Shown here: positions 1 through 63,419 of the stretch, piece after piece
Position numbering within the stretch: position 1 is the first letter of the stretch
Layout of the letters: the number at the start of each line of letters is the position of its first letter
Virus record (IMG/VR): IMGVR_UViG_3300026512_000011
Span: 1-63,419 of that record
Reading direction: 5' to 3' (one strand)
DNA: 63,419 bases
DNA from: a virus
Notes under the pieces: model-generated
What the model was told of the DNA's origin: nothing
Seen by the model: the letters and a program-made list of their open reading frames with translations, nothing else
The model's database searches: none
Program-made: the position numbers and the translations under genes

Positions 1-5
1 AGGAG

Positions 6-608
6 TTATTTGAATCTGATTTTAATACCTTCAAATTTTGATGATTTTAACCATCCTACATTGATGGTTAGTTGTTTAGATTTAACAGGAATTTTTATTT
101 CTAAATATGGTAATATTAGCTTTTCAAATTGTCTTATTTGAAATGTTATATACTTGTTATTGATACAATACTTCACTACTCCTTTATATTTACCTACTAA
201 TTTATATGCTATCAAGTGAGATAAGTTATTAGACGAATTTCTAAATCCATTCCAATAATAACTTCTCAAAAATTCTTTTATTGATTCATTGTTTCTAATG
301 TATGGTAATTTACAGATTAATTCCACTATTTTAGATTTGTGTTCATAAGGATGATAATATTTCTTGAAATCAGAATATATAGAATCATCAAACCATAACC
401 AAATAAATAATTGAAATAGATTATTCTTTTCTAAAACTAAATCAATATTCCAATTATTAAATGTATATGCTTTATCAGGTTTATAAAATATATTTCTTAA
501 TGGATATACAAATGGAAAAACGATAGCTGATATAATTTTCTTAATTGGAGTCAAAATTATTCTTATTAGAAGTATTAAAGATTGAATAATACAACTTTTA
601 ATATTCAT
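6..608 (-). CDS. Conserved phage protein, DUF7338-like, membrane-anchored N-terminus
   Basis: A 200-residue protein whose first ~40 residues are strongly hydrophobic with scattered Lys/Arg and could form a membrane anchor. The rest is polar and aromatic-rich, with Asn-Trp-Asn and Trp-Phe-Asp-Asp-Ser patches near residues 52-76 that remind me of the DUF7338 family of tailed-phage proteins; that link is from memory of the motif only. The ATG start has AAGGAG at a good distance. It is the last gene of the leftward arm, with its stop almost at the window edge. Function unknown. Confidence 0.6.
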   Translation of the reverse strand: MNIKSCIIQSLILLIRIILTPIKKIISAIVFPFVYPLRNIFYKPDKAYTFNNWNIDLVLEKNNLFQLFIWLWFDDSIYSDFKKYYHPYEHKSKIVELICKLPYIRNNESIKEFLRSYYWNGFRNSSNNLSHLIAYKLVGKYKGVVKYCINNKYITFQIRQFEKLILPYLEIKIPVKSKQLTINVGWLKSSKFEGIKIRFK

Positions 609-619
609 ATCTCTCTCCT

Positions 620-1543
620 TTAAGTTAATAGTTTGTTGTTATGTATTCTAAAATTAAAAACTTGAAATTCGGATGGAGATAAAGTTTCTATATATGCAAA
701 TCCATTATTCCAGTTGTTAATAGGAGAATATTGAGGATGAAGATGGCAAAGAGAACCTACTGACCAAGCTCCTTGAATTTGATTAAGAATGTTGCGTTGG
801 TAATATGATTGTGTAGTATGGAAATGTCCAAATATTATATTAGCTTGAGTTTTTAGAAACATTGAGCGTGCTATGTTAATAGTTGAATAGTTAACTTTTA
901 CTTCGTGTCCGTGTAAAAATATTAAATTATTTATATGGAATGGAATTTGATTTTGTTCTATGTGTTTTATTTGAGAAATGTAAAAAATATCTAATTCTGA
1001 TAATTTGAGAAGATTAGGAATTGATAAATCATCAAGATATGAGAATTCTTTAGCTTTAGATATTAAATATCTTTCTGCTCTCTGTTCGTGGTTAGCTTCT
1101 ATATAATAAATAACTGAATCTGGAAATTCTTTTCTTAATTCTTTTAAAAATTGTTTTGCCATTTCTAATTCTTCCACTAATGAATATTGATTTTTGTTTT
1201 TCCAAAATGAAATAGACTCAAAATCTATTACATCTCCTCCTAATATTAAAACATCTATATTTTTATCTTTTAAATATTCTAATGCTATGTCTAATGATTT
1301 TTTATCTTCGTGTCCTAAATGTATATCTGACATAAAGCCTATTTTTATTTCTTCTTTTGAATAATGAGATTCTTTTCTTAATTGAAGATATTTATCATAT
1401 ATATTTGCTTTCTTTAATACTCTTGTAATTTGGGATTTTGATGTATTAAACATAGATGCTAATTTGTGAAGAGATGGAATGGATTTTGAATTTGAATTAA
1501 GTTTGCTTTGGATGTAGTTAAGTATTAACTGATTCTTACTCAT
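620..1543 (-). CDS. Calcineurin-like metallophosphoesterase with N-terminal HTH
   Basis: A two-part protein. Residues ~1-55 look like a helix-turn-helix (LASMFNTSKSQITRVLKKA). From ~69 on it is a calcineurin-type metallophosphoesterase with all metal motifs: DIHLGH (~73-78), GGDVID (~102-107), ANHE (~150-153), LHGHE (~210-214) and GHFHTTQ (~239-245). Such enzymes hydrolyse phosphomono- or diesters, and phage versions may act on nucleic acid or nucleotides; the HTH hints at DNA binding, but the substrate is unknown. I chose the ATG at 1543 (GAGAGGT upstream) over the TTG three bases before it. Its start overlaps the end of the upstream gene. Confidence 0.88.
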   Translation of the reverse strand: MSKNQLILNYIQSKLNSNSKSIPSLHKLASMFNTSKSQITRVLKKANIYDKYLQLRKESHYSKEEIKIGFMSDIHLGHEDKKSLDIALEYLKDKNIDVLILGGDVIDFESISFWKNKNQYSLVEELEMAKQFLKELRKEFPDSVIYYIEANHEQRAERYLISKAKEFSYLDDLSIPNLLKLSELDIFYISQIKHIEQNQIPFHINNLIFLHGHEVKVNYSTINIARSMFLKTQANIIFGHFHTTQSYYQRNILNQIQGAWSVGSLCHLHPQYSPINNWNNGFAYIETLSPSEFQVFNFRIHNNKLLT

Positions 1544-2033
1544 CAATACTTACCTCTCTCTTTTTTGTATATTCTTTATACAAAGAATATGTAACTTCTT
1601 CTTCTGTTAACTTTAAATATTTCGAAAAATTATAATTTTCAACTATAAAATAAGAAAAATAACCTAAATAAAAGGAAAAATCATAAATAGAAATCTTGCT
1701 TATTTCTAATAATTGATTAGCATATGCTTCCAACTCACATTCATATGCTTTTTGTAAAAACTTATCAAAAAATGAAAAATAAACTGTTCCTGATATAATG
1801 TTTATAAGCATACTAATTGAATATAAAATCGGATTCTTAAAAAATTGTTTTGAATGAGTTAATTCGTGTTTAAGTAATGGAATATCATTTTTACTTTTAT
1901 TTCTGATTAAAATAATAAATCCAGCTACATTATATCCTGAATATCTTTTAGGAATAAATCTATCTGTATGAATAATAAAAACAGGAAATTTAATAGGGAT
2001 AGATTTGAAAGGTTTAATCCATTTAATTTCCAT
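1536..2033 (-). CDS. HExxH-type metallopeptidase-like protein
   Basis: About 165 residues. A His-Glu-Leu-Thr-His motif (KHELTHSKQF) sits mid-protein, followed ~45 residues later by an ELEAYA segment whose Glu could be the third zinc ligand, as in gluzincins. Hydrophobic stretches between them (ILYSISMLINIISGTVYF) suggest membrane contact. The ATG at 2033 overlaps the preceding stop as TAATG and has GGGAG eight bases upstream, so I prefer it to the TTG at 2048. Proteolytic activity is inferred from the motif only. It may be a minimal phage peptidase acting on host or virion protein. Confidence 0.6.
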   Translation of the reverse strand: MEIKWIKPFKSIPIKFPVFIIHTDRFIPKRYSGYNVAGFIILIRNKSKNDIPLLKHELTHSKQFFKNPILYSISMLINIISGTVYFSFFDKFLQKAYECELEAYANQLLEISKISIYDFSFYLGYFSYFIVENYNFSKYLKLTEEEVTYSLYKEYTKKREVSIDE

Positions 2034-2569
2034 TAATCTATCTCCCAACTATACCTTATGCTGTTTCCATCATAAAAATATTCAAAATTTAATAGAGGAG
2101 AAAGCATAAACATTTTAGGGGATATTTCATAAGGTTTTAAATGATTATACAAATCAATTCCTATTTGGGATAATAAATAAGTTGGTAATTCAGAATCAAA
2201 AAATCTATCAATCTCGCCATAAGATTTATTAGAAGTAATACCTAAAGAAGATAAATAATCATAATTAAGATTACAAAAATACATTTCATTTAATAAATTC
2301 CAAAACTTGTTATATTGCTCTTCTGTTACTTTTATTGATTTTACTACAAAAGGAGTATGATGGTTGTGAATGTTTCTCCATACTTTATAACTTATACCAC
2401 GAAAAGGCATCATTTCTATTACTAATGGATTGATTTTATTTAAGAAATCTGAAATTATCCCTATATGAACAATCGGGAATTTACCTTGTCTATAATAGAT
2501 GAGTTTTGTATATATATCTTCAGGATAAGAACCAATAAAATAAATTTTATTTGATTTATTATCTTCCAT
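2033..2569 (-). CDS. Permuted papain-fold (NlpC/P60, YiiX-like) protein, catalytic Cys apparently replaced
   Basis: A 178-residue protein with the outline of a circularly permuted NlpC/P60 (YiiX-like) domain. An N-terminal VHIGI segment (~residues 35-39) could supply the catalytic His. A C-terminal FDSEL...YLLSQIG...ISPKMF segment (~123-155) aligns with the usual CSEL/CSEW...A..LG...ISP segment, but Asp stands where Cys is expected. The family normally cleaves peptides or amide/ester bonds; here the nucleophile seems lost, so the protein may be structural or use another residue. It couples to the next gene through TAATG. The family call is by eye. Confidence 0.45.
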   Translation of the reverse strand: MEDNKSNKIYFIGSYPEDIYTKLIYYRQGKFPIVHIGIISDFLNKINPLVIEMMPFRGISYKVWRNIHNHHTPFVVKSIKVTEEQYNKFWNLLNEMYFCNLNYDYLSSLGITSNKSYGEIDRFFDSELPTYLLSQIGIDLYNHLKPYEISPKMFMLSPLLNFEYFYDGNSIRYSWEID

Positions 2570-2578
2570 TTCAATTAC

Positions 2579-3094
2579 CTACCTATATGGATGTATGGTT
2601 TTAACATTTAAAGTTGATAATATAAAAGCTCTTCCTATCATTATGGCATCTGCAATTCCATCATCTTTTTTGGCTAAAGTTAAGTTATATAAATCATTTA
2701 CGATTTTAATTGTATCTTGTTTAGATTTTTTAATTAATCCTACTTTAGATTTCCAACTTTGAGGATGGATAAGATATACATTATTAATTCCTACTGATTT
2801 TATAGATAAACCAACTATTAATCCTTTTTGATAGCCAAAATTAAATGCAGATACTTTCCCATCAGTAGGTCTTGAATGTATATCCTCTATAACAATTAAA
2901 GAACTATCTTGAAGAATTGTTATTAATTCAGGAATATTAATATCAGATTTGATTTTTATTTTTCCTTTTCTTTTTATTTGAGTTTTTATTACAGGCATTG
3001 GATAGAAATCAATTAATACTGCTTCAGAATTATTTAATATTTGGTGTTTAGCCACTCCACCTTTATAACCTATATCAATAGATGTAACTATCAT
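2579..3094 (-). CDS. RuvC-like Holliday junction resolvase / RNase H-fold nuclease
   Basis: A 171-residue protein of the RuvC-like RNase H fold. It opens with the first acidic strand (SIDIGYKGG, Asp7), has a second acidic strand (LIVIEDIHSRP, Glu/Asp ~70-71), an IHPQSWK segment typical of phage RuvC-like resolvases, and ends with a DDGIADAIMIG acidic helix carrying the last metal ligands. Such enzymes resolve branched recombination and replication intermediates before packaging. The ATG has AGAGG at normal spacing. It follows the lysis genes in the late transcript, so its timing is probably late. Confidence 0.8.
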   Translation of the reverse strand: MIVTSIDIGYKGGVAKHQILNNSEAVLIDFYPMPVIKTQIKRKGKIKIKSDINIPELITILQDSSLIVIEDIHSRPTDGKVSAFNFGYQKGLIVGLSIKSVGINNVYLIHPQSWKSKVGLIKKSKQDTIKIVNDLYNLTLAKKDDGIADAIMIGRAFILSTLNVKTIHPYR

Positions 3095-3103
3095 AATTTC
3101 CTC

Positions 3104-3517
3104 TTATAATACTTTTAATCTTATTGCTATTATACCTATAATAGCCCAAAGTAACAATTTTTCTAATATTCCTAATGTCAATTTCCAATATCTTTCAGAT
3201 TGTTTTTCCCTTTCTTTTTCTATTCTGGACAATCTTACATTCATTAATTGTATCTCGTTTTCAGATTTTTCTATTCTTTTTTGTATATCATTTATTGCCT
3301 CACAACAAGAAATCAAACGCTTAAATTCAAAATCAAGTTCTTGTTGTTTTCTTTCTATTTTAACTAATTCTTTAAATGCAGTTTTTAACTCTTGGACATC
3401 TTCTTTTATATGGTCTATATCATTAGCAAACTTATTAAAATGAGTTTTCATTTCTATTATTAAATCAGCAATTGAAATCTCGTTCAATTGCTCTTCTCCT
3501 TTTTTATTATTATTCAT
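3104..3517 (-). CDS. Coiled-coil protein with C-terminal membrane anchor (XhlA-like)
   Basis: A 137-residue protein with a long charged coiled coil (~residues 15-110, rich in Glu/Lys with heptad-spaced Ile/Leu) and one C-terminal transmembrane segment (~112-132). The architecture matches XhlA-type lysis accessory proteins, which assist holins, and the setting next to peptidase, spanin and holin genes supports a lysis role. There is no sequence motif that proves it. RBS AGAGGT precedes the ATG. Confidence 0.6.
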   Translation of the reverse strand: MNNNKKGEEQLNEISIADLIIEMKTHFNKFANDIDHIKEDVQELKTAFKELVKIERKQQELDFEFKRLISCCEAINDIQKRIEKSENEIQLMNVRLSRIEKEREKQSERYWKLTLGILEKLLLWAIIGIIAIRLKVL

Positions 3518-3519
3518 AA

Positions 3520-3936
3520 TTACCTCTCTTTGTTATAATAATGCCAAACAACATTTTGAGGTTTTTCTTTATCAATATCTAAATGGATAAATGATTTTCC
3601 TATTCCAATTCTATTAAATAAATCAAACTTAAAAACTATATCTAAAATTTCATATCTATCTCTTGAATTTGTGCAAGCTATATCTACTGCTAATCCTTTA
3701 GTATGTGCAGAATCAGGAACTCCTCCTACTTGTTTATTATATTCAGGACATCTATAAGCTGAAGTAATAAAAATAGGCTTTCCTATTTGTGTCCTTATAT
3801 CTTCAAGTTTTAAAATTAAATCAGTATCTATTTTTAATTTACCACAATGTTTACAAATAAATTCTTCAGCTTTAAAATGTTTAATTCCGTTTTCCTCTAT
3901 CCATTTTCTTAATTGTTCTATGTTTTCTATTATCAT
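3520..3936 (-). CDS. M15 family zinc peptidase, probable endolysin
   Basis: A 138-residue peptidase M15 (DD-/LD-carboxypeptidase-like) domain. The zinc-site signature S-x-H-x6-D is intact (Ser76, His78, Asp85 in SAHTKGLAVDI), with the last His in FIHLDID (~118). The N-terminal CKHCGK and the ITSAYRCPEYN segment are typical of phage M15_3 proteins. It should cut peptide cross-links of peptidoglycan at lysis. No signal peptide is visible, so release would depend on the holin. The start has AGAGGT, and its 5' end overlaps the upstream spanin gene by 56 nt. Confidence 0.88.
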   Translation of the reverse strand: MIIENIEQLRKWIEENGIKHFKAEEFICKHCGKLKIDTDLILKLEDIRTQIGKPIFITSAYRCPEYNKQVGGVPDSAHTKGLAVDIACTNSRDRYEILDIVFKFDLFNRIGIGKSFIHLDIDKEKPQNVVWHYYNKER

Positions 3937-4246
3937 TTTGCACCTCTTTATTTTTCATTTTATCTATTTGTAATTCATAACATTCTATTGTTGCTTCTAA
4001 TGATTTTGTATATGCTTTAATGTCAATTAAATCTGATATTAATATTTTGATATTTTCGGAAGAAGTCAAGGGAAGATTTTTGTTTAATTTTTTGAGAATA
4101 GGTTTAGATGGTTTAACACATTTTTGAGGATAAATGTATTTATATTCAACTTTAGTAATTACTCTTTCTTTATATAAAGAACACGATGCTAAACTAAAAA
4201 TCAGATAAAATATTATTAATAGTTTCAATGACTTTAGTTTGTTCAT
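3881..4246 (-). CDS. Rz1: Outer-membrane spanin lipoprotein, Rz1-like
   Basis: A 121-residue protein with a lipoprotein signal: positive start, hydrophobic core, and lipobox LASC (Cys ~22). A short Pro-rich stretch follows (YPQKCVKPSKP), then a segment resembling Rz1-like proteins (YTKSLEATIECYELQIDKM). It overlaps the 3' end of the inner-membrane spanin gene in another frame by 53 nt, the classic Rz/Rz1 arrangement, and its own 3' end runs into the peptidase gene. The pair should fuse inner and outer membranes at lysis, which implies a Gram-negative host. Confidence 0.8.
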   Translation of the reverse strand: MNKLKSLKLLIIFYLIFSLASCSLYKERVITKVEYKYIYPQKCVKPSKPILKKLNKNLPLTSSENIKILISDLIDIKAYTKSLEATIECYELQIDKMKNKEVQNDNRKHRTIKKMDRGKRN

Positions 4247-4598
4247 CTCTGGATAACCTCAATCTGTTTTTAGGAATTTGTTTAATAATTTTGGATTTAA
4301 GTTTGTTTGATTGTTTTTGAATATCTTTTATTTTATTTTGATTTTCCTTTAAAATTGAAAGTTGTTCTTGTAATAATTTGTTTTTTCTTTTCTCTTCTTT
4401 GATATTTGCTTTTAAAACTTCTATTTCTTTTACTTTATTTTGATAAAGAGTTTTGTATTTCTCTACTTCATTATTCAATGAATGTATTTTAAATCTTACA
4501 TATAATCCTATTAATACAACTACTAATGTCAACACTCCACTAAAAAGCAACTTTCTGTTTTTTACCAAAACATTAAACAAATAAATAATGAAAGGCAT
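4194..4598 (-). CDS. Rz: Inner-membrane spanin, Rz-like
   Basis: A 134-residue type II membrane protein with one N-terminal transmembrane segment (~residues 15-35) and a long periplasmic coiled coil (~37-110, EVEKYKTLYQNKVKEIEVLK and onward). This is the shape of Rz i-spanins, and the overlapping downstream lipoprotein is its expected partner. It lies between the putative holin and the peptidase genes. Confidence 0.8.
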   Translation of the reverse strand: MPFIIYLFNVLVKNRKLLFSGVLTLVVVLIGLYVRFKIHSLNNEVEKYKTLYQNKVKEIEVLKANIKEEKRKNKLLQEQLSILKENQNKIKDIQKQSNKLKSKIIKQIPKNRLRLSRDEQTKVIETINNILSDF

Positions 4599-4607
4599 AA
4601 TAAACTC

Positions 4608-4850
4608 CTATTTAGTTTTAGAAATTTCATTTCTTTCTGAAATCCAATTAGTTAATGTTGCATTAATGTTAGGTAACTTTTTACCAAAATTATACAACAA
4701 TAACATCCCATATATAGTTACCATATTAAATGGTATATCTTCACCTTTAAAAATAAACCTATACAAGATAGCAAAAGTAAATAACCATAACATAGTTCTT
4801 CCGATAGATGCATTTTTACCATCATCTGATATTAGAGTCCTAAAATTCAT
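4608..4850 (-). CDS. Putative holin, two-TM (DUF2644-like)
   Basis: An 80-residue protein with two hydrophobic segments (~16-33 and ~42-58) joined by a short polar loop, and a charged C-terminus. The N-terminal pattern (MNFRTLISDDGKNASIGRTM) resembles DUF2644 phage holin-like proteins. Position directly before the spanin pair supports a holin role. The ATG at 4850 overlaps the preceding stop as TAATG, so I prefer it over the TTG at 4862. Confidence 0.65.
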   Translation of the reverse strand: MNFRTLISDDGKNASIGRTMLWLFTFAILYRFIFKGEDIPFNMVTIYGMLLLYNFGKKLPNINATLTNWISERNEISKTK

Positions 4851-7800
4851 TACTCCCCCCAAATAAACAATGGTTCTATTTCTTCTGTTTCTTTATCAAA
4901 TTTATAAACATTTCTATTTTCTGTCATAAAAATAGTATAATTTCCTCTATCATATCTCCAACTTACTTTACCATTCTCCATTCCAGTTTTATCTAAAACA
5001 GTTTTTTCTATTTTAGAAGCATCAGATAATTTCATAGAATCAAATAATTTTACTCTAACAAGACGATACTCGTTATTAATGTAATACAAATAAGCTGATG
5101 AAGAATCAACTTTTGTCGCAACAAATTCAAGAGAATAACCAAATTGCATATCACTAAATATTGATGATACATCTATTACACCAGTAACATCTTTACTTCT
5201 ATGCAATAAATAAAACTTGTTGTTTGTTATAGAATAAATAAAACTCCCCTCTCCATTATAAGCTGAATTAGGATAATAATCATAAGAAAATACTAATGGA
5301 TTTATTATTAAATTACTACCTAATGATTTTATATCCAAATTACCAGTATAAAATAGTTCGCCCCAACCTTTATCCATTCTTGCATATCTATAATTTAGAC
5401 TCTCTAAATTACCATTTGAATCTTTTACTGCTTGCAATGCTACAAAAGCATATTCTCCTGTATTCAGGAAATTAGCCGATGCAGTATTATAAAAAAATAC
5501 TGGAGTAGAAATGTTTGTAAAATACATTACATTTGAATTCTCATCTGGAGAAATAAGTGGAATTTCTCTAAAGCTAACTCCATCTATTAATAAAGAATCT
5601 CCATTATAAACAGAACCATTGTTATATGTATAAGGAGGAGTAAACATAAACGCTTTGTCATTGTAAATAGATATAGAATACCCACAATGATACAAATAAA
5701 TTGTTCTGTTATTTGAATGAGAATACAAATCAAAAATTTTAATTTTATTTGAAAAAGCAGATGAACTTTCATTATCACCTAAATCGTGAGTAGAATAATA
5801 ACTATTAAATGCTCTCGATATAGGAGATATTATCATAAAATCTCTTATAAAAACTAAATCTCCATCGCTATTTTCTATATCAGATATATGAGATTTAGCA
5901 AGTGCTTTTATATTTCCTACATAAGTTTGGTCATACCATATATCTAATGAATTTGGAAGTTGTGTTATATCTACATTATAAATATCAGGTTCATATACAT
6001 CATCATATAATTTTCTATCTTCTTTGATTGCTGTTATTTGGATTAATTTATTTTGATAGTCTATTCTTTTATCTATAACTCTGAATAATTCATTCTTAAT
6101 TCCATATCTATCATTTTTAAGGAAAAATAATTGACCTATATCTAAATCAATATATTTATATGGAATTGAGAAATTAACAGTTAAAGATAATCTACTCCTT
6201 TCAAGAAAATAAGTTCCTAATACTTTAGCTTGTTGTTTGTCACAACCTTGTAATATTAAAGAACTTTGGTTAGGGATATGTCCATTTACTTCTACTGAAT
6301 CTGGAATTAATAAAGTATCTGACTTATAATCAAGAGTAGGATTAATAAAAGTTATCTTAATTTGGTCATACATAGAAAATATATCTGAATAGTTTATGTT
6401 AAATGATTGGTTATCAGGTTCAATTTCTACTATATCTGGATATAACAAACCTTTACTTATCTCATAATCTACATCTCTAAATCTTATTTCATATTTTCCA
6501 AACCTATATACTAAATCTCCTCTAAAATGATTAAGAATGTTTTGAATTATATCTCCAGCTTTACCATTAATTATCAATCCATTGAATTCAAAATTCTTAA
6601 AATCACAATATTCTTTAGATAAATTATACCAATCATCATCTATTTTATCTTTTGATATTCCTAATCCATATCTTTCATTTGTTAGAAAGTCATATAATAC
6701 ATCTACTGGATTAGTGATTAAATTTCCATTATCGTCTATCTTACCTTCAAGTTTTACAGTTATATTTGGAACATTTTTAAATACATCTCTATTGTAAGAA
6801 AGTCTGGAAAAGAATAAAGATATTTTATTGTCTTGAAGTTTATTAAATGCAGAAGAAGAAGAATCTGTTTTCATAAATCCTTTTGAAACAAATTCTTGAA
6901 ACAAAGAATCGCTACTATCTACTTTTGTCCACGTAGATGAAGAATTAGATTTATCTAATTTATACAAATCAACACCATCAAAATATAGAAAATCTACTTT
7001 ATCAAAAAGTTTTTTGTCTATCGAAAAATAACTATCTCCATTATCAGTAGAGTATGCAGTTATAGATACATTTTGTATAGATATTGAGCTTTCTTTAGTA
7101 GTTATTTCAAAATAAACATTTCCATAATAATCTTTATACAAACTAACATCAGCTAAATCTTTTGTTATTGTATAGGAATGACAATCAACAATATCATCTG
7201 GATTATCGCAAACTTTATATGTTTTAGAATTTGATATTGTTTTTGTTTCTCCTAAAGAAAGAGTTATATCTTTTGTGACACGCACTTTTTGTTCTTTATA
7301 TACTACTTCATATCCACAATCTAATCCTCCAGTCTGTTCATTCCAACTACAATAATGTTTTATTTGTGGAACTTGGTTTATATAAGTAAAACATATTTTA
7401 GCTTTAATATTTGTGATATTTGGCTTTAATTTGTATTTATAATTAGTCGAAGATTTGTTAACAATTTTTGCAGGGAAAAGAGAATTATCATCAAAATAAA
7501 CATCTAATATCTTTCCTGTTTGTCCTTCCCCTAAAGCAATCACTTGATATAAATATTTATTGTTTTCTCCTCCTACTGATTGAAAAACAATGTTACCTCC
7601 TACTCTATTTATACCATAAATAATGGGAATAGGTTTACCTATCTCACCTTGTTTATTTACTAAAAATCCATTATCTACTATATCAGTCCCTAAATCAGGA
7701 ACATCAGGTTGAGAGAATATAGAAGACAAAAAAGAATATCCAGCTAAAGCATATCCTATTTCAGGATGACCAGTTGCAAATGCTACAATTGAGCCTACCG

Positions 7801-7903
7801 ATGCTATTAATGATGTAATTGCTCCTATCGTAGAACCAAAAAAATGATGGATGGAATGAGTAAGATGATGCACAGCGTGTTTTATTGAACCTAAAACTCC
7901 CAT
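4850..7903 (-). CDS. Tail-tip/host-specificity protein (lambda gpJ-like)
   Basis: A 1017-residue protein. It begins with a Gly/Ala/Ser-rich hydrophobic segment (~15-65) followed by GEIGKPIPIIYGINRVGGNIV, a combination typical of gpJ-type tail-tip attachment proteins. The middle carries the baseplate-hub-like region (YDFLTNERYGLGISKDKID, then GDIIQNILNHFRGDLVYRFGKYEIRFRD, ~410-475). The C-terminal third is beta-rich, variable-looking, and probably receptor-binding. It starts with a TAATG-type junction near the upstream tail gene and ends coupled to the holin gene. It should sit at the tail tip and bind the host surface. Confidence 0.82.
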   Translation of the reverse strand: MGVLGSIKHAVHHLTHSIHHFFGSTIGAITSLIASVGSIVAFATGHPEIGYALAGYSFLSSIFSQPDVPDLGTDIVDNGFLVNKQGEIGKPIPIIYGINRVGGNIVFQSVGGENNKYLYQVIALGEGQTGKILDVYFDDNSLFPAKIVNKSSTNYKYKLKPNITNIKAKICFTYINQVPQIKHYCSWNEQTGGLDCGYEVVYKEQKVRVTKDITLSLGETKTISNSKTYKVCDNPDDIVDCHSYTITKDLADVSLYKDYYGNVYFEITTKESSISIQNVSITAYSTDNGDSYFSIDKKLFDKVDFLYFDGVDLYKLDKSNSSSTWTKVDSSDSLFQEFVSKGFMKTDSSSSAFNKLQDNKISLFFSRLSYNRDVFKNVPNITVKLEGKIDDNGNLITNPVDVLYDFLTNERYGLGISKDKIDDDWYNLSKEYCDFKNFEFNGLIINGKAGDIIQNILNHFRGDLVYRFGKYEIRFRDVDYEISKGLLYPDIVEIEPDNQSFNINYSDIFSMYDQIKITFINPTLDYKSDTLLIPDSVEVNGHIPNQSSLILQGCDKQQAKVLGTYFLERSRLSLTVNFSIPYKYIDLDIGQLFFLKNDRYGIKNELFRVIDKRIDYQNKLIQITAIKEDRKLYDDVYEPDIYNVDITQLPNSLDIWYDQTYVGNIKALAKSHISDIENSDGDLVFIRDFMIISPISRAFNSYYSTHDLGDNESSSAFSNKIKIFDLYSHSNNRTIYLYHCGYSISIYNDKAFMFTPPYTYNNGSVYNGDSLLIDGVSFREIPLISPDENSNVMYFTNISTPVFFYNTASANFLNTGEYAFVALQAVKDSNGNLESLNYRYARMDKGWGELFYTGNLDIKSLGSNLIINPLVFSYDYYPNSAYNGEGSFIYSITNNKFYLLHRSKDVTGVIDVSSIFSDMQFGYSLEFVATKVDSSSAYLYYINNEYRLVRVKLFDSMKLSDASKIEKTVLDKTGMENGKVSWRYDRGNYTIFMTENRNVYKFDKETEEIEPLFIWGE

Positions 7904-8415
7904 TATTTACTCCCCCATTTTAATACTTTAGTTGGAGAAATATCTCCAATGTTTGGAAATAAATTAGTTGTGTATATTCTTAATGGAGAAGTATTCCAAT
8001 ACACTAATTCACTTTTAGCTGTTATTTCTATTTGTTTATTATTTATTTGGATTGATGATATTAACCCTGAAAATAAAGTTAACCTTATATCTACATTTCC
8101 ATTATCATCTAATACTGCAAAACTAACTTCTATTTTGTTTTTTCTTTGGTCTGAATTGAGGAAAATAGAATTAAATGTTTGTTGTGTATTATCTATTGTA
8201 ATTTTAATGTTATCTATTGAGTTAGAAATAGAATAATTGACATCATTCAAAGTAAAAGCTAAAGGTTTGTAAACTCGATTATCATCATCTTTTACAGGAA
8301 TATCATAATTAGTAAACTTAAAAATAACAGACACATCATTATCATTCAATTCTATATCCAACAGTAAAGCAACTTTGTTGAAATATTTCTTTAATTCATC
8401 AATGTTGTTTATCAT
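7903..8415 (-). CDS. Tail hub-associated protein, DUF2163-like
   Basis: A 170-residue beta-rich protein. The segment with NYDIPVKDDDNRVYKPLAFTL and then SISNSIDNIKITIDN resembles DUF2163/minor tail L-like proteins that sit between distal tail protein and tip protein. Its place directly upstream of the gpJ-like gene agrees. I chose the ATG at 8415, which has GAGGAG seven bases upstream; the longer reading frame starts at a TTG inside the RBS. It follows an intrinsic terminator, so its expression depends on read-through or a local promoter I cannot identify. Confidence 0.65.
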   Translation of the reverse strand: MINNIDELKKYFNKVALLLDIELNDNDVSVIFKFTNYDIPVKDDDNRVYKPLAFTLNDVNYSISNSIDNIKITIDNTQQTFNSIFLNSDQRKNKIEVSFAVLDDNGNVDIRLTLFSGLISSIQINNKQIEITAKSELVYWNTSPLRIYTTNLFPNIGDISPTKVLKWGSK

Positions 8416-8461
8416 CAACAAACTCCTCAATTTATTTCAATATTTAATTTATCCTTTAAAC

Positions 8462-8490
8462 AAAATAAAAAAAGCCTCCATAAGGAGGCT
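8462..8490 (-). terminator. Intrinsic terminator, leftward
   Basis: A perfect 7-bp GC-rich stem (AGCCTCC at 8473-8479 with GGAGGCT at 8484-8490) is followed on the minus strand by a long T-rich run. It lies after the 8516-9427 gene and before the tail-hub gene, so it separates spike/fibre genes from tip and lysis genes. Confidence 0.85.
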
Positions 8491-8515
8491 CAACATAACT
8501 TATGTATTATTTATA

Positions 8516-9427
8516 CTATCCTTCAATCTTTAACAAAAGATTAAGGTTATATGTTCCATTTGTGTTTTGGCTTACTGTTATTTTATTAGTTGGAAATGAA
8601 CAAATATATCTGGGAGAACCATAAACAGATGTTAATACTTTTTTAGATAAAAGAACGCTATCAGCTCCTACTGTTATAATAATTGTGTTTTTAGTAAAAT
8701 TAGTTTTATATTTTAATACATCTCCATCTATATAACAATCAGCTTTTGTTAGTTGGAAAATATTAACAGAAGAGGAAATAGTTAAATTAGTTAAATCTAC
8801 CGAATACATTAAATCAATTTCAACTTTTTGATTATTATGAGCTAATACTACTTTTCCATTTGAAATAGAAATTTGATAAATTATAGCTTTTTTAAAAGTT
8901 CCTAAAAAATCAAATTCTTTAATAAAAAGATTAGATATTTGTTTAGAAATTACTTCTTTATCTGTTTTTACAGATAAAACTAAACTTTGAGAATTTACTT
9001 GTCTTACTTTGATTGAAATTGAATTATTGTAAATGTTTATATATTCTACATCTCCATCCCTATATTCTTGTTCTATAAACAAAGTAAAAGGAGCTGATAC
9101 TTCTTCATTTATTGATACTGAAGAATCTTCAGGATTAACATTGTTATATGTAATACTTGAGGATAACCAAACATTATCAGCTTTTGTTGAATCTTTAGCA
9201 ATTACACAATCAACATTTCTGATTGTTAAATAATTAGATTCTTTTGTATAAGGATATTTATTGAAAGTCCAATAATAAAAATTATCAAAAATGGAATTTT
9301 GAATAAAAGACAAAAGAGTATCTTTATCAAAAGAAGACAAAGAATCATATCCCATATACATATAATCTTCTGAATATTGCTCTTTTTTATACTCTTCTTT
9401 AGGTTGTATATTAGGAAATGTTAACAT
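8516..9427 (-). CDS. Putative tail fibre or structural protein
   Basis: A 303-residue beta-rich protein with many Ser/Thr/Asn/Val strands and no motif I recognise. The N-terminus (~1-70) is polar and aromatic and could attach to the tail. It lies between the spike gene and the tail-tip genes and is the last gene before a terminator, consistent with an accessory fibre or spike subunit. Function is inferred from context only. Confidence 0.5.
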   Translation of the reverse strand: MLTFPNIQPKEEYKKEQYSEDYMYMGYDSLSSFDKDTLLSFIQNSIFDNFYYWTFNKYPYTKESNYLTIRNVDCVIAKDSTKADNVWLSSSITYNNVNPEDSSVSINEEVSAPFTLFIEQEYRDGDVEYINIYNNSISIKVRQVNSQSLVLSVKTDKEVISKQISNLFIKEFDFLGTFKKAIIYQISISNGKVVLAHNNQKVEIDLMYSVDLTNLTISSSVNIFQLTKADCYIDGDVLKYKTNFTKNTIIITVGADSVLLSKKVLTSVYGSPRYICSFPTNKITVSQNTNGTYNLNLLLKIEG

Positions 9428-9438
9428 AATAACCTCTC

Positions 9439-9855
9439 TTATTTATTTTCTTTCATTTCCTTCTCTAAATCTTTTGCTAAAGCATCATATATAGGATATA
9501 CCCAACCCTTTAAATTTAGTTTTAACAATTCCTCAAAAGACATAGAATTAATTTGTTTTTCTAATTCTTCTTCTTTATTCCACAAAACATCATAAAGTTT
9601 TTGCAAATAAATAGCATCAGAATCTTTATCTATATCAGCATCATAGTTAATCTCGCCCATATTTCTATAACCACCTCTCTTTTGTGCAATTGAATAAAAA
9701 TAATTATCTGTTAGCCAATTCAAAGTATCTATTACACAACTACGCAATTCATTTTCGTTTTCAGGAACATTCCAAATTTTATTTCCACTTTCATCTACCA
9801 CAAAAGGTTCAATGTTTTCGTAAATTAAATCTCCGATTTTAATTATTTTAATCAT
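9439..9855 (-). CDS. Hypothetical protein in the tail-spike cluster
   Basis: A 138-residue acidic protein. The N-terminal half has beta character (IIKIGDLIYENIEPFVVDESGN), and the C-terminal half is helical and highly charged. This resembles small fibre-assembly or chaperone-like proteins next to spikes, but there is no diagnostic motif. A good RBS (GGGAGGT) precedes the ATG. Confidence 0.5.
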   Translation of the reverse strand: MIKIIKIGDLIYENIEPFVVDESGNKIWNVPENENELRSCVIDTLNWLTDNYFYSIAQKRGGYRNMGEINYDADIDKDSDAIYLQKLYDVLWNKEEELEKQINSMSFEELLKLNLKGWVYPIYDALAKDLEKEMKENK

Positions 9856-9865
9856 TTATACCTCC

Positions 9866-10645
9866 CTAAAGAATTATGTTTGAGAGAATGTTTCTCGGAA
9901 TTCCATTAGAATCTCTTATTATTCCATTAATTTTTGATTTCACATCAACAGAATTTCCATTAGAATCTACTACTTTAAATGAAGAATCATTAGCATAACT
10001 ATTCCATTGAAAACTTCCACAACCACCTTGTAAGCGTAACAAACAACCATCAATCATAAAATTACCATTACAATATAGATTAAAAATAGCTAAATTCATC
10101 TGAATATTTTGATTAACTCCCCAAACACGAGAACCAAAAAGACACCTATCAGAATCTATTTTAACAGGGTCAGTCGTATTTACATTTAATAAATATAAAT
10201 TTGTCGTTACTTCCAAATACTTATCTGATTCGTGGTCATTTACCCAAAATCCAGCATAATTATCTGGATTAATATTACTACCATCGCTTCTACTAATAAT
10301 CAGTTTCCCTGAATTTCTAATTTCAATTGAACAGGAACCGATATCACAACAACTTCCTTCAGGTATAGTCCAAGTTTTCCCACTACTTATTTTTATATAA
10401 ATTTTTTTCAATCTCGCATTAAAAACTCCAGTATAATCTGATTTTAGAATTATTGATACAAACCCACCAACAGGGATGCTGTCAACTGCTTTTTGAATCG
10501 TTCTAAATGGTGAAGATTCAGAACCATCGTTATTATCATCACCATTCACAGCATCAACATAAAAAGTCCTATTCATCTGATTGAAAACTGCATTATTAAT
10601 ATTATCTATATATTGACTAAAATTTTGAGTCAATTGTATTCCCAT
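9866..10645 (-). CDS. Tail-spike-like protein, beta-helix (DUF1565-type) N-terminus
   Basis: A 259-residue protein. After ~27 residues comes FYVDAVNGDDNNDGSESSPF and then RTIQKAVDSIP (~28-58), the start of many right-handed parallel beta-helix proteins, including phage spikes and polysaccharide-binding proteins. The rest has repeated short strands with Cys and Asn typical of stacked coils. It is short for a full catalytic spike and no catalytic residues can be assigned. Likely a surface-exposed virion protein contacting host glycans. Confidence 0.65.
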   Translation of the reverse strand: MGIQLTQNFSQYIDNINNAVFNQMNRTFYVDAVNGDDNNDGSESSPFRTIQKAVDSIPVGGFVSIILKSDYTGVFNARLKKIYIKISSGKTWTIPEGSCCDIGSCSIEIRNSGKLIISRSDGSNINPDNYAGFWVNDHESDKYLEVTTNLYLLNVNTTDPVKIDSDRCLFGSRVWGVNQNIQMNLAIFNLYCNGNFMIDGCLLRLQGGCGSFQWNSYANDSSFKVVDSNGNSVDVKSKINGIIRDSNGIPRNILSNIIL

Positions 10646-10656
10646 TATTACCTCCC

Positions 10657-11007
10657 TTATTCTCTTTCAATATAAGTTAATACTAATTGAAATTTAGGTT
10701 TATTTGAATATGTAAACAATAATTTATAATAATCTCTATTTGGATTTTCTATTATTAATTTTTCTTTATAACCACTTCCTCTAATTTTGATTTTAACATC
10801 TGAATCATCTTCATTTAATACTTGAATTTCTATCTTTTCTACTTTTTCTTTATCTTTTACAATCAAATAAACAGGAAAAATTTTAGAATTTTGATATTCT
10901 CCATTTTTGTAAAAATGTTTAATTTCTATTAAATTCTTTCCTTCTCCAAAATCATACATTTCTTTCCCTTCTTTGTCTTTTGCCAAATAGACTAATTCTA
11001 TACTCAT
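10657..11007 (-). CDS. Hypothetical protein in tail region
   Basis: A 116-residue beta-rich, charged protein (repeated Lys/Glu/Ile strands) with no signal peptide or known motif. It lies between the spike-like gene and two small tail genes in the same transcript, so a virion or tail-assembly role is plausible. GAGAGGT precedes its ATG. Confidence 0.45.
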   Translation of the reverse strand: MSIELVYLAKDKEGKEMYDFGEGKNLIEIKHFYKNGEYQNSKIFPVYLIVKDKEKVEKIEIQVLNEDDSDVKIKIRGSGYKEKLIIENPNRDYYKLLFTYSNKPKFQLVLTYIERE

Positions 11008-11008
11008 T

Positions 11009-11278
11009 TCATACCTCTCTATATTGTTCTTTGCTATTATATAATCTTATAATTGCATTTGATTTTGTCAAATCACCTACACTTCGTTCTTTTGTAAAGT
11101 AAATTAAACTTTTAATTTTATTTACTTTACTGCCAACTAAATTTTGTTTTTTAGTGCATTCAACAAAACCATAAATATTAACTTTAAAACAACTTGAAGT
11201 AATTTTATATACATTTTCCTTTTCTTTTAAAGAATTTGTATTATACAATCTAACATAATTAAAGTTCTGGTTGTTCAT
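11009..11278 (-). CDS. Small hypothetical protein in tail region
   Basis: An 89-residue basic protein with two Cys (~29 and 38) and no recognised family. Its start lies inside the 3' end of the upstream tail gene (20-nt overlap), and AGAGGT gives a good ribosome site. The tight packing suggests it is expressed with the tail genes. Confidence 0.45.
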   Translation of the reverse strand: MNNQNFNYVRLYNTNSLKEKENVYKITSSCFKVNIYGFVECTKKQNLVGSKVNKIKSLIYFTKERSVGDLTKSNAIIRLYNSKEQYREV

Positions 11279-11843
11279 TTAACACCTCTATCAACTTTAA
11301 ATCAGTTATATTTGAATAACCAGCCACTAAATGTTGAATGCCAATTGAATTTTGGTCAAACCTACAATAAATAACAGGTCTGCCATTTGTATAATCACAA
11401 GTTATCAAATCTCCAATATTTAATCCTGTAAATGTTATTTTTAACAAAGGATACTGGTATTCTGATATTTGGTAATTGGAAACTTGATTACCATTAACTT
11501 TTACTACAATACTATCATAATTAATTACAGGTAAAACATAAGTTAATTGATTTCTATCTACAACTTTGGCTATAAACTCATTGTTAAAATTAATTTTAGT
11601 TGGATATATGAAATAAAAATAAGGATTATATAATTGAGATTGGTGGTAAAAATTTCTCAATATTTCTATTTCAGATTGGGTTAACCAACTATACTTTAAT
11701 GTTATTTGTCGTTTTGTTCTATGAGCTTGTTGATATACATAATCAAAATTAAATGATAATTGGCTAACTTGAATATTATACATATAATTAACTTCTACTG
11801 GTGTATCAGGTATCGGATATTGAGGATATATACTTACACTCAT
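11259..11843 (-). CDS. Distal tail / minor tail protein (DUF2460-like)
   Basis: A 194-residue beta-rich protein located directly after the tape measure. The segment YQQAHRTKRQITLKYSWLTQ, followed by IEILRNFYHQSQ (~38-70), is like the first domain of DUF2460/minor-tail proteins that cap the tape measure end of the tail. The second half (NYQISEYQYPLLKITFTGLN and after) has a small beta domain. It should form the ring joining tail tube and tip. Family assignment is by pattern and position. Confidence 0.6.
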   Translation of the reverse strand: MSVSIYPQYPIPDTPVEVNYMYNIQVSQLSFNFDYVYQQAHRTKRQITLKYSWLTQSEIEILRNFYHQSQLYNPYFYFIYPTKINFNNEFIAKVVDRNQLTYVLPVINYDSIVVKVNGNQVSNYQISEYQYPLLKITFTGLNIGDLITCDYTNGRPVIYCRFDQNSIGIQHLVAGYSNITDLKLIEVLNEQPEL

Positions 11844-11855
11844 TATAACCTCTTA

Positions 11856-14800
11856 TTATAAAGTTTTCTTAATCATATGTCTTACAGTTCCATTATTCTG
11901 CAAATCATTTATTATAGTTTCTCTTACAAATGAAGATATTACTTTATTCTTTCTTTCCCACTCTATAAATGATTGAGAATCTAACGCAGATATGTTAAGA
12001 ACAACATTAATAGGTTGTTGCTGTATAGTGGAGCCAATTACTTGAGGGAATTTTGATAATGGAATTACTGCTTCAGATTCTCCAGCCTCTCCTATTAAAG
12101 CAAGTGTAGGTTTAGTAACTATTCCACCTTCAGCAAAAGACCCGACTTTAAGTTTAGATGCATAATTACCTAAATTATATTTTCCTATATCCAAACCACC
12201 TATATTTAGGCTTTTTGGTTGAGTTGGAGTTTTAGCAGGAATTGGAATGTATGTTGAAGTTGATTTACCGATAGCTGATAGTATTCTAACTTTTATCATT
12301 TCGGCAATTACTTGTGAAAGTAACCTTAATATTTCTTTAGTTAGAGCTTGAACATAAGATTTAAATGATTTTAATCTTCCAGTAAAGAAATCATAGAGAA
12401 TATCAGATGTTGTTTGTGTAAATGAATTAATTACATCTATTGCTGTTTTACTCCACATTTTAGTTAGTTCTATTTGTCCATATATTTCAGATTGATAACG
12501 AGCAAAAACTCTAAAGAATGCCTTACCTCCCTCAATTTGTTTTTGTATTTCTGAATATTTCTTTTGAAGTTGGTCTAACATATTTGTTAATGTATCATAT
12601 TCTTTTTTACCCTGTTCAGTATCAAAAAATTTAACTCCATTTATAGTAGTTTTAGATAATTGATTAATAATAGACTTAACATTTTCTATTTGTTGTTTTA
12701 ATTGTTTAAAAGCTAAATCCATTGTCAATGGATTAGATAAATTATCGTTAATGTTTTTGATTACTTTCTGGTAATAATCAATTATACTATCAATAGTTTT
12801 CTTTATTGAAGATACTTTACTTTCAACTATAAATTGTTTTTTCTCTGATTCAAGCCCGAATATAGTATTAAGGATATTATACTTCTCAAGTTCTGATTTA
12901 GTATTTTTCAACTTTACTTTTAGCGTAGTTATAATCGAATCATACACAGATACAATCTTATTAAACAACTCTTCTTTAGATATTGATAATCCTAATATAT
13001 CTGTGACAGAATATCCATATTTAGATAAAAACTTGTATGTCTTTTTATAAACAGATAAAGACTCTTTCAATGAAGAAAGAGTATCATCTATTGTCTTCAA
13101 AAATCTGTTTTTAATATTTCTCTTAAATTTTTCTTCATCTACTTTCAAACCTAACAATTCAACTATCAAATTTTCTTTTTCAGTTTCATTCGTAGTTATA
13201 GACAATTTTCTCTTTAAAAGAGATTTTATACTATCATACACTTTAAGTATATTGTTCACTATTCCTGTTTTTGTAAATACTTTATTTCCTATCTTTATTT
13301 TATCTAATTCAAGTTCTTCCATAGAAGAATAAACTTGCTTTAAATTAGAAAGTAAAGATTTCAGATTGTTTAACTTATCGCTTAATGTTTTGTTAATTTG
13401 AGTGATATCTTGAATTTTTTTCGGATATACATTTTTACTTGGACTTAATAAATCCATTAAGAAATCATATACATTTTTATTCTTTCCTTTCGTCCCTTCT
13501 AATTGTTTTTCTAATTCACTAAAAGATGGAATTCCAAATGCTTTATCTATAGCAGATGTTAATTCTGATAATTTATTCAGAACAGGAGAATTTTTAACAA
13601 GATTAGTTAATGAATCTAAAAAAGGATTTTTATTGTATCCTTCACTGAAGAAAGAAGATAAAGATTTAGCCATTGATTTAATCTTATTTGCAATAGATGT
13701 CTTAAATGTTTGAATGGATTTAGCAAATTTTGGACTTACTTTAGCTATCAAATTTTGTATTGGAGTTGGAAGAATTATATTAAGAATAGCTAATGCAATT
13801 TTATCTCCTATTTCAGCCAAAGCTGATGTAATTCCTTTAGCTATTCCAAATACTATACTTTTACCTAACTTTATATAATCTTTAGGGTGGAATAAAGCAT
13901 CTATTATTGTCATAGGTAATAACAATCTGGTTAAAATCCTTTTAGTAGCTAAACCAATTACTCTGGCTGTTCTCAAAAATGCAGTTCCAATCATTGTTAT
14001 TCTTTGAGCTAATGTAGTAAATAAACCAGCTGATTCTGCTGTTCCAATTACTTTTATTGTTTTAAGGAAAAGAGATAAGAAGAATGATGTTTCTCTTGTT
14101 AAAAATGTAAAACTCCATTTTAAAGTTTTAATTGCTATTACCAATTTTAGATAAGTTCCAATTACAGAAATCATTTGTTTATGTTGATTATAAAATTCTC
14201 TAATTTTTTCTATTAAAGCTGATAAATATAAAACAAATTTAATAGTTCCTGATGTAATTTTAGCAAAACCTTTAGCAACTAAATCAAGTGTATTAGAAAG
14301 TAAAGTAATAGTTTCTCCTAATTTAGATGAAGATAGTTCTTTAGCTAATTCTTTGTATTCTTTTATTTTAGATGTATCTCCAGCTTTGATTTGGAATAAT
14401 AAATCTCTTAACTTCATTATTTTAGAAATGTCTAAACTTTTAAAATACTTCATTAAATAGTAAGCAAATATATTAGTATCTTTACTTAATCCTTTTGTAA
14501 TAGATGCTAACTGAAGAGCATAGTTAATTACTAATGATAATTGATTTTTCAGAATTGATGTCGTGTATTGTAAATCTTTACCAAAGAGAGAATCTTTAAC
14601 TTTACGCATTGCACTTCCAAGAGTAGTAATTACATATCTAACTCTTTCAGTTGCAGTATTAATACTTCTTAATTGTTGTAAAAATTCATTAAATTTAGCA
14701 TCACCTAAATAATTCTTTAAAAATCTTAAAGTTGTATTACCAGCTCTTAAAGTTCCTTCAAATAAGGATTGAATTTCTTGCCTAACTTGTGTTGCTGTAG

Positions 14801-16025
14801 AACCTGTTGTTTTTGATACTAATGCTACAAAATCACTAAAATCTACAAATGCCTTCATTAACTTATCTGAAATGAATACTCCGTGTTGAGCAAATTCATC
14901 TAATCCTGCAACTATATCTCTTAATGAAGAGAATGAATCAATAGATGCTAATTTTAGAGCTTCTATATTTTTCCTTGCTATATTTAGAGCATTTTTAAAT
15001 GTAGTATTTGAAAACATAGTAATAAACATTGCAGATTTATATGCAGTTTCTGTATAATCATCAAAAGCTCTTATTCCTTCTTTAACTAAATCAATTACTT
15101 CAGCTACTCCTTGTTCAAGATAACTAAATGCTCTATAAACAATAGTAAATCCAATAGCTACTTCTCCGAATCGTTTCCACCAACTAACAATAACTGATTT
15201 TGAAGATTCCATTGCTTGATTAAGCGATTTAAATCTATAATTAAGTCTGTTTAATACTTTTTCATATTCATTAGCACTTATTATTCCTTCTTTAAAAGCA
15301 TTTCTTAATAATTTTTTAGTTTTATTTAATTCAAGTGTTAAGCTAATTTTATCAAGAGGATTCAAATCGTATAGTCTTTCAAATGCAAGAGAAAGTTCAT
15401 ATTCAAATTTTTTGATGTCATTTAGAAGTTTTTGTTTATTTTGATTTATTTTTATTTTAGTTTCTTGTAATAGGGAAGATGGGATGTTAACATATCTATT
15501 AAAATTTTTGATATAATCACCAAACTCAAATGCTTTGGCTTCTCTTTTTATGTAATCTTGTTTTAAAGATTCTAATTGCAGAGAATATAATGTTTGTAAT
15601 TCCTTATTATTAATCTTTCCTATTAACTTTTGTGTAGAACCTATTACACTACTGCGATAATTAAACAAATCTATTGGAATTTCTTTATATCTGGTAATTT
15701 GTTTATTTAACTCACTTATTAGTTTTAGTTTTCTTTTTATTATACTTTCTGTTTTTCTCAATTCTTTTTCTTGATTTTTTATTCTTTCTTCTGATTGATA
15801 TTTTATGTTTTTCGTTAAACTTTTTTCTGCATTCTCTAATTTAGAGAACAAAGAATTAATAGATTTTGTGTTTCTTTCTAAAGAAGATAAAAGAGATTGT
15901 GATGTATTATTGATAGTATTAAAAAGTTTGTTAATTTTTACTAATTGCTTTTCTAATTTATTTAGAACATTAGTAAACTTATCTATTCCTTTTATCTCAA
16001 CTTTAAGGCTGTGGTAATATCCCAT
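11856..16025 (-). CDS. Tail tape measure protein
   Basis: A 1389-residue protein with long coiled-coil stretches (~15-280 and ~880-1180), several hydrophobic helices mid-protein (~590-760), and near the C-terminus the segment EGGIVTKPTLALIGEAGESE (from ~1310), a hallmark of tape measure proteins. It sets tail length and passes into the host during DNA entry. At the usual ~1.5 angstrom per residue it predicts a tail of roughly 200 nm. It sits after the frameshifted chaperone gene, as expected. Confidence 0.93.
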   Translation of the reverse strand: MGYYHSLKVEIKGIDKFTNVLNKLEKQLVKINKLFNTINNTSQSLLSSLERNTKSINSLFSKLENAEKSLTKNIKYQSEERIKNQEKELRKTESIIKRKLKLISELNKQITRYKEIPIDLFNYRSSVIGSTQKLIGKINNKELQTLYSLQLESLKQDYIKREAKAFEFGDYIKNFNRYVNIPSSLLQETKIKINQNKQKLLNDIKKFEYELSLAFERLYDLNPLDKISLTLELNKTKKLLRNAFKEGIISANEYEKVLNRLNYRFKSLNQAMESSKSVIVSWWKRFGEVAIGFTIVYRAFSYLEQGVAEVIDLVKEGIRAFDDYTETAYKSAMFITMFSNTTFKNALNIARKNIEALKLASIDSFSSLRDIVAGLDEFAQHGVFISDKLMKAFVDFSDFVALVSKTTGSTATQVRQEIQSLFEGTLRAGNTTLRFLKNYLGDAKFNEFLQQLRSINTATERVRYVITTLGSAMRKVKDSLFGKDLQYTTSILKNQLSLVINYALQLASITKGLSKDTNIFAYYLMKYFKSLDISKIMKLRDLLFQIKAGDTSKIKEYKELAKELSSSKLGETITLLSNTLDLVAKGFAKITSGTIKFVLYLSALIEKIREFYNQHKQMISVIGTYLKLVIAIKTLKWSFTFLTRETSFFLSLFLKTIKVIGTAESAGLFTTLAQRITMIGTAFLRTARVIGLATKRILTRLLLPMTIIDALFHPKDYIKLGKSIVFGIAKGITSALAEIGDKIALAILNIILPTPIQNLIAKVSPKFAKSIQTFKTSIANKIKSMAKSLSSFFSEGYNKNPFLDSLTNLVKNSPVLNKLSELTSAIDKAFGIPSFSELEKQLEGTKGKNKNVYDFLMDLLSPSKNVYPKKIQDITQINKTLSDKLNNLKSLLSNLKQVYSSMEELELDKIKIGNKVFTKTGIVNNILKVYDSIKSLLKRKLSITTNETEKENLIVELLGLKVDEEKFKRNIKNRFLKTIDDTLSSLKESLSVYKKTYKFLSKYGYSVTDILGLSISKEELFNKIVSVYDSIITTLKVKLKNTKSELEKYNILNTIFGLESEKKQFIVESKVSSIKKTIDSIIDYYQKVIKNINDNLSNPLTMDLAFKQLKQQIENVKSIINQLSKTTINGVKFFDTEQGKKEYDTLTNMLDQLQKKYSEIQKQIEGGKAFFRVFARYQSEIYGQIELTKMWSKTAIDVINSFTQTTSDILYDFFTGRLKSFKSYVQALTKEILRLLSQVIAEMIKVRILSAIGKSTSTYIPIPAKTPTQPKSLNIGGLDIGKYNLGNYASKLKVGSFAEGGIVTKPTLALIGEAGESEAVIPLSKFPQVIGSTIQQQPINVVLNISALDSQSFIEWERKNKVISSFVRETIINDLQNNGTVRHMIKKTL

Positions 16026-16034
16026 AATTACCTC

Positions 16035-16702
16035 TTATTTGTTTTTCTCTAATAATTCTCTCTCATACTCGGCTTTTAAATTCTCTAATCTTATCATAGC
16101 CTCTATATACCATTGAGGTTGGTCTAAATATGAACCTAATTCATAAAACATCCCTTTCTCATACAAAGTAAAAAGATTAATAATTTCTACTATTTCATCA
16201 TTATAAGTTAATATTTTAGGACAAAAATTCAATATTGTATCTTTATCAATTATAAATCTATGGTTAATATTTGTGGAATTGGGATTTAAAGGAGAAGGAG
16301 GGCTACCACCATCACAATTTCTGTCTCGGTAGTAGCCTCTTTCCTTGCACTCCCTACAATCTGGAAGATTGTTATTGTTAATTAATATTTTGAATAATAT
16401 TTCAGCTTGAGATATTATTCTTTTTTTTCCAAAGCAACCTCAAGTGCAGTAGAGAATACTTCGAGTGCATCTGCAATTGTAAGTTCTTCGGCTTTTGGAT
16501 AATAAACTTTTACTACATTGATAATATCATCTTCATTAATTCCAATTTCAAAAAAGTTTACATCTTTAACATTTCCATTCTTATCTACTGATTTTGATAG
16601 TTTAGAAAGAATGGAAAGAATTTTAGATTGTTTGGCTTGTCTCATTGTCATAGGTTTAATTGTTATTTCCTCTCCTGTTGAGAGTTTTACTGTCTTTTCC
16701 AT
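16035..16702 (-). CDS. Tail assembly chaperone, long form by -1 frameshift (gpGT-like)
   Basis: The 95-codon chaperone gene ends in a run of eight A (16421-16428, minus strand) just before its stop. Shifting back one base there leads into an open frame without stops to 16035, adding 129 residues. The extension includes a Cys cluster (DCRECKERGYYRDRNC) and a helical tail (MIRLENLKAEYERELLEKNK). This is the layout of lambda gpG/gpGT and similar chaperones, where a fixed share of ribosomes makes the long form that bridges to the tape measure protein. I checked each codon across 16421-16230 and saw no stop. The downstream frame has no credible start of its own. Confidence 0.85.
16415..16702 (-). 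CDS. Tail assembly chaperone, short form (gpG-like)
   Basis: The zero-frame product, 95 residues: STGEEITIKPMTMRQAKQSKI at the N-terminus, then helices, ending ALEVALEKKE. Size, composition and position between tail terminator and tape measure genes fit a gpG-like chaperone that coats the tape measure during tail assembly. The start has GGAGGT upstream. Confidence 0.75.
   Translation of the reverse strand: MEKTVKLSTGEEITIKPMTMRQAKQSKILSILSKLSKSVDKNGNVKDVNFFEIGINEDDIINVVKVYYPKAEELTIADALEVFSTALEVALEKKE
16420..16430 (-). promoter_or_regulatory. Slippery site for -1 ribosomal frameshift
   Basis: On the minus strand GGAAAAAAAAG provides an A-AAA-AAA heptamer in the right phase (zero frame GAA AAA AAA GAA TAA). 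The zero-frame stop lies at 16417-16415, two codons after the slip. The -1 frame is open beyond it. Confidence 0.85.
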
Positions 16703-16728
16703 CTAACTAACCTCCAATTAGTTTGGTT

Positions 16729-17148
16729 TTATATTCTGTAATCAAATATAATCACAAATCTTATTTCGTAAAGTCCATCTATATACTCATCGTTTATAGG
16801 TTCATCTGATTGTATTACTTGAATATTTATTAATTTGCTGTGGATTGTATTAGGTTCTAAACAATTAAAAGTTTTCAATACTTCCTCTTGTAAATTATCT
16901 AATGTATCAAAATAGTTATCCGATTTTGATGTTTGGTTATATATTCTCAAATCTACATATAGTCTGTATGTAGCTGTATTATACTCTATTGATTTAGTTT
17001 CTACTTTTAAAGAATTAAATACACAAAGAGGAAATTTCCATTTTTTAGCATCGGCTAAAGATATAAGTCCTCTTTCTACTTTAGTAAAAATCCCTAAATT
17101 CTCTAAATAAGACTTAAAATTTGATAGTATTTCTCCTTTAATACTCAT
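16729..17148 (-). CDS. Tail terminator-like protein (gpU-like)
   Basis: A 139-residue protein whose ending (LYEIRFVIIFDYRI) and size resemble tail terminator/minor tail U-like proteins. It lies between the HK97 gp10-like protein and the tail chaperone, the usual place in siphovirus operons. It would cap the tail tube end that joins the head. The call rests on position and shape. Confidence 0.6.
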   Translation of the reverse strand: MSIKGEILSNFKSYLENLGIFTKVERGLISLADAKKWKFPLCVFNSLKVETKSIEYNTATYRLYVDLRIYNQTSKSDNYFDTLDNLQEEVLKTFNCLEPNTIHSKLINIQVIQSDEPINDEYIDGLYEIRFVIIFDYRI

Positions 17149-17157
17149 TGCTAACTC

Positions 17158-17865
17158 CTATAATTTAATTTTAGATAAGAGTTTATTGTATAAATCTCTT
17201 AACGATGAATTTTGGTTTAGAGTAAATGATTTATAAAATGCACTTGCAATAAACTTATGTTCAGGAATTTCAACTTTATCTTTCAAAATGAATATAGGCA
17301 AATATAAGCCTTTATGAATTTTCTTTAAAATGTATAATGCTTTAGGTTTAATGTTTCTTATAAATTTACCTGCACTATATACGATAGTATCAGGAAAATC
17401 CAAAGGTGATTTTCCCCAAGATTCAGAACTAATAGGAATGGCTAAATATTTCCTATGTTTAGGTTTTACTTTTCCTCCTAATTCCTGAATTCTTCCATAT
17501 ATAGCTTTATCTCTATCTTGTATTATTTCAATTTTAGTAATCATATTTCCATTTTTATATTCTTTGACTGATTTAGAATAAACAAAAGAATTTTTTAACC
17601 TGCCAGTTCTATTTCTTATAAACCCATAAGGCATTTTAGATGGAAGTTTAAATTTTGGTCTTTTACCTTTTTTAATATCTTCAGATTTCATATATTCTGA
17701 AACTGGTAATTCATTGTCTCTAATAAATGCTTTGTCTAAATTTTGCTTAAAAATATTAGTTAACTCATTATTTAGATTGACAAAAGATTGTTTATATTCT
17801 TCCTTTAACTCTTTAATTCTTTCCTTTATTACTTCATCTACTTCTTTTGTTTCAAAATAAATCAT
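17158..17865 (-). CDS. Tail completion / neck protein (HK97 gp10-like)
   Basis: A 235-residue protein with RTGRLKNSF (~88-96), YGRIQELGG (~123-131), YLAIP (~139-143) and a late LKDKVEIPEHKFIASAF segment, the order seen in HK97 gp10-like tail completion proteins. It should sit at the head-tail junction. The ATG overlaps the preceding gene's stop as TAATG, which points to translational coupling with the connector gene. Confidence 0.72.
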   Translation of the reverse strand: MIYFETKEVDEVIKERIKELKEEYKQSFVNLNNELTNIFKQNLDKAFIRDNELPVSEYMKSEDIKKGKRPKFKLPSKMPYGFIRNRTGRLKNSFVYSKSVKEYKNGNMITKIEIIQDRDKAIYGRIQELGGKVKPKHRKYLAIPISSESWGKSPLDFPDTIVYSAGKFIRNIKPKALYILKKIHKGLYLPIFILKDKVEIPEHKFIASAFYKSFTLNQNSSLRDLYNKLLSKIKL

Positions 17866-18425
17866 TATAATTTCCTACTATATCTATCTAATATTTCCTT
17901 AATTTCAGGAGATAATAAAGTTTTTTCATATACAACTGTTCCATCAGGAGTTGTTATTTTAGATGCTCCAACTTTAGATTCTTCAGTTAAAGAATCCAAC
18001 CTAACTGCTATTTGATAAATAGCAAACTTTAAATCATCAGGAATTTCATTAAATCCTGCATTATAAGATATAATGTATTTAGTTCCTGCATTAAACAATG
18101 AATAAGAATTAAATATCTTACCTGTTTGACTGTTTAATATTTCTATATAACTTGATATATCATTTACATATAAACCATTCCCAAATGGACTTATTTCAAC
18201 TTTAATAATTGAATTAACAGGTATAGACTTTAGCCATAAAAATCTGGAATTGTTACCTAAATAAATTTCATTGTTTATATTAATAGGAGTCAACTTACAT
18301 TCAGTATAATTTTCTACTATCTTTTCTGATGTAGATAAAATAAAATCTAAATAACTATCTTTAGAAGTATCATCTAAATCTATATTTAGCATTTGTTTTA
18401 AAACATTAATATCTAATACAGACAT
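17865..18425 (-). CDS. Head-tail connector (HK97 gp6-like)
   Basis: A 186-residue protein. The helical N-terminus (LKQMLNIDLDDTSKDSYLDF, then ILSTSEKIVENYTECKL) is the gp6-like connector signature, followed by a strand-rich mid-part (FLWLKSIPVNSIIKVEI and after) and the YNAGFNEIPDDLKFAIYQIA motif (~120-139) common to this family. It forms a ring below the portal. RBS AGGAG is present. Confidence 0.78.
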   Translation of the reverse strand: MSVLDINVLKQMLNIDLDDTSKDSYLDFILSTSEKIVENYTECKLTPININNEIYLGNNSRFLWLKSIPVNSIIKVEISPFGNGLYVNDISSYIEILNSQTGKIFNSYSLFNAGTKYIISYNAGFNEIPDDLKFAIYQIAVRLDSLTEESKVGASKITTPDGTVVYEKTLLSPEIKEILDRYSRKL

Positions 18426-18427
18426 TA

Positions 18428-18679
18428 CTATCTCCTATTATTCTGATTTCTTTTTACTTCTCCTCTTTTTCTTGGTCGTTGATTTTTTTCTTCAACTTTT
18501 TCCTTTACCTCTATATCATTTGCATTTTTAGTTTCAATTAAATTTCTTTTTTCTATTATCTCGATGTATCCATTATTTAATAAAAATTGAGCTTCCTCTT
18601 CTTTAAGCCAAAATTCAAATCCTGTATTCCTTATCATACCACCATAAAGAATAGGTTTAATTACTTTTACTTTTACCAT
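18428..18679 (-). CDS. Small phage protein, possible head-tail accessory
   Basis: About 83 residues from the second of two adjacent ATGs, the one at best spacing from GGGAGGT; the first ATG is 3 nt upstream. The opening (VKVIKPILYGGMIRNTGFEF, then EEEAQFLLNNGYIEII) matches a common small phage protein placed near connector genes. The C-terminus is a highly charged Lys/Glu/Arg tail. Function unknown. It directly follows a terminator. Confidence 0.55.
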   Translation of the reverse strand: MVKVKVIKPILYGGMIRNTGFEFWLKEEEAQFLLNNGYIEIIEKRNLIETKNANDIEVKEKVEEKNQRPRKRGEVKRNQNNRR

Positions 18680-18701
18680 CATTGACCTCCCATTAACATA
18701 A

Positions 18702-18725
18702 ATAAACCCTCCCAATTAGGGAGGG
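18702..18725 (-). terminator. Intrinsic terminator after the tail tube gene
   Basis: A perfect 7-bp stem (CCCTCCC at 18707-18713, GGGAGGG at 18719-18725) with a 5-nt loop, followed on the minus strand by TTTATTTAT. It closes the tail-tube unit. Confidence 0.8.
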
Positions 18726-18733
18726 CTAATCAA

Positions 18734-19681
18734 TTATTTAAACCAAATTTCTAATTCATCATCACAACCGACTGCTGTAAAATCTATATTAAGAATTCTT
18801 TTACCTTCTCTATCTCCAAGTTTTGTAGAGTTAATAATTGCTTGTGGGATTCTAATTTCTATTATATTTCCTGTTTGATTTCCAATAGTAGCTTTTATTT
18901 CTTGAGGCTCGTTATTAAGAAACTTATCCCAAACATCATATTGAGATGCTAACATTAAATCAGGATTAAGTGAACCTGATGTATTTCTGGCTGTTATTTC
19001 TATATCTCTTACTCCTTCAGATGAATTCATATCATCTCTTTGAGTAAGAGTATTATTAAGATTTACTTCAAATGAAGTAAGAATTGGAGCATAACCTCCC
19101 ATAGTAAGATTTACATTTTTAATGATAGGAGGGATTAATCCAGAATCACAACTAATATTAGGAAAAGATGCATCTTCAGGTTTCACAAATAATCCATTAA
19201 AAGTAAATTGAATCTTACCTACTTGATTAGCTTCAAGTGTTATTTGAGCGTTTCCTCTTGCTCCTAATACTTTATAAAGAACTCCATCAAGATAAGCATA
19301 GAAAGTCATAGATGGAATGTTTTGTGATGTAGGAGTTAATTTATATGCATCAACATCGCCATCATTATCAGTATCAAAAGATTCTAATTTCATACCACAA
19401 GCCTGTAATACTTCTGCTACTTTAGGTAAAATTACATTATCATTAGCATCTACTCCTGCACCTTTTAATTCTACTGAAAAAGTCAATTCTGTATATTTTT
19501 TGGTAGGTAAAGATGCAACTGGAGATAATGATGGTCTAAATAAATTTCTTTCTACTTTTTCTACATTTGGAGTAATATCAAAATCTGATATTTCTATTAA
19601 GTCTGATGTAGTGGGAGATGCATCTACTCCATAAGAAGATTCTAATTTACCTAAAAGTGCTGTTTTTCTTGTTATAGGCAT
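18734..19681 (-). CDS. Major tail tube protein
   Basis: A 315-residue beta-rich protein. The start (RKTALLGKLESSYGVDASPT, then DLIEISDFDITPNVEKVER) and the later FTFNGLFVKPEDASFPN segment are typical of siphovirus major tail proteins. It should stack in hexamers to form the tail tube. It is unusually placed right after the capsid gene and ahead of the connector genes. It has its own promoter-like sequence and is closed by a terminator, suggesting strong separate expression. Confidence 0.82.
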   Translation of the reverse strand: MPITRKTALLGKLESSYGVDASPTTSDLIEISDFDITPNVEKVERNLFRPSLSPVASLPTKKYTELTFSVELKGAGVDANDNVILPKVAEVLQACGMKLESFDTDNDGDVDAYKLTPTSQNIPSMTFYAYLDGVLYKVLGARGNAQITLEANQVGKIQFTFNGLFVKPEDASFPNISCDSGLIPPIIKNVNLTMGGYAPILTSFEVNLNNTLTQRDDMNSSEGVRDIEITARNTSGSLNPDLMLASQYDVWDKFLNNEPQEIKATIGNQTGNIIEIRIPQAIINSTKLGDREGKRILNIDFTAVGCDDELEIWFK

Positions 19682-19715
19682 CTTACACCTCTCTAATATT
19701 ATTTAGTTCAATTTT

Positions 19716-19743
19716 AATTTAAATTATTTCAATTAAATATCAA
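19716..19743 (-). promoter_or_regulatory. Promoter candidate for the tail tube gene
   Basis: On the minus strand TTGATA (19743-19738) and TAAATT (19721-19716) are 16 bp apart, the same spacing as other promoters in this window. It lies between the capsid terminator and the tail-tube start. Confidence 0.55.
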
Positions 19744-19755
19744 GTTTGTTATGAT

Positions 19756-19785
19756 AATAAAAAAGGGAGGCTAAAAGCCTCCCTT
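19756..19785 (-). terminator. Intrinsic terminator after the major capsid gene
   Basis: A 7-bp perfect core stem (GGGAGGC at 19765-19771, GCCTCCC at 19777-19783), extendable by A-T pairs, with a T run on the minus strand. It closes the capsid unit. Confidence 0.85.
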
Positions 19786-19809
19786 ACAAACTACCACTAA
19801 TTATTGTTA

Positions 19810-20913
19810 TTATCTAACATCTTTCAATCTTACCATTGCATTTCCAATTGCAACCTTAAAGTCAATCCTATTCCAAGCCTTAATAAGAACTTGGTGATTT
19901 ACAAAAGCATTTCCACCTTCAGTAGTAGCTTCAATTCCAAATTCTCCTCTATCAAACAAGTAAGCATTCTTATAATCTCCAAAAAGGATATAAGTAGCAT
20001 CAGTATCAGGTGTTCCATCTCCATTAGTATCTATTTGATATACAGGAATCTGTGGGTTTTCAACTACTGGTCTTCCAAAGAGGAGGAGATTTCCACCTTG
20101 AGCTGGAACAGTAAGAAGAGGTCTATCATCTTTATCTTTCAAAGAATAAAGAATTTGCATTCCTTTAGAGTTTACAAGCCAAACTCCTTTACTTCTGTAA
20201 GGTTCAGATACACTTAAAAACGCCTCTACAATGTCATTGTAAGTAAGGTTAGAAGAAAGAGTTTTTTCAGGAATTGAGGAATCGTTAACAAGTCCAACTA
20301 TTGGAATAGTAGAACCATCTCCTTTTGTAATGGCTTCATCTTCAACTTTGGCATATGCCTCTGTAAAGAGTTCTTTAATAGTTTGAGTAAGATTGATAGG
20401 AGTATCTGCAAGCAATTCTCTTGAAATTGCAGTAAATACATCAACTCTTTTAACTGCATAAGTAATTTGTTCAAATGCAGGTTGAGATTCGTTAAATGCA
20501 GAATTTTCAGTTCCCCATTTATAAACAGGTTTAGATGCAACTTTAGGTTGTTCTCCAGCTCTTCCATTTACTTTTATAACCTTAACAAGCGGTCTCATTA
20601 CTCCAACTTTTTCAAGTTCAACAATAAGCTCTTTTCTAAATTCTGTTGGAAGTAAAAATCCACCTTCAGAATCAGTTTGACCACCGAGAGCTTTTACAGT
20701 TGCAAAATCCTTAACAAGAACTGCTTTAACAAATTCTTTCATTTTTTGTTCTGATGGAAGTTTCTCAAACTCTGCTTCTTTTTCTACTGTCTCTTGTGGG
20801 AGAACTTTGTGTTTAACTTCAGCTTGTCCAATTCCAAGCTCTTTAATTGCATTTTCTACTGTTGAAGTTAATAGCTCTTTTAATTCTTCCATAGTAAGTT
20901 CTTTTGTAGCCAT
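19810..20913 (-). CDS. Major capsid protein, HK97 fold
   Basis: A 367-residue HK97-type capsid protein. The N-terminal ~85 residues are helical and charged (a scaffold-like delta region likely removed by the protease). TDSEGGFLLPTEFRKELIVE (~80-100) begins the mature part, followed by the E-loop region (~120-150) and A/P-domain segments (VDVFTAISRELLADTPINL, TQTIKELFTEAYAKVEDEAI, then GDGSTIPIVGLVN). Base use differs slightly from neighbours, as expected for a highly expressed gene (more C/G-ending codons). RBS GGAGGT precedes the ATG. Confidence 0.93.
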   Translation of the reverse strand: MATKELTMEELKELLTSTVENAIKELGIGQAEVKHKVLPQETVEKEAEFEKLPSEQKMKEFVKAVLVKDFATVKALGGQTDSEGGFLLPTEFRKELIVELEKVGVMRPLVKVIKVNGRAGEQPKVASKPVYKWGTENSAFNESQPAFEQITYAVKRVDVFTAISRELLADTPINLTQTIKELFTEAYAKVEDEAITKGDGSTIPIVGLVNDSSIPEKTLSSNLTYNDIVEAFLSVSEPYRSKGVWLVNSKGMQILYSLKDKDDRPLLTVPAQGGNLLLFGRPVVENPQIPVYQIDTNGDGTPDTDATYILFGDYKNAYLFDRGEFGIEATTEGGNAFVNHQVLIKAWNRIDFKVAIGNAMVRLKDVR

Positions 20914-20915
20914 AA

Positions 20916-22394
20916 TTACTTACCTCCGTAAATTTTTTGTTTAATTAGTGTTTGTAAAATTTCTTTAACTTGTTCTGTGTCTATTTTTACTTTAACAACA
21001 TCATCAGCCGATTCGTTTTTTTCTTCTACCTCTCCATTTTGAGAGGGAGAATCGGCTTTAGATTCATTGTTATCTGAATTTATAATATCCTTATCTTCTG
21101 TTTTGTCAATATTCTCTATATTTCTCTTTAATTCTTCTTCTTTTTGTTTAATTACCTTTTCAAGTTCATTAATTTTAGATTCCATTTCTTTAATTTGATT
21201 AAGAAGCTTTTCTATCATCTCTAACTCTCCTTTTATATAAGATTTAAGTTGATTTGCAATTTCTTCTGAATTATGGAGTTTAATAAATTCAATTACAGTT
21301 TCTATATCTACGCCTTTTTCTATATGTTGATTAATTATATCTATTATCGTATAATCTGATTCTTTTTTAGGATTCCATTCAGGAGGAATCATATCAAAAT
21401 CATTCGTATAGTGTTTTGCTAAATGGTCATATACTCCTTGTCTATCATCGGTAGGTAAGTTTTTATAGTATTTCATAAAGAATGCCATAGCTGTTATTAC
21501 TCCTCTTTTTACTACATAAAAATCACCATCTTTTACCCAATGATGAGGATATTTATAAGAAGTAAAATTATCTATTGCATTAGCATCATACCAAGTAAAT
21601 CCTTTTCTGTATTTAATCCAATCAATTGTATCTTTTTCTCCTGAACCATCTTTAGATGCCCATTTTCTTAATGATTCTATTGCTTTTTCTTTATCCCAAG
21701 ATGATTCTTCATCTTTTTTCATATCTTTAGGATGAACTGAATATGAAACTGCATTTTTCTCCACTACATCAAATAATTCCTTATTTAAGAAGATAAAACT
21801 ATCTGTTTTGCAATCATATCCTGTGCATATTGAAATTCCTTTAGATGCCATAACTAATGTAGCTTGAGGATTGGCTGGAACTGGAACAAGTGAAACTTCA
21901 AATAGTTCGGATTTAGTTATAACTCTCCATATTTTGCCTTTAGCTATATCAGATTCAAATTTTTTATAAATTTCAGGAAAGTCTTTTTCTAAATCTGCAA
22001 ATGTTTTACCGAAATAAACTCCATCTTTATCATAACATTCTTTAATTCTAAATCCAATTGATACTGTTTTTATATATCCATTTGATACTAAATATTCAGC
22101 TTTTTTACCTTCTTCTGTGTCTGCAAATACAAATCCTACAATTGGGAAATTATCAAAATCTACTGCTTTTCCGATTGGGAAAGAATGACTATCGTGAGCA
22201 AATAAAAATACTGGATTATTTTTGTAATTAGAGACATCTACTCCTTCAGGAATTACCACATCTCCAACTCTGTCTATTGTATCCGATGTCACTCTAAAAT
22301 AATAAATTTTCTTTTCTTTTTCATTTTCTTTATACTCTTTTACTTGAATAGAATCATCAGAAAAAACAATTCTAATTTTGTCAAGTTTATTCAT
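20916..22394 (-). CDS. Prohead protease (S78) fused to a scaffold-like C-terminus
   Basis: A 492-residue fusion. Residues ~25-185 are an HK97-type prohead protease: DTIDRVGDVVIPEGVD (~38-53), FAHDSHSFPIGKA (catalytic His ~67 or 70), TVSIGFR (catalytic Ser ~112) and ELFEVSLVPVPANPQA. A middle region (~230-345, KGFTWYDANAIDNFTSYKYP and after) is a separate domain I cannot name. The C-terminus (~385-490) is a long coiled coil with an acidic tail, as in internal scaffolds. It would mature the capsid made by the next gene, 3 nt downstream. Confidence 0.87.
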   Translation of the reverse strand: MNKLDKIRIVFSDDSIQVKEYKENEKEKKIYYFRVTSDTIDRVGDVVIPEGVDVSNYKNNPVFLFAHDSHSFPIGKAVDFDNFPIVGFVFADTEEGKKAEYLVSNGYIKTVSIGFRIKECYDKDGVYFGKTFADLEKDFPEIYKKFESDIAKGKIWRVITKSELFEVSLVPVPANPQATLVMASKGISICTGYDCKTDSFIFLNKELFDVVEKNAVSYSVHPKDMKKDEESSWDKEKAIESLRKWASKDGSGEKDTIDWIKYRKGFTWYDANAIDNFTSYKYPHHWVKDGDFYVVKRGVITAMAFFMKYYKNLPTDDRQGVYDHLAKHYTNDFDMIPPEWNPKKESDYTIIDIINQHIEKGVDIETVIEFIKLHNSEEIANQLKSYIKGELEMIEKLLNQIKEMESKINELEKVIKQKEEELKRNIENIDKTEDKDIINSDNNESKADSPSQNGEVEEKNESADDVVKVKIDTEQVKEILQTLIKQKIYGGK

Positions 22395-22433
22395 ATTTCA
22401 CCTCTCATTAAGTTTATTTTCATTTCAATTTAC

Positions 22434-22461
22434 AATGTAATGTTAATATAATTTATGTCAA
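22434..22461 (-). promoter_or_regulatory. Promoter candidate for protease/capsid unit
   Basis: On the minus strand TTGACA (22461-22456) and TACATT (22439-22434) with 16 bp between. It overlaps the stop of the Mu F-like gene and reads into the protease-scaffold and capsid genes. Confidence 0.65.
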
Positions 22462-23238
22462 GTTTAAACTTAATGTTATTTCATTGTTTAATGATTTATG
22501 TGGAGACTTTAACATAAGTATCGTGGCTCTTGAATTCGGGTGGAGAGGGGGGAAAAGTCCCTTACAATTAGTGCAACCTTGTAATGGAATATAAAACTCT
22601 TCAAGATAAAATTTTACTTGATTGTGTATAAGTTTTGATTTAGAATCAGGAGAATTAAAACAAGCTATATACTTTTTATAGTAATATCCTTGAGATACCA
22701 TAAAAGTAAAATATGCAAAGTGAAATGCTCTATATATTTCAGTTTGAGCTATTTCTTTAGAACGCCAAGATTTAAAATCTGAATTGTAATATTCATTGAC
22801 TTTATCTATAAATTCAGATTTTGATATTTCTCCCGATACATACTTTTTATATAGCTTATTAAGAATTTTAATAGTCGTATTTTCTATATAAGTAGCTATT
22901 GTTGTTATTGTAGATGTTGTGTATTGCTCGGATAAATATTGTAATAAATCTTTTGTATAATCTGAATCTGATTCAGCTTTACCTCTATCTAATCCTAATT
23001 TAATAGCATTAACAGATTGTTCTGAATAAAGTTTTATTAATTTTTCTACATATTTAGATGTGTCATAAAAATAACTGTAAGAAATAGAATCTGATTTAAT
23101 GTTTTTTATTACTTCTTTTTGTTGTTGTGAAAAATAAGAACGCAACTTTGAATTAAAATCTTTTATCAATGGAAGAAGTCTTAAATAAATAGATAAACAC
23201 AATTCATTATATTTTGATTTGATTACATTCATATTCAT
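22453..23238 (-). CDS. Mu F-like / SPP1 gp7-like minor head protein
   Basis: A 261-residue protein: helical N-terminal half, then the Mu F-like domain with RSKEIAQTEIYRAFHFAYF (~157-176), a Cys pair (CTNC, ~238-241), and a PPLHPNSRATI motif near the end (family norm HPNCRC). It probably binds the portal inside the capsid and may be ejected with DNA. Its ATG overlaps the portal stop as TAATG with GGAG upstream. Confidence 0.8.
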   Translation of the reverse strand: MNMNVIKSKYNELCLSIYLRLLPLIKDFNSKLRSYFSQQQKEVIKNIKSDSISYSYFYDTSKYVEKLIKLYSEQSVNAIKLGLDRGKAESDSDYTKDLLQYLSEQYTTSTITTIATYIENTTIKILNKLYKKYVSGEISKSEFIDKVNEYYNSDFKSWRSKEIAQTEIYRAFHFAYFTFMVSQGYYYKKYIACFNSPDSKSKLIHNQVKFYLEEFYIPLQGCTNCKGLFPPLHPNSRATILMLKSPHKSLNNEITLSLNLT

Positions 23239-24563
23239 TATTTCTCCATTTCCTTTTTTAAGAGTTCTTTTATTGCCTTATCAATTTGATTCATTTCAGC
23301 CATAAATTCTTCATATATAACATCTTTCATAGAAAGTAATTCATTATCTAATTTTTTCTCATCTTCTTTTTTAGGTCTTCCTTCGGGAAGATTAAGAGGA
23401 GTTATAAATTCATCTCCATATTCATCTTCAATAGGCTGTAATCCTAATAATTGTCTCACCTCATTAACAGTAGCTATTCCAAATGTAGATAATACTTTTG
23501 CTTTTTGGACATTAAGTTGTTCATCTTCAGGAGAAGGAGAATCAAATTTAATTTGATAGTTTTCTTTGGTAATTAAAGGAATTATTTGAGTATTGATTAG
23601 ATATTCTAATTTCTTTAATCTCGGTTTTATACAATATTTAGCAAATAATCTTTGTTGAACTTCTGCTGTTGTTCTGTTAATTGATTCTGTATAATTAAGC
23701 ATAAGAGGAGGAATGTTAAATGCTGTTAAAATATCATATACAGTCCATTTAGATTGATTGATAAATTCATCTGAAGGTTTGGTTGCTATTTCTTGATATT
23801 TCCAATTACCATTTCCCAATATAGCTATATTCCAAGATTTATCTATCCCTTGAAATTTTGAGTTCCAAGATTGCTTTATTTCCTCTATATCTGAATTTGT
23901 TACCTTTCTATCAGTAGTAAGTAATCCAAATGGAACTGCACCATTTTTATAAAAAGCTCTTACATATTTTTTGGCAAAAGTGTGTATATCAAATTCAAGA
24001 GCTATTTTTGATAATGGAGATTCCCCTCTATTTATTTTAGAAGGAGATGGATAAAAATCATAAATAACATCATCTGGAGAATATTTAATTGTTTTACCAT
24101 CAACTTTATACTCAAAATGAGTTAAATTAATATTTGTTCCATCAAATTTAGGTTCTATTGCCCAAGATGGAATAATCCATAATTCGTATAATAATCCAGC
24201 TTTATCTCTTAATTTGTAAATATATCTTTCTCCAAATATATCTATCATTACTTGGAGAATATAAATAAAATCATACCAACTCATAAATCTGTTTGGTTTT
24301 GATAAAAATTTTAAAACTATATCATTGTTGTCTTTTACTTCTTTACCATTTTTATATAAAACAAAAGATTGTTGAGCTACTGTATTGGCTATTAAATTAA
24401 TAGCCGAATAAACAATTGATTCATATCCATATTTCATTAAATTATATTTGTCGTTTTTAAATGACGATAATCCAGCTAAAGAAGATATAGTATTAAATGG
24501 AGTATCAATTGATTTAGCTGTATATTCTTTCTTATCATCTTTAATAACTTTTATTTCAGCCAT
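23238..24563 (-). CDS. Portal protein, HK97 type
   Basis: A 441-residue phage portal. YESIVYSAINLIANTVAQQS (~45-64), FMSWYDFIYILQVMIDIFGE (~92-112), the YDFYPSPSKINRGESPLSKI region and the INRTTAEVQQRLFAKYCIKP stretch (~307-327) are all standard. It forms the dodecameric DNA channel at the capsid vertex. I chose ATG at 24563 with AGAGGT upstream over the GTG six bases earlier. Confidence 0.93.
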   Translation of the reverse strand: MAEIKVIKDDKKEYTAKSIDTPFNTISSLAGLSSFKNDKYNLMKYGYESIVYSAINLIANTVAQQSFVLYKNGKEVKDNNDIVLKFLSKPNRFMSWYDFIYILQVMIDIFGERYIYKLRDKAGLLYELWIIPSWAIEPKFDGTNINLTHFEYKVDGKTIKYSPDDVIYDFYPSPSKINRGESPLSKIALEFDIHTFAKKYVRAFYKNGAVPFGLLTTDRKVTNSDIEEIKQSWNSKFQGIDKSWNIAILGNGNWKYQEIATKPSDEFINQSKWTVYDILTAFNIPPLMLNYTESINRTTAEVQQRLFAKYCIKPRLKKLEYLINTQIIPLITKENYQIKFDSPSPEDEQLNVQKAKVLSTFGIATVNEVRQLLGLQPIEDEYGDEFITPLNLPEGRPKKEDEKKLDNELLSMKDVIYEEFMAEMNQIDKAIKELLKKEMEK

Positions 24564-24607
24564 ATTCACCTCTTAATGTAATTGCTAATATAAAATGTAT
24601 ATGATTG

Positions 24608-25999
24608 TTATAAAAAGTAAACATCTACTTTTTGTGGAATTACAAACCTTAATGCAGTTGCCATAGCTCTATCAGGAGAACGACCAAGTTTATGTTTCTT
24701 TAAATATTTACTGTCTATAAGTTTAAATCTACCTTTGCTATCAAAAGTATATTCCATTGCTAATAATTCATTTTTTAGCATATCATTATCTACAAGTTTT
24801 ACTAATCCAGCATTTATACTTTCTTTTAACATAAAGAATGCTTCAGTAATAATATTCGCATATTTATCATCTTCAAATGCTCTTTCTGAAAAATTAATTG
24901 GATAAACTTTATATCCTTGTTCATCTAATCTATCAACTACTCCAGCTCCTAATCCAGTAGAGTCAACTATTATTTTTGCACCTTTATAATCATTATAAAG
25001 TTTGATGATAAATCCTACAATTTCCATTAAATTTTTATTTTCAAGTTCTATTAACTTTTCCTGTTTAAATCCTTTCCATATTGCTATTACTGTTGAATCT
25101 TCTCCATATCTTGCTATATCTACTGTTATATAATATTCTCCTTTATCATCAGGATTAGGATTATTCATAGCTAATTCTATTTCAGATGGAGAAAACATAC
25201 CAGTCTCTACTGATAAAGGAAATTCCCCTAATATTTTAACTTTCCAATATGTAGAATCTTCTCCATATTTTCTTCTTGCATTTTCCACAAAATCTTCATT
25301 AGGCAAAACTTTATACAAGAAATCTCTATATTTTTTAGGGATTTCATTTATTTCTCCAGTAAATAATGGAGTATCAAATACTGATATTTTGACTTTATAA
25401 TAAGATGGGTCAAATAAAGTTTTATAAAAATGTCCTTCAGGTCTTAAAGGATTGCCTAATACAAGTCTATAATTACAACCACCAGACATATTACCATCTA
25501 AAGCATCCCAAACATAATCTTCTACACTACTTGCCTCATCTATAATTTGCAATTGATATGGAGCGTGTATTCCTTGTATAGCTTCTATTTTTCTTGCTGA
25601 TAAAACAGATGCCCACCATTGTCCTTTAGTTATTTCCCATCTTGTTGATGTAGGTTCGCCAAGTAATTTAATTCTTGCTTTATGATAAAATTCTATAACA
25701 TTTCTCCATATTGAACGATGAACTTGGTCAAATGATGCACCTACAATAGGAATGATAGAATTCGGATGTGTTTGCAAAAACCATATAGTTGTAGCTCCAC
25801 CTAAAAATGATTTACCTGCCCCTGTGCAAGAATACACAGCTACTTTTTTGTATTTCCTCAATGCTAATAAAATTTCTCTTTGTTTTGACCACAACCAAAC
25901 ATTAAATACAGTTGTTATATAAAATACCGGGTCATCTACAAATTTTTGTATAATATGTTTCGGTAATTCTGTTATATCAATTTTATGATTATCTCGCAT
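24608..25999 (-). CDS. terL: Terminase large subunit
   Basis: A 463-residue packaging motor. ATPase: Walker A SCTGAGKS (~57-64), Walker B LQIIDEASS (Asp154, Glu155), motif III near LVLGNPLRPEG (~179-189). RNase H-like nuclease: TVDIARYGED (Asp294), IIVDSTGLGAG (Asp346), and RSPDRAMATAL (Asp443). All catalytic acids are present. It starts 11 nt inside the end of the methyltransferase gene with GGAG upstream. I see no clear small subunit next to it. Confidence 0.95.
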   Translation of the reverse strand: MRDNHKIDITELPKHIIQKFVDDPVFYITTVFNVWLWSKQREILLALRKYKKVAVYSCTGAGKSFLGGATTIWFLQTHPNSIIPIVGASFDQVHRSIWRNVIEFYHKARIKLLGEPTSTRWEITKGQWWASVLSARKIEAIQGIHAPYQLQIIDEASSVEDYVWDALDGNMSGGCNYRLVLGNPLRPEGHFYKTLFDPSYYKVKISVFDTPLFTGEINEIPKKYRDFLYKVLPNEDFVENARRKYGEDSTYWKVKILGEFPLSVETGMFSPSEIELAMNNPNPDDKGEYYITVDIARYGEDSTVIAIWKGFKQEKLIELENKNLMEIVGFIIKLYNDYKGAKIIVDSTGLGAGVVDRLDEQGYKVYPINFSERAFEDDKYANIITEAFFMLKESINAGLVKLVDNDMLKNELLAMEYTFDSKGRFKLIDSKYLKKHKLGRSPDRAMATALRFVIPQKVDVYFL

Positions 26000-26714
26000 T
26001 TACTAACTCCAAAATTCTTTTCTTTGTTATTTCACAATATTCAAGATTTATTTCTATCCCTATCCATCTTCTATTTAATTTCTCACAAGCTACTAAAGTA
26101 GTTCCTGAACCTACAAAACAATCTAAAACTAAATCATTATAATTTGAACTTTTATTGATTATTTGCCCCAATAAAGCAACAGGCTTCTCGTTTTGATGTT
26201 TTTGTTTTTTACCTGCCACTCTATCAAAAAACCATACATCTGACAATCTTTTCCCATTTATAAATTTTCTCCCTTTATTAGCATAGAATATTAATTCATA
26301 TTGTTGACCAAATTGAGCCTTTAAATCTCCTGCTGTCCAATTATTTTTTATCCAAATTATTATATTTTTAAGTTTAAAATATTTTTCAATTTCTTGTTTA
26401 AAAAAATCAACTGTTTTCCAGCTTCCAAAACAATAAAAAGCTGTATCATTTCGTAATATTCTAAATGATAGCTGTATAAATTGTTTAATCAATTCATTAT
26501 TATCATCATTTAAAATAGGACTACAAAACTTATGATTTTTGTTTTTTCTATGATTTGTTTTATACTTAATTAAATAAGGAGGGTCTGTTAATACTAAATC
26601 AATACTTTTATTAGGAAATTTCTTCATAATTTCCAAACAATCTCCACAATACAATATTCCATTTTCAGTTTCAAAATATCTGTTTTCTTTTGGAAATTTA
26701 TCTTTCCAATTCAT
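25989..26714 (-). CDS. DNA N4/N6 methyltransferase (DPPY, beta class)
   Basis: A 241-residue site-specific DNA methyltransferase. The catalytic TDPPY motif is at ~43-47 and the AdoMet motif DCFVGSGTTL at ~198-207, so the order is catalytic then AdoMet (beta class). HQNEKPVALL (~173-182) is the usual pre-motif segment. Methylation of phage DNA would protect against host restriction; the recognised site cannot be told from sequence. It overlaps both neighbours by a few bases. Confidence 0.9.
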   Translation of the reverse strand: MNWKDKFPKENRYFETENGILYCGDCLEIMKKFPNKSIDLVLTDPPYLIKYKTNHRKNKNHKFCSPILNDDNNELIKQFIQLSFRILRNDTAFYCFGSWKTVDFFKQEIEKYFKLKNIIIWIKNNWTAGDLKAQFGQQYELIFYANKGRKFINGKRLSDVWFFDRVAGKKQKHQNEKPVALLGQIINKSSNYNDLVLDCFVGSGTTLVACEKLNRRWIGIEINLEYCEITKKRILELVNAR

Positions 26715-27192
26715 TAAAAACCTCCATACACCTCATAATATTGGCTATCTGGTCGGCTCTTGAATTAAATGGACAACCATTATGTCCTTTAATCCAGCAT
26801 ATTGTAAGTCTAATATATTTCCTTAAATAATCAATCTCTGATAATATCATTTCTATTAAAGTTTTATTACTTCTATATCTCCACTTTCTATTTAAAACTT
26901 TAACTGAATACAGACTATCCGAATATATCACAGCTTTCTTTATTGAAGATAAATTATCCTTAATAAAAAGTAAAGAATAGTAAATTGCCAATAATTCTCC
27001 TTGATTGTTTGTAATATTCTTTAATTGTTTCCCGAATTCAAGTATAATATTACCTCTCTTATTTACTACTATAAATCCTATTCCACATTTGTTTTTGCCA
27101 TAATATTGAGAGCTATCTGTATAAATGTATATTTTAGAATATGGAAATTTTATATTTTCATTTAGCTTGACTGTGAGGTCTGCTTCTTCCAT
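26698..27192 (-). CDS. rnhA: Ribonuclease H
   Basis: A 164-residue type I RNase H with the full catalytic set: Asp26 (IYTDSS), Glu66 (NNQGELLAI), Asp92 (IYSDSLYSV), His137 (IKGHNG) and Asp147 (SRADQIAN). It removes RNA primers or R-loops during phage replication. The ATG lies 31 nt inside the upstream gene, with GAGGAAGA as RBS. Confidence 0.92.
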   Translation of the reverse strand: MEEADLTVKLNENIKFPYSKIYIYTDSSQYYGKNKCGIGFIVVNKRGNIILEFGKQLKNITNNQGELLAIYYSLLFIKDNLSSIKKAVIYSDSLYSVKVLNRKWRYRSNKTLIEMILSEIDYLRKYIRLTICWIKGHNGCPFNSRADQIANIMRCMEVFNELER

Positions 27193-27860
27193 TCTTCCTC
27201 TATCTCCTTTTCTTCTTTATTTTCTATCTCTTCAAGTTCCTCATATACTTCTAATATTTCCTCCATTGTAAGTTGAACTTCATTGTCTTTATCAGCTTCA
27301 TTTAACTTATCTAATCTTGCTATTAAGTCTATAAGTTTAGAATTAAGTTCTATGTATGAGTTTTGAGCTTTCCAATATTCCAATGATTGATTGTCATAAG
27401 TTTCCATATCTTTTCTAACTTTTTTAATTGCCTTTAACATATCCTTTATTTGACTATAAAGAATTTTTCTAATTCCAATTGCTTCATTTTCCTCATCAAG
27501 TTCTATGTTATTAATCTCTGAATATTCCTCTTGTAAATCTTCAGGAAGTTTGGCTGGAAATAAAAATCTTATTTGGGAATTAAGTATATCTATTGATTTT
27601 GTTAATGTTTTGTGAAATGAAATAAGAACATCAGTAGGAATTTCCTCATCTTCTTTTGATAAAGCATTTTCTATCTTTTCTTCTATTTTTGATAAAATTT
27701 TAAAGGAAGTTAAATATCTTTTTAATGCAAGTTTATATGCAATTATTTTAAACTTATCAAATAAATCTCTTGCTTTTCCATCTATTGATTCTGATTCAAG
27801 TTCTGTTAACATATCTCTTATTTTTACTTCCAATTCTGTTAAAAATTTAGGATTATCCAT
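27162..27860 (-). CDS. Helical acidic protein of unknown function upstream of RNase H/terminase
   Basis: A 232-residue, mostly helical protein. The last ~45 residues are very acidic (YEELEEIENKEEKEIEEEW). I see no helix-turn-helix or catalytic motif. It could be a recombination accessory protein given the SbcC-like gene before it, or an atypical terminase small subunit given terminase three genes later. Neither is proven. Confidence 0.5.
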   Translation of the reverse strand: MDNPKFLTELEVKIRDMLTELESESIDGKARDLFDKFKIIAYKLALKRYLTSFKILSKIEEKIENALSKEDEEIPTDVLISFHKTLTKSIDILNSQIRFLFPAKLPEDLQEEYSEINNIELDEENEAIGIRKILYSQIKDMLKAIKKVRKDMETYDNQSLEYWKAQNSYIELNSKLIDLIARLDKLNEADKDNEVQLTMEEILEVYEELEEIENKEEKEIEEEWKKQTSQSS

Positions 27861-27871
27861 ATTTACTCCTA

Positions 27872-29548
27872 TTAACTTTGATGTATTCTTGAAATTCCAT
27901 TTTCCTTTATAACTAAAATTGTATTCTCAAATAAAGATTTCAAGTTATCATTATGAGATATGAAATAAACTGATTTATCAGGGAAGAAATCTTTGATAAA
28001 AGAAATAATTTGGTTAATTGAATTGAAATCTAATCCATCAAATACTTCGTCAAATACTCTTATGTTTATGTCAACGTTAGATAAATATGATATGAATTCC
28101 GAAAATGTTAACTGAAGTGCAAAATCTAATCTCCTTTTTTCTCCTCCTGATAAAGATGCATAATCTACGCCTGTTATATCTATTGATTTATAATCGTTAG
28201 ATATTTGAAGTTTTATGTTAGAGAATTCGGGAAATATGTTTGGAATTAAATCAAACAAAATCTGATTATAAAGTTCTATGTAGTTAAGCAAAATTACAGT
28301 CCTTAATTCTCCTGATGGCTGAACAAGTTTCAGAAAAGATTTCAATCTTTCGTATTCAAATGAAAGATTATCATATTCAGATTGATAAGTTTCTAATTGA
28401 GATTTTAAAGAATTAAGTTTTGATTCCAATTCTTTTATTTTATCTTCGTTTATATTTTGTTGATTAGTTGATTTGTTAAGTAAAGTTAACAATTCAGCTT
28501 TCTTTGACTCCAATTTTCTTAACTCTTCCATTCTCTTGTTTAATTCAGATTTTAAATCTGATATTTTTGCTTCATAGAATTTATCTAATTCATTTTTTTG
28601 GTTAGATAATTTATTTAACTGACTTGATAAAATATTTCTTTTTGCCATAAATAGTTTTTTATTTTCAATCTTTTGATTGCAAACAGGACAAATAGATTTA
28701 GAAAGAAGAGAATCTATTTGAGATATTTTTGTTTGGATTGAAGATATTTGAGAAGTTATCTGATTTAAGTTCTTTCTATATTCAGAATTCAATAACTCTA
28801 ATTCTGCTGAAAGTTTATTTATTATTTCGTTTTGATTATTAATTTGAATTAATAATTCATTTAATTGAGATTTGACTTCTTCTATGTTTATATTTTCATT
28901 CTGATTATTAGACATTGATTGATATGCTTTAAGTTCTCCTTCTAATCCAGCTATTTGCTGTTTTAATTCTTGGATTTCTATTTGTTTTTCATTTAACTTC
29001 TTCTCTAAAGAAGTTAAATCCAATTTAACTGCACTTTCTACTGAATTAAAATCAAAAGTTATTAAATTTGAAAAATATTCTTTTCTTTGTGTAGGTTTAA
29101 GTGTTGATATTTTAACTGATAATCCTTGTTTGTAAATAATTGAAGATATAAAATTTTCATAGGAAAGTTTAAAGATTGAATTGATTAGAGATTGAGTATC
29201 TTTTTTTGTATGAAAAGTAATTTCCTCGTCATTTTCAAAAATTCTCACAGAATTCTTATAATCTTTATGTTTAAAATACCTAATTAATTTATAACTTTTA
29301 TCATTATAATTAAAATTCAATTCAACAAAAGTATCATTAGTTCCTCTTCTTTGATAATTTCTATCTGATTTGCCATATATAGCATAAATAACTGCATCAA
29401 ATAAAGATGATTTTCCCGAACCATTTGATTGAGATATTTCGCTATCTCTATTTTCGCCTAATACAAGAAATTGACCTTCAGGAAAAGAAAACTCTTGATT
29501 TTGATAAGAAAGAAAATTATTAAGTTTTACTGATGTTAATTCTAACAT
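27872..29548 (-). CDS. SbcC/Rad50-like ATPase (T4 gp46-like)
   Basis: A 558-residue SMC-like protein: Walker A SNGSGKSSLF (~41-50), coiled coil ~175-285, zinc hook CPVC (~287-290), return coiled coil ~300-405, ABC signature SLSGGEKRRLDF (~465-476), and Walker B IRVFDEVFDGLD (~496-507). With the SbcD-like nuclease encoded just upstream it should form a DNA end-processing complex for recombination-dependent replication. The coiled coil is short compared with host SbcC, normal for phage gp46 types. Confidence 0.92.
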   Translation of the reverse strand: MLELTSVKLNNFLSYQNQEFSFPEGQFLVLGENRDSEISQSNGSGKSSLFDAVIYAIYGKSDRNYQRRGTNDTFVELNFNYNDKSYKLIRYFKHKDYKNSVRIFENDEEITFHTKKDTQSLINSIFKLSYENFISSIIYKQGLSVKISTLKPTQRKEYFSNLITFDFNSVESAVKLDLTSLEKKLNEKQIEIQELKQQIAGLEGELKAYQSMSNNQNENINIEEVKSQLNELLIQINNQNEIINKLSAELELLNSEYRKNLNQITSQISSIQTKISQIDSLLSKSICPVCNQKIENKKLFMAKRNILSSQLNKLSNQKNELDKFYEAKISDLKSELNKRMEELRKLESKKAELLTLLNKSTNQQNINEDKIKELESKLNSLKSQLETYQSEYDNLSFEYERLKSFLKLVQPSGELRTVILLNYIELYNQILFDLIPNIFPEFSNIKLQISNDYKSIDITGVDYASLSGGEKRRLDFALQLTFSEFISYLSNVDINIRVFDEVFDGLDFNSINQIISFIKDFFPDKSVYFISHNDNLKSLFENTILVIKENGISRIHQS

Positions 29549-29560
29549 TTATTTTCCTCC

Positions 29561-29869
29561 TTATGTATAATATCCAACCATCTCTACATCTTTTGAACTA
29601 AAACCAAGAGAATACCACTCAACATAACAATTATCAATTGGTTTCCCTATCACAACTTCAAAATTTGGTATTCCTATTTTAACTCCAAATTTAAGTTTAT
29701 CTCCTTCAAAATTAACTTTCGCAAAAAGTATTAATTTTCTTTGTAGAAAGTTATCTATACCTCCATTTTCTTTTATTATTCTTTTCATTATTCTTCTCCA
29801 TTGTGATAAAATACTTCTATCATAAGAATAAACTAAATTAATATTTCCTAATCTTTGAACATAAATCAT
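29561..29869 (-). CDS. Small hypothetical protein between SbcD- and SbcC-like genes
   Basis: A 102-residue protein with a basic helical mid-part (RRIMKRIIKENGG) and beta strands after it. No known motif. Its ATG overlaps the stop of a 22-codon frame as ATGA, suggesting coupled translation. The location between two subunits of a nuclease complex suggests an accessory factor, but that is context only. Confidence 0.5.
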   Translation of the reverse strand: MIYVQRLGNINLVYSYDRSILSQWRRIMKRIIKENGGIDNFLQRKLILFAKVNFEGDKLKFGVKIGIPNFEVVIGKPIDNCYVEWYSLGFSSKDVEMVGYYT

Positions 29870-29934
29870 CTTTCCTTCTTTTTTGTAATTTTAGCAAGTT
29901 TCTTGAACTTCTTTAACAACTTACTATTCACCAT
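29866..29934 (-). CDS. Very short basic peptide (22 aa) or translational leader
   Basis: A 22-codon frame starting at an ATG preceded by AAGGAGGT. The peptide is highly basic (KKFKKLAKITKKK). Its TGA overlaps the next ATG as ATGA. It lies directly behind a promoter-like sequence. It may serve as a leader for the next gene or be a real micro-protein; I cannot tell which. Confidence 0.4.
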   Translation of the reverse strand: MVNSKLLKKFKKLAKITKKKER

Positions 29935-29961
29935 TTACCTCCTTAACTTTTATTACTTGTA

Positions 29962-29989
29962 AATATAGTCCATTATGTTTAGAAATCAA
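29962..29989 (-). promoter_or_regulatory. Promoter with shared AATGGAC spacer (leftward copy)
   Basis: On the minus strand TTGATT (29989-29984), a 16-nt spacer containing AATGGAC, and TATATT (29967-29962). The spacer closely matches two plus-strand promoters at 37766 and 60626. It overlaps the stop of the SbcD-like gene. Confidence 0.7.
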
Positions 29990-31011
29990 CCTTTATTTAT
30001 AACAAAATACTTTTCATAAAAATCTTTATATTCAGGATATTTATGATTGATGTAAGTTGCTAATATGTTATTAGGATTAACATCAATATTTATTTCTTTC
30101 CTTGCAATATCTTTCTTTTTAGAAATAACTGATTGAGTCCATACTGGAGCTACTTCTTTTAATTCTGTTAATACTTTATCAAGTTTTGAGAAATTACTCT
30201 CATCTACAATTAACTTAATTGCATCTATCTGAAAATCATAGCTATAAATTTCATCATAATTTGAAAGATTAATACCTATTATCTTTCCACAATAATAATT
30301 TTCTATAAACTCATAATCCCAATTACCATCATTCATTGTTAATAATAATGCTCCATTTGGTAACTCTATTGATAATTCGGATACAGATTGTTGGTATAAA
30401 GAACCTACATAAATAAAATTCTTCCCTAATTGTGGCTTATGTATATGTCCTGATATTGTTAGTTTAGCATCAGTAGGAATTAACCCTTTTGTTATTTGTT
30501 CATATCTGTTATAGGAATATCCTACAAAATCATAATGAGTGAGAATTAAATTTATGTTTGGATTTGCTTTTGCCTCTTCATAGCTCCACCTGATAATATC
30601 TTCCTTATCGGAATAGGGAAGAAAATAAATATTATCAAGTTGATAAGATTGTTTTATTTGATAATCTGAAACTAAAATATCAATCATTGATGAATTTGAA
30701 TTAATAATATCGTGATTACCATTAAGAATTATTAATTTTGAATTTTGAGATTTACAAGCTTGATATAATTCATTCCATTTCTGGACAGCAGTAGCTATTA
30801 CTATGTTAGGGTTAATATTTAGATTGTGGAAATAGTCGCCTAAACAAATAACTAAATCAGGTTGTAGAATTTCTACTTGTTCTTTTATAAAATCAATTGA
30901 TTTTATGGCTCTTTCTAATTCTATTGTTATTCCATTTTGAGAATGTTTATTAAATACAGGAACAGAAGAATAAAGTTTAAAATGAACATCAGAGAAAATA
31001 AGAATTTTCAT
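29986..31011 (-). CDS. SbcD/Mre11-like nuclease (T4 gp47-like)
   Basis: A 341-residue metallophosphoesterase of the Mre11/SbcD type: SDVHF (Asp8, His10), LGDYFHN (~57-63), LNGNHDI (~97-103), LTHYDF and SGHIHKP (~180-186) carry the metal ligands. The C-terminal ~100 residues form a capping region. Partner of the Rad50-like ATPase encoded downstream. ATG at 31011 chosen (GGAGG upstream) over the adjacent TTG. Confidence 0.9.
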   Translation of the reverse strand: MKILIFSDVHFKLYSSVPVFNKHSQNGITIELERAIKSIDFIKEQVEILQPDLVICLGDYFHNLNINPNIVIATAVQKWNELYQACKSQNSKLIILNGNHDIINSNSSMIDILVSDYQIKQSYQLDNIYFLPYSDKEDIIRWSYEEAKANPNINLILTHYDFVGYSYNRYEQITKGLIPTDAKLTISGHIHKPQLGKNFIYVGSLYQQSVSELSIELPNGALLLTMNDGNWDYEFIENYYCGKIIGINLSNYDEIYSYDFQIDAIKLIVDESNFSKLDKVLTELKEVAPVWTQSVISKKKDIARKEINIDVNPNNILATYINHKYPEYKDFYEKYFVINKG

Positions 31012-31035
31012 CAATCCTCCTTACATTTTAATTTA

Positions 31036-31076
31036 AAACAAGGAAGGAATTGTTTAATTAACTTCCTTCCTTGTTT
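31036..31076 (-). terminator. Strong intrinsic terminator after the HTH gene
   Basis: A perfect 14-bp stem (31036-31049 with 31063-31076, AAACAAGGAAGGAA and its complement) with a 13-nt loop, followed on the minus strand by T/A-rich sequence. It separates the early small-gene unit from the SbcD unit. Confidence 0.75.
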
Positions 31077-31084
31077 ACTGGTCA

Positions 31085-31366
31085 TTAAATTTGGTTTAAC
31101 AAAGTATCAATTAGAATCTTTCCTTTTTCAGTTAATTTCCATTTGCATTCACTATCATACTCTACTAATCCAGCTCTTCTTAATCTTTGAAGAGCTGATG
31201 TTCTTATGCTTCCTACATCCACTTTTAATTTTTCTGCGATATCAATTGATTTCAATCCTTCAGGATATTCAGACAATACTTCCATAACTGCAAGCGCTCT
31301 TCTGGAAATAAGAGCATTAACTAAATTTTTGTTTAGTTTCTTAAACTCTACTACTCTCTTTGCCAT
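31085..31366 (-). CDS. Winged-helix transcriptional regulator
   Basis: A 93-residue MarR/ArsR-sized winged-helix protein. The helix-turn-helix spans ~36-70 (GLKSIDIAEKLKVDVGSIRT, then SALQRLRRAGLVEY), followed by the wing (DSECKWKLTEKGKILI). It is the only stand-alone DNA-binding regulator I can see, so it is a candidate to control the early promoters or the late switch. It has a good RBS and is directly followed by a strong terminator. Confidence 0.82.
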   Translation of the reverse strand: MAKRVVEFKKLNKNLVNALISRRALAVMEVLSEYPEGLKSIDIAEKLKVDVGSIRTSALQRLRRAGLVEYDSECKWKLTEKGKILIDTLLNQI

Positions 31367-31409
31367 CTTAACCTCCTTTATTCAATTTATTTAGCTCTTA
31401 AAACTCTAA

Positions 31410-31640
31410 TTATTGTCTAATAATTGCAGGAATAATTATTAAAACAAATGTAACAATAATTGACACAAAAGTAGTAACTGTAAAATCAGGAGGATTAACA
31501 AAAGTAAACATTTTATCCAATAAATACCACAGCCCATATATCATTACATCATAAATCAAAACTACCACAGCTAAAATAGCTAAAATAATTATAAAATCTA
31601 TAAAAACTTCTTTTGCTTTCACATTTTTCATTTCTTTCAT
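31410..31640 (-). CDS. Small two-TM membrane protein
   Basis: A 76-residue protein with two transmembrane segments (~12-37 and ~53-73) and a short polar loop. No known motif. It lies in the early leftward group; such proteins often modify host membrane functions or block superinfection, but nothing here proves that. GGAGGT precedes its ATG. Confidence 0.55.
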   Translation of the reverse strand: MKEMKNVKAKEVFIDFIIILAILAVVVLIYDVMIYGLWYLLDKMFTFVNPPDFTVTTFVSIIVTFVLIIIPAIIRQ

Positions 31641-31735
31641 CTTATACCTCCAATTTACTATATTCTAACTTTAAATTTAAATCCACTAATCCAACACCAA
31701 AACAACTCTCACCTTACTACCCTCAACTATAAAAT

Positions 31736-32086
31736 TCATTCCACTTCATATAAACATTTCCCATTATAAGAATAAATCTTATCCTTTTCAAGCTCTATGC
31801 CAAGCAAATTTCCCATAATTTTTCCTTTTGTAATAATACTTGTTATAAAAATCGGTTTATTCGGTTCTGGCTTATCTCCATCATAAATCTTTATTCCTAA
31901 TTCATCTGCAAAGTGCGATAAAATTCTTATCGCAGATTTTCCTTGATAATTCTCTGAAAGAGAAGATATAATTTCTACTGCTTCTTTAAATACATCTTCT
32001 CTCTTCAACTGTTTAGCTCTTCTCCTCATTATCTCAAGTATTTTGTTTACTCCGATAAAAGAATTTATAAAAATTGTTTTCTCCAT
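31736..32086 (-). CDS. Small early hypothetical protein
   Basis: About 116 residues from the ATG six bases after AGAGG; another ATG two codons earlier lies against the RBS. The N-terminal half is helical and basic (ILEIMRRRAKQLKREDVFKE), the C-terminal half is beta-like. No family recognised. A ~95-nt gap to the next gene shows only weak promoter-like sequence. Confidence 0.5.
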   Translation of the reverse strand: MEKTIFINSFIGVNKILEIMRRRAKQLKREDVFKEAVEIISSLSENYQGKSAIRILSHFADELGIKIYDGDKPEPNKPIFITSIITKGKIMGNLLGIELEKDKIYSYNGKCLYEVE

Positions 32087-32103
32087 CTTCATCCTCTTTC
32101 TAC

Positions 32104-32415
32104 TTAAAATCCATTATCTTTGCTATTAATCAATTTAATCTGATTTTTAAATTCTTCAAGTTCTGAATCAAAATATTTCATCATTTCCTCAAAAAGAAGA
32201 ATTATATACATCCTAAATCCAACTTTATACATCTCATCAAAATTCATCTTATCTACATTTTCAATTTTGGACAAATAATCATAAACTCCATCTTCAACTT
32301 TATTAACAATTTTTCCATATATATCCCTAATAGGTTTGGATAAATGATTATAAATTATTGAAGATATATCTTCTCCTATTGCTTCTACTACATCATAAAC
32401 AACATCTCTGTTCAT
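32104..32415 (-). CDS. Small early hypothetical protein, helical and acidic
   Basis: A 103-residue acidic helical protein (DVVEAIGEDISSIIYNHLSK near the start). It is part of the first leftward early unit. No motif or membrane segment. Confidence 0.5.
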   Translation of the reverse strand: MNRDVVYDVVEAIGEDISSIIYNHLSKPIRDIYGKIVNKVEDGVYDYLSKIENVDKMNFDEMYKVGFRMYIILLFEEMMKYFDSELEEFKNQIKLINSKDNGF

Positions 32416-32436
32416 TACTTACCTCCTTATTTCATT

Positions 32437-32850
32437 TTAAACATTAACTTTCTTAATGAGATTTAAATAATCTTCTAAAACTTCAAAAATTATATCCCTC
32501 ATTTTTATCTTGTCTTCTATTGGAATATCAAGCATAAACAATAAAAATCTAATAGTTGCAGGACTTATCTTTAAAAGCTTGCCTTTTCCCATACAATTAA
32601 ACACAATCATTCCTTCATTTCCTTCAGCCATAATATAAAAACCATCATAAGGCTTCCATTCTCCATTACTATAAACTAAAATTCCTTTTTCTTCACTAAA
32701 AGAAATTTTACAAGAACGAAATAATAATTTTCTACCTTTTATTTCATATTCTCCTTTCCCGACAAGTTTCCAATTATCTTTATTTACCTTTTCAAATATT
32801 TTCCATCTCATTCCTCTTTCTGATATTGCCATTATCAACCTAAAATTCAT
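32437..32850 (-). CDS. First leftward early gene, hypothetical
   Basis: A 137-residue beta-rich protein (WKIFEKVNKDNWKLVGKGEY, then KGRKLLFRSCKISF) with a helical end. It resembles no family I know. It is first behind the leftward promoter at 32891-32919, so it is probably expressed immediately after infection. Confidence 0.5.
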   Translation of the reverse strand: MNFRLIMAISERGMRWKIFEKVNKDNWKLVGKGEYEIKGRKLLFRSCKISFSEEKGILVYSNGEWKPYDGFYIMAEGNEGMIVFNCMGKGKLLKISPATIRFLLFMLDIPIEDKIKMRDIIFEVLEDYLNLIKKVNV

Positions 32851-32890
32851 TATTTATCCTCCTCAATTTAGATTTATTCTGTTAAGTCTA

Positions 32891-32919
32891 TATATAATTC
32901 CTAATTCTTATTTTGTCAA
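32891..32919 (-). promoter_or_regulatory. Leftward early promoter candidate
   Basis: On the minus strand TTGACA (32919-32914) and TATATA (32896-32891) with 17 bp between, upstream of the first leftward gene. A shift of one base gives TTATAT at 16 bp. Confidence 0.65.
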
Positions 32920-33031
32920 CTCTTATTCTAATCTATTTATTAATTCTAACTATAATCCCTATATAAGTTAAATTACATTTAATGTATTTTTTTCTATTAA
33001 TTTTCTATTTATTCTTTCTTTTTTCTTCTCC

Positions 33032-33046
33032 TTATTCTTTTAGAAA
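33032..33046 (+). repeat. Central repeat, diverged copy A
   Basis: TTATTCTTTTAGAAA, sharing the core TATTCTTTTAGAAA with copies at 34654 and 35022 but lacking their CC start and final C. Confidence 0.6.
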
Positions 33047-33249
33047 TCCAATTATCTATTGGAATATATAAGTTATCTTAACTTCAAATTTATTTTTCCT
33101 AAATTATCATTAGGATTAAGTTTACTATAATTGAAATGAAATCTGGTATATATAATCTTATATCTTGTATAGTGTTTATTCTGATTAATGTTATTATTTT
33201 ACTCTAATTTTTATTTCTGTATATAAGTTATTTTTCTATGTGACTTCCT

Positions 33250-33269
33250 CCCCTCACTAAAGTGAGGGG
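33250..33269 (-). repeat. Right-end hairpin of the TnpB element, probable 3' part of omega/re-RNA
   Basis: CCCCTCACT at 33250-33258 pairs with AGTGAGGGG at 33261-33269, lying just past the tnpB stop. In IS605-type elements this end region forms the scaffold of the guide RNA, and the guide is read from the sequence beyond it. The RNA itself is inferred. Confidence 0.65.
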
Positions 33270-33278
33270 CTTCCTGCT

Positions 33279-34517
33279 TCATCGTGGGAATAACTCCCAC
33301 TCCACAGGCTTAACTTCCCCGCAGTCCACGGGTAGGGCAGACTTTAACGGGTCTGCCAGCCGCTCTAACGCTATTCTAAGTATGTTTCTTGCTGAATTGA
33401 CATCTCTGTCTATTTCTCTTCCACACTTTTGACACCTAAAGACTCTCTCTGATAGAGAGATTTTCTGCTTATGCCCGCAGAAAGAACAGGTTTGAGTGGT
33501 AGGCTCAAACCTATCTATAAAGACCACAGGAATAAGGGTCGCAAGGTTTTTCAGCCTTACAGTTATTCCCCCTATTCCTGTGTTCTGTATCTGTTTGCCA
33601 AAGTATCCCTCTTTCCAGCTCTTGATTGAATCGTCCTGTATTGCTATAAAGGAGAACCCCTTGAGGTAGCTTACAACCTTATTGAGCGTGTCTTTCCTCT
33701 TGTTGTTGATGTATTCCCACTCTCTCCTGATTAGCTGTTTTGTTTTCCAGTAGTTCTTACTCCCTTTCTTCTTTCGGGATAAGGATTTTTGAAGTCTTAT
33801 GAGTCTTTTAGTTTCAGGTATATACCAGCTAAATTTCTCTCCATTTGATAGAGTTAGCTGGTGTTTTATTCCTAAGTCTATACCTATCGGCTCTTTTAAT
33901 TGCCTTTCTCTAATTTCTCTTATGACCTTTTCTTTCGGCAGGTAGCAAACTATGTGCAGGTAATATCCAGAGGGTTTCTTTATGAGGTGTGCTTCTGCAA
34001 GTTCTGCACATTCAGGTATCTGGTGAAGTCCTAAAACTCTAAACTTTTTCTTTATTCCTTGTATTTTTACTCTATTCCTATCTCCAGAAAATTTATAGGT
34101 TATCCCATACTGTTTTAACGGAATACTCCTTACTTCACTCTTAAACGAGAGTTTCCCCACTCTGATTCCTTTTTCCTTTGCTCTTTTGAGGGAGAAAAGA
34201 CTCCTCTTTACCCTTTCTACTATTCCCTGTTTCATTTGTGAGGATAACTGTTTTATTTCCCGCTTCTCAAAACCTAACGGCGTTTTTACTTCTACTGCTT
34301 TGAGTTTCCAAGTGCTTCCGTTTAATCTGTTTTCAATGTCCGCAATTACGTAGTTGTATAGCCATTTAGCTTCAAGGAATAACCTGTTTAACGTTTCTCT
34401 GTCTTTTGCAGACAGGTTTTGAAGTTTGACCTGATAGACACGGGGTATCTGTTCTTTCCTCTTTTCCCGTGTTTGCTTTAAAGTATTCCTTATCTTTTCG
34501 GCTTTTACCTGTTCCAT
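33279..34517 (-). CDS. tnpB: TnpB RNA-guided nuclease (IS605 OrfB type)
   Basis: A 412-residue TnpB. RuvC-I: IGIDLGIKH (Asp214). The RuvC-II region reads FIAIQDDSIKSW (~290-301), where many TnpBs have Glu-Asp; this follows a QDE-type subfamily but with Asp for Glu. Zinc finger: CSFCG (344-348) and CQKCG (362-366); RuvC-III: RDVNSARN (Asp372). TnpB cuts target DNA guided by RNA from the element's right end and so keeps the element. Codons differ sharply from the phage genes, so it came from elsewhere. Activity depends on whether Asp295/296 can replace the second catalytic acid. Confidence 0.9.
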   Translation of the reverse strand: MEQVKAEKIRNTLKQTREKRKEQIPRVYQVKLQNLSAKDRETLNRLFLEAKWLYNYVIADIENRLNGSTWKLKAVEVKTPLGFEKREIKQLSSQMKQGIVERVKRSLFSLKRAKEKGIRVGKLSFKSEVRSIPLKQYGITYKFSGDRNRVKIQGIKKKFRVLGLHQIPECAELAEAHLIKKPSGYYLHIVCYLPKEKVIREIRERQLKEPIGIDLGIKHQLTLSNGEKFSWYIPETKRLIRLQKSLSRKKKGSKNYWKTKQLIRREWEYINNKRKDTLNKVVSYLKGFSFIAIQDDSIKSWKEGYFGKQIQNTGIGGITVRLKNLATLIPVVFIDRFEPTTQTCSFCGHKQKISLSERVFRCQKCGREIDRDVNSARNILRIALERLADPLKSALPVDCGEVKPVEWELFPR

Positions 34518-34564
34518 AGTTTATAATCTATTCTACCAGTTTTTTCTTTTCAACGGCTTACGCC

Positions 34565-34606
34565 GTGTGCTGTATCTCTCCTTTAAAAAGGAGAGCGTTA
34601 GCACAC
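34565..34606. repeat. Left-end hairpin of the TnpB element
   Basis: An imperfect long hairpin: outer stem GTGTGCT (34565-34571) with AGCACAC (34600-34606), inner stem CTCTCCTTT (34576-34584) with AAAGGAGAG (34587-34595). A small hairpin CGGC-TTAC-GCCG lies beside it at 34554-34565. Such structures mark the ends recognised by IS200/IS605 TnpA. Confidence 0.7.
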
Positions 34607-34653
34607 AAATTTTTCGTAAATTTACTATTCTATTCTCTCTTTTTTCTTTTTCT

Positions 34654-34670
34654 CCTATTCTTTTAGAAAC
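34654..34670 (+). repeat. Central repeat, copy B (17 nt)
   Basis: CCTATTCTTTTAGAAAC, exact reverse complement of 35022-35038. Surrounding bases are also similar for ~20 nt (CAAGTTAAACATTACA against TAAATAACCCATTACA). Confidence 0.75.
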
Positions 34671-35021
34671 CAAGTTAAACATTACATCCCAACACCTATC
34701 TTAACTTTAAATTTTAATTTACAGGAAAGAGAATTAGAACAAACATTACAATAAACATTAATCATTATTATCCACAAATTACTCACTAAACATTATTTCC
34801 TCTTCTTCTATCTTTTTTCATCTTTTTACTCTTTCTCAATCCTTATCAAATTAGCCTTGTCGTTTATCTATTTAACCTGTATTCAATTTTTTGGTATTAG
34901 TAAGTATTGGATACTTGGGAAGGATGATTTGAACAATACAGACGAAATATATTGATGTTAGGTTAGTGTAAATTACAAAATGTAAGAGATAAATAGCTTA
35001 TGTCTTGTAATGGGTTATTTA

Positions 35022-35038
35022 GTTTCTAAAAGAATAGG
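35022..35038 (-). repeat. Central repeat, inverted copy C (17 nt)
   Basis: GTTTCTAAAAGAATAGG on the plus strand, exact inverted copy of 34654-34670, about 350 bp away. It may be a protein-binding site for replication initiation or early regulation. Confidence 0.75.
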
Positions 35039-35229
35039 GGATTTACATAGAAGATAAAAAGATATAATAGAGATAACAATAATAGTAATTATCAGAGTTA
35101 TATTAGAATTAATATTTACAGAATATCAGGTAGAGTAATAAATTATAGAAATCAGAATAGATATTTTATACGATTTTAGTTATTATTTACCAGATTTTAT
35201 TAACTTTATCTGAAATACCTATAACTATC

Positions 35230-35257
35230 TTGACAGATTTTATATTGAGGATAAATT
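35230..35257 (+). promoter_or_regulatory. Rightward early promoter candidate
   Basis: TTGACA (35230-35235) and TAAATT (35252-35257) 16 bp apart, ahead of the primase gene and in the spacing class seen elsewhere in this window. Confidence 0.65.
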
Positions 35258-35299
35258 AATAGGTAATTAAAAGTAATTGATTATTGGAGGTGATTGAAG

Positions 35300-37765
35300 T
35301 TGAATATGACATTAACCAAATCTAAAAAGACAAAAAGAACAAAGAGAATAAAAGTAGATTTTCCTAAACCTCAAAAGATTAAACGACCTAAATATTCCAT
35401 TTATAAAATCTTGGAAGATGTAAAGAATTATATGAAGAAAACTTATAGAAATGATATTTTAGAATACTCCAATGTTTTATCTCAAATAAACGAAGATGGA
35501 TTTTTAATTTCTATTGGAAATAAAGAGTATAGACAAAGAGATATTTCATTTAAAGGAATGAAAGAAAATATATTTCAGAAGATTGTTAGGAATTTTTCTA
35601 AAATTAGAATTTTACTTTCACAAGGAAAATATAGAGTTAAAAATGGTAAAGTCATTTCTTTAGATAAAGAATTAAAACCTATTGTATGTCCTTTTATTGA
35701 ACTTCCTAATCTTTTAACAGAAAAAGCAATTTTAAATAAAAGCGATAATGAATACTATATCGGCAATATAAGAGAATTTATAACTTTAAGAGCTTTTGAT
35801 GGAGAAAGAAAAAAAGGAGAATTCCTATTAAAGAAAGGTTTTTACGCTCTTTATATGTTTGATTTTGACAAAATAAATGAAATTCCTTATGAAGAATTAA
35901 TAGAAAGAATTACTAAAGTAATTTTTTTGATGAGGGAATTAGGAGTTATGTTCTTGTTTTCAAGGATTAGTAGGAGTGGAAATGGAATCCACATTCTATT
36001 TCCTGTATATATAAATTCTGATAATGATGATGCTTATGCAGTTGATAGAGAAAATAGACAATTACTTAAAAGAATAGCTAACGAATTCGGAGCTGATGTA
36101 TCTGTATATGATGATGCAAGAGTAGTATTTAATTCTCCTTATCCCAAGATGTTTGTTTATGTTAGAAAAAGAAAAGATATAAAAAAAGCATTACCTAATT
36201 TGTATGAGTTAAATGAAAGATTAAGAAATTTTGTCAAAGAATATAGCATATCTGAATATAATGAACACAGTGTAAATAATTCTAATGATAAAAAAGACAA
36301 AAGGAAAAGAGGGCGACCTCCTAAAACAGATAAAGTCCAACCTATTACTCAAAAAGAAATTACTAATCCCGAAAATCCTGCTGAACATTATTGGAGTATT
36401 AGGCTTTGTTTGTTTGAGAATACTACAATTCAACAATTTATTAACGATTATATGAATGCAGATATTTTCGGACATAAAAATTACATATCTAATTATGCTT
36501 TTAGGCAAAAATATGGATATGGCAGACAGCAACTTGAAACAGGAGCAAAAATATTAGCAAGACATTTAAAAGAAGAGGGAATAGTTGATGATGAAAGAAG
36601 AGTTTATTACGATAGAGCATTAGATACGAATGTAAAAGAAAGATGGATTTGTATTTCACTATCTCCTAATGAAAATTCTCCTTATGATATTTTCCTATAC
36701 ATAGATAACAATCTTATATTTTTCCAATCTCCTAATTCATTAAGACATTTAGGAGAATTAGCATTTTTTGTAGAAGGAGTAAAATATGTTGGAACTGATG
36801 AGGAGGGTAAGCCTATGTTTGAGTTAATTGAAAATTGCACAAAACCTTATCTTAAACCTGAATTTGCTCCACTTTTACTTGGAATTCTTTATAAAAACTG
36901 GGGAGTTCAAGTTCCTGAAGGATTTGAATACGCAGTAGCTTATAGAATGGGAGTTAAAGATTTGTCTATTTATGTAGCAAGAGGAGTAGCACTTGGATTA
37001 ATAGATGCTATTGATAGTGCAATTAATAAAAACCTCAAAGAAATAAAACTTGCAAAATTCATTCCTCTCCATTTAAGAAGAGGAGAAAAGAACAAACAAT
37101 TCAAGTCAATTATCAACTACATTAACGATAAATATTCTGATTTTATTGAAATTAAACTTAAAGGAAAAGGAAGAAAACAAGCCTACTATCTAATCATCAA
37201 AGATTCATTCAAAGAACAGCTATCTAAAATTAACAATATGCTTCTTCTTTCTGAAGAAATTAAAAAATCATTTATTGAAAAATGTAATGTATCAGTTGAT
37301 ATAATGAAAATAGATGCTGGAATAATAGATTTATATAGATTTTTATTCGGCTTAACATTTCCATATCATTTTGATTTGGATAATCCAGAAAGGACTTTAA
37401 ACAGATTAAGGGATGAAAACAAAACTTTTAGACAAGTAACAGACTTTTATAAAGAGTTTATAGATGATTTAAAGCAATTTATCAAAGAATCTTATAAAAA
37501 AGCTAAAGATTATTTATATGAAGTAGAAGGTGAAGAAAAAACAAGAGGATTGGATACATTCTTGATAGGAGTAATCCGAAGATGGAAAACCAAAGATGCT
37601 TATTATAGGTGTTTAGGGTTTTATCCAGAAGCATTGATAGTCAATAAAAGATTAAGAGAGAAATATGATTACGATGTAGTTAAAACATTTGAAGGATTAA
37701 CAAGGATAGATTTTAATCCTATTAAAGAAGTTCTTAAAGAAGATGAATATAATTACGATTTTTAG
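35300..37765 (+). CDS. Archaeo-eukaryotic-type primase / replication protein
   Basis: About 821 residues. After a basic N-terminus and an unknown region, a primase-polymerase-like core shows YMFDFDKI (Asp188, Asp190), SRSGNGIHILFP (the s-x-H motif, His231), and GADVSVYDDARVVF (Asp266), in the order hhDhD - sxH - hD of AEP enzymes. A Lys/Arg-rich linker (KKDKRKRGRPPK, ~340) resembles an AT-hook. The long C-terminal part (~350-821) is helical and unassigned. It likely initiates synthesis at the nearby origin. Start: TTG at 35300, eight bases after GGAGGT; a TTG at 35294 and an ATG at 35306 are alternatives. AEP assignment is from motifs only. Confidence 0.65.
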   Translation: MNMTLTKSKKTKRTKRIKVDFPKPQKIKRPKYSIYKILEDVKNYMKKTYRNDILEYSNVLSQINEDGFLISIGNKEYRQRDISFKGMKENIFQKIVRNFSKIRILLSQGKYRVKNGKVISLDKELKPIVCPFIELPNLLTEKAILNKSDNEYYIGNIREFITLRAFDGERKKGEFLLKKGFYALYMFDFDKINEIPYEELIERITKVIFLMRELGVMFLFSRISRSGNGIHILFPVYINSDNDDAYAVDRENRQLLKRIANEFGADVSVYDDARVVFNSPYPKMFVYVRKRKDIKKALPNLYELNERLRNFVKEYSISEYNEHSVNNSNDKKDKRKRGRPPKTDKVQPITQKEITNPENPAEHYWSIRLCLFENTTIQQFINDYMNADIFGHKNYISNYAFRQKYGYGRQQLETGAKILARHLKEEGIVDDERRVYYDRALDTNVKERWICISLSPNENSPYDIFLYIDNNLIFFQSPNSLRHLGELAFFVEGVKYVGTDEEGKPMFELIENCTKPYLKPEFAPLLLGILYKNWGVQVPEGFEYAVAYRMGVKDLSIYVARGVALGLIDAIDSAINKNLKEIKLAKFIPLHLRRGEKNKQFKSIINYINDKYSDFIEIKLKGKGRKQAYYLIIKDSFKEQLSKINNMLLLSEEIKKSFIEKCNVSVDIMKIDAGIIDLYRFLFGLTFPYHFDLDNPERTLNRLRDENKTFRQVTDFYKEFIDDLKQFIKESYKKAKDYLYEVEGEEKTRGLDTFLIGVIRRWKTKDAYYRCLGFYPEALIVNKRLREKYDYDVVKTFEGLTRIDFNPIKEVLKEDEYNYDF

Positions 37766-37793
37766 TTGACATTTAAATATAATGGACTACATT
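37766..37793 (+). promoter_or_regulatory. Promoter with shared AATGGAC spacer (copy at 37.8 kb)
   Basis: TTGACA (37766-37771), 16-nt spacer with AATGGAC, TACATT (37788-37793). Nearly identical to 60626-60653 across the whole stretch. Confidence 0.75.
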
Positions 37794-37824
37794 TATAGGT
37801 AACAAAAGTTAAGGAGGTAGGAGA

Positions 37825-38448
37825 ATGAGAAAAACAATAAAGGAGAAGTTATTAGAAGTATCTCATTTAATTGTTATGTTTTTTGTAAGTGTTTTTATTA
37901 TTGTTTTATTTTTTAAACTTCAATCTACTGCCAATACTTACAAAAATGAAAAAATTGTTATAAATCAATATGATAAACAAGTCCAAATAAATATTTATTT
38001 ACCTGATAAAAAATTGAATAAAGTTTCAGATTTTATTTGCAAATCTAATCCTCATCTTTCAAAACAATATTGTAATTCTATTGCTAATACATTTATTCAA
38101 GTATCAAAAGAGCAAGATGTTCCTTTGGAAATTTTACTTGCAGTAGCATATACAGAATCAAAATTCAATAATATGGTTGTATCTCCAGCTAATTGTATAG
38201 GAGTAATGCAGATTAATTATAAAGTTTGGAAAGACATATTAAATATACCATCTGAAGGATTATTATTTGATGCTAATTATAACATCAGATTAGGAGCATA
38301 CATTCTTAAATATTATTACAATCAAACTAAAGATTGGGGCAAAGCTCTTTATAGATATTTTGGAATATCTGATTATGGTCATAAATATAAAATTAAAGTG
38401 TTAAATAAAGCAAATAAAATTAAAAAGGAATTGAAATCTAATGTATAG
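37825..38448 (+). CDS. Membrane-anchored lytic transglycosylase (SLT)
   Basis: A 207-residue protein with an N-terminal signal anchor (~13-33) and an SLT-type lysozyme-like domain from ~85: catalytic Glu111 in YTESKFN, GVMQIN (~126-131) and a late GAYILKYYYNQT segment. It cuts glycan strands of peptidoglycan from the periplasmic side. It lies in the early/replication arm, far from the lysis cassette. It may act early, for example in superinfection exclusion or cell-wall remodelling, or be delayed. It has its own promoter. Confidence 0.85.
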   Translation: MRKTIKEKLLEVSHLIVMFFVSVFIIVLFFKLQSTANTYKNEKIVINQYDKQVQINIYLPDKKLNKVSDFICKSNPHLSKQYCNSIANTFIQVSKEQDVPLEILLAVAYTESKFNNMVVSPANCIGVMQINYKVWKDILNIPSEGLLFDANYNIRLGAYILKYYYNQTKDWGKALYRYFGISDYGHKYKIKVLNKANKIKKELKSNV

Positions 38449-38459
38449 GAGGTGTGATT

Positions 38460-38651
38460 ATGGGATTTAAAGAATTGAGAAGAAATTGTAAAATTAACGA
38501 CAAATGGAAGTCAAAATGTTCAGTTTGCCAATTAAACGAAATAGAAATTTCTAAATTTTCAAAATTTGAAAAGTCCCTTTGCAGTTGCGATGAATGTAAA
38601 GTTGATTTTATTTTTTACGTAAAAGAATACAGGATGATTGAATCTAAATAA
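38460..38651 (+). CDS. Small Cys-rich (zinc-ribbon-like) protein
   Basis: 63 residues with CSVC and CSCDEC clusters, spaced as in a zinc ribbon. ATG at 38460 after GGAGGTGATT. Function unknown, possibly binding protein or nucleic acid. Confidence 0.55.
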   Translation: MGFKELRRNCKINDKWKSKCSVCQLNEIEISKFSKFEKSLCSCDECKVDFIFYVKEYRMIESK

Positions 38652-38663
38652 AGGAGATATAAG

Positions 38664-39014
38664 ATGGAAAGATATGAAATTAAGTATATTCGCGACAAGT
38701 ATGTAGGTGAGAGGGGAAAACTTTTGTATCATTTTACTACTTATGATGAAGAGGTAAGAGAGTATGATATAAAAGTTAGACAAATTGGTAATAAAACTCA
38801 TTTGATTGAGGTTATTACTGTAAATGAGTCCTTACCTGAAGGTTGTGAAGTTTTAGTTAGAAAAGACGGAGTAGATGATTTACTTATTGAAGTATATGAA
38901 TCTAATGAGCATTGGCATGTTATATTTGAAATTGAAGGAGGTGATACAGGGGAGGAGATAGGAATTAGGTTGGGTTATTATATATATTGGATTTGTGAAT
39001 TATATATTCCCTAA
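38664..39014 (+). CDS. Hypothetical early protein
   Basis: A 116-residue acidic beta-rich protein (IKYIRDKYVGERGKLLYHFT near the start) with no motif I recognise. AAGGAG precedes the ATG. Part of a run of small early genes. Confidence 0.5.
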   Translation: MERYEIKYIRDKYVGERGKLLYHFTTYDEEVREYDIKVRQIGNKTHLIEVITVNESLPEGCEVLVRKDGVDDLLIEVYESNEHWHVIFEIEGGDTGEEIGIRLGYYIYWICELYIP

Positions 39015-39077
39015 TTAATTTAAATATATAAATGTAGAGAGTATGATTAGAATTTTAGTAAATTGAGGAGGTAGATA

Positions 39078-39275
39078 ATGCCAGTAGTGGTTTATAAAGA
39101 ACTTGTAAGAAAGAATAAACAAAAAGTTTGGGTAGATAAGATATTGATTACTACTGATAAGGATGAAATTGTTTATGATGGAATTTTTGATAAGAAAAAT
39201 AAAAAGATTCTTCATTGGATTAATGAATACGCTGACAATCCAGATGACTTTAAAAGAAGACATAATCTTATATAG
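39078..39275 (+). CDS. Hypothetical small basic protein
   Basis: 65 residues with strands and a short helical end (ILHWINEYADNPDDFKRRHN). GAGGAGGT upstream of the ATG. The 63-nt gap before it shows no convincing promoter. Function unknown. Confidence 0.5.
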   Translation: MPVVVYKELVRKNKQKVWVDKILITTDKDEIVYDGIFDKKNKKILHWINEYADNPDDFKRRHNLI

Positions 39276-39286
39276 TGAGGTAAGAT

Positions 39287-39733
39287 ATGTTGAACAAAAT
39301 ATTGTTTTATACAGAAAAAGTTCTTGAAAGTGTAGGTATGAAGAAAGAGTGGCAATATAAGAGTCTTAATATGATTAGTTTTATAGGGTTTTTAATTGGA
39401 GTAATGATTTCATTAACTTATCCTTTTAAGTATTCAATTAATGATTACTTATTACTATGGATTTTTAGAGGAGTTGGGGTAGTTATTGTTGGATTTATAT
39501 TTTTGATGTTTTATTGTGTAATAGGAGCTTGTTTAGATGAAATAGATGATGAAGATGTTAATTTTGCTGAATTAATTGGACTTTTAATATTTCTTACGGC
39601 ACTTTTTATAGTTTCAGTTGTATTAGGTAGTTGTGTTGGTATCGAAGGAATAGTAGTCGTTTTCCTTTTCCGAAAATTAACTAAAATTAAAGTTAAAAAT
39701 ATTTTCTATTATCTTAAAGGAGATATAAAATGA
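39287..39733 (+). CDS. Hypothetical membrane protein (3-4 TM)
   Basis: 148 residues with hydrophobic segments at ~30-47, ~60-83 and ~98-125, and a basic C-terminus. It is acidic between the TMs (DEIDDEDVNFAE). No family recognised. It ends overlapping the next gene as ATGA. Confidence 0.55.
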   Translation: MLNKILFYTEKVLESVGMKKEWQYKSLNMISFIGFLIGVMISLTYPFKYSINDYLLLWIFRGVGVVIVGFIFLMFYCVIGACLDEIDDEDVNFAELIGLLIFLTALFIVSVVLGSCVGIEGIVVVFLFRKLTKIKVKNIFYYLKGDIK

Positions 39734-39957
39734 AGTATAATTGGTATGATGGGTTAGATGATACTACTAAAGAGTTTCTTGAAGATAATGGATGTTTGCT
39801 TTTTGGAATTGAATTGAATCCTGTTTATAAAGCAGATAGAAAATGTTTTAATATTGAATTAAATGTTTATCAATTTATTGTTAGGAATATGAAAGTGGCG
39901 AAAGTTAAAATGAAGAGAGTTAGATTTAATTTTAAATATCTAAAGGAGGCTGAATGA
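39730..39957 (+). CDS. Hypothetical small protein
   Basis: 75 residues, basic in its second half (MKVAKVKMKRVRFNFKYL). Coupled to both neighbours by ATGA overlaps, so it is co-translated with the ThyX genes. Unknown function. Confidence 0.5.
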   Translation: MKYNWYDGLDDTTKEFLEDNGCLLFGIELNPVYKADRKCFNIELNVYQFIVRNMKVAKVKMKRVRFNFKYLKEAE

Positions 39958-40994
39958 TGGATTTGAAGTATGTAAAGAAAGTAGCAAAGAAAGAAATTTA
40001 CAATTATTCTCCTACAAAAGGATTTGTGGAATTATGGGATTTTAGTAAATCTAATTTAAATCAAGAGTCAAGAGAAGAAACTGTATCAGTAGTAGCATCA
40101 ATTAGTTATGGTAATGAAATGGCTAAAAATCCTAAAAAACTTTGGGGGTTTCTTATTAAAAAAGGGCATAAAAGTCCATTTGAATTTATTAGATTTCCAC
40201 TTAAGGTAAGTAATAAATTTGTTCATTATGGAATAGAGAGTAGTTTGAGGAACATAGAATTTGAAAGTTATGGTCTTTCTAAATTTGATATAAATGTTCT
40301 TATAGATTTCCACAAGCAAACAATAGCTACTTTTAAAATTAAAGTTCCTCTTTTTGTAAGAAGTCAATATCATCGTCATAGATGTTGTTCATATTTAGAA
40401 CTTTCTCGTAGATATGTAAAACCTGATAAAGTAGAATTTGAATTTTGGTCTATAGGTAATCCTTATAATATTTATTTTGAAGTTGACAAAGAACAATTTA
40501 CTGTAGATATAGAAGAATTTAGTCTCGGAGATTTATTTGAATTATGTGAAGTTGCTTATTTTTCTCTCCTTGAAAAAGGTTATAAACCTGAAGTAGCTCG
40601 TTCTGTATTACCTCAATCTCTTTATACTGTATTTTGGGTAATGAAAGATTATAAATGTGCAAGGAATTTTTATGTAGAAAGATATTCAAAACAAGCTCAA
40701 GAACAGATAAGAGAAGTGGCAGAAGCAGAACTTAAACTTCTCAAAAAATATCAACCAGAATTTTTAGGACAATATGTAGCAATAGTTGGTGATGATAAAC
40801 TTGGATTGTATAAAGAAGAAACTTACATAAAAATCCTTGGTATTCAGGAACATTATAAAGCATTACAATCTAATGGTTGGAATAAAGATGCTAAATATGT
40901 TTATGTGGAATATGGAGATAAAGATTATTATGCAAAGTTTAATTTAGAGATTGGGTTATTTGACGAGAAAATTCTTAAGGAGGAGGTGAAATAA
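39954..40994 (+). CDS. thyX: Flavin-dependent thymidylate synthase ThyX
   Basis: 346 residues. The ThyX signature RHRCCSYLELSRR (~141-153) is intact, as are GHKSPFEF (~71-78), ARSVLPQSLYTVFW (conserved ARxxLP) and FYVERYSKQAQEQIREV with the Arg and Gln of the substrate site. It methylates dUMP to dTMP using FAD and methylene-tetrahydrofolate. It is longer than usual (~220-250) through an N-terminal extension and a ~60-residue C-terminal tail. It belongs with dUTPase, NrdD/NrdG and the kinase-like gene in dNTP supply. Confidence 0.9.
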   Translation: MMDLKYVKKVAKKEIYNYSPTKGFVELWDFSKSNLNQESREETVSVVASISYGNEMAKNPKKLWGFLIKKGHKSPFEFIRFPLKVSNKFVHYGIESSLRNIEFESYGLSKFDINVLIDFHKQTIATFKIKVPLFVRSQYHRHRCCSYLELSRRYVKPDKVEFEFWSIGNPYNIYFEVDKEQFTVDIEEFSLGDLFELCEVAYFSLLEKGYKPEVARSVLPQSLYTVFWVMKDYKCARNFYVERYSKQAQEQIREVAEAELKLLKKYQPEFLGQYVAIVGDDKLGLYKEETYIKILGIQEHYKALQSNGWNKDAKYVYVEYGDKDYYAKFNLEIGLFDEKILKEEVK

Positions 40995-41851
40995 TGAAAA
41001 ATCTTAAATATATTCGTAAGATTACAGAGGCTTATCCCTATAACTATGAAAATCCACCGATATGCAAGGTGGAACTTTGGGACTTTAGTAGGGCTAACGA
41101 AAACGATGAAGCCCGTAAAGAGGCAGTTTGCCTTGTGGCGTCTATTGATTATGACAACGAATACTGCAAAGACCCAGATAGGTTTTGGAATTTACTTATA
41201 GAAAAAGGGTATGAGAACCCGTTTGAGTTTGTGAGAGAATACTCTGCACTTAATCAGACATATAACTTACGAAATGAACAATTGGATACTATGACTTCTA
41301 TTCAAGAGGTAACAAGCACAGATTACATTAGAGATATGATTGATATAAATAGACACAATATTGCCACTTTCAAACTTAAAGTCCCTATCTTTGTAGCCCG
41401 TCAGATTCAACGCCACCGTTCGTTCTCCTATATGGAAATGAGTAGACGTTTTGTAAAGGGAGATAAGGTAAAGTTTGAATATTGGTTAAGACCAGAAATT
41501 TGTAGATATAAGGAGATAATAGAAGATATTTACGACGAATACGAAGGGGATTATAAACCAGAACAATTGTGTTCAATTCTCCCTCTTGGTCTTTATACTC
41601 AATTTTGGATGCAAGGCGACTATAAGGCTTGGTTGAATTTATTTATTCATTGTTTACAATTAGAAATACAAGAAGAAGTTTGTTTAGTTATTCAATCAAT
41701 GTGGGGACTTCTTAAAGAATATCAGCCTGAAATTATAGAAACAATGGCTGATTATATTGATGAGTGGACAAGAGACTGCAATCCAATGTTTAGAACAGCA
41801 AGGAAGAAAAAGGCTGATTGGTTTAGAGAAAACTTTTTAGGAGGTGAGTAA
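40994..41851 (+). CDS. Second ThyX paralogue, substrate-site residues altered
   Basis: 285 residues, aligned along its length with the preceding ThyX. The signature RHRSFSYMEMSRRF (~140-153) is kept. But the conserved His of HxSPFE is Tyr (GYENPFEF), ARxxLP reads CSILP, and the later Arg (VERY in the first copy) is IHCL. These positions contact dUMP or flavin in known ThyX, so this copy may be a non-catalytic partner or have another substrate. The 5' half uses CGN Arg and GCC/CCC codons and is richer in GC than neighbours, suggesting recent transfer or recombination. Its start abuts the first copy's stop. Confidence 0.82.
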   Translation: MKNLKYIRKITEAYPYNYENPPICKVELWDFSRANENDEARKEAVCLVASIDYDNEYCKDPDRFWNLLIEKGYENPFEFVREYSALNQTYNLRNEQLDTMTSIQEVTSTDYIRDMIDINRHNIATFKLKVPIFVARQIQRHRSFSYMEMSRRFVKGDKVKFEYWLRPEICRYKEIIEDIYDEYEGDYKPEQLCSILPLGLYTQFWMQGDYKAWLNLFIHCLQLEIQEEVCLVIQSMWGLLKEYQPEIIETMADYIDEWTRDCNPMFRTARKKKADWFRENFLGGE

Positions 41852-42282
41852 TGGAACTTACAGAACTTTTTGCAGGAGAAATGCAAGACATACAAATTTC
41901 TTTTGATGAGAGAATTGAAAAATTTAGAGTATCTATTCTTTATGAGAATGGAAATTTAGATTTAATTTTGAATCCTTTTGATTTTACTATTTTTATGGAT
42001 AAGATTATGAGTTACTCCATCTATGTAGAACTCATTTCTCATTTGGAAGATGATGTTTTGAATTTTTATCGTATATATAGTGCAATAGTATCGGCAATTG
42101 ATTATTTAATTTCTCCTACTGAAATAAGAACAAAGATTAAGAATGATAAGCTGGTAAAAGTTTTGGAAGATTTAATTCAGTCTTTTATTTCCAGTAAATT
42201 TGGCGAACAGTCTTCTATTATATGGGATTTAATTAGAACAGAAGATATAGTTATTTTTAAAATTGAATCTATGGAAAATTAA
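41851..42282 (+). CDS. Hypothetical protein after the ThyX pair
   Basis: 143 residues, acidic, mixed beta then helical (DFTIFMDKIMSYSIYVELIS). No known motif. Its ATG overlaps the ThyX2 stop (TAATG), and GGAGGTG lies upstream, so it is translated with it. Confidence 0.5.
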   Translation: MELTELFAGEMQDIQISFDERIEKFRVSILYENGNLDLILNPFDFTIFMDKIMSYSIYVELISHLEDDVLNFYRIYSAIVSAIDYLISPTEIRTKIKNDKLVKVLEDLIQSFISSKFGEQSSIIWDLIRTEDIVIFKIESMEN

Positions 42283-42299
42283 CAGTTAAGGAGGTTAAA

Positions 42300-42647
42300 A
42301 TGAATTTTAATATTTATGAATTATTGTATATGTTACAAAATACTCATAATATTTTAGGAATAGTGTTAGTTGTAGTAGGAATGATAGGTATGGTAATCAG
42401 TTTTGTTGGTGCAATGATTTCTGAATCAATAAAAACAGCATTAATGTTTTTGATTGTTTTCTTTTTGTCTGGAGAAATGGTAGTATATGGAAGTGATTTA
42501 GAATCTAAATCTAAATTAAAGATAGTGAGCAATTACATAACAAAATATAATTTAGATAGATGTGAAGTATTAAAAGAATTATCAAAATTTGACAAAGGAG
42601 AATGGTTAGATGTTTATTATAATGAATGTATTAAAGGAGGTGAGTAA
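42300..42647 (+). CDS. Hypothetical two-TM membrane protein
   Basis: 115 residues with two transmembrane helices (~18-40 and ~45-65) and a soluble C-terminus. It may be an early membrane protein. No family recognised. AAGGAGGT precedes the ATG. Confidence 0.5.
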   Translation: MNFNIYELLYMLQNTHNILGIVLVVVGMIGMVISFVGAMISESIKTALMFLIVFFLSGEMVVYGSDLESKSKLKIVSNYITKYNLDRCEVLKELSKFDKGEWLDVYYNECIKGGE

Positions 42648-42648
42648 A

Positions 42649-42894
42649 ATGAAAGAGAAAATTATTAAAGTAAGAACTCCTTTTAGCAATGCTACCGAAT
42701 TTGAAGTTTGGAAGTCAAGAAATTGTGATAATTGTAAAATATATGAGTATTATTTTGAAGATGAATTAGATGGAATAAAAAGTTGTCCAGTTTTAGATTG
42801 TTTAGAACTTGGATATGAATATATTGATTGGGATTTTCTAAAGACATTTTTTACTAAAGATGGTAATTGTTTGTATAAAGTAAATAAGGAGTAG
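42649..42894 (+). CDS. Small Cys-rich protein
   Basis: About 81 residues with CDNC and SCPVLDC clusters that could bind a metal. The ATG at 42649 is preceded by AAGGAGGTGAG; a longer frame begins inside the previous gene. Function unknown. Confidence 0.5.
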   Translation: MKEKIIKVRTPFSNATEFEVWKSRNCDNCKIYEYYFEDELDGIKSCPVLDCLELGYEYIDWDFLKTFFTKDGNCLYKVNKE

Positions 42895-42898
42895 AAGA

Positions 42899-43135
42899 TT
42901 GAGTTTAATAGAGGAGATATTTACAGAAATATTTGATAATGCTAATGCTTATAAGTTTTGTGCAGAATATATAGGAGATTTTGATGCACAGAAATTAAGA
43001 ATTATAGAGTATAGTATTGATGGAGATGTTGTTAAATTGAATATAGAATATAATAAAGAATTATATGATATGGTGTTAAAGATAGATAAATTTAGAAAAC
43101 TAACTTTAGAAGATTTTAGGTGTAAAAATTTTTGA
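42899..43135 (+). CDS. Hypothetical small acidic protein (TTG start)
   Basis: 78 residues starting at TTG with AAGGAG seven bases upstream. Mixed helix and strand, no motif. Confidence 0.45.
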   Translation: MSLIEEIFTEIFDNANAYKFCAEYIGDFDAQKLRIIEYSIDGDVVKLNIEYNKELYDMVLKIDKFRKLTLEDFRCKNF

Positions 43136-43148
43136 TAAGGAGGTCAAT

Positions 43149-43655
43149 ATGCCGAATATTAGAAAAGGCACAGGAAAAGGAAGAGATGATATATCATTTC
43201 ATTACACAAAACCAGAGATGGCAAAAGATTTATTAAAATTTATTCAATTTGAAAAAGGTGATGTAGTTTTAGATGCTGGTAGTGGTAAAAACAAAGTATG
43301 GTATAAACACTTACCAGATTTTGTAAGTAAATTTGAGTGTGAAATAGAAGATGGATGTGATTTTCTGAAGTGGAGTAAAGAAGTTGATTGGGTTATTGGA
43401 AATCCTCCTTATAGTATGTTTTGGGAATTTATGCAAAAGTCTATTGAGATTTCAAGAAAAGGTATAGCTTACTTATTGAGTATTAGAGCTTTTAATAGTT
43501 TAACTCCTAATAGATTAGATAAGATTAAAGATAAAGGGTTTTATGTAAACAAAATACATATAGTAATGGATAAAAGATGGTTTGGTAGATATTATTTTGT
43601 TTTATTTACGAAAAATCCAAGTGATTTTATTACTTGGAATAAGGTTCCTTATTAA
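43149..43655 (+). CDS. NPPY-type methyltransferase-like protein
   Basis: 168 residues with an AdoMet-binding start DVVLDAGSGKNKVWYK (~38-53) and a catalytic-type WVIGNPPYSMFW (~81-92). The order is AdoMet then NPPY, as in gamma-type adenine methyltransferases. It is small and lacks a recognition domain. It may methylate DNA adenine or another substrate. It is distinct from the DPPY enzyme in the left arm. Confidence 0.75.
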   Translation: MPNIRKGTGKGRDDISFHYTKPEMAKDLLKFIQFEKGDVVLDAGSGKNKVWYKHLPDFVSKFECEIEDGCDFLKWSKEVDWVIGNPPYSMFWEFMQKSIEISRKGIAYLLSIRAFNSLTPNRLDKIKDKGFYVNKIHIVMDKRWFGRYYFVLFTKNPSDFITWNKVPY

Positions 43656-43665
43656 GGAGGTAGTA

Positions 43666-44427
43666 GTGGTAATTGATAAATATGTAATAACTACTAAAGA
43701 CCAATTAGGAATCCAGTCTTTAGTTGTTTATACTGATTTAAAGAAATGTAATTTAAATTGTATAGGTTGTCATAATAAGAAAGATAACAGAGAGTATAAA
43801 TTTTTAACAAAAGAAGAATTTAAAGAATTAACTACAAAAGCTAAAATGTTAGGTTGTGAATTGTGTATTATATCAGGAGGAGAACCTACTTTAAATGAAA
43901 TAAATGCTTTAGCTGATTATATAAAATTATCTCAACTTCCAGTAAGATTAGATACGAATGGGACTTTTCCAGAAAGGTTATCTATGTTAATTTCTTTAAC
44001 TAAAGATAAATTAATAGGAGTTGCTTTAGACATAAAGATTCCTTTTTCTTTTAACAAGAAAAACAATAAATTTGATTTAAGGTTTTATTCAAAAGTATTA
44101 GGATTGAGTGTAAATAATGATTTAAGTGCTAACAAATTATTTATTTCAGATTATGTTAATTCTGTAAAAACATCTTTACTATTTATATTGCATAGTGTTA
44201 AGGATGGGATATTGCATAGAGATTATTGTATAACAAGAACTGTATTATATGGAGGAGAAGAGTATAAAAAGATTATTAAAGAGAGTTTAAATGAATTTTA
44301 TTCAGAAGTAAATTTACCTAAATTAAAGCATTACTTTTTGGATTTTGTTGATGATAACTACAAGTTTAAGAAAGACTCTAATATAAATTCAATTATTGAT
44401 TATGATGGCAATGAAATTCAACTTTGA
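43666..44427 (+). CDS. nrdG: Radical SAM activase for anaerobic ribonucleotide reductase
   Basis: 253 residues starting at GTG five bases after AAGGAGG. The radical SAM cluster motif CNLNCIGC (28-35) is followed by IISGGEPT and RLDTNGT. With nrdD directly downstream this is the NrdG activase that makes the glycyl radical on NrdD. It is longer than minimal NrdG (~155-175), with a C-terminal extension from ~130. Confidence 0.85.
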   Translation: MVIDKYVITTKDQLGIQSLVVYTDLKKCNLNCIGCHNKKDNREYKFLTKEEFKELTTKAKMLGCELCIISGGEPTLNEINALADYIKLSQLPVRLDTNGTFPERLSMLISLTKDKLIGVALDIKIPFSFNKKNNKFDLRFYSKVLGLSVNNDLSANKLFISDYVNSVKTSLLFILHSVKDGILHRDYCITRTVLYGGEEYKKIIKESLNEFYSEVNLPKLKHYFLDFVDDNYKFKKDSNINSIIDYDGNEIQL

Positions 44428-44451
44428 CATTAATCTGATTTAGATTAAATT
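44424..44451 (+). promoter_or_regulatory. Promoter with inverted-repeat operator before nrdD
   Basis: TTGACA (44424-44429) and TAAATT (44446-44451), 16 bp apart. The spacer holds a perfect inverted repeat TTAATCT-GATTT-AGATTAA (44430-44448), placed where a repressor would block RNA polymerase. It does not look like an NrdR box. The -35 overlaps the nrdG stop. Confidence 0.6.
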
Positions 44452-44483
44452 TTATATCCCAAAGAACAAAAGAGGAGGTAGGT

Positions 44484-47400
44484 ATGAAGTCGAAGTATCA
44501 CAAAGTAATTGACTTGTATTTTAAGAACCACGACATCGCAAGAAATAATGCCAATTTTGTTAGGAGTATTTCTAATTTAGAGGGAATTGTAGTTGGTGAA
44601 GTACTGAAAGATTACTTTTTTGATGTAGTTGCTCACGATATTCCGATAAAAACACTTCATAATGAAGGATGGGCATATCTTCACCAAACCTTTAAATCAT
44701 TAAGTCCATATTCTTATACTGGAAAGAATGTTTTGATATTTAAAGTTAATAATGAAATAAAAATGATGTCATTTGAAGATGCTTATGAATATTTTGATGT
44801 AGATGAAATTTTAGTTGATTCGGAAAAAGAAGTTTACCAAAAAGATTTAACAAAATTAGATGTTCAAGTTCTTGATAGAAATGGATGGACAAAAGTAACT
44901 AAAATAACGAAAAAGAAAAGAACGAAAGATATTGTTATCTTAAAAACAAGGCATTCTGAAATAATAGAAATTACAGAAGACCATCCTGTTATAATTGGAG
45001 AAGATTGCGATAAAGATGTTATTTATGCTTCTGAAGTAATCCCTTATAAACACAAACAATTTAAAATTTCTTTAAATGATAAACTTGAAGAAGAGAATAT
45101 TTTTGGTGTTAATGAAATTGATATGGCTGATTTTGTTGATTTTGGTGATTACTATATTTATTCTGATTATATAATGAAAAGAGGAAAAGATACAGGATTT
45201 ATAAAAAGAAGGATTAGATTAACAGGTGAATTAGGTTATTTAATAGGTTATATTTTGGCTGAAGGTTATGTTGATAAAACATTTACAAAAATTGTTATAG
45301 AAAACAAAGATAAAGAATTACTTGAGGTATTTTTAGGAATTTTATTTACTAATTTAGGTGTTGTAGGTTATTTAAAGAATAAAGGAGATGTTTATGCTTT
45401 AGAAGTTCGCAATGTAGCTTTTTACGATTTTGTTAAATTATTTGCTGAAATAGATTATTATGCAGATGGCAAACATTTAAGTAAAGATATTCTTAAATAC
45501 TCAAAAGAATTTATTGCAGGCATAATAGCAGGTATTATAGATGGAGATGGGACTTTAGGCTCTAATGGACAAATAAATATAAGATTAACTTCAGGTAAGT
45601 TAATTTATCAGTTAAGTTATCTTTTAAGATTATTGGGCTATTATCCAACAATTAGTTACTGCGATAATAAAGTTAAAGATTCAGAAAATAATGAACTTAC
45701 AAAAACAATAAAACAAAGAAGAGATATATATGCTTTAATGTTTACAGTAAGAAAATTTAGTTCTGCTTATGAACTTCCTTCCATAAAATTTACAAAAGCA
45801 TTAGATTTTGCTAATACTTTAGATAGAAATACAATCTTCTATAAAGAGAACGAATGGGTAAATGTTCATAGCGTAAAGAAAATAAACAATCCTCTTGTTT
45901 TGAATGAAATAGAATATGTTTATGATATTACAACCGAATCTCACACATTTGCACTCCACAATATTTGGGTTCATAACTGCGTAGGACTTTCAGCTAAAGA
46001 TGTTGCTATGTTCGGTTTACAATCTAATGCTAAAAATGAAAGAAAAGCTAAACCTCCTAAAAGATTAGAAACTCTCTTTATGCAATGTGCTAATCTTATA
46101 TGTCTAATTGCTCAAGAAATTTCAGGAGCTACATCCTTAAACGATATTTCTACAATAGGAGCAAGTTATCTCTATTTCCTTGAAAAGGAATTTGGACTAA
46201 AATATGACCACCATAAGTTAGTTAATATTTGGCAAGAATTTCTTTACAACATAAACCTTCCATTCAGAGTAGGAATGCAATCTCCATTTTCTAACATAAC
46301 TCTTGAATTTGGTAAACCTAATCCTCATCTTGCTAATGAATATGTTGTATTTGCAGGGCAAGTAAAAGAAAGGAAATACAAAGACATACCATCTGAATAT
46401 TACAATAGAGTTGTAGATGCATTTGTAGATGCGATGAGTGAAGGAGATGCTGATGGAAAACCTTTTACCTTTCCGCTGATTACAGTTAATATTTACGATG
46501 ATTTTGATTGGGATAATCCAATATTTAAAAAACTACTTGAAAAATCTGAATATTTTGGTGGTCTTTACTTCCAGAATTATATGACTAAACCCTTTACAAC
46601 TGATAGTATTTATAAACAAAAGAATAAATTTTTAGAGCCTTTTGATATAGGAATGATATACAGCAATTGTTGTTATTATCCAACTCAAGAAATGTTTGTG
46701 TATAAGAATGGTAAAGTTTTAGACAAACTTACAATTGAGGAATTTTTCAATAAATATAAAGGAAATCTAATAAGAAAAGATAATGATGAGAAAAAAGCCG
46801 AATGGTATGAATTGAGCGACCAAGTATATGTTCCTGCGTTGAATTTAGATACAGGGAAGATTGAACCAAAGAGAGTTTCAAAATTACTGAAGATAAAATC
46901 TGATAAACTTGTTACTGTTGTGTTGAGAAATGGTGCTGAATTAAAATGTGAACCTACTCATCCTTTTATTGTTTTTGATTTTGAAAATGGAAGATTAGTA
47001 AGGAAATTTGCAAAAGATTTGACTATTGCAGATGTTGTTCCAGTTACTAAAGATTTAAATTCTTATGAATTAGTAAAAGTTGAAAGTATAAAAGTAGAAG
47101 AACTTGATTATGAACAAGTCTTTTATGATATTGAGGTAGAGGATAATCATACATTTGTATTGGCGAATGGTATTATTGGAAGTAATTGCAGAATGACCTT
47201 CAATATTGATGATGTTCTAAAATATACAGGTTCTAATCCATTTCATTCAAATAGTGGAATTGGAGGAATTGGAGTTTTTAATATAAATATGAACAGAATT
47301 CTCTTTTTAGCTAAAGATAATTTTGAATATTTCAAAAAACTTTTTGATTATATTTATGAAATTGGAGTAAAAACTCTTCAAAGAAAAAGACAATTTATTA

Positions 47401-47816
47401 GAGAACATTGGGAAGATTTATATCCATATCTCTCTTTCTACCAAAAAACAGATAAATCTCTATTTAATATAATTTCAGTTGTAGGGACTCACGAAGGATT
47501 AATTAATGCAGGATTTAAAGATGGATTAAAATCTGAAGAAGGCAAAGAATATGCAATAAAACTTGCTACTTACATTAGAGAGAAGATAGAACAATCTATT
47601 GAAAAATATGGAGAACTCTTTAATTTAGAGTATGCTCCATCTGAAAATGCTGGATGTAGATTAGCTGAAAAAGATTTAGCCTTTGCTAACAGAGTTGCTA
47701 AATATTTATCCAGTAAAGATATTTCTTTATCTGAAGATGAATATTTGGATAGAATTTCTAAATATATAATTGATTCCCTGAAGGAAGATATATTTAATAA
47801 AGTTGCAATAGAATAA
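44484..47816 (+). CDS. nrdD: Anaerobic (class III) ribonucleotide reductase NrdD, N-terminal part, with two inteins
   Basis: 1110 residues, of which ~516 are NrdD. Extein landmarks: KTLHNEGWAYLHQTFKSLSPY joining to CVGLSAKDVAMFGLQ, the ISGATSLNDISTIGASYL stretch, FPLITVNIYDDFDWDNP, and SNC joining to CRMTFNID, all typical of class III reductases. It reduces ribonucleotides using a thiyl radical made from a glycyl radical. The zinc site and glycyl-radical site are missing here and lie in the next gene. Two inteins (residues 77-498 and 730-901) must be spliced out before activity. Preceded by a promoter with an operator-like repeat. Confidence 0.88.
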   Translation: MKSKYHKVIDLYFKNHDIARNNANFVRSISNLEGIVVGEVLKDYFFDVVAHDIPIKTLHNEGWAYLHQTFKSLSPYSYTGKNVLIFKVNNEIKMMSFEDAYEYFDVDEILVDSEKEVYQKDLTKLDVQVLDRNGWTKVTKITKKKRTKDIVILKTRHSEIIEITEDHPVIIGEDCDKDVIYASEVIPYKHKQFKISLNDKLEEENIFGVNEIDMADFVDFGDYYIYSDYIMKRGKDTGFIKRRIRLTGELGYLIGYILAEGYVDKTFTKIVIENKDKELLEVFLGILFTNLGVVGYLKNKGDVYALEVRNVAFYDFVKLFAEIDYYADGKHLSKDILKYSKEFIAGIIAGIIDGDGTLGSNGQINIRLTSGKLIYQLSYLLRLLGYYPTISYCDNKVKDSENNELTKTIKQRRDIYALMFTVRKFSSAYELPSIKFTKALDFANTLDRNTIFYKENEWVNVHSVKKINNPLVLNEIEYVYDITTESHTFALHNIWVHNCVGLSAKDVAMFGLQSNAKNERKAKPPKRLETLFMQCANLICLIAQEISGATSLNDISTIGASYLYFLEKEFGLKYDHHKLVNIWQEFLYNINLPFRVGMQSPFSNITLEFGKPNPHLANEYVVFAGQVKERKYKDIPSEYYNRVVDAFVDAMSEGDADGKPFTFPLITVNIYDDFDWDNPIFKKLLEKSEYFGGLYFQNYMTKPFTTDSIYKQKNKFLEPFDIGMIYSNCCYYPTQEMFVYKNGKVLDKLTIEEFFNKYKGNLIRKDNDEKKAEWYELSDQVYVPALNLDTGKIEPKRVSKLLKIKSDKLVTVVLRNGAELKCEPTHPFIVFDFENGRLVRKFAKDLTIADVVPVTKDLNSYELVKVESIKVEELDYEQVFYDIEVEDNHTFVLANGIIGSNCRMTFNIDDVLKYTGSNPFHSNSGIGGIGVFNINMNRILFLAKDNFEYFKKLFDYIYEIGVKTLQRKRQFIREHWEDLYPYLSFYQKTDKSLFNIISVVGTHEGLINAGFKDGLKSEEGKEYAIKLATYIREKIEQSIEKYGELFNLEYAPSENAGCRLAEKDLAFANRVAKYLSSKDISLSEDEYLDRISKYIIDSLKEDIFNKVAIE
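44712..45977 (+). other. Intein 1 in NrdD with LAGLIDADG endonuclease (422 aa)
   Basis: From Ser77 to Asn498, ending HNIWVHN with Cys as next extein residue. Joining the exteins gives SLSPY-CVGLS, the normal NrdD reading. Block B-like TEDHPV (~164-169) is present. The homing endonuclease motifs are LIGYILAEGY (~253-262) and IIAGIIDGDGT (~347-357), both with their acidic residue, so it may still be mobile. The N-terminal nucleophile is Ser rather than the usual Cys. Confidence 0.82.
46671..47186 (+). other. Intein 2 in NrdD, mini-intein without endonuclease (172 aa)
   Basis: From Cys730 (CYYPTQEMFVY) to Asn901 (LANGIIGSN) followed by Cys. Block B CEPTHPF (~818) and block F/G VFYDIEVEDNHTFVLANGI are clear. 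Splicing gives SNC-CRMTF, restoring the paired Cys found in NrdD. No LAGLIDADG motif, so it cannot home by itself. Confidence 0.85.
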
Positions 47817-47835
47817 TTTATCGGAGGTAATGAAG

Positions 47836-48354
47836 ATGATAAAGCCAAAAATGTATGTTCAAGGAGATGTAGAATCAGGGAAAGTATTTCTTACATCGGG
47901 ATTTCAACTTCCATTTCAAGAAGAGGATTTGCTTACACAAGTAGATAATGCAGGACTGTTTCAAGGATTTGCAAGTGGAGGTGCCGTGCTCCACCTGTTC
48001 ACAAATGAAGAGTTATCAGTTGAACAGCAAATTAAATTAGTCAAATCAATTATGAATAATTTTCCAGTTTATTATATGACAAAAACTCCTTTCTTAACGA
48101 CTTGTAATTCTTGTGGACATAAAATGGTAGGGAAACACAACAAATGTGAAAAGTGTGGTTCGGATGATGTTACATTGTGGAGTAGACCTATTGGATATTT
48201 CAGACCAGTAATGAGGAAAAATGTAGATAAGAATTTTGAGAATGCAGAATATAAGTTTTGGCTTGATGGAAGAATAAAAGATTTTTCTACAAGAAAAGAA
48301 GTTACAGAAAAAGATGTAAATGATTTAATTGAAGAAATAAATGAAGGAATGTAA
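47836..48354 (+). CDS. nrdD: NrdD C-terminal part with zinc site and glycyl radical
   Basis: 172 residues, the missing C-terminal part of class III reductase: FQGFASGGAVLHLF, then TPFLTTCNSCGHK with KCEKCG (zinc Cys ~90, 93, 104, 107), then WSRPIGYFRPV, where Gly120 should carry the radical. A full stop codon ends the preceding gene and this one has its own GGAGGT RBS, so the protein is truly made as two chains. Together they make ~690 extein residues, the length of a normal single-chain NrdD. The ATG at 47836 is better spaced from the RBS than the one at 47830. Confidence 0.85.
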   Translation: MIKPKMYVQGDVESGKVFLTSGFQLPFQEEDLLTQVDNAGLFQGFASGGAVLHLFTNEELSVEQQIKLVKSIMNNFPVYYMTKTPFLTTCNSCGHKMVGKHNKCEKCGSDDVTLWSRPIGYFRPVMRKNVDKNFENAEYKFWLDGRIKDFSTRKEVTEKDVNDLIEEINEGM

Positions 48355-48381
48355 AAGTGCCTGCTTTTGCAGGCACTTTTT
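48353..48381 (+). terminator. Intrinsic terminator after the NrdD unit
   Basis: A perfect 12-bp stem (AAAAGTGCCTGC at 48353-48364, GCAGGCACTTTT at 48369-48380) with a TTTT loop and T-rich tail. The only clear terminator I see in the right arm. Confidence 0.88.
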
Positions 48382-48401
48382 AATTAATTTGGGAGTTAAA
48401 A

Positions 48402-48743
48402 TTGAAAGTTAGGTATTGTAAAATTTGTGGTAAAGAAATTACAGATAAAGATGTTTATAAATGCTATAAATCAATTTGTAAAGATTGTTTTTATAGAAAA
48501 TACATTCAACCTAAATCTCAAGATATTTATGAAAAATATATTAAGCCTAAAAGAAAATTAAATTATTCCAAGTATAGGATTTATATGAGAAGATATATGA
48601 AAGAATATGCAAGATTTAAAAGGCATAAACTTTCCAATTATGTTCCTGTTTATAAAAAACATAAACATATAGTAGTTGACTTATCTTTAATTAAATCTAA
48701 ATTAAAACATATATTAATCAAACATACAACAGGAGGAATGTAA
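48402..48743 (+). CDS. Basic zinc-ribbon-like protein (TTG start)
   Basis: 113 residues. Four Cys near the N-terminus (CKICG and CKDC) form a likely zinc ribbon, followed by a Lys/Arg/Tyr-rich chain (YRIYMRRYMKEYARFKRHK). Probably binds nucleic acid. TTG start with GGGAG upstream, directly after a terminator, so expression must come from read-through or an unseen promoter. Confidence 0.55.
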   Translation: MKVRYCKICGKEITDKDVYKCYKSICKDCFYRKYIQPKSQDIYEKYIKPKRKLNYSKYRIYMRRYMKEYARFKRHKLSNYVPVYKKHKHIVVDLSLIKSKLKHILIKHTTGGM

Positions 48744-49333
48744 TGAAAATAAAAACCAACAAAAAGATTTTTATGTTTTCGCCTTATTTAGATGCTAAAA
48801 CTAAAAGGTTTATTTATCTAACCGATAAGTTTATTATTTTTAATAATAAGGAGGAAGTAGAAAAAATTTGCCAAGAAAAGAAAACATCAGAATTAAACAA
48901 AACTATTTATGTTATAGATGGAGAATCATATATACCTTATACCAATAAAAGAGTAAGAAAAGCCACTGATAAATTCATATTAGAAAAACTTTTGCCTCCT
49001 CACCTAACCATTATTAGAGATTATCTTCATAAACTTATTTTAGTAGGAAGAATGACAACTCCGATTATTTTAATATCTGAATCAGCATCAGGAAGTAATG
49101 CAGTAATGGATGTGGCTTTTATAGATAATATAGATAATCCTAAAGTTCTTAAAAAGATAAATGGATTTACTATTGCAGATATTAGAGGATTCGGAAGAGA
49201 CAATAAATTGTATTTCTTATATGCTGATTATTCAAAAGAAGCACTCCAAAAAAGAGTAAGTCTATTCTTCAATCCAAATTTACCGATAGAAAATATAGAG
49301 AGTGAGGAATATAACTTCGGATTGATTACATAA
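48743..49333 (+). CDS. Hypothetical protein
   Basis: 196 residues, mixed alpha/beta, with no motif I can name. Segments such as YVIDGESYIPYTNKRV and LVGRMTTPIILISESAS look like a folded enzyme or binding domain. It shares a TAATG overlap with the previous gene and precedes a promoter. Confidence 0.5.
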   Translation: MKIKTNKKIFMFSPYLDAKTKRFIYLTDKFIIFNNKEEVEKICQEKKTSELNKTIYVIDGESYIPYTNKRVRKATDKFILEKLLPPHLTIIRDYLHKLILVGRMTTPIILISESASGSNAVMDVAFIDNIDNPKVLKKINGFTIADIRGFGRDNKLYFLYADYSKEALQKRVSLFFNPNLPIENIESEEYNFGLIT

Positions 49334-49337
49334 GATA

Positions 49338-49365
49338 TTGACAACTGAAATTAAGAGCATATATT
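49338..49365 (+). promoter_or_regulatory. Promoter for the SSB-RecA unit
   Basis: TTGACA (49338-49343) and TATATT (49360-49365) with a 16-bp spacer, ahead of the recombination genes. A near-palindrome (TTAAGAG...GTTAACTTAA) lies around it. Confidence 0.72.
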
Positions 49366-49395
49366 AAGAGTTAACTTAATAGTAAGGAGGTTAAA

Positions 49396-49611
49396 TTGAA
49401 AGTAAAACAGTTAACAGTTAGTAGGAGTGTTAAACTATCAATCAATTACAATTCAATCCAATCTACTATTTCAGTTACAGCTGAAATTGATAACAATGAA
49501 AACGAACAACAAGTGTATAATCAATTATCATCAATGGTTGATGTAATGTTAGAAAAAGATATTCAAAATCAAATGCAAAATTTAATAAAATTTGAAGGTA
49601 AATATCTATAA
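49396..49611 (+). CDS. Small conserved-type phage protein upstream of SSB (TTG start)
   Basis: 71 residues beginning VKQLTVSRSVKLSINYNSIQ and ending in a helix. Similar small proteins occur next to SSB/RecA genes in other phages, but I know no function. TTG start, AAGGAGGT upstream. Confidence 0.5.
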   Translation: MKVKQLTVSRSVKLSINYNSIQSTISVTAEIDNNENEQQVYNQLSSMVDVMLEKDIQNQMQNLIKFEGKYL

Positions 49612-49622
49612 AGGAGGTAGAA

Positions 49623-50702
49623 ATGTTTGAAGTAGATTTAAGCTGGCTTGATGAACTCCAAAATCAAGGCAAAACTAATAATTATCAACAAAAAGAAAGA
49701 TTTATTAAATGGTTAGAAATTCCAAAAGAACAAGGAGAATTAGTAGAGATTAGATTACTTCCTCCAAGTAGAGAAATAAAAAATCCTATTAAATTTTATC
49801 AACATTGGGGAATAACTGAAAAACCATTTAATTGTTTACAAACTTGGGGAGAGGAATGTCCTATTTGTAAACTTATTAAAGATGCAGTTTCGTTTGTTTA
49901 TAGTTCAGATTTACAACCTCAACAAAAGAAAGAACTCTCAAAAGAAATCTACAAATATCAATCCAGATATCAATATCTTTTTTATGCACTTAAAGTAGTA
50001 GATAATAAACCTATGATTCTCAATCTTTATCTTGTAAGATTTCCTAAAACAATAGTTGAAGAGAAATGGGGAGTAATGGTTAAAAATGGAGTTATTGATT
50101 TATTTTCTCCTGAAACAGGAGTTCCTGTTAAAATTATGAGAGGAAATAAAGAACTAATTAGACTTGAAGGCAATATTCCAATTAATATCAAAAATGCTTT
50201 AGACTCAATTAGAGACGAAATAAAACCTTTACCTGAAGTAATATATAAACCAAAACAAGAAGAGATTGTAGAATCTCTAAAAATTTTATATAACAAAATT
50301 CAAAAGAAATTAAATGTTTTTGGATTAGAAGATTATACTCCATCTCCAGAGTTATTAGAACTAATATCATTAGACATTGATTCAAATAAAGAACCTCAAA
50401 ATGATTCTACTTTTAAAGTAAATGTTCAATCAAATATTCTTGCAAACGACAATAGCACAGAATCTAAAACAATTGATATAATGCCGATAGGAGATTTAAA
50501 TTTTGATTCGTTTGAACATAAAATTAGTTTTCTTAACCAAACTTTATTCTTAAACAACATTCCAGATGATATTGTGGTTTGTATAGGCAATTTCGGGTAT
50601 TCTGATAAGTGTAATAATTGTGAATATGCAGAACATTGTAAATCAATTATAGACATTGCTAAAACTGAAGATGCAAGAGTGATATATGAAATGTCCAGAT
50701 AA
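49623..50702 (+). CDS. gp32-like single-stranded DNA-binding protein
   Basis: 359 residues. The core has EIRLLPPS, then HWGI...FNCLQTWGEECPICK (His/Cys zinc ligands, ~61-82) and YQYLFYALKVVDNKP, as in T4 gp32-type proteins. A second Cys group near the C-terminus (CIGNFGYSDKCNNCEYAEHC, ~321-340) is a common phage addition. It coats ssDNA for UvsX and the replisome. Directly upstream of uvsX in the same unit. Confidence 0.78.
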   Translation: MFEVDLSWLDELQNQGKTNNYQQKERFIKWLEIPKEQGELVEIRLLPPSREIKNPIKFYQHWGITEKPFNCLQTWGEECPICKLIKDAVSFVYSSDLQPQQKKELSKEIYKYQSRYQYLFYALKVVDNKPMILNLYLVRFPKTIVEEKWGVMVKNGVIDLFSPETGVPVKIMRGNKELIRLEGNIPINIKNALDSIRDEIKPLPEVIYKPKQEEIVESLKILYNKIQKKLNVFGLEDYTPSPELLELISLDIDSNKEPQNDSTFKVNVQSNILANDNSTESKTIDIMPIGDLNFDSFEHKISFLNQTLFLNNIPDDIVVCIGNFGYSDKCNNCEYAEHCKSIIDIAKTEDARVIYEMSR

Positions 50703-50719
50703 ATAAGGAGGGTAATGAA

Positions 50720-51811
50720 ATGAGTTGGAAAGAAATAGGAATTAAAGATTATCTCCAAACTCCAATTACTATGCTTAACATATCAACAGGTGGTAGGGGT
50801 ATTCCTCTACCATCTATGTTTATGGTATGGGGAGTAAAAGATTCAGGAAAAACAACTCTATCTCAAACTATTCCAGTTTGGTATTTAAAAAAATATCCCG
50901 AATCAAAATTTATTTATGTAGATACAGAATTAAAGATGGATAAAGTTAGATTAGCCTCATTTCTATTAACAAATAAAATCAATCCAAATAGAGTTAGAAT
51001 AATTCAATCTTCATATATAGAAGATGTATTTCCTACTCTTTTATCAGAAATAAGAGAACAATCAGTATTAGGTAACTCGGTTGTAATAGTTATAGATTCT
51101 ATCGCTGATTTAATTCCTAAACCTAAAACTAACAAAAAAGGAGAAATAAAAGAAGAATCAGGTGGATATTCAGGAGCTAAAACAGTAGTAGAAATATCTA
51201 AACAACTTCAATTATTAGCAACCGAAATTAAAGACACAAATTCTTTAGTTATCCTTGTTAATCAAGCAAGGCAAAATCTTTCTACTGGTAGAGGTTATCA
51301 ATATAAAGGAGGAGAACACTTAAAACATAAAGTCCCAATAATAATAAGAATGAAACCTGCTTCTAAAAAAGTAGAAAAAGTAGGAGATGTTGAAATAGAA
51401 AAAGGAGTATTATCTGAATTTGTAGTAGAAAAGAATCAATTATTTATTCCCAGATTACAAGGATATATTTACATAGATAACTCTACTGGTATAAATTCCG
51501 TTATTTCGAACATAGAAACTTTGCTTAAATATGGGATTGTTAAAAAGGCTGGAGCTTGGAAGTTTGTTAAAGTAGGAGATAAAGAATATAAATGGAGAAC
51601 TGAAGAAGAATTTATGAAGCTAATGAATGAGAATGATAAATTTTATGTAGCATTAAATTATGCTCTTTATAAATATTTTTATGATAAATACGATAGTGAT
51701 ATTATAAAAGTTAAGCTAATAGATGTATTAAATAAGTATGAAGAGTTATTAGAAATACCAAAAACAGAATTACCTGAAGAGGCTAAAAGATTAAAGGAGG
51801 TAATTGAGTAA
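50720..51811 (+). CDS. RecA/UvsX-like recombinase
   Basis: 363 residues. Walker A GVKDSGKTT (38-46), Walker B-like VVIVIDSIADLI (~120-131), a GGYSGAKTVVEISKQLQLLA segment and NQARQNLSTGRGYQYKGGEH (loop and following region). It performs strand exchange with gp32-like SSB and the SbcCD pair. The C-terminal ~90 residues are a separate helical domain. Confidence 0.88.
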   Translation: MSWKEIGIKDYLQTPITMLNISTGGRGIPLPSMFMVWGVKDSGKTTLSQTIPVWYLKKYPESKFIYVDTELKMDKVRLASFLLTNKINPNRVRIIQSSYIEDVFPTLLSEIREQSVLGNSVVIVIDSIADLIPKPKTNKKGEIKEESGGYSGAKTVVEISKQLQLLATEIKDTNSLVILVNQARQNLSTGRGYQYKGGEHLKHKVPIIIRMKPASKKVEKVGDVEIEKGVLSEFVVEKNQLFIPRLQGYIYIDNSTGINSVISNIETLLKYGIVKKAGAWKFVKVGDKEYKWRTEEEFMKLMNENDKFYVALNYALYKYFYDKYDSDIIKVKLIDVLNKYEELLEIPKTELPEEAKRLKEVIE

Positions 51812-51836
51812 ATTCATCCAAAGTAAGGAGGTATAA

Positions 51837-53375
51837 ATGAAAGCTATTCAAAAGGGAATGTTTTTATATTTTGATGATTTGAAAGATTATGAGGTAAAAT
51901 ATTTAAAGAGAATATTAACCAAAGAAAATTATCAAAAGGTAAAAGGTAAATTACAATTACAAAGAAGAGTAGAAATGTTATTTTATGATTCTACCTTAAA
52001 TCAATATTATACACTATTTGGATACTCTCAATACTTAAAAAAGAAAATTCCAAATCTTCAAATAGAAGCAGAAATACCCGATGCTTTAAAATTAGGAGTA
52101 GATTTAAAAACATTAGGTAAGTATGAGTTAAGAGATTATCAACAAGTAGCAGTAAGAAATTGTCTTTTAAAAAAATTTGGAACTGCTGTTCTTTTTATGG
52201 GTGCAGGCAAAACATTAATAATGGCTAAAATAACTCAAATTTTAGATAAACCTACTTTAATTATAGTCCCTACATCTCAATTATCTGAACAAATATACAA
52301 TTTCTTTGTCCAATCAGGAGCTTTTAATATTGAAGATGTAGGTAGGTTGGATGGTAAAGTAAAAAAACCATCTAAATTTACAATAGCTACTATGCAAACT
52401 ATATCTTCAATGATTGATAATAATCCTGTATTATTAAATAATTATAAAATTATAATGAACGATGAGAACCAGACGACACAACAATCAAATACAGGATTAA
52501 AAATCTTTAACTTTTTTAATAAACAAGTTGATTATTTTATAGGTTTTACAGGAACTCCTTATCGTTATCTTAATCCCGATAAATCAATAGAAGATTTTAT
52601 AATGTTAGGATTTGTAGGCTCTCCTATTGTAGAAGTAGGATTAAAGTTTTTAATAGAAAAAGGATATTTAACAAGACCGATAGTGTATATGGAAAATATA
52701 ACTACTCCTCCTATTACAACTGATTATTGGCAAGCTGTGTATAAAAAAGGAATAGAGAAAAATAAAAGAAGAAATGAATCAATATCTAATTGGATTACTT
52801 ATTTTACAAATAAAAACATATTATCTCTTACAATGGTAAATACTAAAAAACACGCTCAATTGTTGTTTGATTATTTACCTGATGAAATAAAAGACAAAAC
52901 AATAATTCTATTTGGTAACAGGACTGCAATGTTATATATCAATGGAGAATTGAAATATAGAACAATTGAATATTCTAACATTGTCCAAAAAATAAAAGAA
53001 AAAAGAGAATGGAATAACATAATAGCTACTCAAGTATTGGCACAAGGATTTGATTTACCTGAATTACAAGGATTGATATTAGCTTGGGCTGGCAAATCTT
53101 TTGTTCAAGTAATGCAGAGGTTAGGAAGAGTATTAAGATTACATAATAATAAGAAATTAGCATTTGTAGTTGATTATTTTGACAAAACTCACGCATATTT
53201 AAAGAATCATTCATTTAAGAGAATGCAGATGTATAAAAATGAAGGTATAGAAGTCATAACAGATAAAAATTATTTTAAATTCAAAGTAGAAAACAATTTA
53301 CCTCTAACAGAGAGTAATACAGACATTGACAACGACGATAATTTTGATTATATTTTAAATCAAATTGAGTTTTAG
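51837..53375 (+). CDS. UvsW-like SF2 DNA helicase
   Basis: 512 residues. N-terminal ~95-residue domain, then YELRDYQQVAV (Q-motif like), Walker A FMGAGKTLIMA (~120-130), DENQ as motif II (normally DEAH/DECH), TGTP-like FTGTPYRY, and QVMQRLGRVLRL (motif VI). Like T4 UvsW it could remodel branched DNA and R-loops at the switch to recombination-driven replication. The Walker A lacks the usual Thr-Gly start (MGAGKT). Confidence 0.82.
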   Translation: MKAIQKGMFLYFDDLKDYEVKYLKRILTKENYQKVKGKLQLQRRVEMLFYDSTLNQYYTLFGYSQYLKKKIPNLQIEAEIPDALKLGVDLKTLGKYELRDYQQVAVRNCLLKKFGTAVLFMGAGKTLIMAKITQILDKPTLIIVPTSQLSEQIYNFFVQSGAFNIEDVGRLDGKVKKPSKFTIATMQTISSMIDNNPVLLNNYKIIMNDENQTTQQSNTGLKIFNFFNKQVDYFIGFTGTPYRYLNPDKSIEDFIMLGFVGSPIVEVGLKFLIEKGYLTRPIVYMENITTPPITTDYWQAVYKKGIEKNKRRNESISNWITYFTNKNILSLTMVNTKKHAQLLFDYLPDEIKDKTIILFGNRTAMLYINGELKYRTIEYSNIVQKIKEKREWNNIIATQVLAQGFDLPELQGLILAWAGKSFVQVMQRLGRVLRLHNNKKLAFVVDYFDKTHAYLKNHSFKRMQMYKNEGIEVITDKNYFKFKVENNLPLTESNTDIDNDDNFDYILNQIEF

Positions 53376-53388
53376 TAAGGAGGTAACT

Positions 53389-53730
53389 ATGCTAACAACT
53401 AAACAAATATTCCTAATATTTATATTAGTAATTCTTTATACTTATCGCAAACAATTTCTTACTGCACTAAAAAATTTAATACTTCTTCTCAAAAATCCTT
53501 TTATCTTAAAATCTCTAATTCAATCTCTAAAAAGAGAAAAAGTATATTGTAAGTATTGTAAATATTCAATAAAAGGAATAGACGAAAATGAGCCTTATTT
53601 GTGTATAGCCAAGCCTAATATCCAAATAACTCCTTACATAGATTACATATATCCAGTTCCTTGTTCAAGGTATAATTCATATAACAACTGTAAATATTTT
53701 AAATTTGATTGGTTATGGTTTATTAAGTAA
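53389..53730 (+). CDS. Membrane protein with Cys cluster
   Basis: 113 residues from ATG 53389 (AAGGAGGT upstream). One N-terminal TM (~5-20), then a hydrophobic helix, then CKYCKY...C...C...C pattern typical of a small zinc-binding domain. No known function. It interrupts the run of replication genes. Confidence 0.5.
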   Translation: MLTTKQIFLIFILVILYTYRKQFLTALKNLILLLKNPFILKSLIQSLKREKVYCKYCKYSIKGIDENEPYLCIAKPNIQITPYIDYIYPVPCSRYNSYNNCKYFKFDWLWFIK

Positions 53731-53750
53731 GTAAAGTAAAGGAGGAAGAA

Positions 53751-54755
53751 TTGAATTTAAAACAATTTTTTGATGAGAATTTTAAAGAAGGGAAAAGGTT
53801 TGATTTGACAATTAGATTAGCAGGTTCTTGTGCCAAATTAGGAATTCCTATTGAATCTTGTATTGATTTTTATAAAGAGTATTTTCATTTAGACGATGAA
53901 GATAGGACTCCTTTAATAGAAAGGACTTATGAAAGAGTAAGTAAAGGATTACCAGTAAAAACATTAGCCGAATACAATATTAATGTAGCATCTTATTTTG
54001 GAATAGATGTAAATCAATACAAACACATTCCAACTTTAGAAGAATTAGAAAATTTATTATTTTCTATTAATCAGAATAATCAAAGCCAAGTAATAGATTT
54101 AAGTAAAGTGTCTGTTCCATTGGACAAAACTAAACATTTAATTTATTACAATTACCTAAAATCAAGAAATTTAACAGATGAAGATATTGAAAAATATGAT
54201 ATTAGAGTAGGTATAGGTAAATATCAGTTTAGAATAATCTTTCCGATATACAATGAACAAAATCAACCTATTTATTTTGTAGCCAGAAGTATATTAAAAA
54301 ATATAAAACCTAAATATTTGAATTCTCCAGTTCCAAAAGAAAGAGTTGTTTGGAATATAAATAATGTTAATTTTAATTATCCAGTTGTAGTTTGTGAAGG
54401 TATTATTAATGCAATAACAGTTATGAAATATCTAAATAATGGAATGCAAGCAGTAGCAACTTTAGGTAAGCAATTAACTGAATATCAAAAAAAGATATTA
54501 TCTCAATTTCCAAAACTTATATTTTGTTTTGATGGAGATGTTAGCGAATCAGAATTAAGAAAAATTATAAAAGGAATAAACACAACTATCTATTATGTAA
54601 AACTTCCCGATAAAAAAGATGCAAATGATTTAGATAAAGTTCAATTTTTGTATTATTTTAATAATCACAAGTTTAAGCTCTATGATAAAAATCCTTTGGA
54701 TAGGAAAATGTATATATTTAACAAATATCTACAAAAAATACAGGAGGCTGTATGA
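53751..54755 (+). CDS. DnaG-like TOPRIM primase
   Basis: 334 residues, TTG start with GGAGG upstream. TOPRIM motifs: PVVVCEGIINAITV (Glu216), IFCFDGDVSES (Asp261, Asp263) and the KDANDL end motif (~289-294), preceded by the RNAP-binding-like FPIYNEQNQPIYFVARS region. It lacks the N-terminal zinc finger; the first ~110 residues are helical and could bind the helicase. It should make primers for the DnaB-like helicase encoded two genes on. This is a second primase in the genome. Confidence 0.82.
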   Translation: MNLKQFFDENFKEGKRFDLTIRLAGSCAKLGIPIESCIDFYKEYFHLDDEDRTPLIERTYERVSKGLPVKTLAEYNINVASYFGIDVNQYKHIPTLEELENLLFSINQNNQSQVIDLSKVSVPLDKTKHLIYYNYLKSRNLTDEDIEKYDIRVGIGKYQFRIIFPIYNEQNQPIYFVARSILKNIKPKYLNSPVPKERVVWNINNVNFNYPVVVCEGIINAITVMKYLNNGMQAVATLGKQLTEYQKKILSQFPKLIFCFDGDVSESELRKIIKGINTTIYYVKLPDKKDANDLDKVQFLYYFNNHKFKLYDKNPLDRKMYIFNKYLQKIQEAV

Positions 54756-55042
54756 TGAGTTGGCTATGTAAGTTAGGATTTCACAGATGGAAACCTGTGA
54801 AGAGAGAGAAGAAGTATGTTTGGAAGGAATTGTGTAGGGAATTTGAGAAAGAATATTTGGTAACTGAATATTTAGTTTGTGAAAGGTGTGGAGTTATTTA
54901 TTATCCTTTATTAAATTGCGAACCTTATATTAAAATTGATAATACTAAATTGATAGAAAGAATTAAAGAATGTATAGAAGATAAAGGAGATTATTATTTA
55001 ATCAAGTCTGAATGTTTAGACTGTGAAAATGGAAATGGTTAA
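54752..55042 (+). CDS. Small Cys-rich protein between primase and helicase
   Basis: 96 residues with CERCG and CLDC plus earlier Cys and His (LCKLGFHRWKPV). The start, LCKLGFHRW, is common in short phage zinc proteins. It overlaps the primase stop (ATGA). A role as a replisome accessory is only suggested by position. Confidence 0.5.
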   Translation: MMSWLCKLGFHRWKPVKREKKYVWKELCREFEKEYLVTEYLVCERCGVIYYPLLNCEPYIKIDNTKLIERIKECIEDKGDYYLIKSECLDCENGNG

Positions 55043-55059
55043 AGAGGAGGAATGTTACA

Positions 55060-56631
55060 ATGAAAAAAGAACTTTATACTCCTGAATTTCAAATTTTACT
55101 TATGGCTATCTTAATGAATGATAGAAATTTTTATCAGAACTGGAAAAATTCACTACAACCTAATCTTTTTTCATCTGAACATATAAGATATGTTTATACT
55201 GCAATAAAAAATATATACGATAGTAATGAAGAAATAAAAAGAATACCTGAAGATTTATTAGAAGCTGAAGTTGAGAATGTTTTATCAGTTATATATAATA
55301 ACAATATCCCTCAACCTACAATAGAAACTGTCAAAGCATTATTACAGAAAATTTATTCTAAAAAATTAGTAGAAGATAAATACATAAATATTGTTCACAA
55401 CAAGTTAAGAGACTTTTTTACTCAAGTAAATATTATATCAGCAATGACTGATATTGCTAAAAGAATAATGAATGGAGAAAAAATAACAGTTGACGAGATA
55501 AAAAGACATTTAGATAAAGTATCTTCTTCTCTTCCAGTAGAGCATAAATTTAAAACAACTGAAGATTTTTTAAATTTAAAAGACGAAATTTTGAAAGTAA
55601 GAGGTAAAGATAAATTAGTATCAACAGGATATAAAAGTTTAGATGAATATTTATTCGGAGGATTTGGAGCTGGGGAAGTTCATACATTTTTAGGAGGAGC
55701 TAAATCAGGAAAATCAACTATCTTATCTCAAATAGGCTGGAATGCAATTAAACAAGGTAAAAATGTTATTCACATTTCACTTGAATTATCAGAAACATTA
55801 GTTCAATGGAAATATGCTTGCACAATGACTGGATTAACATATAAACAAGTAAAAGATATGTTTAGTGAATTTCAAAAAAGATTTGATAAAGTTAAAGAAA
55901 TTTTCTTTGAAAGATTTAACAACGAATTGATAATTAAAAAATTTCCAGCACAAAGAACTGATACTTTAATTATTAGGTCTTTTATAGAGGAAGTTCAAAA
56001 AGAATTAAAGAGAAAAGGTAAAAGAGATAAAATTGATTTGATTATTATAGACTATGATGATTTACTCAAACCTGTAAAATCAAAAGGGTCAATGTATGAA
56101 GATTCAGGGGTTATTTATGAAGATATGATAGCACTTGCAGAGTATTTTGAGTGTCCCATTCTAACTGCATCTCAAACTAATAGAGGAGGTTGGTTAAAAT
56201 CTGAAAAAGGAGAATTAATCACTTCTTTTGATACTGCACATTCAGGTCAAAAAAGAATGCATTGTTTTTCAATTATGACTTTATCAACTGATAAACAAGG
56301 AATATTAAATCTGTATTTGGATACAGTTAGGATAGGGAAACAAGGTCAAATAGTTCAATTTGATGTAGATTTAAGCAGATGCAGATATAAAGAATATAAT
56401 CCAACTGGTAATATAATTCCTAAACTCTTTTCTGATATAGATGATATGTTTCCTGATGAGTTTCCTTTAATTCCTGAAGATAATGAAAATACAGTATCAG
56501 AAGTTCCTAAAGTAGAAATTACAGATAACTATGATTATAATTTACATAATCAACAAAAAATTGAAGAAAGTAAGACTAATTCAGAAATATCTCCAGATTA
56601 TTTTGATGAGATAGATGGCATTGAAATTTAA
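55060..56631 (+). CDS. DnaB-like replicative helicase
   Basis: 523 residues. Helical N-terminal domain (~1-165, primase-interacting type), then the RecA-like core: STGYKSLDEYLFGGFGAGEV, Walker A GGAKSGKST (~212-220), HISLELSETLVQWKYA, Walker B LIIIDYDDLL, TASQTNRGG (motif H3). A ~75-residue acidic tail follows. It unwinds DNA at the fork with the TOPRIM primase. Confidence 0.88.
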   Translation: MKKELYTPEFQILLMAILMNDRNFYQNWKNSLQPNLFSSEHIRYVYTAIKNIYDSNEEIKRIPEDLLEAEVENVLSVIYNNNIPQPTIETVKALLQKIYSKKLVEDKYINIVHNKLRDFFTQVNIISAMTDIAKRIMNGEKITVDEIKRHLDKVSSSLPVEHKFKTTEDFLNLKDEILKVRGKDKLVSTGYKSLDEYLFGGFGAGEVHTFLGGAKSGKSTILSQIGWNAIKQGKNVIHISLELSETLVQWKYACTMTGLTYKQVKDMFSEFQKRFDKVKEIFFERFNNELIIKKFPAQRTDTLIIRSFIEEVQKELKRKGKRDKIDLIIIDYDDLLKPVKSKGSMYEDSGVIYEDMIALAEYFECPILTASQTNRGGWLKSEKGELITSFDTAHSGQKRMHCFSIMTLSTDKQGILNLYLDTVRIGKQGQIVQFDVDLSRCRYKEYNPTGNIIPKLFSDIDDMFPDEFPLIPEDNENTVSEVPKVEITDNYDYNLHNQQKIEESKTNSEISPDYFDEIDGIEI

Positions 56632-56639
56632 ATCAAGAC

Positions 56640-56668
56640 TTGATTTTGGTTATTTTGAGCGTTATATT
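56640..56668 (+). promoter_or_regulatory. Promoter candidate for the DNA polymerase
   Basis: TTGATT (56640-56645) and TATATT (56663-56668), 17 bp apart, between helicase and polymerase genes. Confidence 0.5.
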
Positions 56669-56695
56669 TAGAGAAAATAAATAAGGAGGTAAAAT

Positions 56696-59600
56696 ATGAC
56701 TGATTTTTTTGGAGATTCTTTAAATCTCCAGTTATTAGAGGATAAATGTAAAGGCTGTAAATTGCACGACAAATGTTCAAGGAAAAGAAAAATAGGAAAC
56801 AATAATAATCCTAAACTCGTATTTATTCTGCCCGAAATAGAAACTAACGACGAGTTAAATTTCGATAATCCAGAACAAGTAAGAATTGGAACAGTAGCAA
56901 ATATTTGGAGAAGTATATCTCCAATATTTAAAAATTCTACTATAACTCCAAATGATATCTTATTTTTATTTGTAATCCCTCATAAAATAGAATTTCCCAA
57001 CAACAAAATTCCTAAACATAAAAAAGATGCATATAAACATTCAATTGCCGAACAATGTAAAGAACATTTATTCTATGAATTATATCAATTACCTGAAGAT
57101 GCAATTTTAATTCCAGTAGGTTCTCTCCCAACTCAAATATTATTAAATGCCAAAAATGTATTTAATTTATCAGGTAAGGAAAAAGAAAGAAAAATAACAA
57201 ATCCCTTAAACAAAAAAGAATCTAAAAAATTTAAAGTAATTCCATTAATACATCCTAATTCAATTCAATTATCGTTAAAAAATCGTCAAGTTTACATTAA
57301 ATCACTTAATTACATTTTTTATCTCTTATCAGGCAAAAAGCAAAATGAACTAAAATACAAAATTATTACTCCTGATAAAGTTAAAAGTTTTGTAGATAAA
57401 GTATTAGAAATAAGCCCTCCTTATGTAATATTTGATACAGAAACATCAGCACTTATCCATAAAGACAGAAAGATAATTGGAGTGTCTTTAAAATTTCCTA
57501 ACATTAAAACATCTTACTATATTCCTTTACATTCAAATAATTTCATTAATCCTGAAACAAATGAAGAGATTGTTATAACTGAATATGAAAAAGCAAAAAT
57601 AAAAGAACAAATAAAAAGATTGCTTACCACAATTCCATTTATAGGACACAACATAAAATTTGATATTGTAGCTTGTCAATTAGAAGGAATCTTAAGTGAA
57701 GATAATTATACTTTATTAGCCGATACTTATGTTATGGCTCACATAAAATACAATCAATCATTAGGAGGATTAGGACTAAAACATTTAGCAAGATTGTTTT
57801 TTGATGTATATGACGATTGGGATACTCCATTAGAAATTGAAAAACAAAAAATAGCAAAAATTAAGAAAATTCCAAAGAGAAATGTTTCTTATGCCGATAT
57901 ACAGACTAACTTATTAGGTAGGTATGCTTGTTATGATGTTTATTATACAGAATTACTTTACAATAAACTAAATCAAGAATTAACTCCCGAAGAACATCAA
58001 CTTCACAAACAAATTTTAAATGAAATAAAAGCAGTTGCCACTTGGGAATATTATGGAGTTAGAATAGATAAAGAAAATTTTGAAAAATTAAAACAATATA
58101 CAATAGATAAACATTCTAAAGCTAAATTTCTTATGCAAAATCTTCCTGAAATAAAAAAACATTTTGAAGATAAATTTAATCCTAATTCTACTAAACAATT
58201 ACAAAAAGTAATAGAAATTTATAATCTTCCAGTATTAGCAAAAACAGACACAGGACAGCCTAAATTTGATAAAAATGTAGTAGAACAATATCTAAAATTA
58301 GATAATATATCAGAGGAAGCCAAAACATTTATTCAAGCCTATGCAGAATACAAATATTATGAAAAAGCAGTATCATCTTACATAAATCCAATTCCCGAAC
58401 AAACTGATAATAATGGAATATTTAGAACTGATTTTAAAATTTGTGGGACAAGGTCAGGTAGATTAAGTTCATATTTCCATCTTCTTCCATCCAGAACTGA
58501 ATATGGTAAAAACTTCAAAAGATTAATATCACCAAAAAAAGAAGAGAATATTATCATTTCAGCTGATTTATGTTTAACTCCCGATACTTTAGTTTATACA
58601 GATAAAGGTTGGAAAAAATTAATAGATGTTGAGCCGAATAAGGATAAAGTTCTTAATGATAGAGGAGAGTGGTTAGATGTTTATTGTATAGTAGATAGAG
58701 GATATGGAGATGTCTATGAAATAGAGACTGAAAAAGGATTTAAAATTAAATGCACTTTAAACCATAAGTTTATGTGTATTGATAATAATGGTAAATATAG
58801 ATTAGCCACTATAAGAGATGTTATAGACAATAAATTTTATCTTGCCATAAAAACAATTGAAAATGAAAACTTTAAAAGAGATTGGTTGTATGTATTGTTG
58901 GGAATATTTTTAGGTGATGGTTCTGTAAAAAGTAGAAACAGTTTTGCAATATACCATTCCCATAAAACAAAAATTGATTTTACGAAATTTGTTTTAAATC
59001 AGCTTGGAATAATTTTTTCAGTTAAAAAAGTTAAAGGTAAAAATTGTTATGTAGTAAAATTTAATTCTTCTGAATTTTCTAATTTGCTCCATCAACTAAA
59101 GTTAATAGAAAAAGCCAATTCCAGATACAAAAGAAAATGTTTTAATGAAGTTCTTTATTCTTTGGATAGAGATAAAAGATTAAGTATTTTACTTGGATTT
59201 ATGAATACTGATGTTTATTGTGATGTTAAATATAATAGATTCCAATTATCAAATGTTGTTTATGATTTAATGAGATTTTTCCATCTAACATTATTAGATG
59301 TAGGAATTGTAGGATATTTTTATCCTGTAAAAGGAAAAGTATTTAATTTACCTAACAGACAACAATGTTATAACATATCTATATCGGGTTATTCTTATGA
59401 AAGGCTATGGAGAGTCTTCCCTGAATTGATAAGAATATTCAATCCTCCTAAAATTTCTAAATTTCAAGATAATACTTGGGGACTGCCTAATCAGAAAAAA
59501 ATAATTCCTACAACTTCAGGAAAATGGAGAGTATTGAAGAATACCTATACAAGAGGAGATATAATTTCAAAATACAAGATAGAAGAAATCTATGAACAAG

Positions 59601-60622
59601 ATAAGAATCTATACGAATTCATTAATGAAACTATAAAAATTGAATTGATTAAAGAATATGGATTAATTTTTGATAAAGTTAAATCAGTAAAGTTTTTAGG
59701 AAGGCAAAAAGTTTATGATTTGTCAGTATCAGGAAATCATATTTTTGTAGCTAATGGGTTTCCTCTTTCAAATAGCCAAGCCGAACCGAGAACAATGGCA
59801 TCTTTATCAGGAGACAAAAAACTTCAAGAAGTATATAATCAAGGCAAAGACATTTATAAATACATTGCATCAATTGTTTATCATATGGATTATGATAAAG
59901 TTCCTAAAGATACAAGAAACAAAATGAAATCACTTGTATTGGCTCTTATGTATGGTATGAGTCCTAAAACATTTGCAGAAAAATCAGGAATTACAGTAGA
60001 AGAAGCAGAACAAATATTTGATAGATTTTTCACAGAATTTAAAGATGTTTATAATTTCATTCAACAAAGACATAAAGAAGTAATGAGAAAAGGAGGCATA
60101 ACTACTCCTTTTGATAGATTCATAATAATAGACGATAGAGAAATATACGAGAAAAAGAAAAAAGCTCAAAACTATATCATCCAATCAACTGCATCTGAAT
60201 TATGTTTATTCCAATTTTCAGATATTACTCAACATTTAATCAAATCTAATATGAAATCAAGAGTAGTAGCATCAGTTCACGATTCAATAGTCATAGATAC
60301 TTATATTCCCGAAATATTCCAAGTTATCAATATAATGAGATTCAAATTAGAAAAAATTATACAATTAAAATATAAGTTTATTAGAGTTCCCTTTAGAATA
60401 GATATACAATTAGGAGTTAGCTGGGGGAATTCATTGGAGATTTCTAACACAATCCCAAATGGATATGAAATTGTAGGGTATAAAGAAGATTTAGAAAAAT
60501 TAATGGATAAGTTATCTAAATATGATTGGAAATATGAAATAATTGAAGAACACGAAGTTGAAATACCTGAAAACTCTTTAATTTCAGTCCCTATTGAAGG
60601 GACATACAAAATATACAAATAA
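56696..60622 (+). CDS. UDG-like domain + 3'-5' exonuclease + family A DNA polymerase with intein
   Basis: 1308 residues, 907 without the intein. Residues ~10-215 resemble a family 4 uracil-DNA glycosylase fold: Cys18, 21 and 27, VGSLPTQILL, and VIPLIHPNSIQL; but the catalytic GE-PG motif is missing, so it may be structural. Exonuclease: IFDTETSAL (Asp247, Glu249), IGHNIKFDIV, and RYACYDVYYTELL. Polymerase: CGTRSGRLSS, motif A ADL-SQAEPRTMASLSGD (split by the intein), motif B RNKMKSLVLALMYGM, motif C ASVHDSIVID (His1195, Asp1196). It is the replicative polymerase. Confidence 0.9.
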   Translation: MTDFFGDSLNLQLLEDKCKGCKLHDKCSRKRKIGNNNNPKLVFILPEIETNDELNFDNPEQVRIGTVANIWRSISPIFKNSTITPNDILFLFVIPHKIEFPNNKIPKHKKDAYKHSIAEQCKEHLFYELYQLPEDAILIPVGSLPTQILLNAKNVFNLSGKEKERKITNPLNKKESKKFKVIPLIHPNSIQLSLKNRQVYIKSLNYIFYLLSGKKQNELKYKIITPDKVKSFVDKVLEISPPYVIFDTETSALIHKDRKIIGVSLKFPNIKTSYYIPLHSNNFINPETNEEIVITEYEKAKIKEQIKRLLTTIPFIGHNIKFDIVACQLEGILSEDNYTLLADTYVMAHIKYNQSLGGLGLKHLARLFFDVYDDWDTPLEIEKQKIAKIKKIPKRNVSYADIQTNLLGRYACYDVYYTELLYNKLNQELTPEEHQLHKQILNEIKAVATWEYYGVRIDKENFEKLKQYTIDKHSKAKFLMQNLPEIKKHFEDKFNPNSTKQLQKVIEIYNLPVLAKTDTGQPKFDKNVVEQYLKLDNISEEAKTFIQAYAEYKYYEKAVSSYINPIPEQTDNNGIFRTDFKICGTRSGRLSSYFHLLPSRTEYGKNFKRLISPKKEENIIISADLCLTPDTLVYTDKGWKKLIDVEPNKDKVLNDRGEWLDVYCIVDRGYGDVYEIETEKGFKIKCTLNHKFMCIDNNGKYRLATIRDVIDNKFYLAIKTIENENFKRDWLYVLLGIFLGDGSVKSRNSFAIYHSHKTKIDFTKFVLNQLGIIFSVKKVKGKNCYVVKFNSSEFSNLLHQLKLIEKANSRYKRKCFNEVLYSLDRDKRLSILLGFMNTDVYCDVKYNRFQLSNVVYDLMRFFHLTLLDVGIVGYFYPVKGKVFNLPNRQQCYNISISGYSYERLWRVFPELIRIFNPPKISKFQDNTWGLPNQKKIIPTTSGKWRVLKNTYTRGDIISKYKIEEIYEQDKNLYEFINETIKIELIKEYGLIFDKVKSVKFLGRQKVYDLSVSGNHIFVANGFPLSNSQAEPRTMASLSGDKKLQEVYNQGKDIYKYIASIVYHMDYDKVPKDTRNKMKSLVLALMYGMSPKTFAEKSGITVEEAEQIFDRFFTEFKDVYNFIQQRHKEVMRKGGITTPFDRFIIIDDREIYEKKKKAQNYIIQSTASELCLFQFSDITQHLIKSNMKSRVVASVHDSIVIDTYIPEIFQVINIMRFKLEKIIQLKYKFIRVPFRIDIQLGVSWGNSLEISNTIPNGYEIVGYKEDLEKLMDKLSKYDWKYEIIEEHEVEIPENSLISVPIEGTYKIYK
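58571..59773 (+). other. Intein in polymerase motif A with LAGLIDADG-like region (401 aa)
   Basis: From Cys626 (CLTPDTLVYTDKGW) to Asn1026 (ANGFPLSN) followed by Ser. Splicing restores ADL-SQAEPR in the middle of motif A. Block F/G VYDLSVSGNHIFVANG is clear. A first endonuclease motif LLGIFLGDGS is intact; the second, ILLGFMNTDVYCD, has Asn-Thr-Asp-Val where Asp-Thr-Asp-Gly is usual, so endonuclease activity may be weakened. Confidence 0.88.
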
Positions 60623-60625
60623 AGG

Positions 60626-60653
60626 TTGACATCTAAATATAATGGACTATATT
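60626..60653 (+). promoter_or_regulatory. Promoter with shared AATGGAC spacer (copy at 60.6 kb)
   Basis: TTGACA (60626-60631), 16-nt spacer with AATGGAC, TATATT (60648-60653). Matches the copy at 37766 almost base for base and directly follows the polymerase stop. Confidence 0.75.
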
Positions 60654-60690
60654 TAAAAATAACAAATCAAATTTAAAGGAGGGTAGAAAG

Positions 60691-61059
60691 ATGAATTGGA
60701 AGTGGCACATTACAGTAGGAGTAGAAAAAAAGTTTTCTATTGTGTTAAATAAAAATATTTATGAGATTTTTCTTAACGATGATTTTACAGAATCAAAAGA
60801 ATATGTAGGAGTTGAGGATGGCTATGATGTTATCAGACATTTAACCTTTGAAAAAGTTAAAATAGGATACATAGAAGATGACATACTTAATTTATATGAA
60901 GAAGGTATAAGAATTTTGAATCAAAATCCAGATTTAACTTTCTTTATTTTACCTATTCTCAAAAAACATAGAGTAGAGAAGTTAAAAATGATTGGCTCTT
61001 TTTCTTTGTCCAAAGAAATATTGGATATTATTTCAAATGTGAATCAAATAGTTAAATAA
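60691..61059 (+). CDS. Hypothetical protein, first gene of last rightward unit
   Basis: 122 residues, beta-rich N-terminus (WHITVGVEKKFSIVLNKNIY) and helical end. No motif recognised. Behind a promoter and with GGAGGGT upstream. Confidence 0.5.
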   Translation: MNWKWHITVGVEKKFSIVLNKNIYEIFLNDDFTESKEYVGVEDGYDVIRHLTFEKVKIGYIEDDILNLYEEGIRILNQNPDLTFFILPILKKHRVEKLKMIGSFSLSKEILDIISNVNQIVK

Positions 61060-61070
61060 GGAGGAATGAA

Positions 61071-61373
61071 ATGGATTATATTAAACATTTAATTCAAACA
61101 GGAGATTGTAAAACATTGTTAAAGATGATTATTGATGCTTACCAAAATGGTAAAGCTGTTTGTCCTTTCTGTTTAGGAGAAGGACACTATATAAGCGAAC
61201 ACAATGATATGGAAAGTCTTATCAATTATCTTCCTTGTGGTTATTGTGATGGTAGAGGAATAATATCTTTTGATGAGTTTATGAGATATTTTTCTATTAA
61301 TAAAAAATTTCTTTTAGGTGATGTAGAAAACAATGCAGTAGAAAATGGTATAGATGATGAAATAGAATTTTAA
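61071..61373 (+). CDS. Small protein with DnaJ-type zinc motif
   Basis: 100 residues with CPFCLGEGHYI and CGYCDGRGII, i.e. two CxxCxGxG repeats like the DnaJ zinc domain. Helical N- and C-terminal parts. It may bind another protein or a metal; function unknown. Confidence 0.6.
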   Translation: MDYIKHLIQTGDCKTLLKMIIDAYQNGKAVCPFCLGEGHYISEHNDMESLINYLPCGYCDGRGIISFDEFMRYFSINKKFLLGDVENNAVENGIDDEIEF

Positions 61374-61389
61374 TTAAAGGAGGTGTAGA

Positions 61390-62064
61390 ATGAAAGTAAT
61401 AACTTTATCAGGTTACGCTTGTAATGGAAAATCGTCATTAATTCCAGCTTTAGAGTGGGAATTATCTAAAACAGGTAAAAAAGTAATTACTTTATCAGAA
61501 CCAGTATCAATTCCCATATCCATCAATGAAATACTTAACGATGAAGATAAGTTACTTTGTAATTACCAAATTCAAACTCCTATACTCTCTTCTTCTATCC
61601 ATCAATTAGAATTTATAAGAGAGTTAAATAAAATTAATTACGATGGTTATGTAATAACGGATAGAAGTATATATGATGTATTAGTATTCTCTGCAATAAA
61701 ACAAATAAAATATAAAAACAAAAATAAAAAATGGGCTAAAGGTTGGTTATTCGGATTAGTATTAGATGTTTATTCAATGTTAATGGATTATGATTTACAT
61801 TTATATATTCCTCAAAATGTTGTATTTATAAACATTCCATCTAATATAGATGTTATTCGGGAATGTTTTGAAAGAAAAGAAAGAAAAGAAACAATTACAT
61901 ACAATTCATTTTTTGAAGATGCAACTATTTTTAAGGATTTGTTTATATATTTGGTTGATTTGTTTAGAGATGAACTTGAATTTAACATTAAATATAAGGA
62001 ATTTATATCTCCATCAGATAATTCTTATGTTCTTTATAAAATGCTTAATTGGATAACTAAATAA
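61390..62064 (+). CDS. P-loop (deoxy)nucleotide kinase-like protein
   Basis: 224 residues. P-loop GYACNGKSS (~8-16), LSEPVSIP (~36-43, a Glu-Pro pair as in thymidylate kinases), and TDRSIYDVLVFSA (~92-104, DR[SY] motif), followed by a lid-like KERKERKET segment. Best read as dNMP or thymidylate kinase of the AAA_28-like group. With ThyX, NrdD and dUTPase it would feed dTTP. Substrate not certain. Confidence 0.68.
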   Translation: MKVITLSGYACNGKSSLIPALEWELSKTGKKVITLSEPVSIPISINEILNDEDKLLCNYQIQTPILSSSIHQLEFIRELNKINYDGYVITDRSIYDVLVFSAIKQIKYKNKNKKWAKGWLFGLVLDVYSMLMDYDLHLYIPQNVVFINIPSNIDVIRECFERKERKETITYNSFFEDATIFKDLFIYLVDLFRDELEFNIKYKEFISPSDNSYVLYKMLNWITK

Positions 62065-62075
62065 AGGAGGTTATA

Positions 62076-62153
62076 ATGGGAAAGTTTAAAGAAATTTCAG
62101 AAAATAGAAGAAGTCAAAGAGAGGTGAGTTATGGAGTTATGTTTTTACTGTAA
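62076..62153 (+). CDS. Possible 25-codon peptide, similar start to the 62319 gene
   Basis: A short frame with AAGGAGG and ATG. It begins MGKFKEI, much like MKKFKEM of the gene at 62319, and its RBS region is also alike, so it may be a remnant of a small duplication. Its end overlaps the next gene. Weak evidence for function. Confidence 0.3.
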   Translation: MGKFKEISENRRSQREVSYGVMFLL

Positions 62154-62304
62154 ATACTGGAAGCCAAAAGATTATGATGAAGGGTTGTATGGAGGTTATG
62201 TGTTACGAGGTAGATGCTCTCTTTATAACAAAGAAACATATGAACACGAGTATTGTTGTGATTTTGTTGATTATAGAAAAGATAGATGTAGGAAAATATA
62301 CTAA
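62131..62304 (+). CDS. Small Cys-rich protein (57 aa)
   Basis: A 57-residue frame with ATG after GAGAGGTGAG. Cys pattern CFYC, then RCSLY, then YCCDF and DRCRK, as in small phage zinc-binding proteins. It fills the gap between kinase and the 62319 gene. Function unknown. Confidence 0.55.
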   Translation: MELCFYCKYWKPKDYDEGLYGGYVLRGRCSLYNKETYEHEYCCDFVDYRKDRCRKIY

Positions 62305-62318
62305 AAGGAGGGAAGAAA

Positions 62319-62786
62319 ATGAAAAAGTTTAAAGAAATGGTTTACAGAAAAGAAAATTTAGATAAACCAGAAATTCTCTTTGATGAGGAGTATTATTGGT
62401 TTAGAATTATAGGAATGTCTTTAGGAACTCATCCAGTTGCTTATGTAGGACTTCCTGAAAATCACATACTTGCAGGTTTTAATTATTTTGATTTAGGTAT
62501 TATTGATGTTTATGGAGGTCTTACTTTTTCAGGTAAGGGAGATGGAAATTATTTACCAGAAGGATATTGGTGGTATGGTTGGGATTATGCTCATAGTGGA
62601 GATTGGATGGGTTATTACGATGAAAATGATGGATGGGTTGGGAGCTACAAGAAATGGACGACAAGACAAATATATGAAGATGCAAAAGATGTAGTTAAGC
62701 AATTAATAAATTTAGAAGAATTTGCAAAAGCAATGTTAAAGAAGTTTGTAAAAGATGCAATAAAAATTTATGATATTAATGAATAG
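62319..62786 (+). CDS. Conserved-type phage protein with WWYGWDYAHSGD motif
   Basis: 155 residues. The central segment VYGGLTFSG, then YWWYGWDYAHSGDW (~68-105) recalls a small phage protein family with an HGGLTYS...WWIGFDCAH signature. The role of that family is not known to me. A long helical end follows. GGAGGG precedes the ATG. Confidence 0.6.
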   Translation: MKKFKEMVYRKENLDKPEILFDEEYYWFRIIGMSLGTHPVAYVGLPENHILAGFNYFDLGIIDVYGGLTFSGKGDGNYLPEGYWWYGWDYAHSGDWMGYYDENDGWVGSYKKWTTRQIYEDAKDVVKQLINLEEFAKAMLKKFVKDAIKIYDINE

Positions 62787-62798
62787 GAGGTAAGCGGA

Positions 62799-63416
62799 AT
62801 GATGAATGAAATGTTTGGATTAGTTCAATTAGTTAGAGTTAAACCTAATTCACTTGAATTTCTCCAAGAAGAATATGAAAAATACTTAAAAGGATTAAAA
62901 CCTTTAGACTTTATTTTAGTAGTATTTGAAGATAAAAATGCTTTTCACGATATAAATTTAAAACTAAACACAGGATTTGATTTATCCAATAAGGAATTAG
63001 TAGAACTACATTCAAGAACTAAAGTAGAAACAGGAGTAAAATGGTTAGCTCCTTATGGTTATGTAATGCACATAGTCCCTCGTTCTGGAATATCGTATAA
63101 AACTCCTATTAAACTTCTTAATGCTCCAGCTACAATAGAAGCCGAATATAGAGGAGACATTTCTTTGTTGTTAGGAGTAGATAAAGATTATTTAGATGAA
63201 TTTGAATCTTATAAAGACATTATAAAATGGATGAATAGTATAAGTATTCCATCAAGAACAAGATTAGCTCAAGCCATTATACAAAAAACTCCACTTACCA
63301 ACATTCAGATAAGATATTTTTATTATATGATAGATGATTATGTATATGAAGATTTTGCAAATCTATTTCCATCGGAAAGAAGTGATAAAGGATTTGGTTC
63401 AACTGGAACAAAATAA
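62799..63416 (+). CDS. dut: dUTPase-like protein
   Basis: 205 residues with dUTPase motifs: TGFDL (58-62), VPRSGIS (93-99), LLNAPATIEAEYRGDI (~106-121), SRTRLAQAII (~152-161) and the P-loop-like C-terminus RSDKGFGSTG. In motif III the usual Gly-x-Ile-Asp reads Ala-Thr-Ile-Glu, so the catalytic acid is Glu. It is longer than a minimal dUTPase (~150) because of an insertion ~125-150 and a segment before the last motif. It hydrolyses dUTP to dUMP, the ThyX substrate. It ends 3 nt before the window edge. Confidence 0.8.
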   Translation: MMNEMFGLVQLVRVKPNSLEFLQEEYEKYLKGLKPLDFILVVFEDKNAFHDINLKLNTGFDLSNKELVELHSRTKVETGVKWLAPYGYVMHIVPRSGISYKTPIKLLNAPATIEAEYRGDISLLLGVDKDYLDEFESYKDIIKWMNSISIPSRTRLAQAIIQKTPLTNIQIRYFYYMIDDYVYEDFANLFPSERSDKGFGSTGTK

Positions 63417-63419
63417 TCA

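Follow-up and report, generated by a model that had tools for sequence, protein, structure and literature searches.

A horizontally captured ThyX homologue with altered substrate-site residues lies in tandem with an intact ThyX gene in a phage genome

Overlapping ThyX genes

We analyzed the IMG/VR virus record IMGVR_UViG_3300026512_000011 over its entire 63,419 bases (here called the window). A first-pass annotation had placed tandem genes for flavin-dependent thymidylate synthase (ThyX) at positions 39954 to 41851, and our analysis recovered both open reading frames (ORFs) there, on the plus strand, as members of the Thy1 family. As judged by ORF, Thy1 match, and alignment, ThyX1 (39954 to 40994; 346 amino acids [aa]) is a flavin-dependent thymidylate synthase homologue, and ThyX2 (40994 to 41851; 285 aa) is a ThyX homologue from which substrate-site residues have been lost. 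They are the sole Thy1 (PF02511) matches in the record, scoring 98.9 and 78.1 bits, respectively, against a cutoff of 24.8 bits. With the NCBIfam thyX equivalog model (TIGR02170; cutoff, 87.9 bits), ThyX1 scored just below the cutoff (85.3 bits), ThyX2 scored below it (49.4 bits), and the ThyX of a related phage contig, L006, reached 104.3 bits.

The two genes are adjacent, run in the same direction, and have one base in common at a TAATG stop/start overlap. The left border of ThyX2 (GGAGGTGAAATAATG; 40982 to 40996, plus strand) holds a ribosome-binding site and this overlap. The right border (GGAGGTGAGTAATG; 41840 to 41853, plus strand) is a near-repeat of the left one and contains the overlap between the ThyX2 stop and the next start, so that GGAGGTGA(AA/G)TAATG flanks the gene at 40982 and 41840. 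The following gene (41851 to 42282, plus strand) encodes a 143-aa protein of unassigned function, and its start overlaps the ThyX2 stop as at the ThyX1/ThyX2 junction. These TAATG overlaps agree with the back-to-back translation proposed in the first-pass annotation and support a predicted translational coupling of ThyX1 and ThyX2.

Residues are numbered here by the T. maritima ThyX sequence, in a version that matches the PDB segments examined. The ThyX1 motifs are GHKSPFE, RHRCCSYLELSRRY, ARSVLPQSLYT, and VERYSKQAQEQIR; in the alignment, every catalytic motif residue is present (H53, Q75, RHR, E86, S88, R90, Y91, R147, and R174), and there are no reciprocal losses relative to ThyX2. With its motifs intact, ThyX1 is presumably the working thymidylate synthase of the phage. 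A role as dTMP source fits the window's standard deoxynucleotide gene set, which comprises an anaerobic ribonucleotide reductase NrdD with inteins, an NrdG-like radical-SAM protein, and a dUTPase. The NrdD gene (44484 to 48354) has two intein-like insertions, and the C-terminal part of the protein, with a zinc-ribbon, is encoded in a separate ORF (47830 to 48354). Another intein, together with a LAGLIDADG homing endonuclease domain, is found in the family A DNA polymerase (56696 to 60622). Past its Thy1 domain, ThyX1 has a C-terminal extension of about 75 aa (40764 to 40991) that is conserved across the ThyX1 clade and matches no known family; three strands are predicted in it with low confidence.

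Substrate-site residues of ThyX2

The corresponding motifs of ThyX2 are GYENPFE, RHRSFSYMEMSRRF, LCSILPLGLYT, and IHCLQLEIQEEVC. It had been noted at first pass that ThyX2 keeps RHRxxSxxxxSRR and has lost the His of HxSPFE (to Tyr), the Arg of ARxxLP (to Cys), and a later Arg (to Cys). The alignment confirmed the retained motif, which reads RHRxxSxxExSRR, identified the losses as H53Y, R147C, and R174C, and added S55N, Y91F, A146L, and A179I. In ThyX2's own numbering, Y73, F153, C193, and C220 stand in place of H53, Y91, R147, and R174. On the plus strand, KGYENPFE (41204 to 41227; H53Y and S55N) replaces the invariant GHxSPFE; RHRSFSYMEMSRRF (41411 to 41452), which aligns to T. maritima residues 78 to 91, is the FAD/dUMP-face motif, retained save for Y91F; LCSILP (41567 to 41584; A146L and R147C) replaces ARxxLP; and FIHCLQLEIQEEV (41642 to 41680; R174C and A179I) replaces FIHRLHPEAQEET. 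Q75, E86, S88, R90, P151, and Q180 are also retained.

The placement of these residues rests on sequence alignment, which is unambiguous against the solo ThyX proteins of four related phage contigs (L004 to L007). A misalignment hiding the lost residues was ruled out, as the adjacent residues are identical to those of the solo relatives (FIHR in the relatives and FIHC in ThyX2). The two closest clades comprise nine intact members, and each of these keeps H53, S55, Y91, A146, R147, R174, and A179. Since the intact solo relatives keep all the residues changed in ThyX2, the losses are derived. Among 84 positions invariant across these nine relatives, ThyX2 differs at 12, compared with 0 to 7 for each intact member in a leave-one-out comparison. 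The active-site motifs, listed post hoc, hold 23 of the 84 invariant sites and 8 of the 12 deviations (Fisher P=0.0025).

In T. maritima ThyX structures, the contacts of R147 and H53 are with dUMP and with the folate/flavin site. In the same enzyme, R174 activates dUMP through N3 deprotonation, S88 and Y91 assist the transfer, and a Y91A substitution slows the transfer step more than 100-fold (PMC8316439). Three subunits contribute to each ThyX active site: one chain provides RHR and the R174 equivalent, a second provides S88, R90, and a Tyr lid, and the third has a conserved Ser that touches FAD (PMC6514825). We take this Ser to be the S55 equivalent. The substitutions support the prediction that ThyX2 has ceased to be an ordinary thymidylate synthase, and homologous mutants suggest that ThyX2 alone should not make dTMP. 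Conversely, the retained RHR, E86, S88, and R90 suggest that it can still bind FAD.

The AlphaFold2 monomer model of ThyX2 had a pLDDT of 76 and a pTM of 0.79; the AlphaFold monomer of ThyX1 had a pLDDT of only 60. Foldseek matched the ThyX2 model to T. maritima ThyX structures, including the H53D, R174A, and Y91F mutants, with a probability of 1.00. The query-normalized TM-scores were only 0.37 to 0.42, so the monomer model superposes poorly. These matches support the assignment of the predicted ThyX2 fold to the ThyX family, and both monomer models are too weak for arguments about the pocket or interface. Overall, ThyX2 resembles ThyX/FDTS (PF02511; EC 2.1.1.148; T. maritima TM0449) in its family match, its Foldseek matches, and its RHR, Q75, E86, S88, R90, P151, and Q180. 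It differs from the TM0449-type enzyme in lacking H53, R147, and R174, in carrying Y91F, and in falling below the thyX equivalog cutoff.

ThyX2 was captured from a co-occurring phage type

The IMG/VR relatives of ThyX1 and ThyX2 form two distinct sets of contigs. Those of ThyX2 are the approximately 34-kb contigs L004 to L007 and one Mu-like prophage (L008), and those of ThyX1 are contigs of 52 to 89 kb (L009, L010, L012, and L013) and a 7-kb fragment. In whole-record searches, each related record that matched carries one ThyX gene (the double rows for G007 and G008 are one frame each), and the four larger contigs encode a ThyX1-type protein without a partner. ThyX2 is 62 to 67% identical to the proteins of L004 to L007 and 41% identical to ThyX1, and it nests with L004/L006 in the tree with a support of 0.94. 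Local tandem duplication was rejected, since ThyX2 groups with a different phage type. The four ThyX proteins of L004 to L007 are intact and similar to ThyX2 in length and in the C-terminal part; unlike ThyX2, they are single copy, with complete active-site motifs and a third-position GC content (GC3) of 0.43 to 0.46. L007 also has an integrase-like ORF, as judged by eye. The two sets share samples, identified by IMG/VR prefix: 3300026382 (L004 and L010), 3300026488 (L006, L009, and L012), and 3300037333 (L005 and L013).

With a GC3 of 0.31, compared to 0.14 for ThyX1 and 0.16 ± 0.05 for the window's genes, the third-position composition of ThyX2 has shifted about halfway from that of L004 to L007 to that of its new genome. 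Among the genes checked, only a transposon-type OrfB gene has a higher GC3. This OrfB_IS605/TnpB-like gene (33279 to 34517; GC3, 0.42) is the most foreign-looking of those checked and probably represents a transposon that arrived recently.

The stop of ThyX1 in L009 directly abuts a homologue of the 143-aa gene (GTAACGGAACTTAC; the window after ThyX2 reads GTAATGGAACTTAC). The homologue adjoins ThyX1 in other relatives as well, lying downstream in L009 and upstream in L010 and L012; thus, ThyX2 interrupts the ThyX1/143-aa pair in the window. At L009:11017-11122, the homologue has ACG at the position of the window's stop-overlapping ATG, and its first 35 or so codons lie outside the called ORF. 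An assembly chimera is unlikely, as a coupled TAATG junction forms each border and the flanking genes have a window-like GC3. Together, phylogeny, composition, and synteny show that ThyX2 is a xenologue captured horizontally from a co-occurring phage type of approximately 34 kb and inserted between ThyX1 and its neighbor.

The Mu-like prophage L008 (IMGVR_UViG_2890528774_000002) carries an openly broken ThyX relative (L008:9992-10690) with a 232-aa open frame, in which RHR, S88-R90, and ARxxLP are changed or deleted; no close relative of it was found. A scan of cellular genome contigs for ThyX2-family relatives yielded none that could be confirmed, further scans for relatives of ThyX2, of the broken L008 gene, and of ThyX1 returned known loci only, and searching with the 143-aa gene gave no match.

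A broad ThyX query matched 2,170 phage records at 2,170 places, so no record had two; two further queries likewise gave no double (843 places in 843 records and 583 in 583). These queries would detect both window genes at a database-scaled E of about 1e-39 or better, which makes the test sensitive to such pairs and not to strongly decayed copies. No second phage with a ThyX pair or with ThyX2's substitutions was found in IMG/VR, and our literature search found no paper on ThyX pseudoenzymes or ThyX hetero-oligomers. Two ThyX versions, one of them viral, occur in an ANME-1 bin (PMC9894754). Hence, two ThyX genes per genome were already known; for a phage with such genes in tandem, one of them dead, our searches gave no earlier example.

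Retention or decay of ThyX2 and its possible role

To assess constraint on ThyX2, we used home-made models applied to one sequence from one genome. In a codon model, the ThyX2 branch had an omega of 0.117, compared to 0.129 for the background, and fixing omega at 1 was worse by 24 lnL units; these branch statistics also cover the period that preceded the losses, saturation affects the synonymous sites, and the GC shift violates the assumption of constant composition. When the branch was split into constrained and neutral parts, the neutral part was 0.04 substitutions per codon, with an upper limit of about 0.16. In simulations, neutral drift reached the observed GC3 after about 0.4 substitutions/site, at which 0 of 1,000 ORFs remained open and identity to the starting sequence fell to 43%. 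Three of five invariant Ala residues became Ile or Leu in ThyX2 by at least two base changes each, for which a brief neutral phase (0.055/site) gives a P of about 2e-7. Modeling of this single saturated branch points to a long-constrained gene with a remodeled pocket; a recent loss of function may lie atop an older constrained history. As the pair is found in one genome only, conservation of the dead form is not directly demonstrable.

The reading we prefer, to which we assign a moderate probability, is that ThyX2 is a captured ThyX turned pseudoenzyme and retained as a noncatalytic ThyX subunit. It would have lost dUMP-binding and dUMP-activating residues in this lineage but retained its frame, the flavin motif RHR, and the S88/R90 face, and the modeling suggests that selection has kept it as a ThyX-fold subunit. 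Most likely, it would co-assemble with an active ThyX chain and change how stable or active that chain is or how it loads flavin. One candidate partner is ThyX1; a more speculative one is the ThyX of the approximately 34-kb phages, which is much closer to ThyX2. Any site needing R147 or R174 from ThyX2 should be dead, and a mixed site with R147/R174 from ThyX1 and S88/R90 from ThyX2 would have Phe instead of Tyr91. Unless ThyX2 acts allosterically, mixed tetramers would then have lower activity at each site, and the 41% identity of the two proteins makes their co-assembly uncertain. As a precedent, a dead paralogue retained in another tetrameric enzyme family, the trypanosomatid deoxyhypusine synthase prozyme, activates its partner allosterically (PMC3663545). 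That enzyme has an unrelated fold, and its complex formation and activation were measured, whereas for ThyX2 both are hypothetical.

Somewhat unlikely, in our estimate, is that ThyX2 is a redundant captured gene in early decay, with selection recently relaxed by the dTMP supply from ThyX1 and with Arg and His codons removed by C-to-T mutation in the AT-rich genome. H53Y, R147C, R174C, and R184C (ThyX2 residue 230) are each one C-to-T step from the CAT, CGT, or CGC codons of relatives, a change in line with the AT bias of the genome; the ThyX2 branch is somewhat longer than those of its sisters (0.58 versus 0.31 to 0.48); and the broken gene of L008 indicates that ThyX genes decay in such phages. 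However, the losses cluster in the active site rather than spreading over the invariant sites (P=0.0025), the three Ala-to-Ile/Leu changes are multistep, and the ORF is intact, while only 1.8% of simulated ORFs stayed open under neutral drift at 0.055/site. It appears improbable that ThyX2 performs some other flavin-dependent reaction, such as one on a different pyrimidine nucleotide. This idea, raised at first pass, gained no positive support: the uracil-activating R174 is gone, as are R147 and H53, Y91 is altered, and no DNA-base hypermodification gene was recognized among the larger annotated ORFs of the window. It would account for the kept flavin-binding RHR and S88/R90 and for a pocket altered at several multistep positions, and it has a precedent in PolB of Streptomyces, a neofunctionalized ThyX paralogue that methylates UMP and is likewise a second, diverged ThyX beside another in its genome (PMC5954106). 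PolB is catalytically active, in a nucleoside-antibiotic pathway, whereas ThyX2 has lost the Arg that activates uracil.

The first-pass annotation had also suggested a hetero-oligomer of ThyX1 and ThyX2, which is possible given the three-subunit sites (PMC6514825) and an ORF apparently kept by selection. In its obligate form, in which each protein of a hetero-tetramer would supply one face of shared sites, we regard it as very unlikely. Of the chains that contribute to a shared site (PMC6514825), ThyX2 has lost chiefly residues of the one that gives R174 and RHR and has kept most of those of the S88/R90/Tyr lid chain, and the genes overlap by TAATG. Nevertheless, as ThyX2 has Phe for its lid and Asn for the FAD-contacting S55, mixed sites would be weakened; because Y91F affects the opposite face, they would be impaired rather than complemented. 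In addition, the ThyX1-type proteins of L009, L010, L012, and L013 have no partner, and ThyX1 lacks reciprocal losses, whereas obligate partners often divide losses. We give a similarly slim chance to ThyX2 being a copy of a rival phage's ThyX, captured and disarmed, that serves as a poison subunit. On joining the competitor's tetramer, it would inactivate the shared sites and thereby deprive that phage of dTMP; its 62 to 67% identity to the ThyX of the approximately 34-kb phages, versus 41% to ThyX1, implies that it would mix with the former, and ThyX1, too diverged to mix, would be unaffected.

If decay is the explanation, the locus still clearly exemplifies how co-occurring phage types exchange genes and how redundancy is then lost. 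If ThyX2 is functional, it would be the first ThyX pseudoenzyme so far as we could find, and a phage-encoded one, as well as a natural tool for dissecting the share of each subunit in the ThyX active site. It would mean that a noncatalytic subunit is able to regulate ThyX or else that phages turn captured, disarmed metabolic enzymes on their rivals.
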